A DNA stretch of 64,000 nt from contig JAPWUD010000001.1 in NCBI GenBank assembly GCA_028275705.1, positions 124,001 to 188,000 on the forward strand, given 5' to 3'. How positions within the stretch are numbered: position 1 is the stretch's first letter; each line of letters opens with the position of its first letter. This DNA comes from Desulfurococcaceae archaeon (GTDB lineage Archaea; Thermoproteota; Thermoprotei_A; Sulfolobales; Desulfurococcaceae). The notes under the pieces are model-generated. The model did no database searches, had not been told where the DNA came from, and saw nothing but the letters and a program-made list of their open reading frames with translations. The position numbers and the translations under genes were made by a program. Below, piece by piece: positions 1 to 64,000 of the stretch.

Positions 1-1683
1 AGGGCGATGAATGGGGATCTAGAGAAGGAGATCATATTGTCTAAACCCCTCGACGTCTTAGCTTACGCTTTATCTCTATATGTTTACCTCCACCCAGAGG
101 GGGTTTCAACAAGCGAAGTTTACGAAGCGATCAGAAAACACCCTCTCTTCACAGAGCTAAGCATAGAGGAATTTAGAGAGGTATTAGAGTACCTAGTCTA
201 CACGCGGATCATTAGAGAACTAGGTGGAAGACTATACCCTACGAGGAAGACAAGACTCTACATATACAAGACGTCCATGATACCTTCAACAATAGATGTA
301 CAAGTAGTAGAGGTTGGAAGCGGTAGGAGAGTTGGCTCACTAGATGAAGAATACGTAGTAGTAAACCTCAGCCCTGGAGACATAATAGTACTCGCTGGTA
401 GACCGTGGAGAATTATTAGCTATGATGAAACAGAGAGGAAACTATACGTAGAGCCCGCTGGAATTTCAGAGGAGGTTGTAATACCACACTGGGAGGGTGA
501 GAACATCCCCGTTGAATACGAGACTGCTCAAAGCGTTGGCTTGCTAGTTAAGTACTACAAGGAGAAAGGCGCACTCCCCGAGTTTATCAATAAAGTCTTA
601 GCTGGGAAAGCCCATGATCAGGGGCTTGAAGCCCTCCGTTCTCTAGGTGATACTGACAGCATATTTGTCGACTACATTGGGGAATTCAACTTGATCATTA
701 TTAATGTTTACGGGGGATCTAAAGTAAACTCCTTGATAAGAGACCTAGTTAAGTATGTTTTAAAGACCCAATACCCTTACATCAAGGTTACAGCTAACTC
801 AACGCCATACACTATATTAATCCAATTACATGGCCCACTAGTTGGGGTTGGTAAAACACCTGTTGAAGTAGTACATGAAGTAGTAAAAGAGCTCTGGAGG
901 TACTCCACCCGGGAAACCATAGAGAGAGTTGCGAGAGAGAGTAGTCAATTCCTGTGGAGGATCTACCAGGTAGCTCAGCGCTTTGGGGCAATAACACCTG
1001 AAACTACACATGTAAATAAACGACTCTTAGAAGCATTCTCCGATACAGTTATTGGTAAGGAAGCATTGAAGGAAGTACTTGTAAGAGACTACGATATATC
1101 CTCCTACATGGATCTAGCTGAGAGGATTAAGCAGGGTAGAATAGGGGTTTATTTAAGGAGATATGAGAAGCTCCAAGAACACCACATACTATTACTCAGC
1201 TACATTGAGCTACCTGTTTTAAGAGAACTACCACCACTAGACACATCTACATTCATGGAGAAACTCCTCAAGAGACGCGTCACAATACTCTGCTTGAGGT
1301 GTGGTTACTATAGAGAGGGCAGAGTCGAGGAATTCATGAAAATGAGCAAGTTTACTTGTCCTAAATGCAACTACGCCACTCTCACACTTGTAAAGGGTGA
1401 TGTCCACGCAGAACTAGAGGTCGTTGGAAAACTCAGAAGAGGAGAGAAGCTGACTCCCGAGGAGAGGAAAATACATGAGGATTTAGTTCAGAGAGCGGTC
1501 CTACTCTACAACTATGGAGATAAAGCACTACTAGCTCTTTCAACACCGGGCGTGGGATCTCGAGACGCTGCAAGGATCATAAATAGCTACATTAACGGTG
1601 CAGACTTACTTCAACTACTCTACGAGTACGAGAAGAGGTTTATCAAGATAAAGAAGTACCTTAAGGAGAGGGAGGGTAAGTGA
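1..1683 (+). CDS. Lhr-family (DEAD/H) helicase, C-terminal part; reading frame open to the window edge
   Basis: Residues resemble the Lhr winged-helix/C-terminal region (SPGDIIVLAGRPWRI); C-terminal CxxC...CxxC zinc ribbon; no helicase motor motifs in the window, so the 5' part lies outside. Confidence 0.65.
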   Translation, partial: RAMNGDLEKEIILSKPLDVLAYALSLYVYLHPEGVSTSEVYEAIRKHPLFTELSIEEFREVLEYLVYTRIIRELGGRLYPTRKTRLYIYKTSMIPSTIDVQVVEVGSGRRVGSLDEEYVVVNLSPGDIIVLAGRPWRIISYDETERKLYVEPAGISEEVVIPHWEGENIPVEYETAQSVGLLVKYYKEKGALPEFINKVLAGKAHDQGLEALRSLGDTDSIFVDYIGEFNLIIINVYGGSKVNSLIRDLVKYVLKTQYPYIKVTANSTPYTILIQLHGPLVGVGKTPVEVVHEVVKELWRYSTRETIERVARESSQFLWRIYQVAQRFGAITPETTHVNKRLLEAFSDTVIGKEALKEVLVRDYDISSYMDLAERIKQGRIGVYLRRYEKLQEHHILLLSYIELPVLRELPPLDTSTFMEKLLKRRVTILCLRCGYYREGRVEEFMKMSKFTCPKCNYATLTLVKGDVHAELEVVGKLRRGEKLTPEERKIHEDLVQRAVLLYNYGDKALLALSTPGVGSRDAARIINSYINGADLLQLLYEYEKRFIKIKKYLKEREGK

Positions 1684-1694
1684 GTATACAGTGC

Positions 1695-3644
1695 TTAACC
1701 CATTGGCCGCGCTCTAGTCTTCCTCTTAAATGACTTATAGTCGCTTGTTACCAGTGAAACCACTATTTTCTCAACGAGCTGGTCGCTTATTGGACATACT
1801 TCTACATACACTACTCTCTCTTTATCACTAAGCTCAACTAATGGCTGAGGGCCACTATGTGTTAACACAACTGATCCTCTACGCGTCCACAGAACGCATG
1901 CCCCACAGTAAACACAGGCTCTCAGCCTATACGCTATCTTCAGTAGATCTACTAGTTCCTCGAGAACTTGTTTATCACCCGCAGGCTTTACACGAATACT
2001 ATTACCTAGAAAGCTATGCACCCCTTTCCTCGACACGACTAGTGGGTCTTCACTATTGATCTTAAAGCCCAGTGCAGTGGCGTTTTTAATATATAGTTCT
2101 CTCTTGTCGCTGGGGATCACTTGTTCGTTGAACTCCACGACGATTTCCTCACCGTATTTATTAATCGATATTGGTGTTAACTTAACAGTGCTACTCTGTA
2201 ATCTTAGAGAATACTCTTTCCTCCAGTCAACAGTGTAGTTTTCGAGGTGGTGGGTAATTCTATTCTTCGCTGTTGCCGGTGTGAGCCATCTCCATAAACC
2301 ATACTTTACCCATTCACGTGGCTGGCCTAGCCTTACACGCCACTTCTCTAGTACACTATCCCACTTCTCCCATAGCTCGGGGTATATTCTCTTAACCTCA
2401 CTATACTCAGCTAGTGCACATGAGGGACATAGATAGCATCCTAGTCTATCAAACCCCTCTTCATATAGCTTATTGTATGGCAGCTTGTACCTATAAATGT
2501 AAAGCCATGTAGTGAGCTGGCTCCAGTACTGTATTGGCGTTGTACTAACCATGTGGGGTATCCACTTATTCCTCCACACAAGTGGGCTTTTAGCCCGATC
2601 AAGCGATTCATAAGCCCTTTGACCAACAATATTCAATGCTCCACCCGGCCACTTAGTCTTCGTTAACCTAGCAATTGGAACTAACTTAGCGACTTTGCAG
2701 CACCAACGATAGTCTTTTCCAGGAGGCCCAAAGACCTCGACAGCTCTCCAGAAGATATCTCCAGCTGTAGCTATGTGTAGTGTAGTACCGTAGTAACTGG
2801 CAACTTCCTCTACGTTTCTAAGTGTTTCAGGCATCTCCAAGCCGGTATCATTGAATACTATCTCTAGATCCCCGAGAGCCCTGTGTGTTAGATCTAAGGC
2901 TACTAAGCTATCTTTACCCCCTGAGTACGAGACAACCGCACTTAATCCACTATACCTTTTCCTAAGTCTATTCAAGTATTTTATGGATTTCTCCTCGAGC
3001 TGCGTCAACCCCTCTATATTGTACTTTAATACATCCTCAATTGAGGGATTATTATTACTTGTTTCAACAGGGAGAAACCTCTCGTGGAATACCTTTGAAA
3101 CAACCAATCTACTACCTTCAACCGACGCCACCCCTCTTATATTGTTCTTTTCATCAACAACAACTACCTGCCTACTACTAGTGCTAATACTCGACTCTAC
3201 CTCCTTACCCGTGTATATCGGCGGCTGTGTTCTCACATAGTCTACCAGTCCCTCGTTGAGTGCTATGTAAGCACCTTGAAATGTAAGTCTAAACCTCCAC
3301 TTCTCTATGAATGGATCGTAGTATAATTGCCCAACCACATTCCCTGAGCTCACAACTTCATACATTATATCCCAGTGTGGAACTTTGTTGAGTAGTGTAA
3401 ATTTACCCTCAAAAAACCTCTGGTATAACTTAACGCTTCCAAACTCGTATATTATAGCGTTCTTTAGCTTCTCATAGTCCCCTCTAAAAGCAGGCCTTAC
3501 ATCACCCGGCTCACTCAACTTTAAATGGTAGAGTAAATCTATCTCCTCCTGCCTAGGCTTAATTATAGGCGTATTCCTCCATGGATCCCAATACAACTTA
3601 ACTTTCCAAGGCCAAGAGTGCTTCAATAAACCACCTTTACACAA
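1695..3644 (-). CDS. PP-loop phosphoadenosine phosphosulfate reductase-family protein with Cys-rich C-terminus
   Basis: SYSGGKDSLVALDL PP-loop motif; CYLCPSC and CVYCGAC cysteine clusters. Confidence 0.8.
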   Translation of the reverse strand: MCKGGLLKHSWPWKVKLYWDPWRNTPIIKPRQEEIDLLYHLKLSEPGDVRPAFRGDYEKLKNAIIYEFGSVKLYQRFFEGKFTLLNKVPHWDIMYEVVSSGNVVGQLYYDPFIEKWRFRLTFQGAYIALNEGLVDYVRTQPPIYTGKEVESSISTSSRQVVVVDEKNNIRGVASVEGSRLVVSKVFHERFLPVETSNNNPSIEDVLKYNIEGLTQLEEKSIKYLNRLRKRYSGLSAVVSYSGGKDSLVALDLTHRALGDLEIVFNDTGLEMPETLRNVEEVASYYGTTLHIATAGDIFWRAVEVFGPPGKDYRWCCKVAKLVPIARLTKTKWPGGALNIVGQRAYESLDRAKSPLVWRNKWIPHMVSTTPIQYWSQLTTWLYIYRYKLPYNKLYEEGFDRLGCYLCPSCALAEYSEVKRIYPELWEKWDSVLEKWRVRLGQPREWVKYGLWRWLTPATAKNRITHHLENYTVDWRKEYSLRLQSSTVKLTPISINKYGEEIVVEFNEQVIPSDKRELYIKNATALGFKINSEDPLVVSRKGVHSFLGNSIRVKPAGDKQVLEELVDLLKIAYRLRACVYCGACVLWTRRGSVVLTHSGPQPLVELSDKERVVYVEVCPISDQLVEKIVVSLVTSDYKSFKRKTRARPMG

Positions 3645-3698
3645 TACTTTCGGACATCCCCCCTCTTAAAGCATTTATTTACTTTATTGGTGTAAATA

Positions 3699-3965
3699 AT
3701 GGACTTAGTTGAGTTTGTCAAGGGACTCATAGGAATAGTAGTTATTATAGCTTGGTTTATATTTCTCTTAGCATGGGTTATAGGCTGGCTCATTAAGGGG
3801 CTACCAATACCATTCCTACGCGTTAAGAAGCTAGGGGGTAGGTTTGTTGAAGACGCTATATGGGCAGCCTTCTGGCTCGCCATGGGGACAACAGTATTCG
3901 CCATAATAGCGTATATTGTGTCTTCAATCCAGTTACCAATGCCTCAACCCCCCACTATGCCATAA
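3699..3965 (+). CDS. cedA1: Small two-TM protein, CedA1-like (VirB2-like pilin of crenarchaeal DNA import system)
   Basis: 88 aa, two hydrophobic helices joined by a basic loop (GLPIPFLRVKKLG); directly upstream of a large TM protein and a HerA/VirB4-like ATPase. Confidence 0.65.
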   Translation: MDLVEFVKGLIGIVVIIAWFIFLLAWVIGWLIKGLPIPFLRVKKLGGRFVEDAIWAAFWLAMGTTVFAIIAYIVSSIQLPMPQPPTMP

Positions 3966-3982
3966 TGCTACTTGGTGTTTAA

Positions 3983-5335
3983 ATGGATCTCTTAGAGCTT
4001 GCATTCTACTTATCTGTGTTATCCTATGTAACTGGCTTATTATTGAAAGCACTACCATTGCCTTTTCTTCTAGTTAAGAAAATTGGCAGGAGCCTGGTGA
4101 GTGATGGATTATTCTCCGCTATACTAGTCTTCTCATATAGAGTGCTCCTTGAATTAATAGACTATATAGGTGGGCTTTTAGGGTCGAACTGGGCAATTTA
4201 CACAGCTTGGATACTTGATAAAATACAAGCTCTACTAATACTCTTAGTGTTGTTAAAAACCATTGGATTCGCATTGTCGAAAGCGGGATTCAGCTTCTTA
4301 GCTGGGGGTTTTCTAAGTCAATTAACAAGTCTTGTCTCAACATCTCTAACTACATTAATAATCTCGACATACATATCAACAATGCTCTATGCTGGTGCAC
4401 CAGTATTGATAGCACTTGGATTAGTACTTCACGCAGTGCCATTTAGACTAACTCGTAGCGTTGGAGCAACACTCATAGCAATTGTAATTGTGTTCTCCAT
4501 AGGCATACCACTCATGCCGGCGTTCATAAATACCTTCAGCTCCCTCGTGGGTTATGCCGTGATCACGCGTGGTGATGTCTGCACGGGGGAGATAAAGATA
4601 ATTGACGATGTTGGAAGAGGGTTGGGTTATGCTATTGTAGAGGGGTATGTGAATGGTGAGCTCCAGTATAGATATGTAGTTAGTGGAAATGGAACACTCT
4701 ACGTTGATAGCCTCTATGGCCTACCATGCGTAGACCACGAAGTAGTAGTAAATATAGCAGACTTGTACTACACTGCCAGTGTCACGCTGGGGGAGAGTAG
4801 AAACTGGGATTTAACTCTTGTAGCTACAAATACACTCTCCATAGCGCCAAATCGATTTGTATTATTTACTAGTAGCTACAATCTTGTTAGTTACTCGAGT
4901 GATAATAAATGGCTAAACATAACGATGAGTTCTCAAGGTATAAACTTCACACTATACACAGAGCGTGGAGATAGTGTTGAAGTTTATGTAGATGGCTTAA
5001 TGGTAGAGCCCACTACCACTAACCAGGTTGAATGGTATGGCGTAAACCTCACTACTAGAACATATACTCTAAATGAAGGAGAGCACATGGTGAATATTAG
5101 AGTGGACTGGCGTGGATCGAGCTCTCCACAGCCCGATCCCTACCCATACTCCATGAACGTCCTCGGAGTGGACCTCATGAAGCCTGAGACTTTGATATTT
5201 ATTGTTACTTACTTATTCTTTGAGTTAACAATAATGCCAATAGCGTACATTGCTATCTTGTTTACTATATCCCTAAGCCTCGCGAGACTCCTAGGAGGGG
5301 TTTCAATGTCTATAGCGAGATTAGTTATGGTGTAG
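3983..5335 (+). CDS. cedA: Polytopic membrane protein, CedA-like
   Basis: 450 aa, multiple TM helices plus a beta-rich extracytoplasmic stretch; N-terminus repeats the CedA1-like loop (ALPLPFLLVKKIG). Confidence 0.6.
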   Translation: MDLLELAFYLSVLSYVTGLLLKALPLPFLLVKKIGRSLVSDGLFSAILVFSYRVLLELIDYIGGLLGSNWAIYTAWILDKIQALLILLVLLKTIGFALSKAGFSFLAGGFLSQLTSLVSTSLTTLIISTYISTMLYAGAPVLIALGLVLHAVPFRLTRSVGATLIAIVIVFSIGIPLMPAFINTFSSLVGYAVITRGDVCTGEIKIIDDVGRGLGYAIVEGYVNGELQYRYVVSGNGTLYVDSLYGLPCVDHEVVVNIADLYYTASVTLGESRNWDLTLVATNTLSIAPNRFVLFTSSYNLVSYSSDNKWLNITMSSQGINFTLYTERGDSVEVYVDGLMVEPTTTNQVEWYGVNLTTRTYTLNEGEHMVNIRVDWRGSSSPQPDPYPYSMNVLGVDLMKPETLIFIVTYLFFELTIMPIAYIAILFTISLSLARLLGGVSMSIARLVMV

Positions 5336-5340
5336 AGTTA

Positions 5341-5502
5341 TTGAAGTCCCCGACAAAGATCGTTGTTTTAATGCTATTGATCCACGCTATATTTACATTC
5401 ATACAAAGCAAAAGCGCGATCTCACTTCTCATCTCCACAGCTCTCGCATTAATACTAGTAATCATGGATAGGGTGAGTAGGAGTCGTGAAGTTAATCCAT
5501 AA
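5341..5502 (+). CDS. 53-aa two-TM protein, CedA2-like (not in ORF track)
   Basis: TTG start, MKSPTKIVVLMLLIHAIFTFIQSKSAISLLISTALALILVIMDRVSRSREVNP*, overlaps the start of the downstream ATPase by 17 nt. Confidence 0.5.
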   Translation: MKSPTKIVVLMLLIHAIFTFIQSKSAISLLISTALALILVIMDRVSRSREVNP

Positions 5503-7165
5503 ATTCCTGTATTACTTAAAGTCGTTCACCTATGAGGGGTTAATTAACTCCATTAAAAACATAGAAGTAGAGCCCCCAGACCTCGTTGTTTACATAGGGG
5601 ATAAGAGAGTTGTACTTAGTAGGTTTCTAGTGTGTAGGGAAGTAGAATATAATATATCAGAGGTAGGGGAGGGTGAAGCTAAAACTATTCTCGAATCCTA
5701 TAAAGCTCTCATAAAGTCTCTTCCCGAGGGGATCCACATTTACTTAGTCAAGGAGAACATTGACTTCTCCAGCTTACTGCGTAAAATAGGAAACGAGATC
5801 CTAAACATACAGTCGGATTTAGAGGGTGTAGTGGAGGAGTCTAAGCGCATTAAACTAAATTTAAAGCTTGAAAAACTCAAAAAACTCTACGACCTCCTCG
5901 TCGGTGGGAAACCATTTATTAGGGTTGCTCTAGTAGTAGTGTATAGAGTTGAGTCAACGAGTAAAGAGATCGCTAAAAGCCTTGCAGACTACTATGAGGT
6001 TATATTAACAAGTACTTTTAGAAATACCTATGGATTAGTTCTTGATAGAGCCTCATATGACGACATCGTTCAATTACTCCTAGGCTCTATGGGGATCATT
6101 GAAAAGCCTAGAGTAAAGCAACTACAAGTAGAGCTCGACAGAGTCTCCCAACTACAGCCATTAGTAATGGATAAACTTCCAAGACTAGACAAAGCAGTTA
6201 TTATAGGAATGGAGTTAGAAACTAAACACCCCGTGGAGATTAGTTTAGACGAGTTATATAAGCACTTCGCAATTATAGGTCCAACGGGTAAGGGTAAAAC
6301 AACGCTTATGGCTTCCATTATTGAACAAGTTGTCTCTAGTGATCTACAGAGAGTAGTTGCCTTCGACTTCAAGGGAGATCTATCCAAGTACCTACCATGT
6401 GGATTGGTGAGAGTAATTACACCAGTGGATGCTCCAATAAGCATACTTGAGAAACCCAGAGATATTGATCGAGCTGACTGGAAGCTAATCGTGGTGGAGG
6501 CGTTATCCCATGCGGGTGGATTGCCAAGTGAGTCTGTTCTAAGAGCTCTCAATATATTGGAGAATACCGGGTTAAAGAGTGTTGAGAGCCCCTATGTCGC
6601 ATCAATTCTAGCACCTTTCAGGGATTTACTGAGTAGTGAGTCTAGAATGGATGTATTATTGGAGGCTTTGAGGAGAGAGAGTATTTTAATCAATGTTGAA
6701 GGCTATGGTGTTGCATATCAGAATGCATATATAGCCATATGTGCTGGGATTATACGCTACCTCCTATTGAGGAGTATAGAGGAGGCAAATCCATTAATCT
6801 TCATAGATGACGCGTGGAGAATACTTGAATTAAGAACTATTAGAGAACTAGTACGTGAGGGGAGGAGTAGGAGAATAGGGGTAGTTGTTTCAACGCAGAG
6901 CCCCAGCGATTTTCCACAGGATCTTGTTGAAAACATACATGCAGCTGTTCTCTTTGGATCTAGAAACCGCGAGTACATATCTAGGTCCATTAATACCTTC
7001 AATATACCTGAGCAATTGGCTTTAAATATGCCTAAACTAGGTGTTGGAGAGGGTTTATTCGTGAACACCGCTACTAGGACAATGAAATTAATTAAGACTT
7101 TTAATCCTAGTTTCCTAGAGGAGAAAACCCGTGAACCCACGGGTGTAGAGTTAAATAAGCATTGA
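5486..7165 (+). CDS. cedB: HerA/VirB4-like ATPase, CedB-like
   Basis: Walker A GPTGKGKTT, Walker B LIFIDDA, STQSPSD motif; GTG start. Confidence 0.65.
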   Translation: MKLIHKFLYYLKSFTYEGLINSIKNIEVEPPDLVVYIGDKRVVLSRFLVCREVEYNISEVGEGEAKTILESYKALIKSLPEGIHIYLVKENIDFSSLLRKIGNEILNIQSDLEGVVEESKRIKLNLKLEKLKKLYDLLVGGKPFIRVALVVVYRVESTSKEIAKSLADYYEVILTSTFRNTYGLVLDRASYDDIVQLLLGSMGIIEKPRVKQLQVELDRVSQLQPLVMDKLPRLDKAVIIGMELETKHPVEISLDELYKHFAIIGPTGKGKTTLMASIIEQVVSSDLQRVVAFDFKGDLSKYLPCGLVRVITPVDAPISILEKPRDIDRADWKLIVVEALSHAGGLPSESVLRALNILENTGLKSVESPYVASILAPFRDLLSSESRMDVLLEALRRESILINVEGYGVAYQNAYIAICAGIIRYLLLRSIEEANPLIFIDDAWRILELRTIRELVREGRSRRIGVVVSTQSPSDFPQDLVENIHAAVLFGSRNREYISRSINTFNIPEQLALNMPKLGVGEGLFVNTATRTMKLIKTFNPSFLEEKTREPTGVELNKH

Positions 7166-7192
7166 ACTCATTGTAGAATAGAGGTGGTTTTA

Positions 7193-7309
7193 ATGGGTGG
7201 TAGGCAGAGGACAACAATATTCATGATCAAAGAAACTGTCAAGAGGGAGAAAGAGGAGTCTTCTAAGACTAGTGGGAGAGAGTCGAAGAAGGCTGGAAAA
7301 TCAGAGTAG
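7193..7309 (+). CDS. 38-aa basic peptide ORF
   Basis: ATG preceded by GAGGTGG; MGGRQRTTIFMIKETVKREKEESSKTSGRESKKAGKSE*; located between two CDSs. Confidence 0.35.
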   Translation: MGGRQRTTIFMIKETVKREKEESSKTSGRESKKAGKSE

Positions 7310-7319
7310 CGTGTAGTTA

Positions 7320-8156
7320 ATGAATGGTGTTTTTAATACCTTTCTCCGCGTCGTGTTACCAACCAGTATTCTCAGTGTAGAGCACCACTTACTATTAAAG
7401 TCCATTAGAATACACCAGGTTGCTAGGTGGACATCTATATTTGGTGTGAGCGAGGTTTTATTCTATAGAGAGCCCACTACGAGTATGGATGAATTCGGGG
7501 AACACGAGTTACTGATTAAAGATCACTGGAACTACTTCTTCACACCTCCATATCTACGTAGAAAACTAGTCCCAATTAAGCCTTCATTAAAGTATGTTGG
7601 TATGCTCCCGCCAATTAGGCTGGAAGTATTTAATGTTTATAAGAAACCGAGAGAGGGTGAGTTGAGGATAGGCTATGTATATAGAGGGAGAGATGGGTTT
7701 TTAGCGTTAATTGGAGATAAAGCCCCCTACGTCGTCGAGAATAATTGCCCTAGGGAAGGCTTAGTTGTAGTTCGAGTGAAGAACGTGGAGAGACACCTCG
7801 TTGAGTGCGTTGACACCCCTATATACACTGGACCTAGATTAATATTTACGAGTAGTTTTAGGGAAGCCCTTGAAGAGAGTAGAGCTTCCTCAGATGTAGT
7901 TGTAGCGACTGATAGGAATGGTAAAGTAGTAAGTGTAGAGGATGTTGTGGGAATTCGGGGTAAGAGGGTATCTATTTTATTTGGAAGCCCAAAGTATGAT
8001 TTATTCGAGATAGCAATGCGTGATGGACTAGAACTGAGAGACCACGTGGACTACGTCTGGAATACTATTCCAGGCCAGAGAGTTGTCTCTATTAGGACAG
8101 AGGAGGCGCTCATCATAACACTTGGAGTAATAAATGTTTTTTTAAGGGTTATGTGA
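7320..8156 (+). CDS. Putative SPOUT RNA methyltransferase (archaeal DUF171-type, upstream of rpl3)
   Basis: Sequence character and conserved position immediately upstream of rpl3. Confidence 0.65.
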   Translation: MNGVFNTFLRVVLPTSILSVEHHLLLKSIRIHQVARWTSIFGVSEVLFYREPTTSMDEFGEHELLIKDHWNYFFTPPYLRRKLVPIKPSLKYVGMLPPIRLEVFNVYKKPREGELRIGYVYRGRDGFLALIGDKAPYVVENNCPREGLVVVRVKNVERHLVECVDTPIYTGPRLIFTSSFREALEESRASSDVVVATDRNGKVVSVEDVVGIRGKRVSILFGSPKYDLFEIAMRDGLELRDHVDYVWNTIPGQRVVSIRTEEALIITLGVINVFLRVM

Positions 8157-8252
8157 TTCAATTTAGCTAGTTGAAGTATATAAGGTTATTTAACTAGAGT
8201 TAGTTGAGCAATGGGGAGTGCTTATATCTAGTGAGGTATAGAGGGGAGGAGA

Positions 8253-9443
8253 ATGGGTCATAGGAAGAAGGAGGCGCCACGCCATGGAAGCCTAGGAGTG
8301 AGGCCTAGAAAGAGAGCTGAGGATCTTACGCCTAGGATTAAATCCTGGCCAGAGAAGAGCTGGTTTGAGCTAATTGCCGAGAGGTATGGCTCTGAAGCGT
8401 TGAGTAAGGGGGTTATGCCTAAGCCTACTCTCCTAGCTTACCCTGTATACAAGGCTGGTTTAACGCACGCTGTAGTAGTTGAGGATAGACCCAATACACC
8501 GTTTACTGGTAAAGAATTGTTTACTCCAATAACAGTGCTGGATGCGCCACCAATAGTTGTAATTGGCATTAGGTCTTATGCAAGGAGCTATGAGGGGTCA
8601 TTGAAGACAACCGGGGAAGTCTGGGCAAACCCTGTTGAGGCTGTTTTAAAGGCAAGTGAACTCTATGTTGGCAATCCTCTCTGGACTATTAATCCAAAAG
8701 ATGTTGTTAGAAAATACCTTGCTGGTTTACGCAAGGCAAATCACGGCTTGGTTAAGCCTGATCCAAGCGGGGAGTATGGATTTAAATTCGTACCAGAGTT
8801 CAGAGAGGAAGACTATAAGAAAGTACTTAGTGGAGACATTGTAGATGTAAGAGCTATTGTGACAACAATTCCTGTTCTATCTGGGATTGGGAAGAAAAAG
8901 CCGGAGGTGTTGGAGATAAAAATCCATGGTAGGAGTATAGATGAGAGATTAGACTATGCAAAGAAAATACTTGGCTCTTATCTCACACCAATGGACACAT
9001 TCCTCGAGGGGCAATTCGTAGACGTTATTGGAGTGACTAAGGGGCATGGATTCCAAGGTGTTATAAAGAGATTTGGGGTTAAGGAGCTACCAAGGTGGCA
9101 TAAACATAGGAAGGGTAGTAGGAAGGTTGGTGCTAGAAGCCCTGCTTTCACGTATTCAATGAGTGAGGTTCCACAAGCTGGTCAAATGGGATTCCACAGG
9201 AGGACGGAGTATAATAAGAGAATACTCAAAATTGGGCTGAATGGATTCGAGGTTGTTGTTAAAGGAGGTTTTCTAAACTATGGATTGATCTATGGACCAT
9301 ACATCTTAGTGAAGGGGAGTGTGGTGGGTCCGGCTAAGAGGCTTCTAGTGCTTAGACACCCTGTGAGGCCTAGTTTAAAGTGGCTTCCACTAACTCCACC
9401 TAAATTCACTTATCTAAGCCTTGAGAGTAAGCAAGGTGCGTAA
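8253..9443 (+). CDS. rpl3: Ribosomal protein L3 (uL3)
   Basis: [22 protein letters not shown]... typical archaeal L3. Confidence 0.97.
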
Positions 9444-9446
9444 TCC

Positions 9447-10274
9447 ATGAGTAGAGTATTAGTGAGTGTAAGAGATCCACATGTAGAGGAGTTAAAGCTA
9501 ACTTCGCCAATCTACGATGCCCTTGGCAATAAAGTAGGTGAGTTGGAGTTGCCGGATTTATTCTACTACCCGATAAGAAAAGACATTATTAATAGAGCAT
9601 TTCTCTCAGCTTTCACAGCGATGTTGCAGCCGAAGGGTAGAGACTTGCTTGCAGGTAAGAGGACGACTGCGAAATACTGGGGTGTAGGCTATGGCTTGGC
9701 TAGAGTACCACGTTTACCAAATGGTACTGCTAGATTTGTCGTCTCTACTAGGAAGGGGCATATAGCCTTCCCCCCGAGGCCTGATCGGAGGATACATGAA
9801 GAAGTGAATAAGTATGAGCGCGTAATAGCAATAGTCTCAGCGCTCGCGGCTACATCTAGAGTGGAGCTTGTAAGGGAAAGAGGGCATGTTTTTAATAGCG
9901 ATAAATTACCCATAGTAATCGCTGATGAAGCAGAGTACTCGTATAGTAAATCCAGAGAGGTCAGGGGGTTCCTGGAGAAGATTGGGGTTTGGAGCGATAT
10001 TGAGAGGAGCTATGATAAAACCAGGATTAGGTCTGGGAAGGGTAAAATGAGGGGTAGGAGGTATATTGAGCCCCGAAGTGTACTATTTGTTTTATCTAAC
10101 TACAATACACCACTCGCCAAAGCCGTTAGAAACTTCCCAGGAGTTGACATAGCTACACCCACTAATCTAAGTATACTACACCTCGCACCTGGCGGTGTTC
10201 CAGGTAGATTAATGGTTATTTCTAAGTCCGCTCTAAACGATGTTGTCGAGAAGTATAAGGTGGTTTATATATGA
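9447..10274 (+). CDS. rpl4: Ribosomal protein L4 (uL4)
   Basis: Sequence and position after L3. Confidence 0.96.
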
Positions 10275-10543
10275 GTGAGGCCGGTAAATCAGCAAAGATC
10301 ATTATTAGGCCCGTGCAGAGCGAGAAGGCTCTATCAATGATTGATAAGCAAAATACTATTACATTCATTGTAGATATTAATGCAACTAAACACGATATTA
10401 AGAGAGCGGTTGAAGACTTATTCAACGTAAAGGTTGAGGAGGTTAGAACTCTCATTACTCCTAGAGGAGAGAAGAAGGCCTATGTAAAGCTCGCTCCCGA
10501 GTACAAGGCATCAGAGGTTGCTACAAAGCTTGGATTAATGTAG
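10271..10543 (+). CDS. rpl23: Ribosomal protein L23 (uL23)
   Basis: [14 protein letters not shown]...; operon position. Confidence 0.96.
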
Positions 10544-10553
10544 GGTGGTTTAC

Positions 10554-11285
10554 ATGGGTAAGAGGATTATTACTCAGAGGAGGGGTAGGGGGTCACCGAC
10601 CTGGAGAACCCCGGATCACATCCACATTGCTCCAGCAAAATACCCACTACTAGATCCTTCTAAAACCTATAAGGGCATAGTTAGAGACCTCATCCACGAC
10701 CCTGGTAGGTGGGTTCCACTAGCGGAGATCGAGCTAGAGACTGGGCAAGTATTCTATGTCCCAGCTGTTGAGGGGCTGTACATAGGTCAAGTAATTGGCA
10801 TTGGATCTAACGCTGAAATAGCGAATGGCAATATACTGCCAGTTGGAGCTATACCTGAGGGGACACAAATATGTAATATCGAGAAAAACCCCGGTGATGG
10901 AGGGAGGTATGCTAGGTCTAGTGGGACATACGCGGTAATCCTCAGTAAATCTGGCGATAAAGTAAAAATACAGCTACCAAGCAAAAAAGTGATCGAGGTT
11001 TCAAGTAGTGCAAGGGCAACAATTGGAGTCATAGCTGGTGGTGGGAGACTTGAGAAGCCACTACTCAAAGCAGGGGCAGCGTATTATAAGTGGAGGGCTA
11101 AGAGTACATGGTGGCCCCGCGTCCGCGGAGTAGCCATGAACCCCGTCTCACATCCACATGGTGGGGGTAGGCATGTTGGTAGACCAACAACAGTATCTAG
11201 AACAACGCCTCCAGGGCGTAAAGTAGGGCACATTGCTGCTAGAAAGACTGGTAGAGGTAAGGGGAGTAGGGTTAAGGGGCCATGA
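10554..11285 (+). CDS. rpl2: Ribosomal protein L2 (uL2)
   Basis: MGKRIITQRRGRGSPTWR... and RGVAMNPVSHPHGGG signature. Confidence 0.97.
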   Translation: MGKRIITQRRGRGSPTWRTPDHIHIAPAKYPLLDPSKTYKGIVRDLIHDPGRWVPLAEIELETGQVFYVPAVEGLYIGQVIGIGSNAEIANGNILPVGAIPEGTQICNIEKNPGDGGRYARSSGTYAVILSKSGDKVKIQLPSKKVIEVSSSARATIGVIAGGGRLEKPLLKAGAAYYKWRAKSTWWPRVRGVAMNPVSHPHGGGRHVGRPTTVSRTTPPGRKVGHIAARKTGRGKGSRVKGP

Positions 11286-11349
11286 ATAGGTACACTAAGT
11301 TTTTTAAGATGAATTCAAGTCTAAGATGTAGAGGTGTGCTTTTACAAGG

Positions 11350-11811
11350 GTGTTTGTATTGACGCAGACTAGTAGTCTACCACCACACTTGCAGGACATG
11401 CCACCAGAGTGGAGGAAGTTTAGGTATAGAGGTAAGTCTCTCGAGGAACTTCTAGCAATGTCTCTAGATGAATTCGCACAATTACTACCCGCTAGACAGA
11501 GGCGTAGTCTCGTACGTGGCTTCACGAAGCCCCAGATTAAGCTACTGGCTAGAGTTAGAGAAGTTCTCAAGAACCCGGATCTCGCCAGGAAAGCCGTGAT
11601 CAAGACTCATGCGAGAGACATGATCATACTGCCCGAAATGGTTGGATTAACCTTCGCTGTACACAATGGAAAGGAATACGTACAGTTCAAGGTAACACCG
11701 GAGATGATTGGGCATAGACTTGGAGAATTCAGTATTCCAACAAAGAAAGTCACTCACGGTGAGCCTGGTTTAAAGGCTTCGAAGAGCAGTAGATTCGTCG
11801 CTGTTAAGTAG
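11350..11811 (+). CDS. rps19: Ribosomal protein S19 (uS19)
   Basis: [27 protein letters not shown]... S19 signature. Confidence 0.96.
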
Positions 11812-11821
11812 GTGTTTAACT

Positions 11822-12295
11822 ATGCCTACATGGCACTACTCTGTGAAACTCGTTGATGAATCTAAATTCGCCAAGGCAGTGAGATACGATATACCAGTCT
11901 CGATAAAGTATATGCGTGAAATAGCTAGTGCAATTAAAGGAATGAAGCTAGATGAGGCAATAAAGTTCCTCGAGGATGTAGTGAAGCTCAAGCAACCAGT
12001 ACCCTTCACCAGGTATCATGGGAAAGTGAGTCATAAAAAAGGCCTTGCAGACCGGTTTAAGTGGCCAGCTGGAAGATACCCTGTTAAGGGAGCTAAGTAT
12101 ACACTCGAAGTGCTTAAAAACGTGAGGGCAAACGCTGAGAACAAGGGTTTAGATACATCTAAACTCGTAATATTCCATATTGCTGCACACAAGGGGATTA
12201 CACTTAAGCGATACATGCCCCGTGCGTTTGGTAGGTCAACGCCTAGATTTAAGAGAATGAGTAATCTCGAGGTAGTTGTGAAAGAGGTTGGGTAA
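11822..12295 (+). CDS. rpl22: Ribosomal protein L22 (uL22)
   Basis: Sequence and operon position. Confidence 0.95.
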   Translation: MPTWHYSVKLVDESKFAKAVRYDIPVSIKYMREIASAIKGMKLDEAIKFLEDVVKLKQPVPFTRYHGKVSHKKGLADRFKWPAGRYPVKGAKYTLEVLKNVRANAENKGLDTSKLVIFHIAAHKGITLKRYMPRAFGRSTPRFKRMSNLEVVVKEVG

Positions 12296-12296
12296 C

Positions 12297-12956
12297 ATGG
12301 TTGGTATTGGCCCAAGAATAAAAGAGTACTTCTTATCCTACGGCATTAAGAAAGTAATGATCGATGAATTCCTAGCAAACTACTTCAAAGACGCTGGATA
12401 CGCTGACGTTGAGTTGTATAAGACCCCACTAGGGCACAGGGTAGTAATATATGCTGAATACCCTGGTAGGCTAATTGGGCGTGGAGGCATTATATTGAAG
12501 AAGATAGCGTCTATACTCCAAGTGAGGTTTGGACTGGAAAACGTAAATATAACTGTTTCTCCAGTAACGGATCCAGACCTCAACGCTAGAGTAGTGGCAT
12601 TTAGAATTGCGAGAGCTCTTGAAAAAGGCATTCCATTCCGCCGTGTAATGATGTATATGATTAGGAGGGTTATGGAGGCTGGAGCTGTTGGCGTGGAGAT
12701 AACTATTAGTGGTAAACTACGCGGTGAGAGGGCTACATATGAGAAGCTGAAGGCAGGTAAGATCTACAAGTCCGGTGAACCAGTGGACTATATTGTTGAT
12801 AGAGCTGTGGGTAAGTCGTTGTTAAAGCCAGGTATATTTGGCATCGAGGTACTAATAGTTAAACCAGGTATTAGGCTGCCCGATCAAGTTGAGATCAAGG
12901 AGATCCAGCCCGCTGAATTAGAGAAGTTAAAGCAAGAACTAGGTGTTGGCAGTTGA
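12297..12956 (+). CDS. rps3: Ribosomal protein S3 (uS3)
   Basis: KH domain, IGRGG; C-terminal GKLRGERA. Confidence 0.95.
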   Translation: MVGIGPRIKEYFLSYGIKKVMIDEFLANYFKDAGYADVELYKTPLGHRVVIYAEYPGRLIGRGGIILKKIASILQVRFGLENVNITVSPVTDPDLNARVVAFRIARALEKGIPFRRVMMYMIRRVMEAGAVGVEITISGKLRGERATYEKLKAGKIYKSGEPVDYIVDRAVGKSLLKPGIFGIEVLIVKPGIRLPDQVEIKEIQPAELEKLKQELGVGS

Positions 12957-13153
12957 AGCCAGACGAAGTGAGGAAAATGCCTATGGATCAGAGGATCGCG
13001 AAACTCGAGGAGCTAAGACTAGAACTAGTAAAGTTAAGGCTTCAAGCTAAAATGGGGTTGCTTAAAGATACAGCTAGAATTAGAAACATTAGGAAGGACA
13101 TTGCAAGAATCCTCACAATTATTAACCAAGAAGGAAAGAGGACTGCGAAGTGA
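12953..13153 (+). CDS. rpl29: Ribosomal protein L29 (uL29)
   Basis: Short helical protein; operon position. Confidence 0.92.
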   Translation: MKPDEVRKMPMDQRIAKLEELRLELVKLRLQAKMGLLKDTARIRNIRKDIARILTIINQEGKRTAK

Positions 13154-13443
13154 GCCCAGGGATCAATCCTAGAAATGTACATTACCACGAGATCATTGGT
13201 TTGAGAGTCAAGATCCTCCAGTATAGCGATCCAGGATTAGTAGGTGTTGAGGGAGTAGTAGTGGATGAAACTCAAAAAACCCTTTTAATAGAGAAGACGG
13301 GAGGGAGGAGAATACGAGTCTTCAAGGCGAATGGAGTATTTCAATTCACTCTACCCAATGGAGAGGAAGTAGTTATAAAGGGCGAAGACATAATTGGGAG
13401 ACCATGGGATAGATTAAAGAAAGTGCTTACAGCTAGGTGGTGA
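13150..13443 (+). CDS. rnp1: RNase P protein component 1 (Rpp29/Pop4)
   Basis: GLRVKILQYSDPGLVGVEGVVVDETQKTL; archaeal operon position between L29 and S17. Confidence 0.92.
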   Translation: MSPGINPRNVHYHEIIGLRVKILQYSDPGLVGVEGVVVDETQKTLLIEKTGGRRIRVFKANGVFQFTLPNGEEVVIKGEDIIGRPWDRLKKVLTARW

Positions 13444-13447
13444 GTGT

Positions 13448-13807
13448 ATGAGTAAGAGTGCGGGTGTTAGGGACATAGGGATCCCGGGAGTAAAGCCCCC
13501 GGAGAAGACTTGTAGTGATCCAAAGTGCCCATGGCATGGACACTTGAAAGTGCGGGGTATTGTTTTAACGGGGGTGGTGGTGAAGAAGAAAATGCATAGA
13601 GCTATTGTTGTTAGACACGAGTATCTTCAGTATGTTCCAAAATACATGAGGTATGAGAAGAGGAAGAAGAATATCCACGCTAGGCTACCACCATGTATTG
13701 ATGTAAATGAAGGCGATGAAGTAGTTATTGGAGAGACACGTCCATTATCGAAAACAATTGCATTCGTCGTGATCGGTGTTGTAAAGCGTGGAAAAGGTGG
13801 TGAGTAG
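13448..13807 (+). CDS. rps17: Ribosomal protein S17 (uS17)
   Basis: Sequence and position. Confidence 0.95.
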
Positions 13808-14235
13808 TGGGTGCGAAGAGAGCAGTAGCCGGTAAACCTGCTTACTCAAGGAGACGTGTTAACACAGGACTACAAGTAATGTCCAGGGCTAGAGTAGCTG
13901 ATAATAGTGGGGCAAAGGAAGTTACAATTATAGGTGTACCAGGGTATAGGGGTAGACTTAGAAGGGTTCCCCCAGCCGGTGTTGGAGACCTCGTAGTTGT
14001 TAGTGTGAAGAAAGGAACTCCCGAGATGAGGAAGAAGATCTTTAAGGCAATTATCGTTAGGCAGAGGAGGCCGTATAGGAGGCCAGATGGATCCTGGGTT
14101 TCATTCGAAGACAACGCTGTTGTTATCTTAACTCCTGAGGGAACTCCCAAGGGTACTGAGATAAGGGGGCCTATAGCTCGTGAAGCCGCTGAGAGGTGGC
14201 CTCAAATAGCTAATTTAGCCTCGATCATAGTATAG
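13807..14235 (+). CDS. rpl14: Ribosomal protein L14 (uL14)
   Basis: [14 protein letters not shown]... L14 signature; GTG start. Confidence 0.96.
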
Positions 14236-14248
14236 GGGGTTTCTAGTT

Positions 14249-14662
14249 ATGCCGTTAACGACTTCTTCAAAGCCTTCTGCACAGAGAAAAGCTCTGTATC
14301 AAATGCCCCTACACCTTAGGCATAAACTATTCAATGCAATGCTCTCGCCAGAGCTAGTCGAGAAGTATGGAGTTAAGCGACTACCTGTGAGAGTGGGAGA
14401 TGTTGTTAGGATCATGCGTGGCGACTTCGCTGGACACGAGGGGAAGGTAGTGGAGGTTGACCTTGACCGCGTCAGGATCCATGTTGAGGGGGTTCAAATA
14501 AAGAAAGCTGATGGAACGCCTGTTTACTATCCAATACACCCGAGTAAAGTTATGATCGTGAAGCTTGATCTCTCCGATAAATATAGATTGAAGATCATTG
14601 AAAGGCGTAAAGCAGTGTCTAAAACAGAGTCTAAGGGAGAGGAGGTGGTGAAGCATGGGTAG
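14249..14662 (+). CDS. rpl24: Ribosomal protein L24 (uL24)
   Basis: KOW motif [18 protein letters not shown]. Confidence 0.95.
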
Positions 14663-15416
14663 AATGGGTGGTAGTAGGCATTTAAAAGCTCTTGCGTCTC
14701 CTGAATTCTGGCCTATTCTCAGGAAGGAGTATAAGTGGGTTGTTAAGCCAACACCTGGACCACACGCTATTGAGAGGAGTATTCCGCTCTTAATACTTGT
14801 CCGCGACGTCTTAAAGTATGCAAAAACGAGTAGTGAGGCTAGAAGACTAATTGCGGAGGGTAATTTCAAGGTAGATGGGAGAATTAGAAGGAGTTATAAA
14901 TACCCTATTGGGCCAATGGATATAATTGAGATACCTAAAACTAGTGAATTCTACCGGGTAATCCCAGTCCCTACAAAAGTTCTTGGATTAGTTAAGATAA
15001 CCCCTGAAGAAGCCGGGGTTAAGCCTTGTAGAATTGAAGATAAGACAACAATTAAGGGAGGTCACATACAGTTAAACCTACACGATGGTAGAAACGTCAT
15101 TATTAGAGTAGCCGATCCCAAAAACCCCGTTGAAGATACTTATGACACACTTGGAACTATTCTACTATCACTAGAAGACTCGAGGATTATTGACTACATA
15201 CCGCCGGAGAAGGACATTATAGCCATAGTCATTGGAGGTAGAAACGTTGGTAGAGTTGGTAGAATAGTTGAGATAATCCCCGGTGCCTTGAAGAAGAGGA
15301 AGTATATTGTTACACTACAAGATAAATCTGGAAATACATTCCAGACAAGCCTCGAATACGTCTTTCCAATTGGGAGAGATAAACCCATTATTACCCTCCC
15401 AGAAGGTGCTTGGTGA
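14655..15416 (+). CDS. rps4e: Ribosomal protein S4e
   Basis: [21 protein letters not shown]... Confidence 0.96.
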
Positions 15417-15417
15417 A

Positions 15418-15981
15418 ATGCCTGTCATTACCCCGGAGATAGAGGCGGAGTTAGTTAAGAAATGGGAGGAAAACCCAATGCGTGCACCTAGACTTGCCAA
15501 GGTTGTTGTTAATGTATCTATAGGGTCAAACTTCGAGAGGTTGAAGAAAATAGCCTCCGTCCTCGAGGAGATCACTGGTCAGAAGCCGTCTTTTAGGAGA
15601 GCGAAGAAGACAATCAAAGAGTTTGGTATTAAGAGGGGTGAACCAATAGCGGTGGCAGTCACGTTGAGGAAGGGGAGGGCTTTAGATTTCCTCAAGAAAG
15701 CTCTTGATGCTGTTGGATATAGGTTGAAGGCTGGGAGTTTCGATGATGAAGGTAATGTTTGCTTCGGGGTTAAGGAGCACATTCAATTACCAGGCGTGAA
15801 GTACGACCCTGAGGTAGGGATCTTCGGCATGGATGTATGTATATCTATAGAGAGGCCTGGATACAGAGTTATGAGGAGGCGTAGATGCCGCTCCACCATA
15901 CCGCGAAGACATAGAGTTAGCAGGATTGAGGCAATGGTATTACTTAAAAAACTCTTTGGTGTTGAAATAGTTGAGTCTTAA
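15418..15981 (+). CDS. rpl5: Ribosomal protein L5 (uL5)
   Basis: In-frame ATG at 15418 directly after the S4e stop; ORF-track start at 15307 overlaps S4e and is likely too long. Confidence 0.95.
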   Translation: MPVITPEIEAELVKKWEENPMRAPRLAKVVVNVSIGSNFERLKKIASVLEEITGQKPSFRRAKKTIKEFGIKRGEPIAVAVTLRKGRALDFLKKALDAVGYRLKAGSFDDEGNVCFGVKEHIQLPGVKYDPEVGIFGMDVCISIERPGYRVMRRRRCRSTIPRRHRVSRIEAMVLLKKLFGVEIVES

Positions 15982-15993
15982 GGGTGACTGCTT

Positions 15994-16158
15994 ATGGGTA
16001 AGTACAAGCCTCCAAAAATAGAGAAGTATGGGCGTGGAGCCCAGGTGTGCAGGAGGTGTGGCTCTAGAGACGCTGTTATTCAAGCTTATGGACTATATCT
16101 TTGTAGACAGTGCTTCCGCGAAGTAGCCTACATGATGGGCTTTAAAAAGTATAGTTAG
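15994..16158 (+). CDS. rps14: Ribosomal protein S14 (uS14), 54 aa zinc-binding (not in ORF track)
   Basis: MGKYKPPKIEKYGRGAQVCRRCGSRDAVIQAYGLYLCRQCFREVAYMMGFKKYS*; CxxC...CxxC. Confidence 0.95.
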   Translation: MGKYKPPKIEKYGRGAQVCRRCGSRDAVIQAYGLYLCRQCFREVAYMMGFKKYS

Positions 16159-16171
16159 AGGGGTGTACTAG

Positions 16172-16573
16172 ATGGTTACAATGGATCCACTCGCAAACAC
16201 TCTTTCAGCCATATACAACGCTGAAGTAAGGTCTAAGAAGGAGGTTGTAACGTGGCCTGCATCCAAGTTAATACTCAATGTACTCAAAGTCCTCCAGAAG
16301 GAGGGGTATATTGGTGAATTCGAGTACATTGATGACGGTAGATGGGGGAAAGTCAGGATTCAGCTACTGGGCAGAATAAACAAGATTGGCGTAATCAAGC
16401 CTAGGTATAGTGTTAAATACAAGGACCTGGTGAATCCACCATACTGGCTTAGGAAATTCATGCCTGCCTACAACATTGGAATACTCATAGTATCCACTCC
16501 ATATGGTGTTCTCTCCCATAAGGAGGCAATTGAGAGGAAGTTTGGAGGAGTGTTAATTGCCTACTGCTACTAG
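16172..16573 (+). CDS. rps8: Ribosomal protein S8 (uS8)
   Basis: VSTPYGVLSHKEA signature. Confidence 0.96.
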   Translation: MVTMDPLANTLSAIYNAEVRSKKEVVTWPASKLILNVLKVLQKEGYIGEFEYIDDGRWGKVRIQLLGRINKIGVIKPRYSVKYKDLVNPPYWLRKFMPAYNIGILIVSTPYGVLSHKEAIERKFGGVLIAYCY

Positions 16574-17139
16574 TGGTGGGAGCGGTGGCTAAGTTAATAC
16601 ATGTATTTGAATCAATTCCAATACCCGATGGCGTGACTGTAGAGGTGAGTGGACTACAGGTTAGAGTGAGGGGGCCTAAAGGCGAGTTAGTAAGGGATTT
16701 TAGCCATGTAAGAGGTGTAATGATAAGAATCGAGGGAAGCAGTGTCGTTGTAGAGGCGTATAGAGCAGATAGAAAATTGAAAGCTCTCGTGGGTACTGTC
16801 GCTGCCCATATAAAGAACATGATAACCGGTGTTACAAAGGGTTATAGGTATAAATTAAAGATCATTTACTCCCACTTCCCAGTAACCGTTGTTGTTGATG
16901 AAAAGAATAAAATAGTGAGGATTAAGAACTTCCTAGGCGAGAAAGCAGATAGAGTTGCTAAAATACATGGTAATGTGAGGGTTAGGGTTGAGGGACAAGA
17001 TGTTGTTGTAGAAGGCATTGACGTCGAGGAAGTTGGGTTAACAGCAGCCTCAATTGAGAGAGCTACTAGAATCAGGGATTTAGATAGGAGAGTATTCATG
17101 GACGGTATATACCTCTATGAGAGGGGTGTTGCAGAGTGA
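16573..17139 (+). CDS. rpl6: Ribosomal protein L6 (uL6)
   Basis: Sequence and position. Confidence 0.95.
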   Translation: MVGAVAKLIHVFESIPIPDGVTVEVSGLQVRVRGPKGELVRDFSHVRGVMIRIEGSSVVVEAYRADRKLKALVGTVAAHIKNMITGVTKGYRYKLKIIYSHFPVTVVVDEKNKIVRIKNFLGEKADRVAKIHGNVRVRVEGQDVVVEGIDVEEVGLTAASIERATRIRDLDRRVFMDGIYLYERGVAE

Positions 17140-17549
17140 GCATGGGCAGCCGCGGAGAAGACTTAGATTACTATCTTGAGTTGAGAAGGAAGATGAAGGA
17201 GAAGAAGCCGGAGTTTCTACGGCATTTATGGTGGAAGAAGGCAAAGTTCAAAAATGAACCCAAGTGGAGGAAGCCTAAGGGCATTGATAATAAAATGAGG
17301 CTTCAGCTCAAGGGATATCCACCAGTAGTTAAAGTGGGATATCGGGGGCCAGTAGTTGTAAGGGGGCTTCACCCACAGGGATTAATCCCCGTGGTGGTAA
17401 ATACTGCACTTGAACTAGAAAAGTATGATCCAGGCAAGCACATAGTATATATTGGTGGCAGTGTTGGCTTGAAAAAAGCCATTGAAATATATAAGGCCGC
17501 TATTTCCCAGGGATTCAGAGTCGCTAATCCACCTAGAGTTACTTCGTGA
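17136..17549 (+). CDS. rpl32e: Ribosomal protein L32e
   Basis: EFLRHLWWKKAKFKNEPKWRKPKGIDNKMR. Confidence 0.95.
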   Translation: MSMGSRGEDLDYYLELRRKMKEKKPEFLRHLWWKKAKFKNEPKWRKPKGIDNKMRLQLKGYPPVVKVGYRGPVVVRGLHPQGLIPVVVNTALELEKYDPGKHIVYIGGSVGLKKAIEIYKAAISQGFRVANPPRVTS

Positions 17550-17560
17550 GGGTGTGATTT

Positions 17561-18019
17561 GTGACGGATGTGTCACTCCAAAAACGCCTAGCCGCAGAGG
17601 TTTTGGGTGTAGGTGTTTCAAGAATCCGTGTTGACCCGGCTCGAATTAGTGATGTTGCACAGGCTATAACGAGAGAGGATGTTAAAAAGTTAATTGAGGA
17701 GGGGGCGATTTGGGTTGAGCCAGAGCATGGAATTGCAGGCACTAGCTCCAAGATCAGGCATCTCAAGAGGAGGAGGGGTCATCGTCGAGGACATGGTAAG
17801 CGTAAGGGTGCTAAGGGTGGTAGAAGAGGGGATAAGGAGGAATGGGTTGGTAGAATAAGGAAGATCAGGAGGTTTTTAAAGTACTTGAGGGACAGGAAGA
17901 TCATAGATAAGAAGACCTATAGGAGACTCTACATGCTCGCTAAAGGAGGATACTTCTCCTCTTTCTCAGCCCTCAAGATCTATCTTGGAGAACGGGGGTT
18001 AGTAAAGGAGGTAAAGTAG
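17561..18019 (+). CDS. rpl19e: Ribosomal protein L19e
   Basis: LQKRLAAEVLGVGVSRIRVDP... Confidence 0.95.
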   Translation: MTDVSLQKRLAAEVLGVGVSRIRVDPARISDVAQAITREDVKKLIEEGAIWVEPEHGIAGTSSKIRHLKRRRGHRRGHGKRKGAKGGRRGDKEEWVGRIRKIRRFLKYLRDRKIIDKKTYRRLYMLAKGGYFSSFSALKIYLGERGLVKEVK

Positions 18020-18628
18020 TTGGTGGTATTCATGGCTCACGGGCCTAGGTACAAAGTTCCAAAGAGAAGGAGGAGGGAGGGTAAAACAAATTACTATAAG
18101 AGGTACATTATGATTCTCTCGAAGCATCCGAGATTTGTCATTAGGAAAACTAATAAGTATATATGGGTTCAAGTAATTGTGGCTAAGCCAAGCGGAGATC
18201 AGACTATAGCCTCTGCACACTCAAGGGAATTAATCACTAAGTTTGCGTGGAAAGGCGGGACTGCAAACACTCCCGCTGCTTATTTAACAGGGTTGCTGGC
18301 TGCGCTTAGAGCCTTAGAGAAGGGAGTAAAGTACGCTGTTCCCGATATTGGCCTCCACCGCGCTGTGAGAGGCGCCTTAGTGTTTGCAGCCATTAAGGCT
18401 GCAAACGATGCTGGATTAAAGGTCCCACTTGGGGAGGAAGTAGTCCCAGGTGAAGATAGGATTGTGGGTAAGCATATTGCTGAGTACGCTAAAATACTCA
18501 GGGAGAAGGGTGTTTTAGAGACTCGTTTTTCAAAATACCTTGAGAAGGGCCTTGACCCCGAGCACTTGCCCGAGCACTTTGAAGAAGTCAGAAAATCTAT
18601 TTTGAAAGCTTATGGAGTTGAGAGGTGA
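18020..18628 (+). CDS. rpl18: Ribosomal protein L18 (uL18)
   Basis: Sequence and position. Confidence 0.95.
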
Positions 18629-18632
18629 GAAA

Positions 18633-19283
18633 ATGTCTTACAACCCGATGCCCGCTATTGATAAGCAAGCACTTGAGAAGTGGACTCCGAGGACTAAGAC
18701 GGGTAAGCTTGTTTTAGAGGGTAAGATAACGAGTTTAAAGGAAATCTTCGAGAAAAACCTACCACTGCTTGAACCAGAGATCATTGACTACCTCCTCCCT
18801 AATTTAAAGTATGTTAGACTAGATGCGAAAATAGTTCAGAAGATGACTGATGCTGGTAGGAGGACTAAGTTCCAAGTAGTTGTGGTTGTTGGTGATGAAG
18901 AGGGATTCATTGGTATTGGTATTGGAAAAGCAAAGCAATATACAGAGGCCCTTGCAAAAGCCATTAGAGACGCTAAATTAAACATTGCACCAATAAGGAG
19001 GGGTTGTGGAAGCTGGGAGTGTAGGTGTAGTGAACCACACTCGGTGCCCTTCACAGTCGCTGGTAAATCAGGCAGTGTAGAGATCGTGCTGAAGCCTGCA
19101 CCACGTGGAACGGGGCTGGTAGTCGGTGATACTGCAAAGGTTATTCTACGCTTAGCAGGTATAAGAGATGCCTGGTCTAAGTCCTATGGGCACACGAGAA
19201 CAACTCTTAACTACGCTAAAGCAGTAGTCCACGCTCTCCACAATACATACAAGTTTGTAGCACCCGTGGATTGGAGTAGGTGA
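18633..19283 (+). CDS. rps5: Ribosomal protein S5 (uS5)
   Basis: RTKFQVVVVVGDEEGFIGIGIGKA; ATG at 18633. Confidence 0.96.
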   Translation: MSYNPMPAIDKQALEKWTPRTKTGKLVLEGKITSLKEIFEKNLPLLEPEIIDYLLPNLKYVRLDAKIVQKMTDAGRRTKFQVVVVVGDEEGFIGIGIGKAKQYTEALAKAIRDAKLNIAPIRRGCGSWECRCSEPHSVPFTVAGKSGSVEIVLKPAPRGTGLVVGDTAKVILRLAGIRDAWSKSYGHTRTTLNYAKAVVHALHNTYKFVAPVDWSR

Positions 19284-19789
19284 TATGTATGAGTAGCCAC
19301 ATTCCTGTATATGCAATAGTGAGAGTAAGGGGGAGTGTGAACACTCCTCACGAAGTAGAGTACACTCTAAGACTTTTAAGACTATATAAGAAGTACCATT
19401 GCGTAGTATACCCAGCCAACCTACCGGGTCTCCAGGGAATGCTGAATAAAGTGAAAGACTGGGTTACATGGGGGGAGGTAGACGTGGAGACTCTTACAAG
19501 TCTACTTAGAGCTAGAGGTAGAATACCGGGTGGAAAACCACTTACAGACGAGTACGTTGACGCCAAACTAGGGGATAAGGGTGTAAAGGGGGGTATACAG
19601 GGGCTCGCCGAGGCTATTCTAACTGGTAGGATCATACTGCATAAAGTAGATAACTTAATTAAACCCGTTTTCAGACTACACCCACCTAGAGGAGGCTTTA
19701 AAGGAACTATTAAGAAACCTTACTCACAGGGGGGAGATACTGGCTATAGAGGAGCCGCAATCAATGAATTAATCAAGAGAATGCTTTAG
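19280..19789 (+). CDS. rpl30: Ribosomal protein L30 (uL30)
   Basis: Sequence and position. Confidence 0.94.
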   Translation: MICMSSHIPVYAIVRVRGSVNTPHEVEYTLRLLRLYKKYHCVVYPANLPGLQGMLNKVKDWVTWGEVDVETLTSLLRARGRIPGGKPLTDEYVDAKLGDKGVKGGIQGLAEAILTGRIILHKVDNLIKPVFRLHPPRGGFKGTIKKPYSQGGDTGYRGAAINELIKRML

Positions 19790-19803
19790 CGAGGGTGAAA
19801 TAA

Positions 19804-20280
19804 ATGGTTGTCAGGAGGGAGAAGAAGTCTAGGAAACTACGCGGTAGAACAAGGACAATGGGTTGGGGCAGGATCGGGCAGCACAGGAAGAGTGGTTCGA
19901 GAGGTGGATTTGGCGCTGTTGGATTCCACAAGCATAAGTGGACGTGGGTAATTAAGTATGCTCCTAACTGGTATGGGAAACACGGATTTGTAAGTATCTA
20001 TGAGGTAAAGAAGTATCGCTACATGAAAGCCATTAATGTAGGGGAGTTAAACGAGATAGCCAGAGAACTCGTGGCGAGGAATACTGCATTGAGAGAAGGC
20101 GAGTTAATAGTCATAGACACTATTCAACTAGGCTACGACAAAGTCCTCGGCGAGGGCAGTGTAACAATGCCGCTCAAAGTAATTGCAAAGTCCATTACAG
20201 AGGCTGCAAGGAGAAAAATAGAGGAGGCTGGTGGAAAAGTAGTTGTTGGATTAGAGGAGGCCGAGGAGCGAAGCGAGTAG
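19804..20280 (+). CDS. rpl15: Ribosomal protein L15 (uL15)
   Basis: Sequence and position. Confidence 0.94.
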
Positions 20281-20372
20281 TTAATTCCATGTCTCACACT
20301 TGCTTTATTTTACCCCTTAAATAATATATTAATTCCTAGCTGGCTTAGTAGTGGAGAGCTACAGTAGACTCG

Positions 20373-21803
20373 GTGCTGGAGATGGGTTTACTTAAGGCAA
20401 TGTATGAGGTTGCAAAGTATATTCCAAGTGCGCCAAAGCCTACGAGGAGAGTAGGGCTTGGAGAGAAGTTTTTATGGACAGCGCTTGCACTCGTACTTTA
20501 CTTAATAATGGCCCATACACCGCTTTATGGCGTTCCATGGGAAGCTACAAGGCAGCAGCAGTTAATGATACTACAAGTAGTATTCGCCTCTCACAGTGGT
20601 ACACTAATGGAGCTCGGTATAGGCCCAATAGTTACAGCTGGCTTAATAATGCAGATCCTTGCTGGCGCGAAGCTAATAGACATAGACTTAACCGACCCCG
20701 AAGATAGAAAGATATTTACAGGTGCACAGAAAACACTCGGTTTAATACTAGCCGCTGTCCAGGCTGCAATGTACGTCTTAGCCTGTAGATACTGGTCTTT
20801 TGCAGGTAATCCAATATACGCATGTACAGCTTCAACAACTACTAGGATTATTGTAGCATTCCAATTATTTATTGCAACGCTCTTCGTCATGATGCTCGAC
20901 GAAATGATCCAGAAGGGTTGGGGGCTTGGATCAGGGGTATCACTCTTCATCCTAGCTGGAGTAGCCACAACTGTTTTCTGGGATATCTTCAGCCCCATCC
21001 AAGTCCAAGGCGTGTATGTTGGGTTTATACCCTACGCGGCAAGCGTATTGAGTGCTGGTGGATCAGTGTCAAATATACTCCTTCGATCTGGCGGTAGAGA
21101 CCTGCTGGGGCTTGTAGCGACCTTTGTTATTATAATATTATTGATATACCTGAACAGCGTGAGAGTGGAAATACCAATCACTACTCCTAGACTACAGACG
21201 ATAAAATCCAAGATCCCACTTCAATTCCTATATGTCACTAATATCCCAATACTCTTCATTGGAATACTCTATTCAAACCTAATAGTCTTTGCAACGATTA
21301 CTAGAACGTATATAGGTTCTGGGGCACTAGCAGATCTACTCGCTAAGTATGATAGTCAGGGGAGACTTGTAGGTGGGCTTGCATACTACCTTGCAGCACC
21401 TAATGGACTATTGAGTGCTTTCTCGGAGCCAGCACACTTGATTATCTATAGTCTCTTAGTATTGGTGTTTGCAGTTATATTTGGATTAATCTGGGTTGAA
21501 GTAGCTGGATTAAACCCCGCTATGCAAGCCCAGCAGTTGCTAGACAGCGGGTTTGAAGTACCTGGTTTTAGGAGGAATCCAAAGATCCTTGAGCAGTTGC
21601 TAGCAAGGTATATTTATCCACTGACTATTCTATCATCACTTATTGTTGGTTTGATCGCTGTTTTCGCCGATATTGTTGGGGCTTATGGTAGTGGCACTGG
21701 CTTACTACTAGCTATTGGAATACTCCAGCAATACTACTCATTGATCGCGTATGAGAGGACTCTTGAAGCGTATCCAATGCTGAAGAGGCTTATTGGAGAA
21801 TAG
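20373..21803 (+). CDS. secY: Protein translocase subunit SecY
   Basis: Ten-TM protein, SecY motifs, position after L15; ATG at 20382 also possible. Confidence 0.96.
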   Translation: MLEMGLLKAMYEVAKYIPSAPKPTRRVGLGEKFLWTALALVLYLIMAHTPLYGVPWEATRQQQLMILQVVFASHSGTLMELGIGPIVTAGLIMQILAGAKLIDIDLTDPEDRKIFTGAQKTLGLILAAVQAAMYVLACRYWSFAGNPIYACTASTTTRIIVAFQLFIATLFVMMLDEMIQKGWGLGSGVSLFILAGVATTVFWDIFSPIQVQGVYVGFIPYAASVLSAGGSVSNILLRSGGRDLLGLVATFVIIILLIYLNSVRVEIPITTPRLQTIKSKIPLQFLYVTNIPILFIGILYSNLIVFATITRTYIGSGALADLLAKYDSQGRLVGGLAYYLAAPNGLLSAFSEPAHLIIYSLLVLVFAVIFGLIWVEVAGLNPAMQAQQLLDSGFEVPGFRRNPKILEQLLARYIYPLTILSSLIVGLIAVFADIVGAYGSGTGLLLAIGILQQYYSLIAYERTLEAYPMLKRLIGE

Positions 21804-22255
21804 TGATGAAGTCTACTCTACTATTCCTAGTTGTTTCACTATTCATGGTTATCTACCTTTACGTCTTCAAACTAGTGAAAAAGACCTCCTACTATAGGAG
21901 AGTAAAGGCTCTGTATGAACAGGCGAAGAAAGTCCCCACGAGAGTGAGCTCGAAGGGGGATTATAGGAGGCTTAGGAAATACACTCCTTACTTAAAGGAG
22001 TATAGAAGGAGAATGTTGAAGTTATCGCTTATTAACATTGGTGTGTTCATGGCGGTGTATGCTGCAATGCTTTTTACATCCTACTTATTAATGGTTTACC
22101 AGCAAATATACGTCGTGGAAACACCTATTACAATCCCCTTTTTCACATATGTAGATGAGAGTGGTAGTCTCTACATACACTCCACCATGGTAGTTATAAT
22201 TTCACTAGCAGCTACCCACTACCCTATACTACGAGAGTTGAGGATAGAGAAGTAG
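21803..22255 (+). CDS. DUF106/EMC3-TMCO1-type Oxa1-superfamily membrane protein
   Basis: Small TM protein directly after secY. Confidence 0.75.
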   Translation: MMKSTLLFLVVSLFMVIYLYVFKLVKKTSYYRRVKALYEQAKKVPTRVSSKGDYRRLRKYTPYLKEYRRRMLKLSLINIGVFMAVYAAMLFTSYLLMVYQQIYVVETPITIPFFTYVDESGSLYIHSTMVVIISLAATHYPILRELRIEK

Positions 22256-22324
22256 TGTATTTTTGAAGGATTTAAATCCCTTAATACATAAATCAATGAA
22301 AAACAATAGAGTATACACTGGTGC

Positions 22325-22609
22325 ATGCACATGCCGAGGCCTATGTACCGTGCGAGGAGCTGGAGGAGGATTTCTAAGAGAATACCTAGTGGTAGAGCAG
22401 TAGTTCACTATGAGAAGGGGAAGCCTGGTAGAGCTAGGTGTGCTGTGTGTGGAGCCCCATTGAATGGTGTGCCAGCACTTAGACCAGTAGTGCTTAGTAA
22501 ACTAGCTAAAACGGAGAAGAGGCCTGAGAGACCCTATGGAGGCGTAGTGTGCCCTAAGTGCTTATCACGTGGTTTGAGAAACTCTATTAGAGCACTAGTG
22601 GCATCATAG
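22325..22609 (+). CDS. rpl34e: Ribosomal protein L34e
   Basis: MPRPMYRARSWRR...CAVCGAPL...CPKC. Confidence 0.95.
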   Translation: MHMPRPMYRARSWRRISKRIPSGRAVVHYEKGKPGRARCAVCGAPLNGVPALRPVVLSKLAKTEKRPERPYGGVVCPKCLSRGLRNSIRALVAS

Positions 22610-22636
22610 TGGACTCTCTACTCAGTTATAGCTTTA

Positions 22637-23179
22637 ATGAGGGGTCTCTCATTGGTTAGAGTAGTTATTAGTGGCCCCCCAGGTAGTGGGAAAACAACAC
22701 AGGCTAAACTACTAGCCGAGGAGTATGGTTTAAAATACTACTCAGCTGGGAAGATATTCAGAGAGATTGCTCAACAGAGGGGTGTTAGTTTAGAGGAGTT
22801 AAGCCTCATTGCTTTAAAGGATCCATCAATAGATCTCGAAGTAGATAAGAGAACATATGAAGTTGCTAGAGAAGACGATATTGTCATAGATGGACACCTC
22901 ACAGCGTGGATTGTGAGTGAGTTAGTTGATTATAGAATATACATCACCGCCCCTCTATCGCTCAGAATGCTTCGAATAGCTTCAAGAGATGGAAAATCCA
23001 TAGAGGATGCATTTAGAGAAACCATTGTGAGAGAGTATACTCAGAAAAAGAGGTTTTTAGAATTCTACGGGATAGATATAGATGACCTATCGATCTTTGA
23101 CCTCGTCATAAACACTAAGTATATTGGTATTAAAGAGGCATTTGAAATAATTAAAAAAGCTCTTGAGGATAAACTATAG
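22637..23179 (+). CDS. cmk: Cytidylate kinase
   Basis: [33 protein letters not shown]. Confidence 0.92.
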
Positions 23180-23187
23180 AGGTTTTT

Positions 23188-23496
23188 ATGAAGGGGTGTG
23201 TTATGCCCGCGATCGAAGTAGGTAGAATATGCGTGAAAGTAGCTGGTAGAGAAGCGGGGAGGAAATGCGTAGTAGTAGATATTGTAGATGAAAACTTTGT
23301 CCTAGTAACGGGTCCAAAGCAGTTAACAGGGGTAAAGAGAAGAAGAGTAAACATTAAGCACATTGAACCATTAGATAAACTAGTCAAGATCACAAGAGGA
23401 GCGAGCGATGAAGATGTTTTAAAAGCTATTCAAGAATCGGGACTAGAGGAGTTCATGAAAGAAGTAGTTAAACCAAAGTTCTCTCCTATAAAGTAG
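23188..23496 (+). CDS. rpl14e: Ribosomal protein L14e
   Basis: [34 protein letters not shown]. Confidence 0.94.
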
Positions 23497-23569
23497 CCTG
23501 AAAACCCATCTTATGTTTTTAGAGCATTGCTCCCCATATAATCCTAGTGGGGATTGAGAATCCTGGAGG

Positions 23570-24656
23570 GTGTATCTAATGGGTTTAAAGGAGAAGGGGG
23601 TGGGCTTCTTAGACAAGATCACTGCTAGAGCAGGCTATGTAAATAATTGGATTACTGTAAGGGAAGCTGATACAAGCCCCGATTACGGGGTATTACCATA
23701 TGAGAGGGGGATAATTGATCACATAAACTTTGGAGTAATAAACTTAGATAAACCACCTGGCCCTACAAGCCATGAGGTGGTTGCATGGATTAAGAGAATG
23801 TTTAATATTGAGAGAGCGGGTCATGGGGGAACCCTAGAGCCTTGGGTTTACTAGACCAAGGCGGGGATACCCCAAGGTTACCGGGGTTTTACCAATAGGC
23901 TTAGCTAATAGTACCAAGGTTATTGGAAACGTTGTACATAGTGTTAAGGAGTACGTAATGGTTGTCCAGCTACACGAGGTAGTTGAGAGGGGGAGGGTGG
24001 AGAGTGTAGTTGAGTACTTTAAGGGGAGGATCTATCAGAGGCCCCCGCTTAGATCAAGTGTTAAGAGGAGTATTAGGGTGAAGAATATATATGAGATCGA
24101 GGTTCTCGATTATCAAGATAAGTTTTTAATGCTGAGAGTACTCTGCGATCCAGGCACATATATGAGGAAGTTAGCACACGATATGGGTTTAATTCTAGGT
24201 GTTGGAGCCCACATGAGGGAGTTGAGGAGGACTAGGACTGGTCCTTTCAGAGAAGATGAGACACTGGTAACTCTACAGGAGGTGGGTGAAGCATTATACT
24301 TATGGAGGAGTAGTGGAGATGAGAGGTATTTAAGGAGGGTTATTCAACCAGTTGAAGTGTCAACCGTCCACTTGCCTAAAATACTAGTACTCGACACCGC
24401 TGTCGATGCAGTAGCCCATGGTGCTAATCTAGCAGCACCAGGAGTAGCCTTGCTAACTAAAAACGTGGAGTCCGGTAAACCAGTAGCAATATATACCTTA
24501 AAGGGGGAGCTAGTTGCACTGGGTAAATCATTGAAGAGCGCCGATGAGATCGCTAGAATGGATAAGGGGCTGATTGCCGAGACGACAAGGGTTGTTATGC
24601 CTCGAGGTGTGTATCCGAGGACTTGGAAAACAAAGAGTGGAAGTGGTTTGAGATAG
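23570..24656 (+). CDS. cbf5: tRNA/rRNA pseudouridine synthase Cbf5, split by a 31-nt intron: join(23570..23837,23869..24656), 351 aa
   Basis: Removing 23838-23868 restores GHGGTLDPKVTGVLPIGLANSTK across two frames; total exon length 1056 nt. Confidence 0.93.
23838..23868 (+). other. Archaeal bulge-helix-bulge (BHB) pre-mRNA intron in cbf5
   Basis: CCCT-AG^A-GCCTTGG(gtttactaga)CCAAGGC-GGGG-AT^A-CCCC: 7-bp intron stem, 4-bp central helix, two 3-nt bulges cut after nt 2, in-frame product. Confidence 0.92.
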
Positions 24657-25231
24657 TGCACTACTATAGGAAAACCCCTGGTAGGAGGGTACTTATACCT
24701 CTCTATACTCATGGATATACATTTCAATTTATCTCATATACTAGCCTATTCTCAGGGTCCTCGATTGATGAGGGAACACTATTGCTAATAGAGAACATTA
24801 AACTACCCGGGGATGGATTGATCCTTGATATCGGGTGTGGATATGGAGTAATTGGAGTAGTGGCTGCAAAGTTAAATCCAAAGCTAAGGGTCTACATGAC
24901 TGATATAAATCCACTAGCCGTTAAAACAGCGAGGCAAAATGCTAGGTTAAACAGAGTTGAAGATAGAGTAGTTGTATTGGAAGGGGATAGATACGAGCCT
25001 GTGAAGGGGCTGTTATTCAACGCCATCTACTCAAACCCACCGCTCTCAGCAGGAATGAAGATCGTTGAGGACATTGTGCTCGGGGCAAGAGACCACTTAT
25101 CGAGAAATGGCTTTGCACAATTCGTCTTAGCGAAGGGTGGTGAGTACCTAGAGAGAGAAGCTAGAAAAACCTATAGCATTGTGGAGGCAACGAGTAGAAA
25201 GGGTTATATTCTCCTATACCTAAAACCATAA
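24623..25231 (+). CDS. RsmC-like class I SAM-dependent methyltransferase
   Basis: LDIGCGYGVIGV, SNPPLSAG motifs; overlaps cbf5 3' end. Confidence 0.85.
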   Translation: MENKEWKWFEIVHYYRKTPGRRVLIPLYTHGYTFQFISYTSLFSGSSIDEGTLLLIENIKLPGDGLILDIGCGYGVIGVVAAKLNPKLRVYMTDINPLAVKTARQNARLNRVEDRVVVLEGDRYEPVKGLLFNAIYSNPPLSAGMKIVEDIVLGARDHLSRNGFAQFVLAKGGEYLEREARKTYSIVEATSRKGYILLYLKP

Positions 25232-25236
25232 ATAGA

Positions 25237-25322
25237 GCCGGGGTGCCCGAGCGGCCTAAGGGGCCGGCCTTGAGAGCCGGTGGGGGTTTGCTCCCGCGCG
25301 GGTTCGAATCCCGCCCCCGGCG
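25237..25322 (+). tRNA. tRNA-Ser(TGA)
   Basis: GCCGGGG/CCCCGGC acceptor stem, loop CTTGAGA, long variable arm, GGTTCGAATCC T-arm. Confidence 0.95.
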
Positions 25323-25366
25323 TTTATTACCTCTACTCACCATATTGTTACCATTGGTGATTTGAA

Positions 25367-25753
25367 TTGAGTTCCACAGCTCCAAGCACTGTGAGTGAAG
25401 ATGAGAGGTTGTGGGGTTTTATAGCTTGGGTTATTCCATTGATTGGCGGGGTTTTAGCGCTGGCTTTGAAGCCTAATTACAAGTACGCTGTCTACTGGGC
25501 TTACCTCTCTATATCATTCTTTATCGTGATTATTGGGGGATGGGTTGTAGTCTTTGTCTTCTCCATTATACCCCTTATTGGCCACATACTATCATTTATC
25601 ATGGGTGTTATTATAGGGATTGGATTACTCATAGTGTGGATTATTGGGATACTGAGGTCTCTTGAGATAAACTGGTGGAGGCCTCCTTTAATCTACGATA
25701 TTGCAAAAATACTGAATCCACGGCTAGAAGAATATATTGTTAAACCCACGTAG
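25367..25753 (+). CDS. DUF4870-like small membrane protein
   Basis: DERLWGFIAWVIPLIGGVLALALKPNYKYAVYWAY followed by TM helices. Confidence 0.6.
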   Translation: MSSTAPSTVSEDERLWGFIAWVIPLIGGVLALALKPNYKYAVYWAYLSISFFIVIIGGWVVVFVFSIIPLIGHILSFIMGVIIGIGLLIVWIIGILRSLEINWWRPPLIYDIAKILNPRLEEYIVKPT

Positions 25754-25757
25754 AGCA

Positions 25758-27092
25758 TTAAATAGGCTTTGTAAACCCCCATTTTTCCAGTGCTCTCGCA
25801 AGCTCTCTATGGGTCTTAGCATATTCCCCGAGCGGTATACCATTATTAATGGCTTCAAGAGCTTGCCTAACAGCTGCTGCACCAGCCCGCGGCCCATCTG
25901 GATGTCCTATCACACCCCCACCCACTTGTATAACTATGTCTCTTCCAAGGGCTTCAATAACTGGTGGCAGTATACCTGGGTGTAGACCACCCGATGAAAC
26001 TGGAAGTGCTGGCTTAATGTGGTACATTGGTTGCTCAAGGTGGAATATGTCGTCTGGGTCTGGCTTGAAGTGCTCCTCGCGCAGGATCCTCGCGTACCTA
26101 ACTACGTCTAATTTCTCGCCCTCTAGTTTGCCAACACCAGCTGTTCCAACGTGCAGTTGATCCACTCCTATAACCCTATAGAGCTTTGCGAGGACATACA
26201 TTGATATCCCATGGTACTTATTCCTAGTGAAGGCAGCGTGCATTGCTCTATGCGCGTGTATAGCTAGTCCATACTCCTCGGCTCTATCCCTAATATATGT
26301 TAGTGCACTCCACCCAGTTACAACAACATCTACCATAACATAGGGGTTCCCATAGTCGGCTACAAGCTTCAACCTCTTCTCCATTTCTCTAACATCTGAC
26401 GTAATATTTGCAAACCAAACCTTCCTCTCACCAGTCTCCCTCTCAACTTTATCAATAACCTTCATAATAGCCCTAGCCCTTGCTTCAAAGCGGCAGAAAC
26501 TCGGGCTCGCTAGGTTTTCATCGTCTTTAATGTAGTCTAGTCCACCATATAGTAGCTCGAAGGCTAGCTTCTCAACCTCCTCTGGTGTATAACCCTCCTT
26601 AGGCTTTGGGACAGTCCCAACTATTGGCCTATCATAAACTCTAAATATCTCTCTAACCCCCCTTACACCCTTAACAGGGCCTTTAAAGTACTCTAGAAAC
26701 CTCCTTGGTAGGTATAGGTCCTCGAGTCTTAAACCACTAGCACGCTTCATCCCAAAAATATTACCCGCTACACTAGCTAGGAATGCAGGCATATTGCCCT
26801 CTTCAAATAATTCAAGTGGATACGCTATTTTCACTAAGTAGGAGCCATCATTCAAGTCTAGTATTTCATAGACTCTGCCACTAAGCTTCTTAACTCTATC
26901 GACATCGTACCATGGATATAGAGTAGTCCAAGTCCCCGTACTACTCTCCGCAGCTATGCCGCTAGCAGCCTCCTCTATTTTAAACCCCTGTGCAGGGGTA
27001 ACCCTGAATACCCCGATAACATCTCTCTCCAAGTCTGGCGTATAGCCTGGTGTGAGGTATTCGTGGTAAGATTCAAACTCATACCTCTTCAA
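25758..27092 (-). CDS. rbcL: Ribulose-bisphosphate carboxylase, form III large subunit
   Basis: GGLDYIKDDENL active-site motif, GTVPKPKEGYTPEE; 444 aa archaeal form. Confidence 0.95.
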   Translation of the reverse strand: MKRYEFESYHEYLTPGYTPDLERDVIGVFRVTPAQGFKIEEAASGIAAESSTGTWTTLYPWYDVDRVKKLSGRVYEILDLNDGSYLVKIAYPLELFEEGNMPAFLASVAGNIFGMKRASGLRLEDLYLPRRFLEYFKGPVKGVRGVREIFRVYDRPIVGTVPKPKEGYTPEEVEKLAFELLYGGLDYIKDDENLASPSFCRFEARARAIMKVIDKVERETGERKVWFANITSDVREMEKRLKLVADYGNPYVMVDVVVTGWSALTYIRDRAEEYGLAIHAHRAMHAAFTRNKYHGISMYVLAKLYRVIGVDQLHVGTAGVGKLEGEKLDVVRYARILREEHFKPDPDDIFHLEQPMYHIKPALPVSSGGLHPGILPPVIEALGRDIVIQVGGGVIGHPDGPRAGAAAVRQALEAINNGIPLGEYAKTHRELARALEKWGFTKPI

Positions 27093-27208
27093 TTAGACCA
27101 CCTTTAACTTAGGATTTAAACGCTAAAAGGGTTATTAATTTCAAGAATGCGCTGGCTCTATATAACTTGTACTGTATTATTCAATGGCCTCTAGAGGATT
27201 GGTGGTTC

Positions 27209-27682
27209 ATGGAGGGTGAAGAGAGAGTTATTTACACGCTCCCAGGGGTTTACGACTCCCTAGAGCACACTGGGGATGTATATATAAAGGCGCATGGGAG
27301 GGATATACTAGAGTTATTTGAGAATAGTGGTTTAGCTCTTTTCGATACAATGGTTGATGTTAGGAGAGTGGAGGGGAGAACTTCAAGGATAGTTACTGCT
27401 GAGGGCTATGACTTAGAGAGCCTTCTATATAAGTGGCTTGAAGAGCTCCTAGTGCTATACTATAGTGAAAACATTGTCTGTGGGAGAGTGGTTGTCGAGG
27501 AGTTTACTGTGAAGCGCTCTAATAGTGGAGTAAACTATGTTGTTAGTGGTAGAGCCTACTGTGAGGAGTTTAACCCCGTGAAGCACGAGCCGCGTGTAGA
27601 GGTTAAATCCCCTACATATAGCTTAATGAGGATAATTAAGAGTGAGAATGAATGGATTGCCTACTTTGTTCTAGATATATAA
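27209..27682 (+). CDS. Archease (RtcB cofactor)
   Basis: LEHTGDVYIKAHG, VKSPTYSLMRI; ATG at 27209. Confidence 0.85.
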   Translation: MEGEERVIYTLPGVYDSLEHTGDVYIKAHGRDILELFENSGLALFDTMVDVRRVEGRTSRIVTAEGYDLESLLYKWLEELLVLYYSENIVCGRVVVEEFTVKRSNSGVNYVVSGRAYCEEFNPVKHEPRVEVKSPTYSLMRIIKSENEWIAYFVLDI

Positions 27683-28242
27683 TTCTTAATCTTCAATACG
27701 CAGTCTCCACAGTACTTAGCAGGCTTCTCATCTACTTCAAGTATACTATTACTAAACCTCATTACGCAGTAGTTACTGCAGTGTTCTAGCCCCATTAAGT
27801 GCCCGAGCTCGTGGAGAGTTTCTTTGACGAGCCTCTCGAAGTATAGGTCGAAGCGTGCTTGCTCACCATAGTACTCTGGTTTAAGCCTCTTAGTGAATAC
27901 TACTGCGACGTGTTGATCTGGAGAAGCCTCTCCAAAGACAAAGTTTAAGCCATACTCATATCCATCTAGATACCCAACACCAACCACGAGGCTTGAGTCA
28001 ACTAAGCCAACGAGTTGAAACACCTCCCTAAGATACTTGACAATACAGCCCCCATGATACTGCAACCTACTCCAGTCAAAACACTTCATAGGGGGCTTCA
28101 GTGTATCGGGCCAAGTCAATACATCAAGGCCCTCCACTCCCATCTCTCTAAGTTTTCTCCCAATAGCTTCATTGAGCGCATCTAAGTACTCTAAAACACC
28201 ATGCGTTGTCAAAGGCACTAGTATAATCCTCTTAACACCCAT
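27661..28242 (-). CDS. amzA: Archaemetzincin-like zinc metalloprotease
   Basis: HELGHLMGLEHCSNYCVM...CGDC; internal ATG at 28242 (ORF track extends to 28317). Confidence 0.88.
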   Translation of the reverse strand: MGVKRIILVPLTTHGVLEYLDALNEAIGRKLREMGVEGLDVLTWPDTLKPPMKCFDWSRLQYHGGCIVKYLREVFQLVGLVDSSLVVGVGYLDGYEYGLNFVFGEASPDQHVAVVFTKRLKPEYYGEQARFDLYFERLVKETLHELGHLMGLEHCSNYCVMRFSNSILEVDEKPAKYCGDCVLKIKNYISRTK

Positions 28243-28334
28243 AAGCAACCACTCCAGCAATAAACACCAAGAGCACCTAGTGTTTGGTATAAGTAAGCAA
28301 AGTAAAATAAATAACAATATACTGCACGAGTAGA

Positions 28335-28422
28335 TGCCGCCGCGGGGATTTGAACCCCGGACATCCCGGTGTCTGTGACCTCCTCTTCAGCCGGGCGCTC
28401 TCCCGGGCTGAGCTACGGCGGC
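28335..28422 (-). tRNA. tRNA-Phe(GAA) with 14-nt intron at 37/38
   Basis: GCCGCCG/CGGCGGC acceptor; CCCGG-CTGAAG^[AGGAGGTCACAGAC]^A-CCGGG; mature length 74 nt. Confidence 0.9.
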
Positions 28423-28510
28423 TCAATTGATTTATTAGTTTTTAAGGGGTTTAATATCTTTTGGAGTTAATTTTACTCCAGGGCTTTATAATCTATGTTG
28501 GTGGAGTGGC

Positions 28511-29212
28511 TTGTTGGCTGCTATTCTAGCTGGTGGTTTCGGTAAGAGGCTTAGACCCTTCACGGAGGAGTTTCCTAAGCCCATGATAAGTATTGGGGGT
28601 AGGACTCTACTAGAGTACCAGATTGAATGGCTTAGGAGTTTTGGGTTTAGTGAAGTAGTGTTGCTTGTTGGATACAAGAAGGAGAAGATTATTGAGCACT
28701 TTGGTAGTGGCTCTAGGTATGGAGTGAAGATAACTTATGTTGTTGAAGACGAGCCTCTTGGAACTGGTGGAGCTGTGAAGAATGCTGAGCACATATTATC
28801 CAAGGAGGATGTATTTCTCGTTTTAAATGGAGATATATTGACTAACCTCAACCCACTCCTACTAGTTGAGAAGGTGAATTCGAGTAGACTACTCGGTGTA
28901 ATAGCTACAATACCCCTGCCAAGTCCATACGGTATTCTAGAGTTAGAGGGGGAGATTGTAAAGGGGTTTGTAGAGAAGCCACTACTACGAGACTACTGGA
29001 TCAATGCAGGAGTCTATGCACTAAAACCAGAAGCACTCAAATACTTCCCCGAGAAAGGAGACTTGGAGAAAACAGCATTCCCAGCAATGGCCCGTGAAGG
29101 AGTACTAGGAGCAGTTAAATACACCAATGTATTCTGGAAGGCAATAGATACGTTCAAAGACCTAGAGGAAGCATCCAAGTACATAGAGGAAGCAGAGAAG
29201 AGTAAACACTAA
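28511..29212 (+). CDS. Sugar-phosphate nucleotidyltransferase (NTP_transferase family)
   Basis: LAAILAGGFGKRLRPFTEEFPKPMISIGG. Confidence 0.9.
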   Translation: MLAAILAGGFGKRLRPFTEEFPKPMISIGGRTLLEYQIEWLRSFGFSEVVLLVGYKKEKIIEHFGSGSRYGVKITYVVEDEPLGTGGAVKNAEHILSKEDVFLVLNGDILTNLNPLLLVEKVNSSRLLGVIATIPLPSPYGILELEGEIVKGFVEKPLLRDYWINAGVYALKPEALKYFPEKGDLEKTAFPAMAREGVLGAVKYTNVFWKAIDTFKDLEEASKYIEEAEKSKH

Positions 29213-29327
29213 ATCAGCATTTCCAGCGGTCTTCATCGCACAAGCACTCACAAGACCCTCTTCTCATCACCAATAAAAACACACACATAGAAACTTATAA
29301 ACCAAAACCAATAAAATAATAGAAGGA

Positions 29328-29403
29328 GCGGCGGTCGTCTAGCCTGGACTAGGACGCCGGCCCTCCAAGCCGGAAATCCCGGGTTCAAATCCCGGCCGCC
29401 GCA
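29328..29403 (+). tRNA. tRNA-Gly(TCC)
   Basis: GCGGCGG/CCGCCGC acceptor; CCGGC-CCTCCAA-GCCGG anticodon arm. Confidence 0.93.
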
Positions 29404-29405
29404 CA

Positions 29406-29450
29406 CCTCCTTTAAACACCCAGATAAACTCTATAGAGTGGCCTCTAACA
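29406..29450 (+). repeat. Copy 1 of dispersed direct repeat containing CTTTAAACACCCAGATAAAC
   Basis: 20 identical nt, plus partial similarity on both sides, with 35216-35258. Confidence 0.7.
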
Positions 29451-29486
29451 CTTCACGGTTCCGCGGGGAGTGAAATACTGGGGAAA

Positions 29487-29525
29487 TAATGCTAGGCGAT
29501 CCCTAGTATGCAGGGATCAGCATTA
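29487..29525. other. Strong bulged stem-loop (relic element end or structured RNA)
   Basis: TAATGCT-aggc-GATCCCT-agtatgc-AGGGATC-AGCATTA: two 7-bp perfect stems. Confidence 0.6.
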
Positions 29526-29779
29526 GTGCTCTCAATAAGGACGCGAGAAGGCTTACATTGGAGCGCGTGTCGAGAGGAGCGGGGTTTTACTAGAACCCTT
29601 AAAGTGCCGAGTCATTATCAAGGGAGTTACACAACTATTTAAGTGGAGTTAGACACACACCAAGTGAAGTAGGAAGGGCACTACGATATCCCGGTGAGCT
29701 AGGAGGTATTATGGTTTAATATCGTGATTTAAAAAGATGTATTAGCCTCAAGGGATGGTTTTCTGTGCTGCGTCCCCCT

Positions 29780-29941
29780 CTACTTCCTCCTCTTTAATAA
29801 GAATACCGGCAAAACTACTATGATTACTACTAATGCCCCGAGTATAATCATCTTGTCGCCTCGTCCCAGTTGCTGAGTACTCCGTGTACCCTCGGCGGCT
29901 GGGTTATCGAATACGCAGTCGTAGGTAACTGTGCAGCTGTT
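29780..29941 (-). pseudogene. Relic C-terminus of a secreted, membrane-anchored protein
   Basis: Frame ...TRSTQQLGRGDKMIILGALVVIIVVLPVFLLKRRK* (TM helix + KRRK); upstream in-frame stop at 29942-29944. Confidence 0.55.
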
Positions 29942-30101
29942 TTAGACATGGTGACCAAAGCATTGGTTATCGTGGTGGCCCATGCAATTATAGGCAGAGT
30001 AGTGGGTTCTCTATAATCAAATGTCTCCTTCATAAGGTTTAATAGCGCTCAATAAAACTCAAGGATACCTCGTCTTAACGGTCGGTGTAAATAAAGTTTA
30101 G

Positions 30102-30380
30102 TTAGAGAAGCCCATAATCTCTTAGCAGGGATTTCATTTTTCTAAGTTCTTTAACAAGCTCCACTCCCTTAGTGGTTAAAACCAGTTTTGCAGAGCCTTT
30201 GCGCTCATCTGATGGGAGACTTTCTACTAATCCACGTGCTATTAAATCATCCAGGATCTTCTTTACCCTATCATAAGATAAGTTTACTTTAATAGATAAC
30301 CATGTAGGATTTATCCCTTCTTCCGAGTTTATTGCTTCTAGGATCTCCATGATGAGCTCTAGCCTGCTCCTCTTCTTCAT
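30102..30380 (-). CDS. Winged-helix (MarR/archaeal HTH) transcription regulator
   Basis: MEILEAINSEEGINPTWLSIKVNLSYDRVKKILDDLIARGLV. Confidence 0.7.
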   Translation of the reverse strand: MKKRSRLELIMEILEAINSEEGINPTWLSIKVNLSYDRVKKILDDLIARGLVESLPSDERKGSAKLVLTTKGVELVKELRKMKSLLRDYGLL

Positions 30381-30946
30381 ACTACTATAACCCTCTTCAA
30401 ATGATATAAGGCAAATAGTAGAGTTGCAAGTGCCATTAGAAACTCCGAGAATATGATAAGGTATAAGCCTAGCTGAGTAAGCATAAGGAGAGAACCTACA
30501 CCTCTAAGCAGGAATGTTATTGAAAGCATGAGTATATAGTTTTTCAAGTACTTGCCCTTAACTAAGAGAGACGTCACAAGAGAAAGCGCAAACGATATCA
30601 AGTCAGGAAAAGACAGCGCTATAAGCGGTGGGATCACAATAAACACCTCTTCTCTCTCCGAGAATCTAATAGAAAACAACATTATGAGAAAAGCTGCTGA
30701 AGCCGTTGAAGACGACAAAGTATGCATCGTGAGGGATAGCTTAGGATCTTCTAAAACCGTGGAAACCGCGGAAATCAGTCGACTCAATGTTAATAAAATA
30801 AATGATAGTGAAAAGAACCCAAGGGACTCGATTTTAGCCCTTAAATATGATCTAGTGAAGAAAATAGAGATGTACAGGAATAAAACAAAGCTAATAGTAT
30901 TTAATACTAGTAGAGTTATGCCGTAGAAATCCAATGGAGACCCCAT
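30377..30946 (-). CDS. Polytopic membrane protein, unknown function
   Basis: 189 aa, several TM helices; overlaps neighbours (operon). Confidence 0.6.
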   Translation of the reverse strand: MGSPLDFYGITLLVLNTISFVLFLYISIFFTRSYLRAKIESLGFFSLSFILLTLSRLISAVSTVLEDPKLSLTMHTLSSSTASAAFLIMLFSIRFSEREEVFIVIPPLIALSFPDLISFALSLVTSLLVKGKYLKNYILMLSITFLLRGVGSLLMLTQLGLYLIIFSEFLMALATLLFALYHLKRVIVV

Positions 30947-31422
30947 TAACCCCGTATTGCATAATATGTTTGATTACCTAAATGAACTTCTATAACTATC
31001 CCGACAAATCCTCTATGTGTTTCAAATACTTCTACCACGAGAGTTGCGTTATTATTCATGATCAATGATGCTACGTCGTTAGCTGAAATAATTCTACCAC
31101 TCTCTTCACCTATGTAACGAGGTTGCAGAATAAGTAAAACCCTTTGCCTCCTCTCCTGCCAATACGCATAAATAACTCTACCCACCTTCTCTATCTCCGG
31201 TCTCACAATCGGGCTTCTTCCCCGGTGAAGACCAATACTCATGGAACCTATGAGGAACGAAGGCGGTTTAACTGGTAGATCCGTTAAAGCTTCCTCTAAG
31301 CCAGTTTCGTAACCTCCAGTATTTGGATACGTGAAGTATACGAATAGAGGGGGTATTACTACTAATAAAGCACAAGTAGTGGCGAGTAAAACAGTTTTGA
31401 GATCATTCCGCAATAAAGACAC
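30946..31422 (-). CDS. Membrane-anchored extracytoplasmic protein, unknown function
   Basis: N-terminal TM helix followed by soluble region. Confidence 0.55.
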   Translation of the reverse strand: MSLLRNDLKTVLLATTCALLVVIPPLFVYFTYPNTGGYETGLEEALTDLPVKPPSFLIGSMSIGLHRGRSPIVRPEIEKVGRVIYAYWQERRQRVLLILQPRYIGEESGRIISANDVASLIMNNNATLVVEVFETHRGFVGIVIEVHLGNQTYYAIRG

Positions 31423-31455
31423 CTGGAAAAAATATGATGATTAAAAATAAAAAAC

Positions 31456-31929
31456 TTACCTTGGAGTTTTACATGGACACATGCACTCTTGTCGGTAAAT
31501 TAGTGAGTGGTATGATATAAGGTTTACGGAGTTGTTGGAGATGTCTACTAGGTACGTGTATACCGCTGTACTATTAGATAGTACAACTATCGACTGTGTA
31601 GCTTTAAACGATACATCACCATTAGCATCTACATATGCCTTTATCAATGGCCGAATCGCTACAATGCTGTAACCTTGATTCATCAGCTGTGATGTCTCCG
31701 AGTTAGATCGCAGTATATTTAATACTGTTGAATTATACTCCGGGCTTACCTCTACTGCTGATAATACTGAGCCTCTTCCAAATTTACCATGATACCTCAA
31801 TAATACCTGGGGCTGATACGTTGTTGTCTGAGTGGTTGTCGCCTGAGCATGTGAACTGATTACATAGCCTGCCATTGCAGCTACTACAGCGATTACTATG
31901 ATACCAATTACTATATTCTTCGTCTCCAC
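31456..31929 (-). CDS. Membrane-anchored extracytoplasmic protein with C-terminal CMCPC motif
   Basis: N-terminal TM, Thr-rich linker (ATTTQTTTYQPQ), ends QECMCPCKTPR. Confidence 0.55.
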   Translation of the reverse strand: METKNIVIGIIVIAVVAAMAGYVISSHAQATTTQTTTYQPQVLLRYHGKFGRGSVLSAVEVSPEYNSTVLNILRSNSETSQLMNQGYSIVAIRPLIKAYVDANGDVSFKATQSIVVLSNSTAVYTYLVDISNNSVNLISYHSLIYRQECMCPCKTPR

Positions 31930-32713
31930 GATCTCACCTCAATGGATTAAACCAATACTTATGATTTTAAAAGTAACTCTCAAGAAGAGAGTCTCTTATG
32001 GAGAGTAATTAAAGTTCCAAATACTTGTTAACAGCGATATCACCAATCAGCCCCCACTACTCTATAAACTCTCATAACATATGCCCGTTCACATTGCTTA
32101 CGACCATGGGTTCATACGTAATAACGAATGAAACACTCTATATACCCACACTTTTCCCATAAATCGTTAAAACACCTGAATTCTCGGAGTCTAAATTTGC
32201 TTTTTGTTAATTCATTATTACATCTTGGGATTTAATACTATGATTACCCGCAAGTAAAGGAATTCACCAAGGAAATATTGTTCCTCAATGAACACGTTAA
32301 AAAGATTTACTTTATGGAATATACTAAAGCACCAATTTTACGAGCTCTTAGTATGCTCAGCGAGCCTACTTAAAGGTGAAGCAGAGAGCAGTATTGAAGA
32401 CCGTTGGGACACTGTATTAAAAACGCGTTGAGCTACCGCACCCATCAAGCTCAACTCTACGAATACTAATAGATCCTGCTAATTCACACATTAAACTCCT
32501 AATTTAGACTACAGCCTGCACAATATTCTAAAAATATATAATAAACCCTTAAAAGCCAACTAAACTATTAAACAATCCCACGAGAATACATATACATCCT
32601 CAAAGCCCCCGCTAATTAACATAGTTTAGTCAAACACATTACATAAGGCTCTCATTTTGAGAGTTAGCTTAAAATAATCTCTCCTCTACTGGAGGATCAT
32701 AGAGGTGTTAGAC

Positions 32714-33973
32714 ATGGTTGATGTATTGTGGTTGTTGAACACAGCTCTAAAAGATCTATTCTCAAGGAAGACTAGGAGTATATTGACTATTGCAAGTATC
32801 GCTATTGGAATAGCACTATTATTCTCACTAATTTCACTTGTAAATGGAGTAGAATCAAGAAGTGCTACTATGATTAGACAATTAACCTCGGCTGATATAA
32901 TTATACGAAACACCACGAGAGTTGATACTTCAACAGGGATACCGAGTCCTGAGGGGACGCGTGGATTTATTCGGCCTATTACTCTAAGCCTAATTAATGA
33001 ATCTATATTACAAAATATCGAGTCAATAGAATCAATATACTATGCTACATCACTACTAACTACTCAAGCATATGTAGATGAAACCCCAATTATACTCCAG
33101 GGCGTTATACCTGGAGAATATGAACTAGTAGCTGGAAGTCTGAATATTATTAATGGTAGAAGCCTCTCATGTCTCAATTGCCCCGAAGTGGTCGTTGGAA
33201 AGAGCTTAATGGAGAGACTTAACTTAAGTGTAGGAGGTACATTGACTATTACGGTGAATAATACTCAAGTATATTTAAACGTAGTGGGAGTTTATGAGTC
33301 AGGTGTGCAATTCTTCGAGATGATGAATGTATATGTACCATTATACTTCCTACAAAATATTACAGGTAGAGTTGGACTTGTCAGCGAGATACTTATAAAG
33401 CTTAAAAATCCCGGTGATGCACAGAGCGTTGCATCATATATACAGTCTATATATCCCGATCTCAGGGCAACACTACAGACAGCGCAAATACAACAAGCTA
33501 GTCAATTAATTTCAACACTCACAACATTCTTCTTAACAATAGGTTTAATCGCCATAATAGCTGGTGGTTTTGGAGTAGCTAATACCATGTTAATTAATGT
33601 ATTTGAGAGAATGCGTGAAATAGGTATATTGAGAGCTATAGGTGCTTCATCGAGAACAATATTATTAATGTTTCTCACAGAAGCACTAGTACTCGGTCTC
33701 TTTGGTGGAGTTACAGGTATATGTACTGGATTTATCTTAGCATATATCTTGCCAAACTACTTCCCAATACAAACAGCTAGTAGAATATTACCAGGCTCAA
33801 GGGCTTTCGGGGGATCTCCACAAATAACACAGATATCTATAACACCAGTTATAACATGGGACACTATTATGTTAGCACTAATTATAGGTGTAATTGTCTC
33901 TCTATTGGCAGGTCTATATCCTGCCTGGAGAGCTTCACGTATAAAACCTATAGAGGTGTTGAGACATGGATAA
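32714..33973 (+). CDS. ABC transporter permease, MacB/FtsX family
   Basis: N-terminal TM plus three C-terminal TM helices, FERMREIGILRAIGAS motif. Confidence 0.88.
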   Translation: MVDVLWLLNTALKDLFSRKTRSILTIASIAIGIALLFSLISLVNGVESRSATMIRQLTSADIIIRNTTRVDTSTGIPSPEGTRGFIRPITLSLINESILQNIESIESIYYATSLLTTQAYVDETPIILQGVIPGEYELVAGSLNIINGRSLSCLNCPEVVVGKSLMERLNLSVGGTLTITVNNTQVYLNVVGVYESGVQFFEMMNVYVPLYFLQNITGRVGLVSEILIKLKNPGDAQSVASYIQSIYPDLRATLQTAQIQQASQLISTLTTFFLTIGLIAIIAGGFGVANTMLINVFERMREIGILRAIGASSRTILLMFLTEALVLGLFGGVTGICTGFILAYILPNYFPIQTASRILPGSRAFGGSPQITQISITPVITWDTIMLALIIGVIVSLLAGLYPAWRASRIKPIEVLRHG

Positions 33974-34685
33974 CTTAATTGTTAAAGCTGAGAACTTAGT
34001 AAAGATCTATCAGTCGGGTAAAGTGAGAGTAAAAGCCCTTGACGGAGTTAATCTAATAGCTCATAGAGGCGAAATACTGGGTATTATTGGCCCCTCAGGC
34101 TCCGGTAAAACAACACTACTCAATATTATTGGTGGATTAGATAAACCTACTAAAGGAACTGTATTTATTGATAACACCGAGATAACTAAATTAAGTGAAG
34201 AGGAGTTAGTGAAATTTAGATTGAGAAATATAGGATTTGTATTCCAATTCTTTAATCTAATACCATCACTAAGCGTCGTTGAAAATGTTGAATTACCACT
34301 AGCACTTCTCGGAGTATCTAGAATTGAGAGGAGAGAATTAGCATCAACCACACTGAGAGAACTGGGATTAATTCATAGAGCTAATTTTAAGCCAAGTGAA
34401 CTAAGTGGTGGTGAACAACAGAGAGTTGCAATAGCAAGAGCAATTATCACAAACCCCAAAATAGTATTAATGGATGAGCCAACAGGAAATCTCGACTCTG
34501 AAAACGCTAAGAACTTAATGAAGTTCATTGAGAAAGTACAAGAGAAATATGGTGTTACATTTATAATTGCAACACACGACCCCATAGTTGTTAGGCAATG
34601 TGAACGAGCATACATCCTAAGGGATGGAAGATTTATAGAAGAACTGAATGGCCAGGCCGCAGTTAATAAGTATTCAAAACTCTAA
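33966..34685 (+). CDS. ABC transporter ATP-binding protein (LolD/MacB type)
   Basis: GPSGSGKTT, LSGGEQQRVAIARA, LMDEPTGNLD. Confidence 0.92.
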   Translation: MDNLIVKAENLVKIYQSGKVRVKALDGVNLIAHRGEILGIIGPSGSGKTTLLNIIGGLDKPTKGTVFIDNTEITKLSEEELVKFRLRNIGFVFQFFNLIPSLSVVENVELPLALLGVSRIERRELASTTLRELGLIHRANFKPSELSGGEQQRVAIARAIITNPKIVLMDEPTGNLDSENAKNLMKFIEKVQEKYGVTFIIATHDPIVVRQCERAYILRDGRFIEELNGQAAVNKYSKL

Positions 34686-34846
34686 ATACTCTCTTCAGGA
34701 AACTCCTATTTTGAGAGCTACCTCTAAAATAACACTTACCCCTAGATCTCTTCGAGGTGATGTATATGAGTACAGGGAAATCAATATTTACTAGAACTAA
34801 TCTCCACTAGAGACAGTCCTCCTAGCTGGCAGACGTTAAGGGCTTA

Positions 34847-35005
34847 TTGAGGAAGCATCTAGGCCACGCGGAATTCTTGTTCTCTCCCATAGTGAGGGCA
34901 TTGCTATTAATTAACGATGTACATCCACTAACACAGCTCAAGATTCTCGTGATCAAAGAACAACACCAGAGAAGAACCAAGACTCGAAATTTCACCATGC
35001 AATAA
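34847..35005 (+). pseudogene. Short ORF or gene fragment (52 aa)
   Basis: TTG start; MRKHLGHAEFLFSPIVRALLLINDVHPLTQLKILVIKEQHQRRTKTRNFTMQ*. Confidence 0.25.
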
Positions 35006-35043
35006 TTAACTAAAAATCTTAGAATAGCGGGTGAGTAGTCACG

Positions 35044-35298
35044 TTGATCAAGTGTAAAATTTGCGGTGAGATCTTCTTAGAGTGGGAGAGTGCGAGAGAA
35101 CATGTGAAAAGCAAGCACAGAGAGCAAGTTAAATATATTCTCTCACAACTACGTCTCAGTAAAATTAAAAAACTTGAAAAACAAGGCATAGACCCTGAGG
35201 ACCGGTTGCTGGATGCCTCTTTAAACACCCAGATAAACACTAGGGTTGCCTCTCACAATTATATCTATGTAGAGAGGGTTCAATTAACACCATTATGA
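35044..35298 (+). CDS. Small protein with N-terminal C2H2 zinc finger
   Basis: IKCKICGEIFLEWESAREHVKSKH = CxxC-x12-HxxxxH. Confidence 0.6.
   Translation: MIKCKICGEIFLEWESAREHVKSKHREQVKYILSQLRLSKIKKLEKQGIDPEDRLLDASLNTQINTRVASHNYIYVERVQLTPL
35216..35258 (+). repeat. Copy 2 of dispersed direct repeat (see 29406-29450)
   Basis: CTTTAAACACCCAGATAAAC shared exactly. Confidence 0.7.
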
Positions 35299-35328
35299 GG
35301 ATGTGGGCTTAAGATTATTCGAGAAGGA

Positions 35329-35373
35329 TTTATATACTTGGGTTACCCCAAGTTTACTTGGGGTGGGGTAAGT
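35329..35373 (+). promoter_or_regulatory. TATA box followed by two tandem 18-nt pseudo-palindromes abutting the start codon
   Basis: TTATATA then ACTTGGGTTACCCCAAGT (35336-35353), TT, ACTTGGGGTGGGGTAAGT (35356-35373), TTG start at 35374. Confidence 0.7.
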
Positions 35374-36483
35374 TTGTTGTTTGATGTGAGGCCTAAGGAG
35401 AGAAGAAGTGATCTGTATGACTTTGAGAGAGAGCTTGAAGAGCTTAAGAGAGGGTTGGAGAGAACTCCTATTACTCTATTAATTGGAGTGAGAAGGACTG
35501 GTAAGACCTCGCTTCTTAAGGTTGCTTTAAGTGAGCTTGGATATCCCTATGTGTATTTAGATACGAGGGTTTCTACTAATCCGACTTATCGAGATTTCGC
35601 TAATATTGTAAAGTATTCTCTAGAGGACTTTATAGCTAGAAATACTTCTCTACGTAGGAAGATAGTGGAGAGACTGCGTAGCGTTAGCGGTGTTTCGATC
35701 TCTATATCACCATTATCAGTTAATATCTCCTGGAGGGGTGATAAGAGATTTGAGTTATTAGAATTATTTAATGCTCTCAACAAGATCGGCTATGACATTG
35801 GAGAACCAGTCATAATTGCATTTGACGAGGCACAGGAACTTAGGAGAATAACTTGGATAGACTTTACGCGGATTTTCGCCTATATATACGATAACTTAGA
35901 GTATATTAGACTAGCGTTAACAGGCTCCGAAATAGGCCTCCTATATAGATTTATAAACGTTAATAGTGGCGAGTCTCCTCTCTATGGTAGATACATACAC
36001 GTAGTGTCCACAAGAAGACTAAGCTTAGAGGAATCACTGGATTTCCTCGAGAAGGGATTTAGAGAAGTGGGCGTGGTAATACCCCGACACGTCATTGAAG
36101 ACGCAGCCAGTGTATTTGGAGGTATTATTGGCTGGCTTACGCTCTTTGGCTACAACTGCTACATGAATATTAATACATGCTCTGAGAGCATTGAAAAAGT
36201 CATTAAAATCGCGGTTGAAACAGCTAAACGAGAAGTAGAAAACTTCTTGAAGACTAGGAGAAGCGAGAGATACCCAGTTATCTTAAAACTATTAACTATA
36301 GAGAGGAGTTGGAGTGAAATAAAAAATAGACTCGAGGATATCGAAGGTAGGACTATAAATGATAAGACACTCAACGAGCTATTAACAACACTACTAAATC
36401 TCTCAATAATTGAGAAAACAAACAACAAGTACATAATAGCGGACCCTATAACTAGAAAAGCCGTAGAAGAACTAGCGGGCTAG
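35374..36483 (+). CDS. Archaeal STAND/AAA-like ATPase (copy A)
   Basis: LLIGVRRTGKTSLL Walker A, IIAFDEAQEL Walker B; probable start TTG 35374 (ORF track 35338). Confidence 0.85.
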   Translation: MLFDVRPKERRSDLYDFERELEELKRGLERTPITLLIGVRRTGKTSLLKVALSELGYPYVYLDTRVSTNPTYRDFANIVKYSLEDFIARNTSLRRKIVERLRSVSGVSISISPLSVNISWRGDKRFELLELFNALNKIGYDIGEPVIIAFDEAQELRRITWIDFTRIFAYIYDNLEYIRLALTGSEIGLLYRFINVNSGESPLYGRYIHVVSTRRLSLEESLDFLEKGFREVGVVIPRHVIEDAASVFGGIIGWLTLFGYNCYMNINTCSESIEKVIKIAVETAKREVENFLKTRRSERYPVILKLLTIERSWSEIKNRLEDIEGRTINDKTLNELLTTLLNLSIIEKTNNKYIIADPITRKAVEELAG

Positions 36484-36618
36484 ATCAATTATTGGAGGAA
36501 ACCAAGAGCTTAATAAATAATCGTGTAGTGATGGTCTCCAAGATAAATGCTTTAAGACCCTGATGAACCCTCTATCCTCACCACGTACTTCTAGGTAATT
36601 GCAAAAAGCCTCCTTCAA
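36472..36618 (-). CDS. Unassigned 48-aa ORF or gene fragment (not in ORF track)
   Basis: TTG start; frame open 36472-36672: ...AHRLNRAECSKELKEAFCNYLEVRGEDRGFIRVLKHLSWRPSLHDYLLSSWFPPIIDLAR*. Confidence 0.3.
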   Translation of the reverse strand: MKEAFCNYLEVRGEDRGFIRVLKHLSWRPSLHDYLLSSWFPPIIDLAR

Positions 36619-36697
36619 CTCTTTACTACACTCAGCTCTGTTTAATCTATGAGCTAGGCGAAATCTAGTACTTTATAGTGGTCTACTTCCTTTAACA

Positions 36698-37189
36698 TCA
36701 TATTTTCCCAATAGGATAAATGTACTTGTCATCAGAGCTCATTTTAAAGAGACCTAGAAATGCACCCCATTGAAGCAGTGTATTCATCGCCTCCCGGGTG
36801 TTTCGTGGATAAAACCTCGTTACTATATCTATGAACTCCTCTACTCTAAGTCTCTTTTTAGCCTTCAACTCGTTAATAATGGTTTTAAATGGCTCAATAT
36901 TATCTATAACCTCTCTTAATTTACTCTTAACATGCCGGACATGCCCCTTTACAATCTCCAAACCCAGCTGGGTTAATTTAATATTCCCATTTTCTACAAC
37001 CTCCACTAGCCTCAATGAAGAGGCTACATCAATTATGTGTGGTAGCATATCGATTTGTTCTCCGAGAAGATCCCCGAGATTCATTGGATCCACGGAGTCT
37101 CCAAGACTATGAATTGCCTCAAGTAGGCCTAACACTTGATCCAGTTGTGCATTATGTGGAAGTACATAACTGTGCTCGCTACTCGACAA
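36698..37189 (-). CDS. AAA-associated (AAA_assoc_C-like) domain protein linked to nitrate/sulfonate-type ABC transporters
   Basis: Sequence character and divergent position next to NitT/TauT-type permease and ATPase. Confidence 0.55.
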   Translation of the reverse strand: MSSSEHSYVLPHNAQLDQVLGLLEAIHSLGDSVDPMNLGDLLGEQIDMLPHIIDVASSLRLVEVVENGNIKLTQLGLEIVKGHVRHVKSKLREVIDNIEPFKTIINELKAKKRLRVEEFIDIVTRFYPRNTREAMNTLLQWGAFLGLFKMSSDDKYIYPIGKI

Positions 37190-37257
37190 TCCCTCTATAC
37201 ACCAGTATAGACACTTAATAACATAACTCCCTTAATAAGTTTAAACACGGTGACTAA

Positions 37258-38772
37258 ATGAACCTCAATGAATTGACAATAGAGCTTACAATATCTACAT
37301 CACTAAGCCTGGGGAGAATGCTTGCAGCGTACATGCTATCCCTCATACTAGCAATAGTTGCAGGGGTTGCAATGGCTAGGAACAAGTATGTTGAGTCAAT
37401 ACTACTCCCAATACTCGATGTTCTCCAATCAATACCCATACTCGGCTTCTTCCCAGCCGTACTCGCAGTATTTATAACTACACTGGGGCCAGTGGCTGGG
37501 GGTGAGCTGAGCTCAATATTTTTAATAACTACTAGTCTTGTCTGGAACATGATCTTCGGCGTTTACTCGAGTATTAAATCCCTAGACCCCTCAATCGATC
37601 ACTTAGTAGCAGTGTATAAACTACCATTAATTCACAGGTTTCTATACATATACCTACCCGCCTCGAAGAGCTCTATTGCAGCAAATAGCATTATTTCATG
37701 GGCTGGCGGCTGGTTCTTCCTTACAAGCGCTGAAGTAATCTCAATGGGTAGAGTTGAGTATAGACTGAAAGGACTGGGTTCATTCATCATAAAGGCATTC
37801 GAAGAAGGCAGTACCATGGCATATACTACTGGTTTACTAGCACTATTCATGGTTATCTTAGTTTCCTACCTCATTATTTGGAACCCATTTACAATGAAAT
37901 ACACAGGTACAAGAACTCTTCTAGGATTTATGAAGGCATATGATGTTATCGATAAAGCACTCTCTAAAACCTGGGGTTTTATAGTGGAGAAAGTAGTCGC
38001 GGCATATAATGTTGTTGCTAGAGTTAAAATTAAGAGTACTCATATAATAATTTGCTCTATATTACCCCTACTCCTCTACCAATACCACACTAGACTAGTA
38101 CTCGATAATTCATTATACAGTAAAATCCTAGAGTATGGTGTCGACTTCCTTAGAGTAGCACCAATAACTCTCATCAGAGTATACCTAGTAGTTGTTACAG
38201 GACTCGCAGTATCAATACTACTAGCCTACATCTCCCACACTCGGCTAAAACTAGGGAAAATAATAGTTATGTCGGGTGAAGTATTGTCATCAATTCCTGC
38301 AATGATGTGGTGGCCAATACTACTACCGCTTCTAAAGGGGTTTCCACAAAGTGTAATGATGTTTGTCTATCTACAAGGCTCTCTATGGTATGTCTTCTTC
38401 AATGTTTTAATATTTGGCTTATCTAGTCTAAGGGAGAGTATCATAGAGCTCTCGGAGATCTATAATGTAAAGGGGAGACTATACTTGTCGAGAATATTCA
38501 TACCATCCCTCCTCCCAAGCATACTTGCAGGGGGTTTATCAGCATCGGGAGGTGCGTGGAATGCCTCAATCGCAGCAGAGTACATAGTGCTCGGAGGTTT
38601 AACCGTGGACATGGGTGGTGTGGGTAGTCTACTTAATAAACAAGCCCAAGCAGGCGACGTACTTGGTGTTTTATCAACATCTTTTTTCATGAGTTTAGTA
38701 GTTGTATTTATCAATAAGACGATTTGGGCTAGAATACTGGGGAAAATACGTGGTTACTATGTCGTCGAGTAA
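37258..38772 (+). CDS. NitT/TauT-type ABC transporter permease, tandem-duplicated
   Basis: Two BPD-permease modules in 504 aa. Confidence 0.8.
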
Positions 38773-39508
38773 GAACTATGTCGTGGAGGTTGTAGGGGTT
38801 TCAAAGAGCTATATAAGCGGGGGGAGAGAAGTCGAGGTACTTAAAGACATTAGCTTCGAAGTAGGCAGGGAATTCGTCTCCATAATTGGGCCAAGTGGGT
38901 GTGGAAAATCAACACTACTGAGAATAATTGCAGGCGTGGAGAAACCCAGTGGGGGGAGAGTTGTTTTTAACCTCAATAGAAAGCCCATTATTGGCTTCGT
39001 ATTTCAATTTCCCACGCTTCTACCATGGATGACTGTGCTAGACAACGTAATTCTACCATTAATAGCTACTGGTGTAGAGAAAAGCAATGCCATTGAGAAG
39101 GCTAGAATGACTTTAAAAGTTGTTGGACTAGGGGGATTTGAGGATTTTTACCCGAGTGAGCTTAGTGGTGGAATGAAGCAGAGAGTTAACATTGCACGTG
39201 CATTAGCAATAGGGCCCGATGTCTTATTAATGGATGAGCCATTCTCAAACCTAGACCCATTAACAGCCGAGAGCTTGAGGAGCGAGGTACTTGACATATG
39301 GCTTTCTTCAATACTACCCGTTAAATCCATTATAATGGTTACACACAACGTTGAAGAAGCCGTTATAATGTCTGATAAAGTAATTATACTGTCTCCACGG
39401 CCAGCTAGAGTATTGAAAATAATAGACGTAAACATACCTAGACCACGAAGTAGAAAAATGCCCGAAGTCCAAGAGATGGTTGATAAAGTATACGAATATG
39501 TTAGTTAA
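38759..39508 (+). CDS. NitT/TauT-type ABC transporter ATP-binding protein
   Basis: [37 protein letters not shown]; internal ATG at 38759. Confidence 0.9.
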
Positions 39509-39638
39509 CAACCTTTCTCTATACTCAACCATGTATCACTATTTCCAGTTATTCGAGAACTTATAGTAGGAAACTTCTTCTGAGATAGAAACCAGTTTAA
39601 GCTGTTAGTTAGACAAATATGCGTAGAGTTATTGAGGG

Positions 39639-39761
39639 TTGACGGTGGAAGGTGTGGAAACAGTGTACTTAGATCCGAGCGTTATTGTGAAACATAGCTT
39701 GAGTAAGCTAATAGCGATCTCGCCGCTTCACTCTAAGGTGGGAATTAATAGTATTTCCTAA
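39639..39761 (+). pseudogene. Truncated PIN-domain (VapC-like) fragment
   Basis: MTVEGVETVYLDPSVIVKHSLSKLIAISPLHSKVGINSIS*; VYLDPSVIVK resembles the PIN N-terminal strand. Confidence 0.35.
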
Positions 39762-40791
39762 TACCGTGTTGGAGCACTGGGTCTGTTATCTCGTATTCTT
39801 CGTTTTCCTTCCTTATGAAGCCCGAGTCTGCGAGGTTTTTAATTATTGTAGCTAGTGTGTTGTTGGGTATTCTCCCTAGTCTCGCCTCAACACCTCTCTT
39901 TACCTCAGACCACCTAGCTCTACCGAGTGTTGCTATTATCTTCAATACTTCCCTATACCTTCTCTCACCAACACCATACACTCTAAGAGCGTGTTCTAAC
40001 TCACTTAGAGCAAGCTTAGATGCTTTATCAAGAATAGAGTCTATGTCCTCTCCACTAGTAGTTAAAGCGAAGCCGAAGTACGTGAGCCACCCAATAACCC
40101 CGTCAAACCTCTTAATAGCTTCATTAACCACTTCATCGCTAACTCTAACACCTTCTTGCTCAAAACCCTTAACCAAGAACTCTCTAGACTCAGCATCACT
40201 CAGTTTCCTCAATTTAACCTCAGTGAATGCTCTACCATATAGTGGCGCCTCGGGATCATTTATTCTCAAGAACCTGTAGAGTAGGCCTATCATGGAGCCT
40301 GAAACAATGATCTTTAAGTCTAGGTGGTCGTATGCATATGCAATTAAAGAGTCAAACCTATACCCAGACCTCCTAAGCTCCTGTGCCTCATCGAGAACCA
40401 AGACCTTACCCTCCAGTGCGTGGAGAACTCGGAGAAGAGATCTCTCACTCCTCACTTTAAACCTAACTCCAAAACCACCAACACTAACCTCTTCAACATC
40501 CCTTAACGCCTTTAAAGCCCATTCATGTCTACTCAACTCCTCTTCAAGCAAGTTTAAGAATGAATTCAATGATATCATTCCTGAAGGTAGGAGTCTACAG
40601 TCTAAGTAGACATAATCTAGTCTCTTTTCATTGAGATATGTAAGTATTAGTGAAGTCTTCCCATACCTCCTAAGACCTGAAACAACCACTAGCTTACCCC
40701 GTCTCAAACCATTATCTAAAGTAGATAACTCGCTCTCCATGTTGAACAAGTCTTCTCTCCTTCTCTTAGGTTCAGGGTTAAAGTATCCCAA
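39745..40791 (-). CDS. Archaeal STAND/AAA-like ATPase (copy B)
   Basis: VVSGLRRYGKTSLI Walker A, VLVLDEAQELRRSGY Walker B; paralogue of 35374-36483. Confidence 0.85.
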   Translation of the reverse strand: MGYFNPEPKRRREDLFNMESELSTLDNGLRRGKLVVVSGLRRYGKTSLILTYLNEKRLDYVYLDCRLLPSGMISLNSFLNLLEEELSRHEWALKALRDVEEVSVGGFGVRFKVRSERSLLRVLHALEGKVLVLDEAQELRRSGYRFDSLIAYAYDHLDLKIIVSGSMIGLLYRFLRINDPEAPLYGRAFTEVKLRKLSDAESREFLVKGFEQEGVRVSDEVVNEAIKRFDGVIGWLTYFGFALTTSGEDIDSILDKASKLALSELEHALRVYGVGERRYREVLKIIATLGRARWSEVKRGVEARLGRIPNNTLATIIKNLADSGFIRKENEEYEITDPVLQHGIRKYY

Positions 40792-40835
40792 AAGTCACCC
40801 CCCTAACTAAGTTACCCCCCTAACTTACTTATATA
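40792..40835 (-). promoter_or_regulatory. TATA box and two tandem 17-nt G-rich pseudo-palindromes abutting the start codon
   Basis: Minus strand: TATATAA..., AGTTAGGGGGGTAACTT, AGTTAGGGGGGTGACTT, then TTG start at 40791. Confidence 0.75.
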
Positions 40836-40883
40836 CAGAACCTCCATGAGTCATTCATAGATTCACAATATTTGCCTCTCTAT

Positions 40884-41423
40884 TTATAATGGAGTTCTCT
40901 TTATTCTCTTACCGCTCTTTGATGGTATTATCTCTAGTTTTGCACCTGGGAATTTAAAGTGTAGCTCCCTTCCTCCGTATAGTCTATCTAGGAATACTGC
41001 GAGTGCAGCTATTTCTGAGTGTGGTTGGTGCCCTATCGCTACATTGTAGTCTGCTATTTCATAGAAGAATCTTGGTACTTTCTTAGCGCCTATCACTACG
41101 AGTATGTCTTTGTTTAAACTCCTGATCTCGTCTATAACGTCGTCTATGTGTATTCCATACATAGTTAAGTGTACTACTACACCACCATTCTTCCTCCAAT
41201 TTACACAGTACTTTGCTGAGTCAACACCCATTTCGAAGACTAAGTCTCCACCCCAGTAGTCAAGTACCTTTCTAAACACTCTGTAAACCCCTTCATCAAC
41301 AACATCGCCAAGTATGAAGCCATTAGCACCAAAAGCCCTAGCAACTAGGGCAGTGTGTGTTGTTACTCTTTTATCTCTACCAGGTCTATGCCCATATCTC
41401 AAAACAAATACCCTCATACTCAA
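40884..41423 (-). CDS. trm56: tRNA ribose 2'-O-methyltransferase (Cm56), Trm56
   Basis: VFVLRYGHRPGRDKRVTTHTALVARAFGA. Confidence 0.88.
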   Translation of the reverse strand: MSMRVFVLRYGHRPGRDKRVTTHTALVARAFGANGFILGDVVDEGVYRVFRKVLDYWGGDLVFEMGVDSAKYCVNWRKNGGVVVHLTMYGIHIDDVIDEIRSLNKDILVVIGAKKVPRFFYEIADYNVAIGHQPHSEIAALAVFLDRLYGGRELHFKFPGAKLEIIPSKSGKRIKRTPL

Positions 41424-42523
41424 ACACCAGTATTCTTCAACACCGAGTATATTTTCTCGAGTAGTTTGTCTATGTTCACTCGCTTAAGACATGAAATAGG
41501 CACTATGTCCCCCTCACTAATCCCCGTGTGCTTCACTATAGAGTAAACCACGCTATCTACAGAGTCTACTCTATCAATTTTATTCAATGCATATATCACG
41601 GGCTTATTATACACACCTATCTTCCACAATACCTCCCTACTAGTCTCAATCTCCCTCAATACATCGCTAACTCTCTTCGATGCATCAACAATATCAATAA
41701 TTACATCCGCTTCAGCAGCCTCCTCGAGTGTAGCGTAGAAGGAGTCAATAATCTCTGGTGGAATATCCCTAATGAAGCCAACAGTGTCTGTCACTATGAA
41801 TCCTAGATCTCTATATACAACTCTATAAGACTTAGGAGTAATAGTCGTGAAGGGCTCTGGCCCAACGGGCTTAGACAAGCCTGTTAATAAGTTGAATAAA
41901 CTCGTTTTACCTGCACAAGTGTATCCAACAATAGCTACGTGTGGAAACCCAGCTTCAACCCTAGCCTTCCTCCTAATACTCCTAGTCTCCCTCAACTTCT
42001 CAATCTCCCTCCTAATCCTAGCCTCCCTCCTCTTAAGCATAGTATAGTACTTCTCATAGCCATACCTACCAGCACCTAGAAACCCATGGAGCTCACCTAG
42101 TTTAGCGTATCTAATAGCCTCCTTAACCAGCGGCAACATGTGCTTCAACCTAGCGAGCTCTACTTGCAGTAGTGCCTCGCGGGAGCCAGCATGGCTTGCA
42201 AATATCTCGAGGATCAATAGTATCCTGTCAACAACATCCCTCTTAATCTCTCTAGCAATATTAACGAATTGAGAGGGCTTCAATCTATCTAAAACCACGA
42301 GTTTGTCAAAATCCAATCCCCTAACTTTAATCAATTTATCCCTAGACAAGTATGTACGTGGATTACTACCCCCAGCCACGATGTAGTCTACAATTGATTC
42401 ATAAACAGTCTTAACTAAAGCAAGCTCCTCATCAAGGTAATCTAGGTACCTACGTGGAACTACAACTACAACCCTCAATTCAAAGCGCTCCCCATAAATA
42501 CTACTCTTCCCCAATAAACACAA
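41420..42523 (-). CDS. hflX: HflX-family GTPase
   Basis: VAIVGYTCAGKTSLFNLLTG; DTVGFIRDIPPEIIDSFYATLEE. Confidence 0.9.
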   Translation of the reverse strand: MCLLGKSSIYGERFELRVVVVVPRRYLDYLDEELALVKTVYESIVDYIVAGGSNPRTYLSRDKLIKVRGLDFDKLVVLDRLKPSQFVNIAREIKRDVVDRILLILEIFASHAGSREALLQVELARLKHMLPLVKEAIRYAKLGELHGFLGAGRYGYEKYYTMLKRREARIRREIEKLRETRSIRRKARVEAGFPHVAIVGYTCAGKTSLFNLLTGLSKPVGPEPFTTITPKSYRVVYRDLGFIVTDTVGFIRDIPPEIIDSFYATLEEAAEADVIIDIVDASKRVSDVLREIETSREVLWKIGVYNKPVIYALNKIDRVDSVDSVVYSIVKHTGISEGDIVPISCLKRVNIDKLLEKIYSVLKNTGV

Positions 42524-42651
42524 TGAAATTATTCATGGATATTAAACTTGCACAATAGCTAGTAGTGTATAGAAGACCTAGGTGCTACAATTGAAAACTA
42601 AAAGAGATGTTCTTGAATTAGAGTGGAGTTTCGACTAATAGATGTAGATCG

Positions 42652-43155
42652 TTAAGGAGAAGTATCCCTGATCAAGTCTCCTATAGTCATGAAGTCTCTA
42701 TCGCTCCTACTCTGTAGGCTTCTCTCCTCCTCTACAATAGGCTCTAGTAGCTTCACTCCCAGTACTCTCTCTAGTTTCCTCGCTAATTCAATACTGGGTT
42801 TTAGCTTCCCAGCCTCTATTCTCTTAACTGTGTTTACACTCTCCCCGATCTTCAATGCCAGCACCTCCTGGCTCCATCCAAGTCTCTCTCTAGCAGATTT
42901 AACCCTCGAAGCATAATCCTCGACTACCTCATATTCCTCAAGCTTCCTACTCTGTTGCTTCACCTGGGGCTGCGGCATTGGCCTCTGCTTAACCTGCCTA
43001 CTACTTGATTGCATTGGGGGTTCCTTAACAACACCCTCCTTTGAGAGCCTCCTGTAGCAGTCGGGGCAGAGTATTAGTAGAGAACCCTCTACAATAGCCC
43101 TCTTGGCCTCTCTAGCATCTAGCTCTCTACCACACATTTCACAGTAGTAAGACAA
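42652..43155 (-). CDS. Multiprotein bridging factor 1 (MBF1-like HTH)
   Basis: CEMCGRELDAREAKRAIVEGS zinc ribbon + Xre HTH. Confidence 0.88.
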   Translation of the reverse strand: MSYYCEMCGRELDAREAKRAIVEGSLLILCPDCYRRLSKEGVVKEPPMQSSSRQVKQRPMPQPQVKQQSRKLEEYEVVEDYASRVKSARERLGWSQEVLALKIGESVNTVKRIEAGKLKPSIELARKLERVLGVKLLEPIVEEERSLQSRSDRDFMTIGDLIRDTSP

Positions 43156-43217
43156 GCATCAACACCCATTTCTCTTAAAACATTATCAAGAGCCTATTAT
43201 ACCCATGGGTTATCAAC

Positions 43218-44420
43218 ATGGTTGATGAGGGTAAAGAAGCCATTAATGCTGTTATTGAGAGTGATGAAGACTACTTAAGATACCTCGAGACAAGGCTTAA
43301 GCAACTAGAAGAGGAGAGGCGTAAACTACAGGTGAAAATAGAGTACTATAGGAGTGAAATAGAGAAACTCCTCTCACCTCCATTAATAGAGGCTATTGTA
43401 GAGTATGTACTACCAGATAATAGAGTCGTCGTGAAGAGCCAGAATGGGCCAAACCTCGTTGTACAAGTAGGGGACAACATTGATAAATCCAAGTTAAGGC
43501 CTGGAGCTAGAGTGGCGTTGAATCAAAGGGGATCGGTTGTAGTCGAGGTTCTACCAGAGTATCCAGATCCATACGTTCAATTAATGGAGGTCATTGAGAA
43601 GCCTGATGTAAGATATAGTGATATTGGTGGATTAGATGAGCAAATACGTGAGTTGAGGGAGGTAGTAGAGCTACCACTAAAAAACCCCGACTTATTCAGA
43701 GAACTAGGTATAGAGCCACCGAAGGGGGTACTACTACACGGACCCCCTGGATGCGGGAAAACACTACTAGCAAAAGCAGTAGCCGCGGAGAGTGGTGCAA
43801 CATTCATCTCTCTAGTTGCAAGTGAACTAGTCCAGAAGTTTATTGGTGAAGGTGCACGAATTGTGAGGGAGTTATTTGATCTAGCTAGGAGAAGAGCCCC
43901 CTCAATAGTATTCATAGATGAAGTAGACGCTATTGCAGCTAAGAGAATAGAGATAGGTACAAGTGGAGAGAGGGAGGTGCAGAGAACACTAATGCAGCTA
44001 CTAGCAGAGATCGATGGATTTAAGCCACTAGATAGAGTCAAAGTCATAGCCGCAACTAATAGAATAGACATACTAGACCCTGCAATACTGAGGCCCGGTA
44101 GATTCGATAGAATAATCGAGGTCCCACCACCAAGTAAAAAAGGAAGAGTAGAAATATTCAAAATACACACTAGGAGGTTGAAGGCGAAAGGCGACATAGA
44201 CTACGACTTCCTAGCAGAGATCACTGAGGGATTCACGGGTGCAGAGATTAAACTAGTAGTTGTTGAAGCAGGCTATATAGCAGTTAGAGAAAACAGACTC
44301 TACGTAACAATGAACGACCTATTGAAAGCAATTGAGAAAGTAAAGAGTAAGAAGATCATTAGAGACTCCTGGCAGCAAATATATAGTTCTCCAAGGCCAA
44401 CGTATCAACCAACAATATAG
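43218..44420 (+). CDS. pan: Proteasome-activating nucleotidase
   Basis: Coiled-coil N-terminus, [16 protein letters not shown], second region of homology. Confidence 0.94.
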
Positions 44421-44573
44421 ACCCAGCACACTCTGTACACCCTTAATGATACTTTGTTTCAACGCATATCCCCTACCAATCCCTCAGACTGTATTATTTC
44501 AATATGTTTATCAGGGATTATCCAAGTTTCTACTCTAGGAGTTTGCTAATGCGTCATCGCTAGTGGTGCTTCC

Positions 44574-45053
44574 ATGATCACTCGAAAGCCCACACTATGG
44601 GAGCTTAGAGAGCTACGCGAAATAGCTGAGTTTCAATTTGGCGTGAGTGGAGAGTTATTTATCCCAGGGGACATTCTACTAGTTGTCAGCCCTAATACTA
44701 ATAGAGCTAGATTCATTATCCTCAATGGGGAGAAGTACTTATCTCTAAGAGCTAGAGACTATAGATTCAACCTCCACATACCCTCCGGGCTAGTACTCAA
44801 TAAGATACTGCCTAAGCCAAGGCTACGCGTATATGTGAAGGAGGAATATGTGGAGTTCATCGCTAGAGGGGGGAACCTCTTCTCGAGGCATGTATTAGTA
44901 GCAGACCCCTCAATTAGGCCTGGAGATGAGGTTCTAGTTGTTAATTCAAAAGGGGATTTAATAGCTGTTGGGCGCTCAAGGCTCTCTGGGTGGGAGATGG
45001 CTTACTATAATAGGGGTGAAGCTGTTAGGATTAGGGAGGGTGTATTAAAGTGA
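44574..45053 (+). CDS. PUA-domain protein
   Basis: C-terminal ADPSIRPGDEVLVVNSKGDLIAVGRSRLSG. Confidence 0.75.
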   Translation: MITRKPTLWELRELREIAEFQFGVSGELFIPGDILLVVSPNTNRARFIILNGEKYLSLRARDYRFNLHIPSGLVLNKILPKPRLRVYVKEEYVEFIARGGNLFSRHVLVADPSIRPGDEVLVVNSKGDLIAVGRSRLSGWEMAYYNRGEAVRIREGVLK

Positions 45054-45796
45054 CTAGTGATATAAAGTTTACCCCACTAGTAGATACATCGAGATTAGAC
45101 TTCTCAAACTCACTATTCATAACGGGATTCCACGGCTTCGGGCTTGTAGGCTACTTAACAACACTCCACTTAGTACAGGAACTCGGGTTGAGTAAAGTAG
45201 GCTTTATTAAAACCAGGTATATGCCCGAGGTTACACTATACAATAAGCAGAGGGATATACAGTACCCATTTGAAGTCTACCACGGGGTAGTCGGCGGTAA
45301 TAAAGTACTAGTTGTCCTACACAATGAAATGCCCGTGGAGAGGGAGAGAACAGCGTATGCAGAGTACTTAGCCTCACTAGCCAAGAAGTGGATGGTGAGA
45401 GAAGCTATTCTCGTTGGGGGCTTAAACCAAGAGTTGAGGGAGGATCAGGGTGAGAAGTTTAGGTGGATTCCAATAAACAACCCCACTATAGTATTCAATA
45501 ACGCTAAACTACTCGAGGATAGACACATTATAGGAGTACTCGCACTACTAATGATGTTCATGAGGGCCCAGGGGTTGAAGGGAGTAGTAATACTCCCATT
45601 CACAGAGCCATATAGACCAGACCCAAGAGCGAGTGCTGTGGCTGTTGAGGTTATAAGTGGAATTCTAGGGGTTGAAGTAAGTGTACAGAGGTTAATGGAG
45701 GAGGCTTCTATAATAGAAGCTATTGAAGCAGAGAGAGCAAAAATAGAGAAGGCTACAGAGGAAGCAGAGAAGAAATCTCGTCTAAGCTACATATAG
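45050..45796 (+). CDS. PAC2-family proteasome assembly chaperone-like protein
   Basis: SLFITGFHGFGLVGYLTTLHLV; PAC2 fold motif. Confidence 0.85.
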   Translation: MTSDIKFTPLVDTSRLDFSNSLFITGFHGFGLVGYLTTLHLVQELGLSKVGFIKTRYMPEVTLYNKQRDIQYPFEVYHGVVGGNKVLVVLHNEMPVERERTAYAEYLASLAKKWMVREAILVGGLNQELREDQGEKFRWIPINNPTIVFNNAKLLEDRHIIGVLALLMMFMRAQGLKGVVILPFTEPYRPDPRASAVAVEVISGILGVEVSVQRLMEEASIIEAIEAERAKIEKATEEAEKKSRLSYI

Positions 45797-47309
45797 CTAC
45801 ACGATCTCTAAATACACCGAGAAGCTTCTGGACTTCACTAAATAACTCCCTACTAAACCAACTAGTATGCACAATTAACACTCTCACAGCACCATGCCTA
45901 ATTAAATCCAGTAGTAAACCAGCAATCCAGCTAGGTCTCAAGCCCCCCTTGAATAACCTTAATTCATGCTGGTAAAATGGATAAGTAGAAGCCAACCCGG
46001 GGGTTATTAATCCTAGCAGTGGATGTATGAAGAGAACCGCGAGATCCTTTCTTGCACTAATTAAATCAGCGATCCTAGTATACTCCACTTGTTGACTATA
46101 CGGCTTCCTATACGCTGGAATAAGTACAATAGTCCTCCCATACACTCTCTTCAACGAGAACTCAATTGCCCTCTCAATATTCACCCTGGCCTTGGGGTTA
46201 GCGAGGGATTCCCTATCATTAATAAATAGTGATTTACCACTCGGATTCACTAGTGGTGTGTAGCGCTCTAAGAGCTTAGAATACTTCTTAACCACTCTAA
46301 ATGCCTCGCATAGTGCTGGGTGAGCCTTAGACCTATACTCTAGTAGCTCCCATAGTCTACCCTCCTTAATCGCCTGCTTAACTAATCTCACCTCCTTCGC
46401 GAGAACGTATAAATTGTGGAGTGCAAGTAGCTCTACCCTCTTCTCCCTCGGCAACTCAACCAGGTCTCTTGGATTATACCTAGAGCAAACGGGGCAACTG
46501 CATGGGAAGTATTCTATTTCATTAACTCTACGAGTCCCCGTCTCAAGCATGTATCTATCATCTCGAGCATACAGTATGTAGCTAGCTGAATCGAATAAGT
46601 CTCCTCCAACAGCTACTAGGTAGGGGATTATCATTGGGTGTCCCACTCCAAAGACGTGGAGGGGTTTACTTGGAGGTAGAAATAAGCGAGCAGTTGCAAC
46701 TATTTCAACTAGTTTAGAATACTTGTACTTCTCGAGTAGAACTGTTGGTGAGCCAACAGCATATATATCGTATGGTAGTCTACGGGCCTGTATAGATGCC
46801 TTTACCAATAAGTCTCGGTATGGAGCACCCTGTACTGGGTACACCCATAATTGATCAGAGCTCATTATTAACGGCAGTGCTTCAATACCCCTCTTATAAG
46901 TCTCCTCCACTGCTCTAAGCGCCTCGCTATGAGTCATTTTAGAGCCTGTTGGTATATCTAGAATAACCCCTATGTCAGACCCTATTCTCCCCTCATACTC
47001 CACTATCGTCTTGTTATCCACATCTACTTCTCCATAAACTAAGACTTGGTACCCGCCAGAGTCAGTCATTATAACGCTATCCCAGGATAGTTCACTATGA
47101 ATTTCCCTAGCAACACCCTTATTCCTCCTGTAGAATAGATATGCATTCGTTATTATCCCATTGAATCCAAGTTGCTTAATTAAGTCGAGGCCTGGCGTCT
47201 GCCTGTAGGGATCTATAACTGGGAATAAAAAAGGAGTCTCCAAGTAGCCATGCCTAGTCGTCAACCTCCCTATTCTACCACCGAGATCCCTTAACCTAGT
47301 CTCAAACAA
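45753..47309 (-). CDS. tgtA: Archaeosine tRNA-guanine transglycosylase
   Basis: TPFLFPVIDPYRQTP, CSCPVC zinc site, GVGHPMIIPYLVAVG. Confidence 0.92.
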   Translation of the reverse strand: MFETRLRDLGGRIGRLTTRHGYLETPFLFPVIDPYRQTPGLDLIKQLGFNGIITNAYLFYRRNKGVAREIHSELSWDSVIMTDSGGYQVLVYGEVDVDNKTIVEYEGRIGSDIGVILDIPTGSKMTHSEALRAVEETYKRGIEALPLIMSSDQLWVYPVQGAPYRDLLVKASIQARRLPYDIYAVGSPTVLLEKYKYSKLVEIVATARLFLPPSKPLHVFGVGHPMIIPYLVAVGGDLFDSASYILYARDDRYMLETGTRRVNEIEYFPCSCPVCSRYNPRDLVELPREKRVELLALHNLYVLAKEVRLVKQAIKEGRLWELLEYRSKAHPALCEAFRVVKKYSKLLERYTPLVNPSGKSLFINDRESLANPKARVNIERAIEFSLKRVYGRTIVLIPAYRKPYSQQVEYTRIADLISARKDLAVLFIHPLLGLITPGLASTYPFYQHELRLFKGGLRPSWIAGLLLDLIRHGAVRVLIVHTSWFSRELFSEVQKLLGVFRDRVAICSLDEISSLLPL

Positions 47310-47321
47310 CCCGGTATATCC

Positions 47322-47765
47322 CTAAGCTCTCTTTTTCTTCTGCTCCATGTACTTCTTGAATAGACTATAGAGAGTCTCAGCCATTGGTCCAGAGCCCATT
47401 ACACCCTCTTCGCTTATTCTATATCTACCGAGAACCTCCACAGCCCTGATCTCCGGGATTAATCTAACCGCGTGTTCTTGCAGCTTCATTTCCCTAAGTA
47501 GCAACCCCTTAAACTCCTCTGGGTCAAACAATGGTTCTTCAAGCATCACGATCTCAGATACTTTCTCGCCTTTAACAAGTATTTTAGTATATTTAGCGCC
47601 ATTACTATCCACAGCATCCCTGAGTAGTAGGTTTAGTGAGGGGTGGTCAAACCCCGCTAAAATACCCTCATATATCTTACCACTTTCTAGTACAACTCTA
47701 ACTCTCTTATCGAGTATTGCTGATAGCTCTTGAACCAGCCTCCTCGAAGCCTCTGAAACAGACAT
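47322..47765 (-). CDS. Lsm/Sm-like archaeal protein (SmAP3 type)
   Basis: Sm motif VRVVLESGKIYEGILAGFDHPSLNLLLRDA plus C-terminal extension. Confidence 0.82.
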   Translation of the reverse strand: MSVSEASRRLVQELSAILDKRVRVVLESGKIYEGILAGFDHPSLNLLLRDAVDSNGAKYTKILVKGEKVSEIVMLEEPLFDPEEFKGLLLREMKLQEHAVRLIPEIRAVEVLGRYRISEEGVMGSGPMAETLYSLFKKYMEQKKKRA

Positions 47766-47840
47766 TTAAATCACCTTTGTTTTTAATGCAAACTACTTAT
47801 ATTACTTCAAGGTTTAATTAAGGTATATGAGGTGTAGAAA

Positions 47841-48182
47841 TTGATCTTTGAGTGTAGAGTAAGCAATATTACGCCACTTAGAGTGCCCAAAGTACACCGT
47901 GTAAAATCAACTTGTGGAGAGGTAGAGATTGAAGTAGAACTACACGAAGACGCTGTAAAAGTCCCCTCGAGAGACTCAAGAATAACAATAGAGATCACTA
48001 GTAGCAAAGAAGAATGCCTAAAGCACTACTTCTGCGGCCATGGCTATGTCGTTTCAAACACGCTAATAGGCGATGTCTACAGAGTTGTGATCTCACTACA
48101 TGGATTCCTAGTGGTGGTTAAGTCTAAGAATAGACTAGAACTAAACGAATTAGACCACGTCTACGTGGGGGCAACGTATTGA
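47841..48182 (+). CDS. rpo8: RNA polymerase subunit Rpo8 (RpoG)
   Basis: YFCGHGYVVSNTLIGDVYRVVISLHGFLVVV. Confidence 0.75.
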   Translation: MIFECRVSNITPLRVPKVHRVKSTCGEVEIEVELHEDAVKVPSRDSRITIEITSSKEECLKHYFCGHGYVVSNTLIGDVYRVVISLHGFLVVVKSKNRLELNELDHVYVGATY

Positions 48183-48190
48183 AAGCGTTT

Positions 48191-48245
48191 CCCCTCTAAC
48201 GGTACTTGATGGTGTTTGTAAATATTTGTAATCCTGTTAGAGGGG
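48191..48245 (-). other. Right-end hairpin (candidate 3' part of an omega/reRNA scaffold)
   Basis: Perfect 10-bp inverted repeat CCCCTCTAAC...GTTAGAGGGG with 35-nt loop spanning the tnpB stop. Confidence 0.65.
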
Positions 48246-49494
48246 TTGAGCCTCGGCGTGGGTTCACCAGCATCGCCCACACCACATGGGCTCCCGTCGA
48301 GCCCAACGCCATGGGGCTCCCATCTGAGTTTAGGTACTTCAACCCAATATTGACTGCTCCTACGACGTCTCTCTCGAGGGCTCTCCCATTAACCCATGTT
48401 ACTCTGAGGGCTACCTTTACTACCTTTACTTTCTTGAGCCCCTTCACCGCAGAGCGGATCACCAGGGGCTCAAACCACTTAATCCTCTTGCCCGTAAATG
48501 GGTCTCTAGATGATGTCCCTCTCTCAGAGACTTTAACGACCTGTACTGGCTTCTCGTCGAGTAGCTCGATTAACTTCCTAACACTCCACTGGTGAATCCT
48601 GTGCCTCAGCCTGTTGCTGGCATCCCTCTCCATCTTTTCCTTAGCCTTTTTGTCAATGTTGCCAATTACTACAATAGCTCTGTTCTCGACGGCAAGTTTC
48701 TCTATGAACTTCGCTGTCTTCCTCAGTACATCTAACTTCCTCTCACCCTCACGAAGCTTCCTAAGCCTCTTCTTAACCTCCCTAACCTTTGTTGACTTGC
48801 CTGAGGATATTCTCTTTTTCCTCTCAGAGTAAGCAATTACAATTCTCCCAAGACTGGTCTCAACTCTGTAGATATCTGTGAGAGAACCGTTCTTAAACAA
48901 TGCTATAGTAACGTTGTTCTCGTTAACATCTACAGCAACAACGTTCTTAGGATCGTAGCCGACCTCGAGCTCTCTATTGAACGATAAGTACACAATTATA
49001 CTCTTACCTAGGATCTTAAACCTCAACTCACTAGCCAATCTCCAGCCACCGTAGAGATACCTGTATAGTTGCTTGTGGTTTCTGTAGTGGAGCTCAACCC
49101 AGCCTCTATGAGTCCTCAACTTGATGACTCCATCCTCAAGCCTCCAGTCTTGTGAGTCTGAGTATGTTATTGTTACTCTCTTAACTTCTGGTTTATCCTT
49201 GTACGCCTTGCCCTTCTTCTTACGCTCTCTAAATGACTTCGCTCTCCTAGCGGCGTCTCTATAAGCACCCTTAATCACCCTGGTGGGTAGCCACGGGTAC
49301 CTCTCCCTAAACTTCTCGTAGAAGACACTATGTAACGTCTCCTGAGAAGCCTTATACTTAACAGCGTACTCAACCATCTCAACAAGCATCTCCCTATAAG
49401 CACCCTCGATTTCCCCGAGAGCCCCCCTAGCATATCTGTTTGCATAACACTCTAGAACAACTGTTCTAGTTAGAGTCTTTGACAGCTTCTCCAA
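48196..49494 (-). CDS. tnpB: TnpB/OrfB-like protein with divergent RuvC-II and no zinc ribbon
   Basis: RuvC-I VVAVDVNENNVTIALF; RuvC-II position VVIGNID; RuvC-III RDVVGAVNIG. Confidence 0.88.
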   Translation of the reverse strand: MEKLSKTLTRTVVLECYANRYARGALGEIEGAYREMLVEMVEYAVKYKASQETLHSVFYEKFRERYPWLPTRVIKGAYRDAARRAKSFRERKKKGKAYKDKPEVKRVTITYSDSQDWRLEDGVIKLRTHRGWVELHYRNHKQLYRYLYGGWRLASELRFKILGKSIIVYLSFNRELEVGYDPKNVVAVDVNENNVTIALFKNGSLTDIYRVETSLGRIVIAYSERKKRISSGKSTKVREVKKRLRKLREGERKLDVLRKTAKFIEKLAVENRAIVVIGNIDKKAKEKMERDASNRLRHRIHQWSVRKLIELLDEKPVQVVKVSERGTSSRDPFTGKRIKWFEPLVIRSAVKGLKKVKVVKVALRVTWVNGRALERDVVGAVNIGLKYLNSDGSPMALGSTGAHVVWAMLVNPRRGSTPLTGLQIFTNTIKYR

Positions 49495-50119
49495 TACACT
49501 TCACCACTTCCTTGTATCTCTTAGACCTCTTACCATAGATCCTGGATGCGAGAGAGGTTACTATCTCTACGAAGTCCTCTACAAGCTCCTGTATATAGTC
49601 CTTCGGCTCCTCCCAAGAAGCCACGTAGACGTCTACACCAAGAGTATTGAATAGTGTTTTGAGGTACTCGAAGCCGAACCTAGTCAACCTGTCTCTGTAT
49701 ACAACTACTACTGCTTGTATCTCTTTTCTCTTAGCCATCTCGATGAGCTTCCTCAACCCCCTCCTATCTTCATTCAAACCACTAGCAATATCCGTGACAA
49801 CAACGTATTCAGTGCCTGGAAGGTTCTTATAGACCCAGAGCTTCAAGGATTCAACTTGTCTCTCCAAGTCACTCTTCTGAGTGTTTGAAGAGACTCTAGC
49901 GTATACAGCTACACGTCTAACTCTTTGAACACCTTTGAGTAACCTCTCAACCTCGCTATAGGGGATCCTCCACTTACCGTGAACACTATAAGCAACAATT
50001 CTTCCCTTCTTAATCCACTTAATCACAGTAACCCTTGAAACACCTAAGACCCTAGCGAACTCTCTAGTATTAAGATAGCACTCTCCCACACCTAGTCCCA
50101 AGTATTTACAAGTATTCAC
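49466..50119 (-). CDS. tnpA: IS607-family serine recombinase TnpA
   Basis: MerR-like HTH then VAVYARVSSNTQKSDLERQVESL catalytic Ser motif. Confidence 0.93.
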   Translation of the reverse strand: MNTCKYLGLGVGECYLNTREFARVLGVSRVTVIKWIKKGRIVAYSVHGKWRIPYSEVERLLKGVQRVRRVAVYARVSSNTQKSDLERQVESLKLWVYKNLPGTEYVVVTDIASGLNEDRRGLRKLIEMAKRKEIQAVVVVYRDRLTRFGFEYLKTLFNTLGVDVYVASWEEPKDYIQELVEDFVEIVTSLASRIYGKRSKRYKEVVKCIGEAVKDSN

Positions 50120-50291
50120 AGATATTTAAACTTATCGCCAGTTTTCACAACAGCCTCTATAGAGAGACAACTGTGCTGCTTCACGGGTAACGTGTTTTGA
50201 GAAACCCCAGGCTCATCTGCTCTTAGACATTGTTCAATACTTTCACTACTCTCCCCGCTTTTAATTCTACCTAGTTTTTACAGGTGGGATT

Positions 50292-51688
50292 TTGAAAGAA
50301 CACGAGGTTGTCTTAAGAATATTTAAACTGATTAATGCGGGGGAGGATGCAGAGGCTGAACTAAAGAAACTCGGGGATTTCCTCACGACTAGGTCTCAGC
50401 TCGCTAGCGGGGTTGAGTATTTGAGCGTCTCTAAGATCAATAGAGGAGATGTTAAGGGATTAATCATTATAAGGGGGAGTAGAGAAAACGCGTTGAGTGA
50501 AGCAGAGCTAATATCGTCACTTGTGAAGTCTAACTTTAAGACTATTGATGTAGAAGTAGTCTCTGAGCAGAGTGTACTCAGCAATATACTCACTAGTATA
50601 AAGAATTTTTTCTAAGGAGGAAGCCGTATGGATTTACAACACCAATCACCCTAGAGCATAGGATCAAGTACCCAGTGCAAGAAGTACCCGTGGAGAATAA
50701 TCCTGGTTTGGAGTACATTGTTATTGGGAGAGTTCTCGCAATACCCCAACTCCCAGCGAAACTAGCCAAAAACGACTTATTCCGTCACTTATTAATAGCT
50801 GGTAGTACAGGGTCTGGAAAATCTCATACAGCATCCAAGATCTCTGAGCGAGTTGCACGCGAGTTCAAAATACCAGTAATTGTGTTTGATTGGCACGGGG
50901 AGTACGCTGATCTACTACGAGAATACATTGAGGTAAATCCACACTCTTCTCCAATACCCATCTTCACCGATGACCCAGACGACCTCATCCTAGTATCTAG
51001 CATTATGGAGTTAACTCCCCCTCAAGAATACCTACTCGACAAGATCCTGAGGAGAGTGGACTTCTCGAAAACAAAGTCTATTGAGTCTCTACTAGACTAT
51101 GTAGAATCCTACCCCGAGGAGTCAAACTGGATGAGGGAGACTAAGCTTGCACTACACCGGAGGTTGTCTAGTCTAACAAGGGAGAATTACCATAGTCTCT
51201 TCGAAATACGTGGACGCATCGAGTTCAAACAAGGGGTTTTAGAGGCGGGGAAGCCTATTGTTTTAAACCTAGCTGAGATAAACGACCCTAATATTAGGAG
51301 GCTGTATGCATCATTCTACTTAAAGCGCCTTGTGGATTTCACGGTTAACCAGGGGAGGAGGCTACTAGTGGTCCTCGAGGAGGCCGTCAACTACATCTCT
51401 AGGAGTCAGCCCGTTAAGCCAATATGTGAAACACTACGAGAATTCAGGAAGTTTGGAGTGGGCTTAGTGATTATATCTCAATCTCTCTCACAACTAGTTG
51501 AAGACGTCTCTGTAAACACTAATACGAAGATCATTCACTCAGTTAAGTCAAAGCAAGACCTAGAAGTAGTTGAGAAAACCCTCTACCTCGATCAAGAGCT
51601 ACTAGAGATGCTGCCATATATAGAGCCGGGTGAGGCTATTTACTCAACGCCTAGTCTTAAAAAACCAGTATTAATTAAGATTGAGTAG
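50292..51688 (+). CDS. HerA-like ATPase with 107-aa N-terminal region in frame 0 and ATPase in the -1 frame; possible frameshift product of 465 aa
   Basis: ORFs 50292-50615 and 50612-51688; Walker A AGSTGSGKSHT; slippery T TTT TTC at 50606-50612 then TAA. Confidence 0.7.
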
Positions 51689-51700
51689 AGTCGTTAAAAA

Positions 51701-53359
51701 CTACTCTTCCTCCTTCTTCTCCTCCTCGGGTTTCTTACCAGCCTCCTCCTTCTTCTCTAGTTTACTAGCAGATATAATGTCATCTATTCTCATTATGATT
51801 GTTGCAGCCTCTGTACCTCCCTTAATTGCTGTTGCAATAACGCTTACAGGCTCTATTACTCCAGCTTCAAACATATCCACCAAGTTCCCAGTGTTTAAGT
51901 CTACTCCAATCCACTTCCCACCCTCCTTCTCGTGAGCTGCTCTAAGCTTCATAATCATGTCGATTGTGTCGAATCCAGCGTTTTCAAGCATTGCAACAAC
52001 TAATCCCTCAATAGCCTTCGCAAAAGCCTCTATAGCTAATTGCTCCTTTCCACCAACTTTAACAGCATACCTCCTCAAGTACTTTGCTATCTCCATTTCT
52101 ACGGCTCCACCACCAGCCACTGCTTTACCATCTCTAAGTGCATCTGCAACTGATGATAGTGCATCTCTAAAGCTTCTCTCTGCTTCATCAACAAGCCTCT
52201 CTAACCCACCCCTTATAACAATACTCACAGACCTCGGGTTCTTACACCCCTCGACAAACACCATTTTATCCTCTCCAACCTTCCTCTCCTCCACTAGCTC
52301 AGCATACCCGAGATCATCAGGCTTCAAGTCATCGATATTACTAACTATTCTACCACCAGTAGCTCTCTCTAGTTTCTCTAAGTCGCTTCTCTTAACTCTC
52401 CTAACGGCTAGAATACCCTTCTTAGCGAGGAAGTGCTGTGCAACTTCATCAATACCCTTCTGAGTAATTACAACGTTTGCTCCAGCTTCAAATAGTTTAT
52501 CAACGTATTTCTTCAAGATCTCTTCCTCCTGCTGTAGAAAAGCCTTCATCTGCGTTGGATCACTAATCCTTATCTCAGCGTCGATCTCGGGTTTCTCGAT
52601 CTCTAGTGGTGCATCAAGTAGAGCAATCTTTGGTTTCTCAACTCTCCTAGGCATACCAGGGTGAACTACCTCCTTGTCTAGCACTATTCCATACACGAGC
52701 TGAGTATCCATCAGTGAGCCTCCATACTTCTTTATTATCTGAATGTTGTCTATGTCAATGTAGATCTTGTCTCCTCTAGACTCCGCTATCTGCTTAACTG
52801 CTTTAACTGCTAATTCAGCGAAGTATTCTCTAGCATCATGTACAGCTTTACTTGTTAGAGAAGTTCTAGCCACTTTCTTCAATACATCATCGTTGTTTAT
52901 GTCTATTGGAACAGCTATTTCATCGAGAACCTTGAGGGCCTCCTCCATTGCTTTTCTAAAACCAGATATTATGACTGTTGGATGTATATTTTTATTCACT
53001 AAGTCTTCAGCTTGCTTGAGCAACTCACCTGCAATAATCACAGCTCTCTTAGTTCCATCACCAACTTCTGCATCCTGGCTTTTAGCAACGTGTACGAGCA
53101 TTTTAGCCGCAGGGTGCTGAATCTCTGCTTTGTCAAGAATAGTGGCTCCATCATTCGTGATTGTAACATCCCCTAGTGCGTCAACAAGCATTTTATCCAT
53201 TCCCTTGGGTCCATAAGTTGTTTTAACCATCTCCGATACTGCTCTAGCAGCGAGTATGTTTATTCTCAGTGCATCTCTTCCAGCCGTTCTCTGCGTACCC
53301 TCTTTTAGTATTAGAACCGGGATTCCAGTTGGCTCTGTAGGTGCAGGTTGCGCCGACAC
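51701..53359 (-). CDS. thsA: Thermosome (group II chaperonin) subunit
   Basis: [35 protein letters not shown]. Confidence 0.97.
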
Positions 53360-53548
53360 AATACATCACCCCTAAATATAGCCATTGCTAGAAATATCAA
53401 AGGCTTCTATATAAGCTTTTTTTAAATAACTATCTTAAAGATCTAGGGAACCCCAGAGCGAATCCAACGCGTTAAATACATTAGCCCCCAGAACAAAGTA
53501 TAAATTAGTGAATTACAGCGAGACAACGCCGTTAACTGGTGATGAGCT

Positions 53549-54124
53549 TTGAGTATTAGTAGTGAGGCCGTGAGTGGCGATAAGTCGTTTAATGAATTGA
53601 TCGGGATGGCTAAGGAAATAGTGAAAAACATGTTTGGCGAAGCTGGAGAAAAAATCCTAGACTACCTCGTAAGCAACGGGTATATTGCAGAGGAGAGAAT
53701 TGCAACAAGTATTGATGTTAGGTCTAATGAGGCGAGGAAAATACTACAGCGTTTATCGGATGAAGCCCTCGTAGTACCAGATAGACTTAAAGACGTAGAG
53801 ACAGGTGAGATCCTACACATTTGGAGGCTAAACAATACTGCTTTAAAGTCATTTATTCTAAATAGATTGAGGAAAACCAGGGAGAAACTCGAGTTGCTAT
53901 TGAAGTATGAATCAGAGGGCTCAATCTATATTTGTAGGACTTGTAATAGGAGATTCTACATTGACGAGGCATATGCCTATGGATTCCAATGCCCACACGA
54001 CAACGATGTACTAGTGGAGGCAAACAACCCCACAACAATAGCAAACTTAAAGGAGTCTATTCGTAAAATAAATACTCTCATCTCAATGATCGAGCGGATG
54101 CAGAGTGGTGGGGGGAAAGTATAG
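53549..54124 (+). CDS. tfe: Transcription initiation factor E alpha (TFE)
   Basis: Winged helix + CxxC...CxxxD-type ribbon region (YICRTCNRRFYIDEAYAYGFQCPHD). Confidence 0.9.
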   Translation: MSISSEAVSGDKSFNELIGMAKEIVKNMFGEAGEKILDYLVSNGYIAEERIATSIDVRSNEARKILQRLSDEALVVPDRLKDVETGEILHIWRLNNTALKSFILNRLRKTREKLELLLKYESEGSIYICRTCNRRFYIDEAYAYGFQCPHDNDVLVEANNPTTIANLKESIRKINTLISMIERMQSGGGKV

Positions 54125-55085
54125 CTATGTAGACTTATTCTCCGGTGCTGGAGGATTCTCACTAGGCTTCTACTTAGCTAATAGGTTTAAATGCATACTA
54201 GCAGTCGACAACTATAAGTACGCTGCACTAACATATAAGGCCAACTTCCCGGATACACTAGTGCTTGTTGAAGATGTAAAGGATCTAACTAGTAGTAGGT
54301 TAGTAGCCATTGTAAACCCCGGTGAAGTAGATGTAGTTATTGGTAGTCCACCATGTGAGCCCTTTACAGGTGCTAATCCCCACCGCGAGAGGAACCCACT
54401 AGATAGACTATACTTAGACCCCGTGGGGCAGTTGACTTTACACTATATTAGAATAGTTGGTTTACTAAAACCACGAGTATTCATCATGGAGAATGTTCCA
54501 GCCATAATGGAGGGTGGATTGAAAGAGGCCATCATAGAGGAGTTTAAGAGAGTTGGCTATAACAGAGTTTACTTCAATATTCTGAGGGCAGAGGACTATG
54601 GAAACCCAAGCCGTAGAACAAGAGTATTCGTGTCAAATATACCCTTAAACCCACCACCCACTCGTGTAAAACAAACTGTGAGAAGAGCACTTGAGGGGTT
54701 GCCTCCACCAGGCTCCTCTATAGTGCCTAACCACGATCCACCCCCCGAGCTTCCATGGAGGAAGCTTAAGAAAGCCTATAGGCTTAAACCAGGAGATGCA
54801 CTAATACACTACTATGGAGCTGAGAAAATACTGCCGAACTTCATGAAGCTCGACCCAGATGACCAAGCCCCAACCGTCCTAGGATCTTCGAGATTCATAC
54901 ACCCATTTGAAAACAGATTACTCACAGTGAGAGAACAAGCTAGATTAATGGGTTTTCCAGACTCCTTTGTCTTCACTGGGGGGAGGGACTCACAGTACAA
55001 TATGATTGGTGAAGCAGTACCAGTACCACTAGCTAAGGCAATTGCATTAGAGGTATTGAAAGTGCTTGATAGTGAAAAACGCTGA
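54105..55085 (+). CDS. DNA (cytosine-5)-methyltransferase-family protein
   Basis: DLFSGAGGFSLGF, GSPPCEPF, FIMENVP, RRTRVFV motifs. Confidence 0.9.
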   Translation: MVGGKYSYVDLFSGAGGFSLGFYLANRFKCILAVDNYKYAALTYKANFPDTLVLVEDVKDLTSSRLVAIVNPGEVDVVIGSPPCEPFTGANPHRERNPLDRLYLDPVGQLTLHYIRIVGLLKPRVFIMENVPAIMEGGLKEAIIEEFKRVGYNRVYFNILRAEDYGNPSRRTRVFVSNIPLNPPPTRVKQTVRRALEGLPPPGSSIVPNHDPPPELPWRKLKKAYRLKPGDALIHYYGAEKILPNFMKLDPDDQAPTVLGSSRFIHPFENRLLTVREQARLMGFPDSFVFTGGRDSQYNMIGEAVPVPLAKAIALEVLKVLDSEKR

Positions 55086-55144
55086 GGTGAGTAAATCAAT
55101 ATAAATGTACATGAGTTAAGTCAATCTATGGGTGCTTAGTCTAA

Positions 55145-55609
55145 ATGAAGAGGGAAATATATATTGCTCTATACGCACCTAGTAGTGTACAGAAACTACT
55201 CGACTTCCTGAAGACAATCTATAGTGTTGAAAACACTGTCCCAGTTATAATTAAGCCTTTTGGAGCAGCCGCACAAGTCGGTGTTCCAGAGGCTCATAGA
55301 TTATCATATAAACTCGGAAAACCACTCATTATTCTACCCGAACTCAGAGACCTTCGCAGTATCCTAAACTGCGAGTCTATATACCACCTTGGAGAAGAGG
55401 GTGTAGAAGTAGAGTTAGATAGTGTTCTAAGTGAAGCACTTGGCAGGAAAACGGCTCTAGTTATAAACTCAGGGGAGCAAGAGCCGAGTAGAAAGGAGCT
55501 AGAGGATGTTAAAGTCATCTGGCCGATTGATATTCCAAGGGGTATTTCTGCAACTGCACTGGCTGGTGTTATTGCATATAAATTATATCATGCATTAAGG
55601 GAAAAGTAG
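55145..55609 (+). CDS. Conserved hypothetical protein
   Basis: 154-aa ORF with a clean start between the methyltransferase and trxB. Confidence 0.6.
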   Translation: MKREIYIALYAPSSVQKLLDFLKTIYSVENTVPVIIKPFGAAAQVGVPEAHRLSYKLGKPLIILPELRDLRSILNCESIYHLGEEGVEVELDSVLSEALGRKTALVINSGEQEPSRKELEDVKVIWPIDIPRGISATALAGVIAYKLYHALREK

Positions 55610-55647
55610 TATAGTGTATCTACATATCTTCCACATGGTGGATGTAG

Positions 55648-56652
55648 GTGAGCGCCTATAGACTTAGAGTAACTCTACCAAGTAGGGGTATTGAGGAGGT
55701 TAAGGACAAATACGACGTTATAGTTGTTGGCGGGGGGCCTGCTGGTTTATCAGCTGCACTGTACTCAGCTAGGTATGGATTAGATACATTAGTTGTAACA
55801 AAGACTATTGGTGGAAATGCATCCATCGCACCAGTAGTGGATGACTATCTCGGAATACCTGATGTAGCGGGGGCAGAGCTAGTTGATAGATTTGTTAGAC
55901 ACGTTAAGAAATACGGTGTACCAATAGTGGTTGATGAGGTAGTTGATCTCTATAGAAACCCCAGCGATCGTGTTTTATGGTGTGTAAAACTAAGGAGTAG
56001 AAGAGACGTCTGCGCCTACGCTGTAATACTAGCGATGGGTAGTGAAAAGAGAAAACTGGGTGTACCAGGCGAGGATTCACTAGTGGGTAGAGGAGTATCC
56101 TATTGTGCTACGTGTGATGGCCCACTCTTTAAGGATAAAGTAGTAGCTGTTATTGGTGGTGGGAACTCTGCTTTTACAAGTGCACTGTATTTAAGTAATA
56201 TAGCGAGTAGAGTTTACTTAATACACAGGAGGGAGTCTTTCAGGGCATTTAATACATACATAGAGGCAGCCAGGAAAAACCCAAAAATAGAGATCCTCAC
56301 TAACACTATTGTAAAGGAAATCATAGGTAGGGAGAAAGTAGAAGCCTTAAGAATAGCCAATACAAAGACAAGTGAAGAAAAAATCATAGAGGTAAACGGG
56401 GTATTCGTAGAGATCGGTACAAATCCACCAGTCGAATTCTTCAGGAAAGTGGGGGTTGAGGTTGACGAAGAGGGTAAAGCTGTAGTTAATACAGATATGA
56501 GTACAAACCTACCGGGAGTCTATGCAGCAGGAGACGCTGCTGGAGGACCACGCAAGTATAAATTCGAGCAGATCATCACTGCAGCAGCCGAAGGCGCTAT
56601 TGCCGCTGACGCAGCTGCAAAGTACATTATAAATATTAAATCTCAGAGATAA
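55648..56652 (+). CDS. trxB: Thioredoxin reductase (FAD/NAD(P)-dependent)
   Basis: VVGGGPAGLSAALYSARYG, CATCDGP, GVYAAGDAAG. Confidence 0.94.
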   Translation: MSAYRLRVTLPSRGIEEVKDKYDVIVVGGGPAGLSAALYSARYGLDTLVVTKTIGGNASIAPVVDDYLGIPDVAGAELVDRFVRHVKKYGVPIVVDEVVDLYRNPSDRVLWCVKLRSRRDVCAYAVILAMGSEKRKLGVPGEDSLVGRGVSYCATCDGPLFKDKVVAVIGGGNSAFTSALYLSNIASRVYLIHRRESFRAFNTYIEAARKNPKIEILTNTIVKEIIGREKVEALRIANTKTSEEKIIEVNGVFVEIGTNPPVEFFRKVGVEVDEEGKAVVNTDMSTNLPGVYAAGDAAGGPRKYKFEQIITAAAEGAIAADAAAKYIINIKSQR

Positions 56653-56717
56653 TCATGCACTCGTAAGCCCGAGGAATAGAAAATTTAAACCCTTGTAATA
56701 CCTAGTATATAAAGCAG

Positions 56718-56791
<74 letters not shown>

Positions 56792-56806
56792 TGAATAATT
56801 ACTCAT

Positions 56807-58096
56807 CTATGTACCGTACCTCCACGAGGATAAGTATTCACGCTGCCTCTCTGTTAATTCATCTATTTCAATACCCATGGCTTCTAGCTTTAATTTTGCA
56901 ACTAGCTCATCTAGTTCCCATGGTAGTTTCATCACCGTCTTAGATAGCTTCCCTCTGTTTTCTAAGAGATACTTTACCGCTAGGAATTGATTGGCAAAGC
57001 TCATATCCATCACCTCACTTGGATGCCCTTCAGCAGCAGCTAGATTCACTAGTCTACCCTCTGCTAGTAGATATAGTTTCCTACCATCCCTTAGAGAGTA
57101 CTCTGTAACATTTGGTAAAATCTGTCTCTTGGACGCCGATAACTCCTCGAGGTCTGGTATCCAGATCTCGACGTTGAAGTGACCAGCGTTCGCGAGTATT
57201 GCTCCATCCTTCATTTTCTCAAAATGCTCCCTCCTAATAACCGCGATATTTCCAGTTGCAGTGATAAAGACATCTCCAATTCCAGCTGCTTTATCCATGG
57301 GCATTACTTCGAACCCATCATAGACTGCTTCAAGAGCCCTCACAGGGTTTACCTCGGTCACTATAACTCTCCTAGCTCCAAGACCCCTAGCCCTCATTGC
57401 TATGCCTCTACCAACCCATCCATACCCAGCAACCACGACGATTTTGCCGGCTATAAGTATATTTGTCGACCTCATGACTCCATCAAATGTACTCTGCCCC
57501 GTACCATACCTATTGTCGAAGAGGTACTTTGTATATGAGTCGTTTACAGCTATAACGGGGTATAGTAGTAGTTTACTAGCCTCTAATGCCTTTAATCTAT
57601 TAACACCCGTTGTTGTCTCCTCTGTTCCACCAATAATGCCCCCAGCAATATCTCTATACTTCTCATGTAGTAAAACGTGAAGGTCTCCACCATCATCAAT
57701 CACTATATCGGGTTTACTCTCAGCCACTCTACTAATACACCAATAATACTCCTCACTACTCTCCCCACGCCAAGCATATACGTGAATACCACGCATAGCC
57801 AACGCAGCCGCTACATCATCCTGGGTTGAGAGGGGATTACTAGCTGCCAAGTAGACATCAGCCCCAGCTTCTCTAAAAGACAGTGCAAGTACCGCTGTCT
57901 CCTTGGTGACGTGTAGAACAGCACCTATCTTCACACCACTCAGTGGCTTTAAACCACTATACCTCCTCCTTAGAAGCATTAATACAGGCATGTTTCTCTC
58001 AGCCCAGGCTATCTTAAGCTCCCCACTTCCAGCTAGAGACAAGTCTCTAACTCTAAACTCCACGTAGACCACCAATAGGAGGATACAATCCACCAC
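56807..58096 (-). CDS. ahcY: S-adenosylhomocysteine hydrolase
   Basis: [31 protein letters not shown]; true start probably downstream of 58096. Confidence 0.94.
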
Positions 58097-58138
58097 TATA
58101 AATAGTCTTAAAGCAGTGAAGAACCATGGTGTAGCTCA

Positions 58139-58660
58139 TTGGAGAAAACCGAGAAACCACCATATAGTGTATTATTTAAAAACACTATTAGGGAGAAGCC
58201 ATGGTTATTCATTATTGCATACTATGTATATAGCTACCCTGGGCTATCAATAGAGGAGTTGAAGAACACGTCTGGTTTGAAAATAGATGTAGTTAAGCGA
58301 GGGGTTTGGTGGCTGAGGAAGGTGGGAGTAGTCGAGGAGAGGAATAATAAATACTATATTTCAACCACGTACTCTAAGGTATTGGAGTCTACAATACTGA
58401 ATACATGTAGACTAGGAGACACACTCATACTCCTCCTCGATGAAGTCTACATTGTCTACCGGGTTACGAGTGGTAGGATCCAGTACTGGTCAATACCACT
58501 TAAGTACTACGAGGAGATTGCATACTATGAGAGAGCAACCAGTGGCTCATACACACCAAGCAATATTGCACAAATACTAGGCGTAGACTTGGGAACCGCG
58601 AAGAAAGTACATAGACTCTTTGATTTAATTAAAAAGTGTGGGCAACGCTTGAATAAATGA
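58139..58660 (+). CDS. HTH-containing conserved hypothetical protein
   Basis: Winged-helix-like N-terminus. Confidence 0.5.
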   Translation: MEKTEKPPYSVLFKNTIREKPWLFIIAYYVYSYPGLSIEELKNTSGLKIDVVKRGVWWLRKVGVVEERNNKYYISTTYSKVLESTILNTCRLGDTLILLLDEVYIVYRVTSGRIQYWSIPLKYYEEIAYYERATSGSYTPSNIAQILGVDLGTAKKVHRLFDLIKKCGQRLNK

Positions 58661-58753
58661 ACAATATAGTTCCAAACAAGTACTCACGCATAAAAACCCA
58701 TATTGGTTTTATAAACCCTTGTTGTAATCAGCAATTTAGAGTACTCGTATAGG

Positions 58754-59002
58754 GTGTTGCTTGTGGGTAAGGTGAGGCCGAAGCTAGTTAAGAGGATTGC
58801 AAGGGAGCTTTTAAGTAAGTACCCAGAGTTGTTTAAGAGAGACTTCGAGCACAATAAGAAAGCTGTATCAATGCTCACTATTATATCCTCGAAGAAGCTT
58901 AGAAACCAAGTTGCAGGCTACATTACACACCTCCTCGCGATTGAAGCGCGGAGGGAGAAGAGAGTGGAAGTTGTTGAGGAAGTGAGTGAGGCTAGTGCTT
59001 AA
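58754..59002 (+). CDS. rps17e: Ribosomal protein S17e
   Basis: GKVRPKLVKRIARELLSKYPELFKRDFEHNKKAV. Confidence 0.93.
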   Translation: MLLVGKVRPKLVKRIARELLSKYPELFKRDFEHNKKAVSMLTIISSKKLRNQVAGYITHLLAIEARREKRVEVVEEVSEASA

Positions 59003-59474
59003 ATACACTGTTGAAAATGGACGTGTAAGGATTTTCCTCGACTGGAGGAATACCACTGTAGAAGTCTATGTATACTCCTGTGAGAACTACACAGAGGATT
59101 TAAAGAGGGAGGTGGAGTATAGGGGGATTAAGCCCGAAGACCCGGTAGCGATAATACCGTGTAGTACTATTGAAAACCCCCTTCAATTGATCCAGGCTGC
59201 CTTATTCTACAAAGTCTACTCGAGTAGATTCAAGAGATTTAGAAATCAAGGCTTATTAATAGCAATGCTCGCTATGGGGTTGACTCAAATAAGTAGTGTG
59301 GTTGAGTCTATTGGGAGAGAGATCGAGAGTGGATCTAGATACTACCTACTTGGAGTAGATCGTGTTCCATCGAATACTTCAATGTGCAGTGTAATTAATC
59401 CTATAGAGGGAGTAAATGCGAGGACATTGAAGCCACTTGTAAAAAACACTAGGCTTCTCATATCACTCCTTTAA
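58986..59474 (+). CDS. KEOPS Cgi121-like protein
   Basis: NPLQLIQAALFYKVYSSRF...GLLIAMLAMGLTQISSVVESIG resembles the Cgi121 core. Confidence 0.5.
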   Translation: MRLVLKYTVENGRVRIFLDWRNTTVEVYVYSCENYTEDLKREVEYRGIKPEDPVAIIPCSTIENPLQLIQAALFYKVYSSRFKRFRNQGLLIAMLAMGLTQISSVVESIGREIESGSRYYLLGVDRVPSNTSMCSVINPIEGVNARTLKPLVKNTRLLISLL

Positions 59475-59475
59475 A

Positions 59476-59559
59476 CTACCACTCCTCCTCCCACTCCTCT
59501 TCCTCCCACTCTTCCTCTTCCCACTCCTCCTCCCATTCCTCTTCTAGCCACAACTTCAA
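59476..59559 (-). CDS. 27-aa Trp/Glu-repeat peptide (not in ORF track)
   Basis: MKLWLEEEWEEEWEEEEWEEEEWEEEW*; upstream TTTATAAG box on the minus strand. Confidence 0.5.
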   Translation of the reverse strand: MKLWLEEEWEEEWEEEEWEEEEWEEEW

Positions 59560-59670
59560 CCCACATCCCCTAATCCACGTTATAACCAATGACTTATAAA
59601 TGTTTACTAGAAGAAAGAGAGTATACTCCTATACGAGTATTGTGTGTAATAATAATCCTAGCGATATAAA

Positions 59671-61146
59671 TTGAATAGGTGTGAAACTTTGCAGACAACA
59701 CTCAGCTCTATTAAACTCACTCAGAATATGGGTCCAAAAATACTTGCCACTCTCGGCCCCTCTACAAGCTCGATAGATGTAATTCGGGAGATGATTAAGC
59801 AGGGGGTTTCTGGTTTTAGATTAAACTTCGCATTTGGAACTCCTGAAATCTGGAGTAGTTACATTAAGTATGTTCGTGAAGCCTCAAGTGCATTAGATAC
59901 CGTGGTATCTATAATTGGTGATATTCCAGGGCCACAGGTTAGAACTACGGGAGTTGAGTCAATTAGCTTAAGCAAAGACGATATCGTCGTTGTAACGTAT
60001 GTAGATCTAGCTGATGAGTATAAGAGACTTGGGAAAATGGTTCTCGTTGATCGAAGGGAGTTATTTAAAATACTCCAGCCAGGGGATACTATACTCTATG
60101 GAGATGGAGAAGTCGAGTTGAGAGTGATCGAGGCAAGTGTTGATCACGCGAAGTGCATTACCGTGAACCCAGGTGTTTTAAAACCAGGTAGAAAAATAGT
60201 TGTCCCGGGGAAGGAGCTACCAACTAGTTTTCTATCAACCAGGGACATTGAGTTAATTAAATATGCATGTAATGAGGATCTAACATATATAGCACTAAGC
60301 TACGTGAGGAGCGAAAAAGACGTCTTATTTGTAAGAGATCTACTAAGGCAATTCAAGTGCAATATAGGCTTAATCTCCAAGATTGAGACACCCGGTGGAC
60401 TAACAAACGCCGAGAAGATCGCCGAGGTGTCCGACGCTCTGCTTGTTGCGAGGGGTGATCTAGGGGTTCACTTCCCCATAGAATCAATTCCATTGTTACA
60501 GGATCGAGTTGTTCAGGTAGCGGTTAAACATGGAATACCAGTAATAGTAGCTACTGATATATTAGAATCCATGATTGAGAGTAATAGGCCGAGTAGAAGC
60601 GACGTTGTGGGACTATACAACATTGTGTATAGTCTAGTGGATGCAGTCTTACTAACTAATGAAACAACCATTGGGAAATACCCTGTCGAAGCAGTGAAGT
60701 GGGCTAGAGTAATTATATCGACAGCCCTAAGCAACATGCAACACGTACTAGTCGAGGAGTTTAGAAGAAAGATTTCAAGTGAGTCCCTAATAGAGAAGTA
60801 TGCTCAGGGGTTAATTCACCTAGCGGAGAGTCTTGGAGGAGCAATCATAGTGTACTCGAAGACAGGGCGCATGGTTCCACTACTATCGAGGCATAGACCC
60901 CTCACACCCGTATACATTGGGAGTTGGAGTAGAAAACTAATGGAGAGATCAACTATATACTATGGTTTAAACCCAGTAGACTTATCCAGTAAACTAAGCG
61001 AGACTGTAGACTATGAGAGGGGAGTCGAGGAAGTATACAGTAAACTCAGAGATCTCGGAGTTATTAAAATAGGCGATATCGTAGTAAAGTCCTATTCTAA
61101 ACCCGTGGTCAACCAACACGAGATCAGGGTTGAGGTAGTTGTATAG
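59671..61146 (+). CDS. pyk: Pyruvate kinase
   Basis: KILATLGPSTSS, SKIETPGGLTNAEKIAEVSDALLVARGDLGV. Confidence 0.95.
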   Translation: MNRCETLQTTLSSIKLTQNMGPKILATLGPSTSSIDVIREMIKQGVSGFRLNFAFGTPEIWSSYIKYVREASSALDTVVSIIGDIPGPQVRTTGVESISLSKDDIVVVTYVDLADEYKRLGKMVLVDRRELFKILQPGDTILYGDGEVELRVIEASVDHAKCITVNPGVLKPGRKIVVPGKELPTSFLSTRDIELIKYACNEDLTYIALSYVRSEKDVLFVRDLLRQFKCNIGLISKIETPGGLTNAEKIAEVSDALLVARGDLGVHFPIESIPLLQDRVVQVAVKHGIPVIVATDILESMIESNRPSRSDVVGLYNIVYSLVDAVLLTNETTIGKYPVEAVKWARVIISTALSNMQHVLVEEFRRKISSESLIEKYAQGLIHLAESLGGAIIVYSKTGRMVPLLSRHRPLTPVYIGSWSRKLMERSTIYYGLNPVDLSSKLSETVDYERGVEEVYSKLRDLGVIKIGDIVVKSYSKPVVNQHEIRVEVVV

Positions 61147-61147
61147 A

Positions 61148-61246
61148 AGCCGCCGGCGGGATTTGAACCCGCGTCCACCGGCTCTCTCGACTCCGGTTAA
61201 TACATCCATACGAGGCCGGCGCTCCACCAGGCTGAGCTACGGCGGC
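61148..61246 (-). tRNA. tRNA-Thr(CGT) with 25-nt BHB intron at 37/38
   Basis: CCGGC-CTCG-TA^T...CGAG-AG^A-GCCGG; mature length 74 nt. Confidence 0.92.
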
Positions 61247-61274
61247 CCATAAAAACATTATTGATTAGGGGATT

Positions 61275-61994
61275 TTAGTTTTTAGTTCCTATGGTTTCCT
61301 CGACTGCTTTAATAGCTTGAGAAGCCATTTCTCTCATAACGATGTATGGGTCTTTCGCCTTGACTATGGCTGACGCCACGAGGACTCCAATAGTCCCTAG
61401 TTTTATAGCTATGTACACGTCTTCTCCACTAGAGATCCCTGCTCCAGTGAGGACTTTTACACTGGGGTTTACTTTATTAATGAGGCTTACACTGCTTGTG
61501 ATAACCTCGGGTTTCGCCTTACTAACACTAATACCAGTACCAATGAGCTCAGGTGGCTCTACAGCCACCATGTCGGGGTTTAGTAGGGCTACTGCTCCAC
61601 CAATCTCTGGTACATCTGCACATGCTAATACCTCTAATCCAAGCATGTGGGCCTTCTTAACTAAGTAATTAATATCAGCTAGCTTTAACCTATGCTCACT
61701 GTGATTAATTATTAATCCATGAACACCAAGCTCCTTCAACCCCTCTACTGGAGTATAGCCCGTAATAGCGCCTGGCTCCAGGGGGTCAGCGTGTTGAGCA
61801 TAAACCTTCACACGCGTGTCACTAACCTCCATGAGCACTCTATAGAGCTCTGTAAATGGAGGGGCAAGTATTAAATCCACGTCGAATTCCTCAATAACTC
61901 TCTTAGCAGCCCTCGCAATCTCTACTGCGTGTTTTCCAAAGCTATGGGGGTAGTAGGCCTTATAGTTAACTACTATTATTGGACGCATATACAA
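61275..61994 (-). CDS. tpiA: Triosephosphate isomerase (archaeal)
   Basis: PIIVVNYKAY, INHSEHRL, VAVEPPELIGTG. Confidence 0.95.
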   Translation of the reverse strand: MYMRPIIVVNYKAYYPHSFGKHAVEIARAAKRVIEEFDVDLILAPPFTELYRVLMEVSDTRVKVYAQHADPLEPGAITGYTPVEGLKELGVHGLIINHSEHRLKLADINYLVKKAHMLGLEVLACADVPEIGGAVALLNPDMVAVEPPELIGTGISVSKAKPEVITSSVSLINKVNPSVKVLTGAGISSGEDVYIAIKLGTIGVLVASAIVKAKDPYIVMREMASQAIKAVEETIGTKN

Positions 61995-62036
61995 CCCCGA
62001 GTCAATGGAGTCGAGGAGTAGGGGAGAAAAAAGAGA

Positions 62037-63176
62037 TTAGAATACGTGCTCTCTCTTCACGACTTTATATGCATCTTCTGCTTTAACAAATCTATCCTTT
62101 AGCTTCCGCATTACATCGGGTAGAGTAGTATACTCCATCTCCTCGGGTCCAAGCCTATGAGGCATGAATGGCCCGTGCCTCCTCATATACTCCGCTACAA
62201 GCTGCGCCTGCCTCCTCGTCTCATCGTATGCTACATCATCAAATAAGTCCACAGGGCCGATCAACCTACCCTTATTAATATTCCACCCAAGTGCTATCAC
62301 GCGTGGAGGTCCATCAAACCTAGTGACTTTAGCATACCTCAATGGCACAGGCATTAATGGGCCATAATGACTACCCCTCATCCAGCCAGCAACGAGGTGT
62401 GGAAATGCAAATGCCTCAAGTATTTCCCCAACAGCTGGTAATCCATGCTGTGCTCTCACAATAGCAACTGGGTCGTCTTTACCCACATACCTACCTGCAA
62501 TTAAGTTTAGTCTCTCAACGCTTACAACTGCGGATAGTAGGTTATCACTCTTCCTATAAACCCTTCTAATTACAAATCTACCGGTTGTTCCAATCAATGC
62601 AAGTATATCATACATCTCCTCAGGCGACTTCATTAATACACTCTTACCCTCCATTACATCATATACTTCGAATGTAAAGCCATCATGCATTTTAGGATCT
62701 ATTACCAAGCCAGCAGTATTGAATGGATCTGCGAAAATCCTAAAAAGTGGAAGATTAAATGCACCAGGCTCTGTTTTATCAGCATGAAACGTCACAACAG
62801 GCTCTGAAACCCTCTCCTCCATCTCTAACTCAGCTACACCAGGACCAAGCCCTCTTACATTCCCAGAGAATGCTTCTGAGAGCAAGTCTTGCCCAGCAGC
62901 ATATAGCTTCAACTCACGGGCTACCTTAGCAGCGGCTTTAAATGCATCCCAAGCAAGTCCATGTATGTCGGGGTTGTCTGGGCCCTTAGTGTGAGTCATT
63001 ATTAATTGTAAGTCGTCTCCAACGTTTGCAACGTAGAAGTCTATTATCAACCCCTTCTGCTTGGCTTCAGCCAGGATCTTCGTGGCTGTCGCCATTTGAT
63101 CGGGGTGAACCATGTGGTGTCCCGCTATACTCCCAACATCTGCTTTTATAACGGATAGAGTTATTCTCTCACTCAT
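62037..63176 (-). CDS. fbp: Fructose-1,6-bisphosphate aldolase/phosphatase
   Basis: ITLSVIKADVGSIAGHHMVHPDQM; archaeal bifunctional FBPA/P. Confidence 0.95.
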   Translation of the reverse strand: MSERITLSVIKADVGSIAGHHMVHPDQMATATKILAEAKQKGLIIDFYVANVGDDLQLIMTHTKGPDNPDIHGLAWDAFKAAAKVARELKLYAAGQDLLSEAFSGNVRGLGPGVAELEMEERVSEPVVTFHADKTEPGAFNLPLFRIFADPFNTAGLVIDPKMHDGFTFEVYDVMEGKSVLMKSPEEMYDILALIGTTGRFVIRRVYRKSDNLLSAVVSVERLNLIAGRYVGKDDPVAIVRAQHGLPAVGEILEAFAFPHLVAGWMRGSHYGPLMPVPLRYAKVTRFDGPPRVIALGWNINKGRLIGPVDLFDDVAYDETRRQAQLVAEYMRRHGPFMPHRLGPEEMEYTTLPDVMRKLKDRFVKAEDAYKVVKREHVF

Positions 63177-63269
63177 AAAGCTACACCCACTCTTTACAAA
63201 TGCATGTTAATGGCTTATAAGCTTTTATGGGAAAAATGAGTATTGAGCATTGATGTAATTAATGTAAAA

Positions 63270-64000
63270 CTAGTCAATAGCGAAGTAAACACCACGCTGC
63301 TTCTGCTCTCTATCAAGTACAGAGCCCGGCTTATTAATCCTAGGCCTCCCAGCATCGGGGTCTCTGCGCACTGTGATATCAAGGTTTTTCAACAAGTGAT
63401 TCAATCCCTCGCGGATCTCCATTGGCCTAGTAGACCTACCACTAACTGATGGAATACCCCAGAAAACCATTACTCTATCACTAACATATGTCTGAAGCAT
63501 TAAGTCATGTTCAACCACAATAGCTGCTTTATGCTTCTCCTCTATAATTCTCCTAATAACCTTCGCAACACTAATTCTCTCCTCAACATCGAGGTAAGCC
63601 GAAGGCTCATCGAGGAAGTATAGATCAGCCTCTCTCGCAAGAGAAACAGCGACTGCTAGTTTTTGCAGTTCACCACCACTAAGCTCGTCAACTCTTCTAT
63701 CAAGTAGTCTATTAAGCTTTAATCTCTTCACGAGCTCTATGTATAGCCAAGAAGATGGATCGACTGCTAGCTGTGAAGCAGCCTTTAAATTAGCTAGTAC
63801 TGTTTCCTCTTGGAACAAACTAGGAGAGACCTCCTGTGGCTTCACACTAACATTTGAAGCAGATATCAATACATCACCACTAGAAGGCTTCAACTCCCCG
63901 CTCAATAACTTAATAAATGTTGTCTTGCCAATTCCATTGGGTCCAATAACCCCTACAACCTCTCCAATATAGACTTCACCGCTCTCCACACTCAACTTAA
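63270..64000 (-). CDS. ABCE1/RLI-type ATPase, C-terminal part (continues beyond window)
   Basis: GPNGIGKTTFIKLLSG; LSGGELQKLAVAVSLAREADLYFLDEPSAYLDVEER; C-terminal GRPRINKPGSVLDREQK. Confidence 0.92.
   Translation of the reverse strand, partial: KLSVESGEVYIGEVVGVIGPNGIGKTTFIKLLSGELKPSSGDVLISASNVSVKPQEVSPSLFQEETVLANLKAASQLAVDPSSWLYIELVKRLKLNRLLDRRVDELSGGELQKLAVAVSLAREADLYFLDEPSAYLDVEERISVAKVIRRIIEEKHKAAIVVEHDLMLQTYVSDRVMVFWGIPSVSGRSTRPMEIREGLNHLLKNLDITVRRDPDAGRPRINKPGSVLDREQKQRGVYFAID

Follow-up and report, generated by a model that had tools for sequence, protein, structure and literature searches.

Tandem dyads at the promoters of archaeal STAND ATPase genes covary with the winged helix of the encoded protein and suggest private autoregulation

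The window, a 64-kb stretch of DNA from a Desulfurococcaceae archaeon, holds two genes for PF01637 ATPases, here called A and B, each of which is preceded by a TATA-box-like element and two candidate operator units. The start codons of both genes were inferred from sequence. The features are listed below with the evidence for each.

35329..35336, + strand: TATA-box-like element of A, TTTATATA (sequence)
35336..35353, + strand: candidate operator unit 1 of A, ACTTGGGTTACCCCAAGT (dyad score against shuffles; near-identical units in relatives)
35354-35355, + strand: TT between the units of A (sequence)
35356..35373, + strand: candidate operator unit 2 of A, ACTTGGGGTGGGGTAAGT, adjoining the start (sequence, dyad score)
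35374..36483, + strand: gene A, PF01637 ATPase of the SSO1545 or archaeal STAND type (Pfam ATPase_2 and MCM_C matches; profile search)
36259..36432, + strand: C-terminal winged helix of A (PF21100 match, covariation)
39745..40791, - strand: gene B, second PF01637 ATPase, 348 aa (Pfam, profile search, AlphaFold2 model)
39826..39864, - strand: recognition helix of B, residues 310-322, NNTLATIIKNLAD (helix in the model, residue mapping, residue-base code)
40789-40791, - strand: TTG start of gene B (sequence)
40792..40808, - strand: candidate operator unit 2 of B, AGTTAGGGGGGTGACTT, adjoining the TTG (sequence, dyad score)
40809..40825, - strand: candidate operator unit 1 of B, AGTTAGGGGGGTAACTT (top tandem-dyad site of the window)
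40828..40835, - strand: TATA-box-like element of B, TATATAAG (sequence)

Both proteins consist of a P-loop domain followed by a C-terminal winged helix. The PF01637 P-loop domain was matched with 50.1 bits in A and 34.6 bits in B (Pfam; curated cut-off 33.2), and the MCM_C-like winged helix PF21100 with 35.4 and 46.8 bits in the two window proteins (cut-off 27). A profile search matched 2QEN (E 1e-93) and 2FNA (E 1e-88) over the whole profile. The AlphaFold2 model of gene B (pLDDT 95.9) shows both the helix and the wing of the winged-helix domain, and its top PDB match was 2FNA (TM 0.90), with 2QEN at TM 0.84. Furthermore, the family consensus contains LFDRERELEE and DGIPGWL, corresponding to the hhGRExE-like and GxP motifs that we take to define the N-terminus of SSO1545-type STAND ATPases. 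These Pfam, profile and fold matches agree with the original prediction, which had called both genes STAND-like ATPases. The recognition-helix signature of A is INDKTL, in which D330 is encoded at 36361-36363. Gene A begins with two consecutive TTGs, at 35374 and 35377, and its frame is open further upstream to a TTG at 35338 within unit 1; because the conserved protein begins at 'LFD', the predicted start at 35374 or 35377 is likely.

The two tandem dyads had been described as exactly filling the interval from TATA box to start, with the last unit adjoining a TTG, and both the sequence and the shuffle scores confirmed this. Dyad centres are 20 bp apart in A and 17 bp apart in B, and in A the last adenine of the TATA match (35336) doubles as the first of unit 1. 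The tandem-dyad score was 12.0 for A (P(shuffle) 0.001) and 13.5 for B, a value reached by none of 1000 shuffles. When the whole 64 kb was scanned on both strands, B was the single best tandem-dyad site, and A tied for second with sites near 211-275 and 32246-32310. Near-identical copies of unit 1 of A were found at the relatives L077-L080 and L051-L053.

Tandem dyads are a trait of the whole family. Among 183 non-redundant family genes, 71% passed the tandem-dyad threshold, compared with 0.27% of shuffles; most of the roughly 30% below it look similar by eye, and a few, among them L098, L170 and L255, have a single unit or lack both. In the held-out set, 53 of 77 genes passed, compared with 0.3% of shuffles and none of 231 windows inside genes. 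Relatives in Desulfurococcales and Thermococcales, the groups originally named for a check, and far beyond show tandem dyads adjoining the start codon, the carriers comprising Thermoproteia, Thermococci, Bathyarchaeia, Asgard and Hadarchaea as well as some Thermotogae and Caldiserica bins. The original prediction thus withstood the check set for it, which would have failed had other family members lacked the elements or had start codons far from them. Units are most frequently spaced 19 bp apart, and the TATA-like element most often starts 12-16 nt upstream of the unit-1 centre; a unit-position profile anchored at the protein start is blurred by the variable start distance. A GGGG-like core is common to the family, whereas the arms vary from gene to gene, in keeping with the original observation that the units of A and B diverge. 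The unit-2 core, a few nucleotides upstream of the start codon, almost always carries G on the sense strand, while the unit-1 core occurs on either strand (G in 94 genes, C in 26-30). Mismatches within the arms were G-T in 29 cases and A-C in 14. We found no description of this arrangement in the literature searched, which covered a minority of subscription journals.

The variable arms covary with the winged helix of the adjacent ATPase. Operator similarity correlated with winged-helix identity (partial correlation 0.24, reached in 0 of 300 permutations), whereas the corresponding value for ATPase-domain identity was -0.035. The best covarying columns include the N-terminus of the recognition helix and the wing. 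The outer arm base can be predicted from the residue that opens the recognition helix, with Asp or Glu corresponding to C and Asn, Lys or Arg to G, and the residue holds this first position in the gene B model. This rule was correct in 105 of 107 training genes with a callable C or G, and half-site counts at position 321 were 226 C and 9 G for D, 85 G and no C for N, and 81 G and no C for K. Fixed beforehand and applied to the held-out set, the rule was correct in all 37 genes with a callable C or G (D/E: C 20, G 0; N/K/R: G 17, C 0); a further 19 held-out D/E genes have A or T as the outer base and fall outside the scope of a C/G rule. Simple gene counts overstate independence because the genes are related; when each 50%-identity cluster was given a single vote, the Fisher p of the code was 0.0014, and with looser clustering the code was not significant. 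On a tree built from the rest of the protein, each of the eight residue changes fell on an edge where the base changed as well (0.38 such cases expected, p 5e-13). In addition, a short wing accompanies TTC/GAA arms (held-out p 1e-12). For the window genes, D330 of A predicts C as the outer arm base (ACTT), and N310 of B, as placed by the model, predicts G (AGTT). Since the operator covaries with its own winged helix, the ATPase itself is the most likely reader.

The operators lie almost exclusively at genes of this family. Genome-wide scans with three operator types located tandem copies only at family genes or their decayed copies, apart from a single orphan, L363; single-unit matches in the same scans fell in unrelated sequence. 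No plasmid or phage record was matched that would indicate a mobile carrier. None of 69 co-resident pairs shared an operator (similarity of at least 22), compared with 13% of between-genome pairs, a figure inflated by orthologues. A laxer cut gave a permutation P of 0.002 with the same inflation, and for this reason we left within-genome insulation out of the evidence. Comparison with anti-phage defence models gave only weak matches, to the PADLOC candidates PDC-S27 (9e-10) and PDC-S01.

Collectively, a DNA-binding domain in each protein and an operator at its own promoter that covaries with that protein strongly suggest a private lock and key, by which each ATPase would switch its own gene on and off. 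The diverged private operator for autoregulation that the original prediction had offered as one possibility gains strong support from the family-wide occurrence and the winged-helix covariation. We consider it quite likely that every ATPase is an autogenous repressor that binds the operator of its own gene, and the placement of the operator between TATA box and start fits repression. We infer that the protein, a P-loop STAND/AAA+ module with a C-terminal winged helix, physically binds this site, probably with one dimer per unit and with cooperativity between the two. The recognition helix and wing of each paralogue would read the variable arms, and a conserved region of the protein may recognise the shared asymmetric GGGG-type core, unless that core is retained on other grounds; the unit-2 core may double as a Shine-Dalgarno sequence. 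Bound ATPase would stand in the way of RNA polymerase or TFB and of transcription start, thus repressing its own gene, until the nucleotide state or some signal releases repression.

Activation, or a two-state switch, in place of mainly repression is improbable. The covariation, tree and held-out results would apply equally to an activator, and activation is the mode of action of STAND regulators such as MalT; however, the sites occupy the region between the TATA box and the start codon, including the expected start site, where archaeal regulators usually act as repressors. Considerably less likely is an iteron- or ORB-like locus for replication or partition, at which an Orc1/Cdc6-like initiator binds beside its gene. 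The gene B model does resemble Cdc6/Orc1 on origin DNA (2qby, E 1e-8), and AAA+ plus winged helix is an initiator layout. Yet in the profile search no structure other than 2FNA and 2QEN reached E <= 1e-5, placing the family with these rather than with Orc1, and the Orc structures are distant fold matches. Moreover, there are only two units, strictly between promoter and start codon, several copies per chromosome each have a different specificity, and plasmid or phage records gave no match.

An RNA switch, in which leader hairpins formed by the units control translation, had also been proposed and has slighter odds still. Complementary arms, the Shine-Dalgarno-like sense-strand G of unit 2 and the excess of G-T mismatches agree with it, although G-rich composition can explain that excess. 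Unit 1, which lies between the TATA box and the expected start site, is therefore probably untranscribed in archaea, and we rejected the hairpin reading because the unit-1 core is inverted in part of the family, so that strand polarity is not fixed, and because the arms follow winged-helix residues. That the operators are read by cognate transcription factors of some other family is scarcely credible: the arms covary with winged-helix residues of the ATPase itself at expected DNA-contact positions, as in all 37 callable held-out genes. Of the two readers originally proposed, the ATPase or a cognate factor, the former therefore stands as the most likely and the latter is disfavoured. G-quadruplex control, also among the roles first proposed and in line with the runs of 4-6 G in both B units and in unit 2 of A, was rejected as having next to no probability, given that a typical unit in the family contains a single G-tract, which makes two per operator rather than four conserved on one strand, that the unit-1 tract is often on the opposite strand, and that some operators (L002 and GGTGCGG types) lack any four-G run.

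The closest known proteins, SSO1545 (2FNA) and PAB2304 (2QEN), are archaeal PF01637 STAND ATPases of the same family over their full length, with the same domain order. To our knowledge, their structures were solved with neither a function nor a DNA target assigned; the present analysis makes them predicted autoregulators. For SSO1545, the recognition-helix class would lead us to expect ACTTC(T/C)GGGGGTAGAAGT-like sites, and for PAB2304 ACTTACGGTGGCGTAAGT-like ones. MalT also couples a STAND ATPase module to a DNA-binding domain, and a maltose-system regulator structure (8bob) is among the fold matches of the gene B model. MalT, with its LuxR-type DNA-binding domain and its sensor domain, is an activator of other operons; in contrast, the ATPases described here have a winged helix and no recognisable sensor domain, and no target could be detected for them besides their own promoter. 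The archaeal Orc1/Cdc6 complex with origin DNA (2QBY) likewise combines AAA+ with a winged helix and has dyad sites close to the gene that include a G-string, a feature of Orc1/Cdc6 origin sites, but the present ATPases belong to another family, lack origin features and have paralogue-specific operators. The proposed negative feedback at the promoter start region is shared with ordinary archaeal autorepressors such as Lrp, TrmB and viral repressors, which have their operators on the downstream side of the TATA box. Those are single small regulators with one site type, whereas the ATPases form a large paralogous family with a differently encoded site per gene and a readable residue-base code. 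Among plant NLRs, the STAND/NB-ARC proteins Rx1 and I-2 are reported to bind DNA and have been compared structurally with Cdc6/Orc1 and SSO1545 (PMC4599002, PMC4714197). Unlike the binding predicted for the ATPases described here, theirs is not tied to operators of their own genes.

A broader proposal, which we hold at about even odds, is that SSO1545-type STAND ATPases form a superfamily of mutually insulated one-gene autoregulatory circuits. Each would have a paralogue-specific dyad address, which recognition helix and wing read through a simple residue-base code, with gene and address moving together between species and even into bacteria. With a winged helix that has no detectable target beyond its own promoter, what is controlled would be ATPase activity or dose, not a regulon, for example if the ATPase were a signal-released switch of a defence or selfish kind. 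PF01637 ATPases are plentiful in hyperthermophilic archaea, and structures have been available for nearly twenty years, but we know of no function assigned to them; the STAND switch belongs to the class of modules that underlies NLR immune receptors and MalT. The family now gains a concrete predicted molecular activity, sequence-specific binding to its own promoters, with predicted sites for nearly every member, and the residue-base code by which a STAND-fused winged helix would read them is open to test. If true, many naturally orthogonal, thermostable repressor-operator pairs would be available.

The two PF01637 ATPase genes of the window, both of the SSO1545 type, carry a TATA box, two tandem dyad units and a TTG start where the original prediction placed them. 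Each unit consists of variable outer arms around a G-rich core, with unit 1 on the TATA side and unit 2 on the start-codon side:

35329-35336, + strand, TATA box of copy A
35336-35353, + strand, unit 1 of copy A
35356-35373, + strand, unit 2 of copy A
35374, + strand, TTG start of copy A
40828-40835, - strand, TATA box of copy B
40809-40825, - strand, unit 1 of copy B
40792-40808, - strand, unit 2 of copy B
40789-40791, - strand, TTG start of copy B

Scoring two dyads of five pairs each at 17-21 bp spacing, plus the agreement between units, gave 12.0 for copy A (P = 0.001, dinucleotide shuffles) and 13.5 for copy B (0/1000 shuffles). Copy B was the top tandem-dyad site on both strands of the 64-kb window, and copy A was joint second with 211-275 and 32246-32310, each also at 12.0. 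Two PF01637 proteins of this genome that are not close family members (L001, L007) gave background scores of 9-10 at possible starts. Between the two ATPase genes lies a free-standing AAA_assoc_C protein (PF09821; 36698-37189), its gene and an ABC permease-ATPase pair of the nitrate/sulfonate type (37258-39508) being divergently oriented; downstream of gene B, 39600-39740 looks like the beginning of a disrupted gene (VYLDPSVIVKHS...).

Other family members in this genome and genus also had tandem dyads upstream, with different sequences. A wide survey yielded 183 non-redundant upstreams, for the most part from Thermoproteota, the rest coming from Thermococci, Bathyarchaeia, Hadarchaea, Asgard bins and a few bins labelled Thermotogae and Caldiserica. 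When these were checked for tandem dyads by the start codon, 71% scored at least 12, against 0.27% of shuffles, and by eye the layout was alike in the majority of those scoring lower. Common unit types were TTCTGGGGCAGAA, GTATCAGGGGTGATAC, GTTACAGGGGTGTAAC, CTACTGGGGTGGTAG, GTTCCGGTGCGGAAC and CTACAGAGGTGTGTAG. Unit centres were 19 bp apart in 65 of 90 high-scoring cases, a mode absent from shuffles, and the start codon, equally often ATG, GTG or TTG, mostly lay 7-12 nt past the unit 2 centre. At L002/L019 (G000:C32), in this genome, the operator TACTACATACCTATGTAGTAACTACATAGGTATGTAGTA comprises near-perfect palindromes without the usual GGGG core.

Both proteins combine the PF01637 domain with a C-terminal winged helix (PF21100, MCM_C), and SSO1545 (2FNA) and PAB2304 (2QEN) were their sole PDB relatives in a profile search. 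The AlphaFold2 model of B (pLDDT 95.9), with a recognition helix at 310-322 followed by a two-stranded wing, matched 2FNA best (TM 0.90); more remote fold matches were Cdc6/Orc1 on origin DNA, RuvB, NLRs, CED-4 and an entry for a maltose-system regulator. Similarity to PADLOC candidates was no more than weak.

Operator similarity correlated with winged-helix identity (partial r 0.24, 0/300 permutations), whereas no correlation was detected with ATPase-domain identity (partial r -0.035), in line with the proposal that each ATPase has a diverged private operator. The top single columns were alignment positions 321 and 339 (wing); the ten best include some outside the winged helix, so that column ranking by itself is not clean. 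Position 321 is the first residue of the recognition helix (D330 in A, N310 in B). Across half-sites, Asp at this position accompanied an outer-arm C (226, against 9 G), while Asn and Lys accompanied G (85 and 81, with no C in either), and the rule holds in the window (ACTT in A, AGTT in B). On a tree built from the protein minus its winged helix, all 8 residue changes shared an edge with one of the 10 base changes, against 0.38 expected (hypergeometric p = 5e-13). The association persisted when each 50%-identity cluster was given a single vote (Fisher p = 0.0014); looser clustering left too few clusters.

The residue-base prediction was recorded before held-out members, from elsewhere in the phylum and four other genomes, were seen. 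Among these 77 non-redundant upstreams, 53 scored at least 12, compared with 0.3% of shuffles and 0/231 windows inside the same genes. D/E at position 321 went with C in 20 cases and G in none, and N/K/R with G in 17 and C in none; in a further 19 D/E genes the base at that register was A or T, which is neutral for the C/G rule. A second rule taken from the training table, pairing a short wing with TTC/GAA arms (42/49 vs 8/117), recurred in the held-out set (16/17 vs 2/53, p = 1e-12). On this covariation, the operator is very probably read by the ATPase's own winged helix.

The suggestion of an RNA switch in the short leader is not supported by the strand counts, made on genes scoring at least 10 with the remainder undecided: the G-rich core of unit 1 lay on the sense strand in at least 94 genes and on the opposite strand in 26-30, a freedom of orientation that fits a DNA site and not an RNA loop. 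In the core of unit 2 the sense strand carried G in 141 genes and C in 1, and this fixed orientation just 5' of the start codon suggests a second role as a Shine-Dalgarno sequence.

Genome scans revealed no second target for three operator types, as tandem sites were confined to family genes or their relics bar one orphan. In 15 Sulfolobaceae genomes, every 19-bp tandem pair of TTCTGGGGNNGAA stood at a family-gene start, some of the genes being decayed; across 197 genomes, tandem GTATCNGGGGTGATAC and GTTCCGGTGNGGAAC sites lay at family genes, at copies carrying frameshifts or at relics of the N-terminus (L383 and L388 classed as such by eye), and single isolated matches fell in unrelated sequence. 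The orphan, a tandem GTATC pair (L363, 1501-1516) with no recognisable family gene behind it, may be a relic or represent another kind of target. For the A and B operators, matches in one short-pattern search did not exceed the reversed-pattern control.

Decayed or frameshifted ATPase copies retain well-preserved tandem operators (L256-L259, L369, L370, L373, L383, L388); turnover in the family looks rapid. This genome holds several members, some truncated (G000:C5, C21, C32), and distribution within the genus is patchy, with a member at E <= 1e-20 by family profile in only 3/8 genomes. At seven loci in the bins labelled Thermotogae or Caldiserica (L114, L115, L119, L126, L137, L139, L153), gene and tandem dyads are present and a bacterial -10-like TATACT/TATAAT occupies the place of the archaeal TATA box, as if the gene had moved together with its operator and the promoter had adapted, although binning error could also account for this.

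The proposed role in autoregulation agrees with both the site placement and the covariation of operator and winged helix. An ATPase bound between TATA box and start codon would occlude RNA polymerase, and the two operator copies look cooperative; position and duplication together fit negative autoregulation, and judged from sequence the operator probably acts mainly in repression. The ATPase module of related STAND proteins is a nucleotide switch, so a ligand or the nucleotide state could plausibly trigger release. We did not find this arrangement described in the literature searched, most subscription journals lying outside its coverage. Autorepression via tandem operators is already a known kind of control; what appears to be new is a large STAND ATPase family with a private site for each gene and a legible protein-DNA code.
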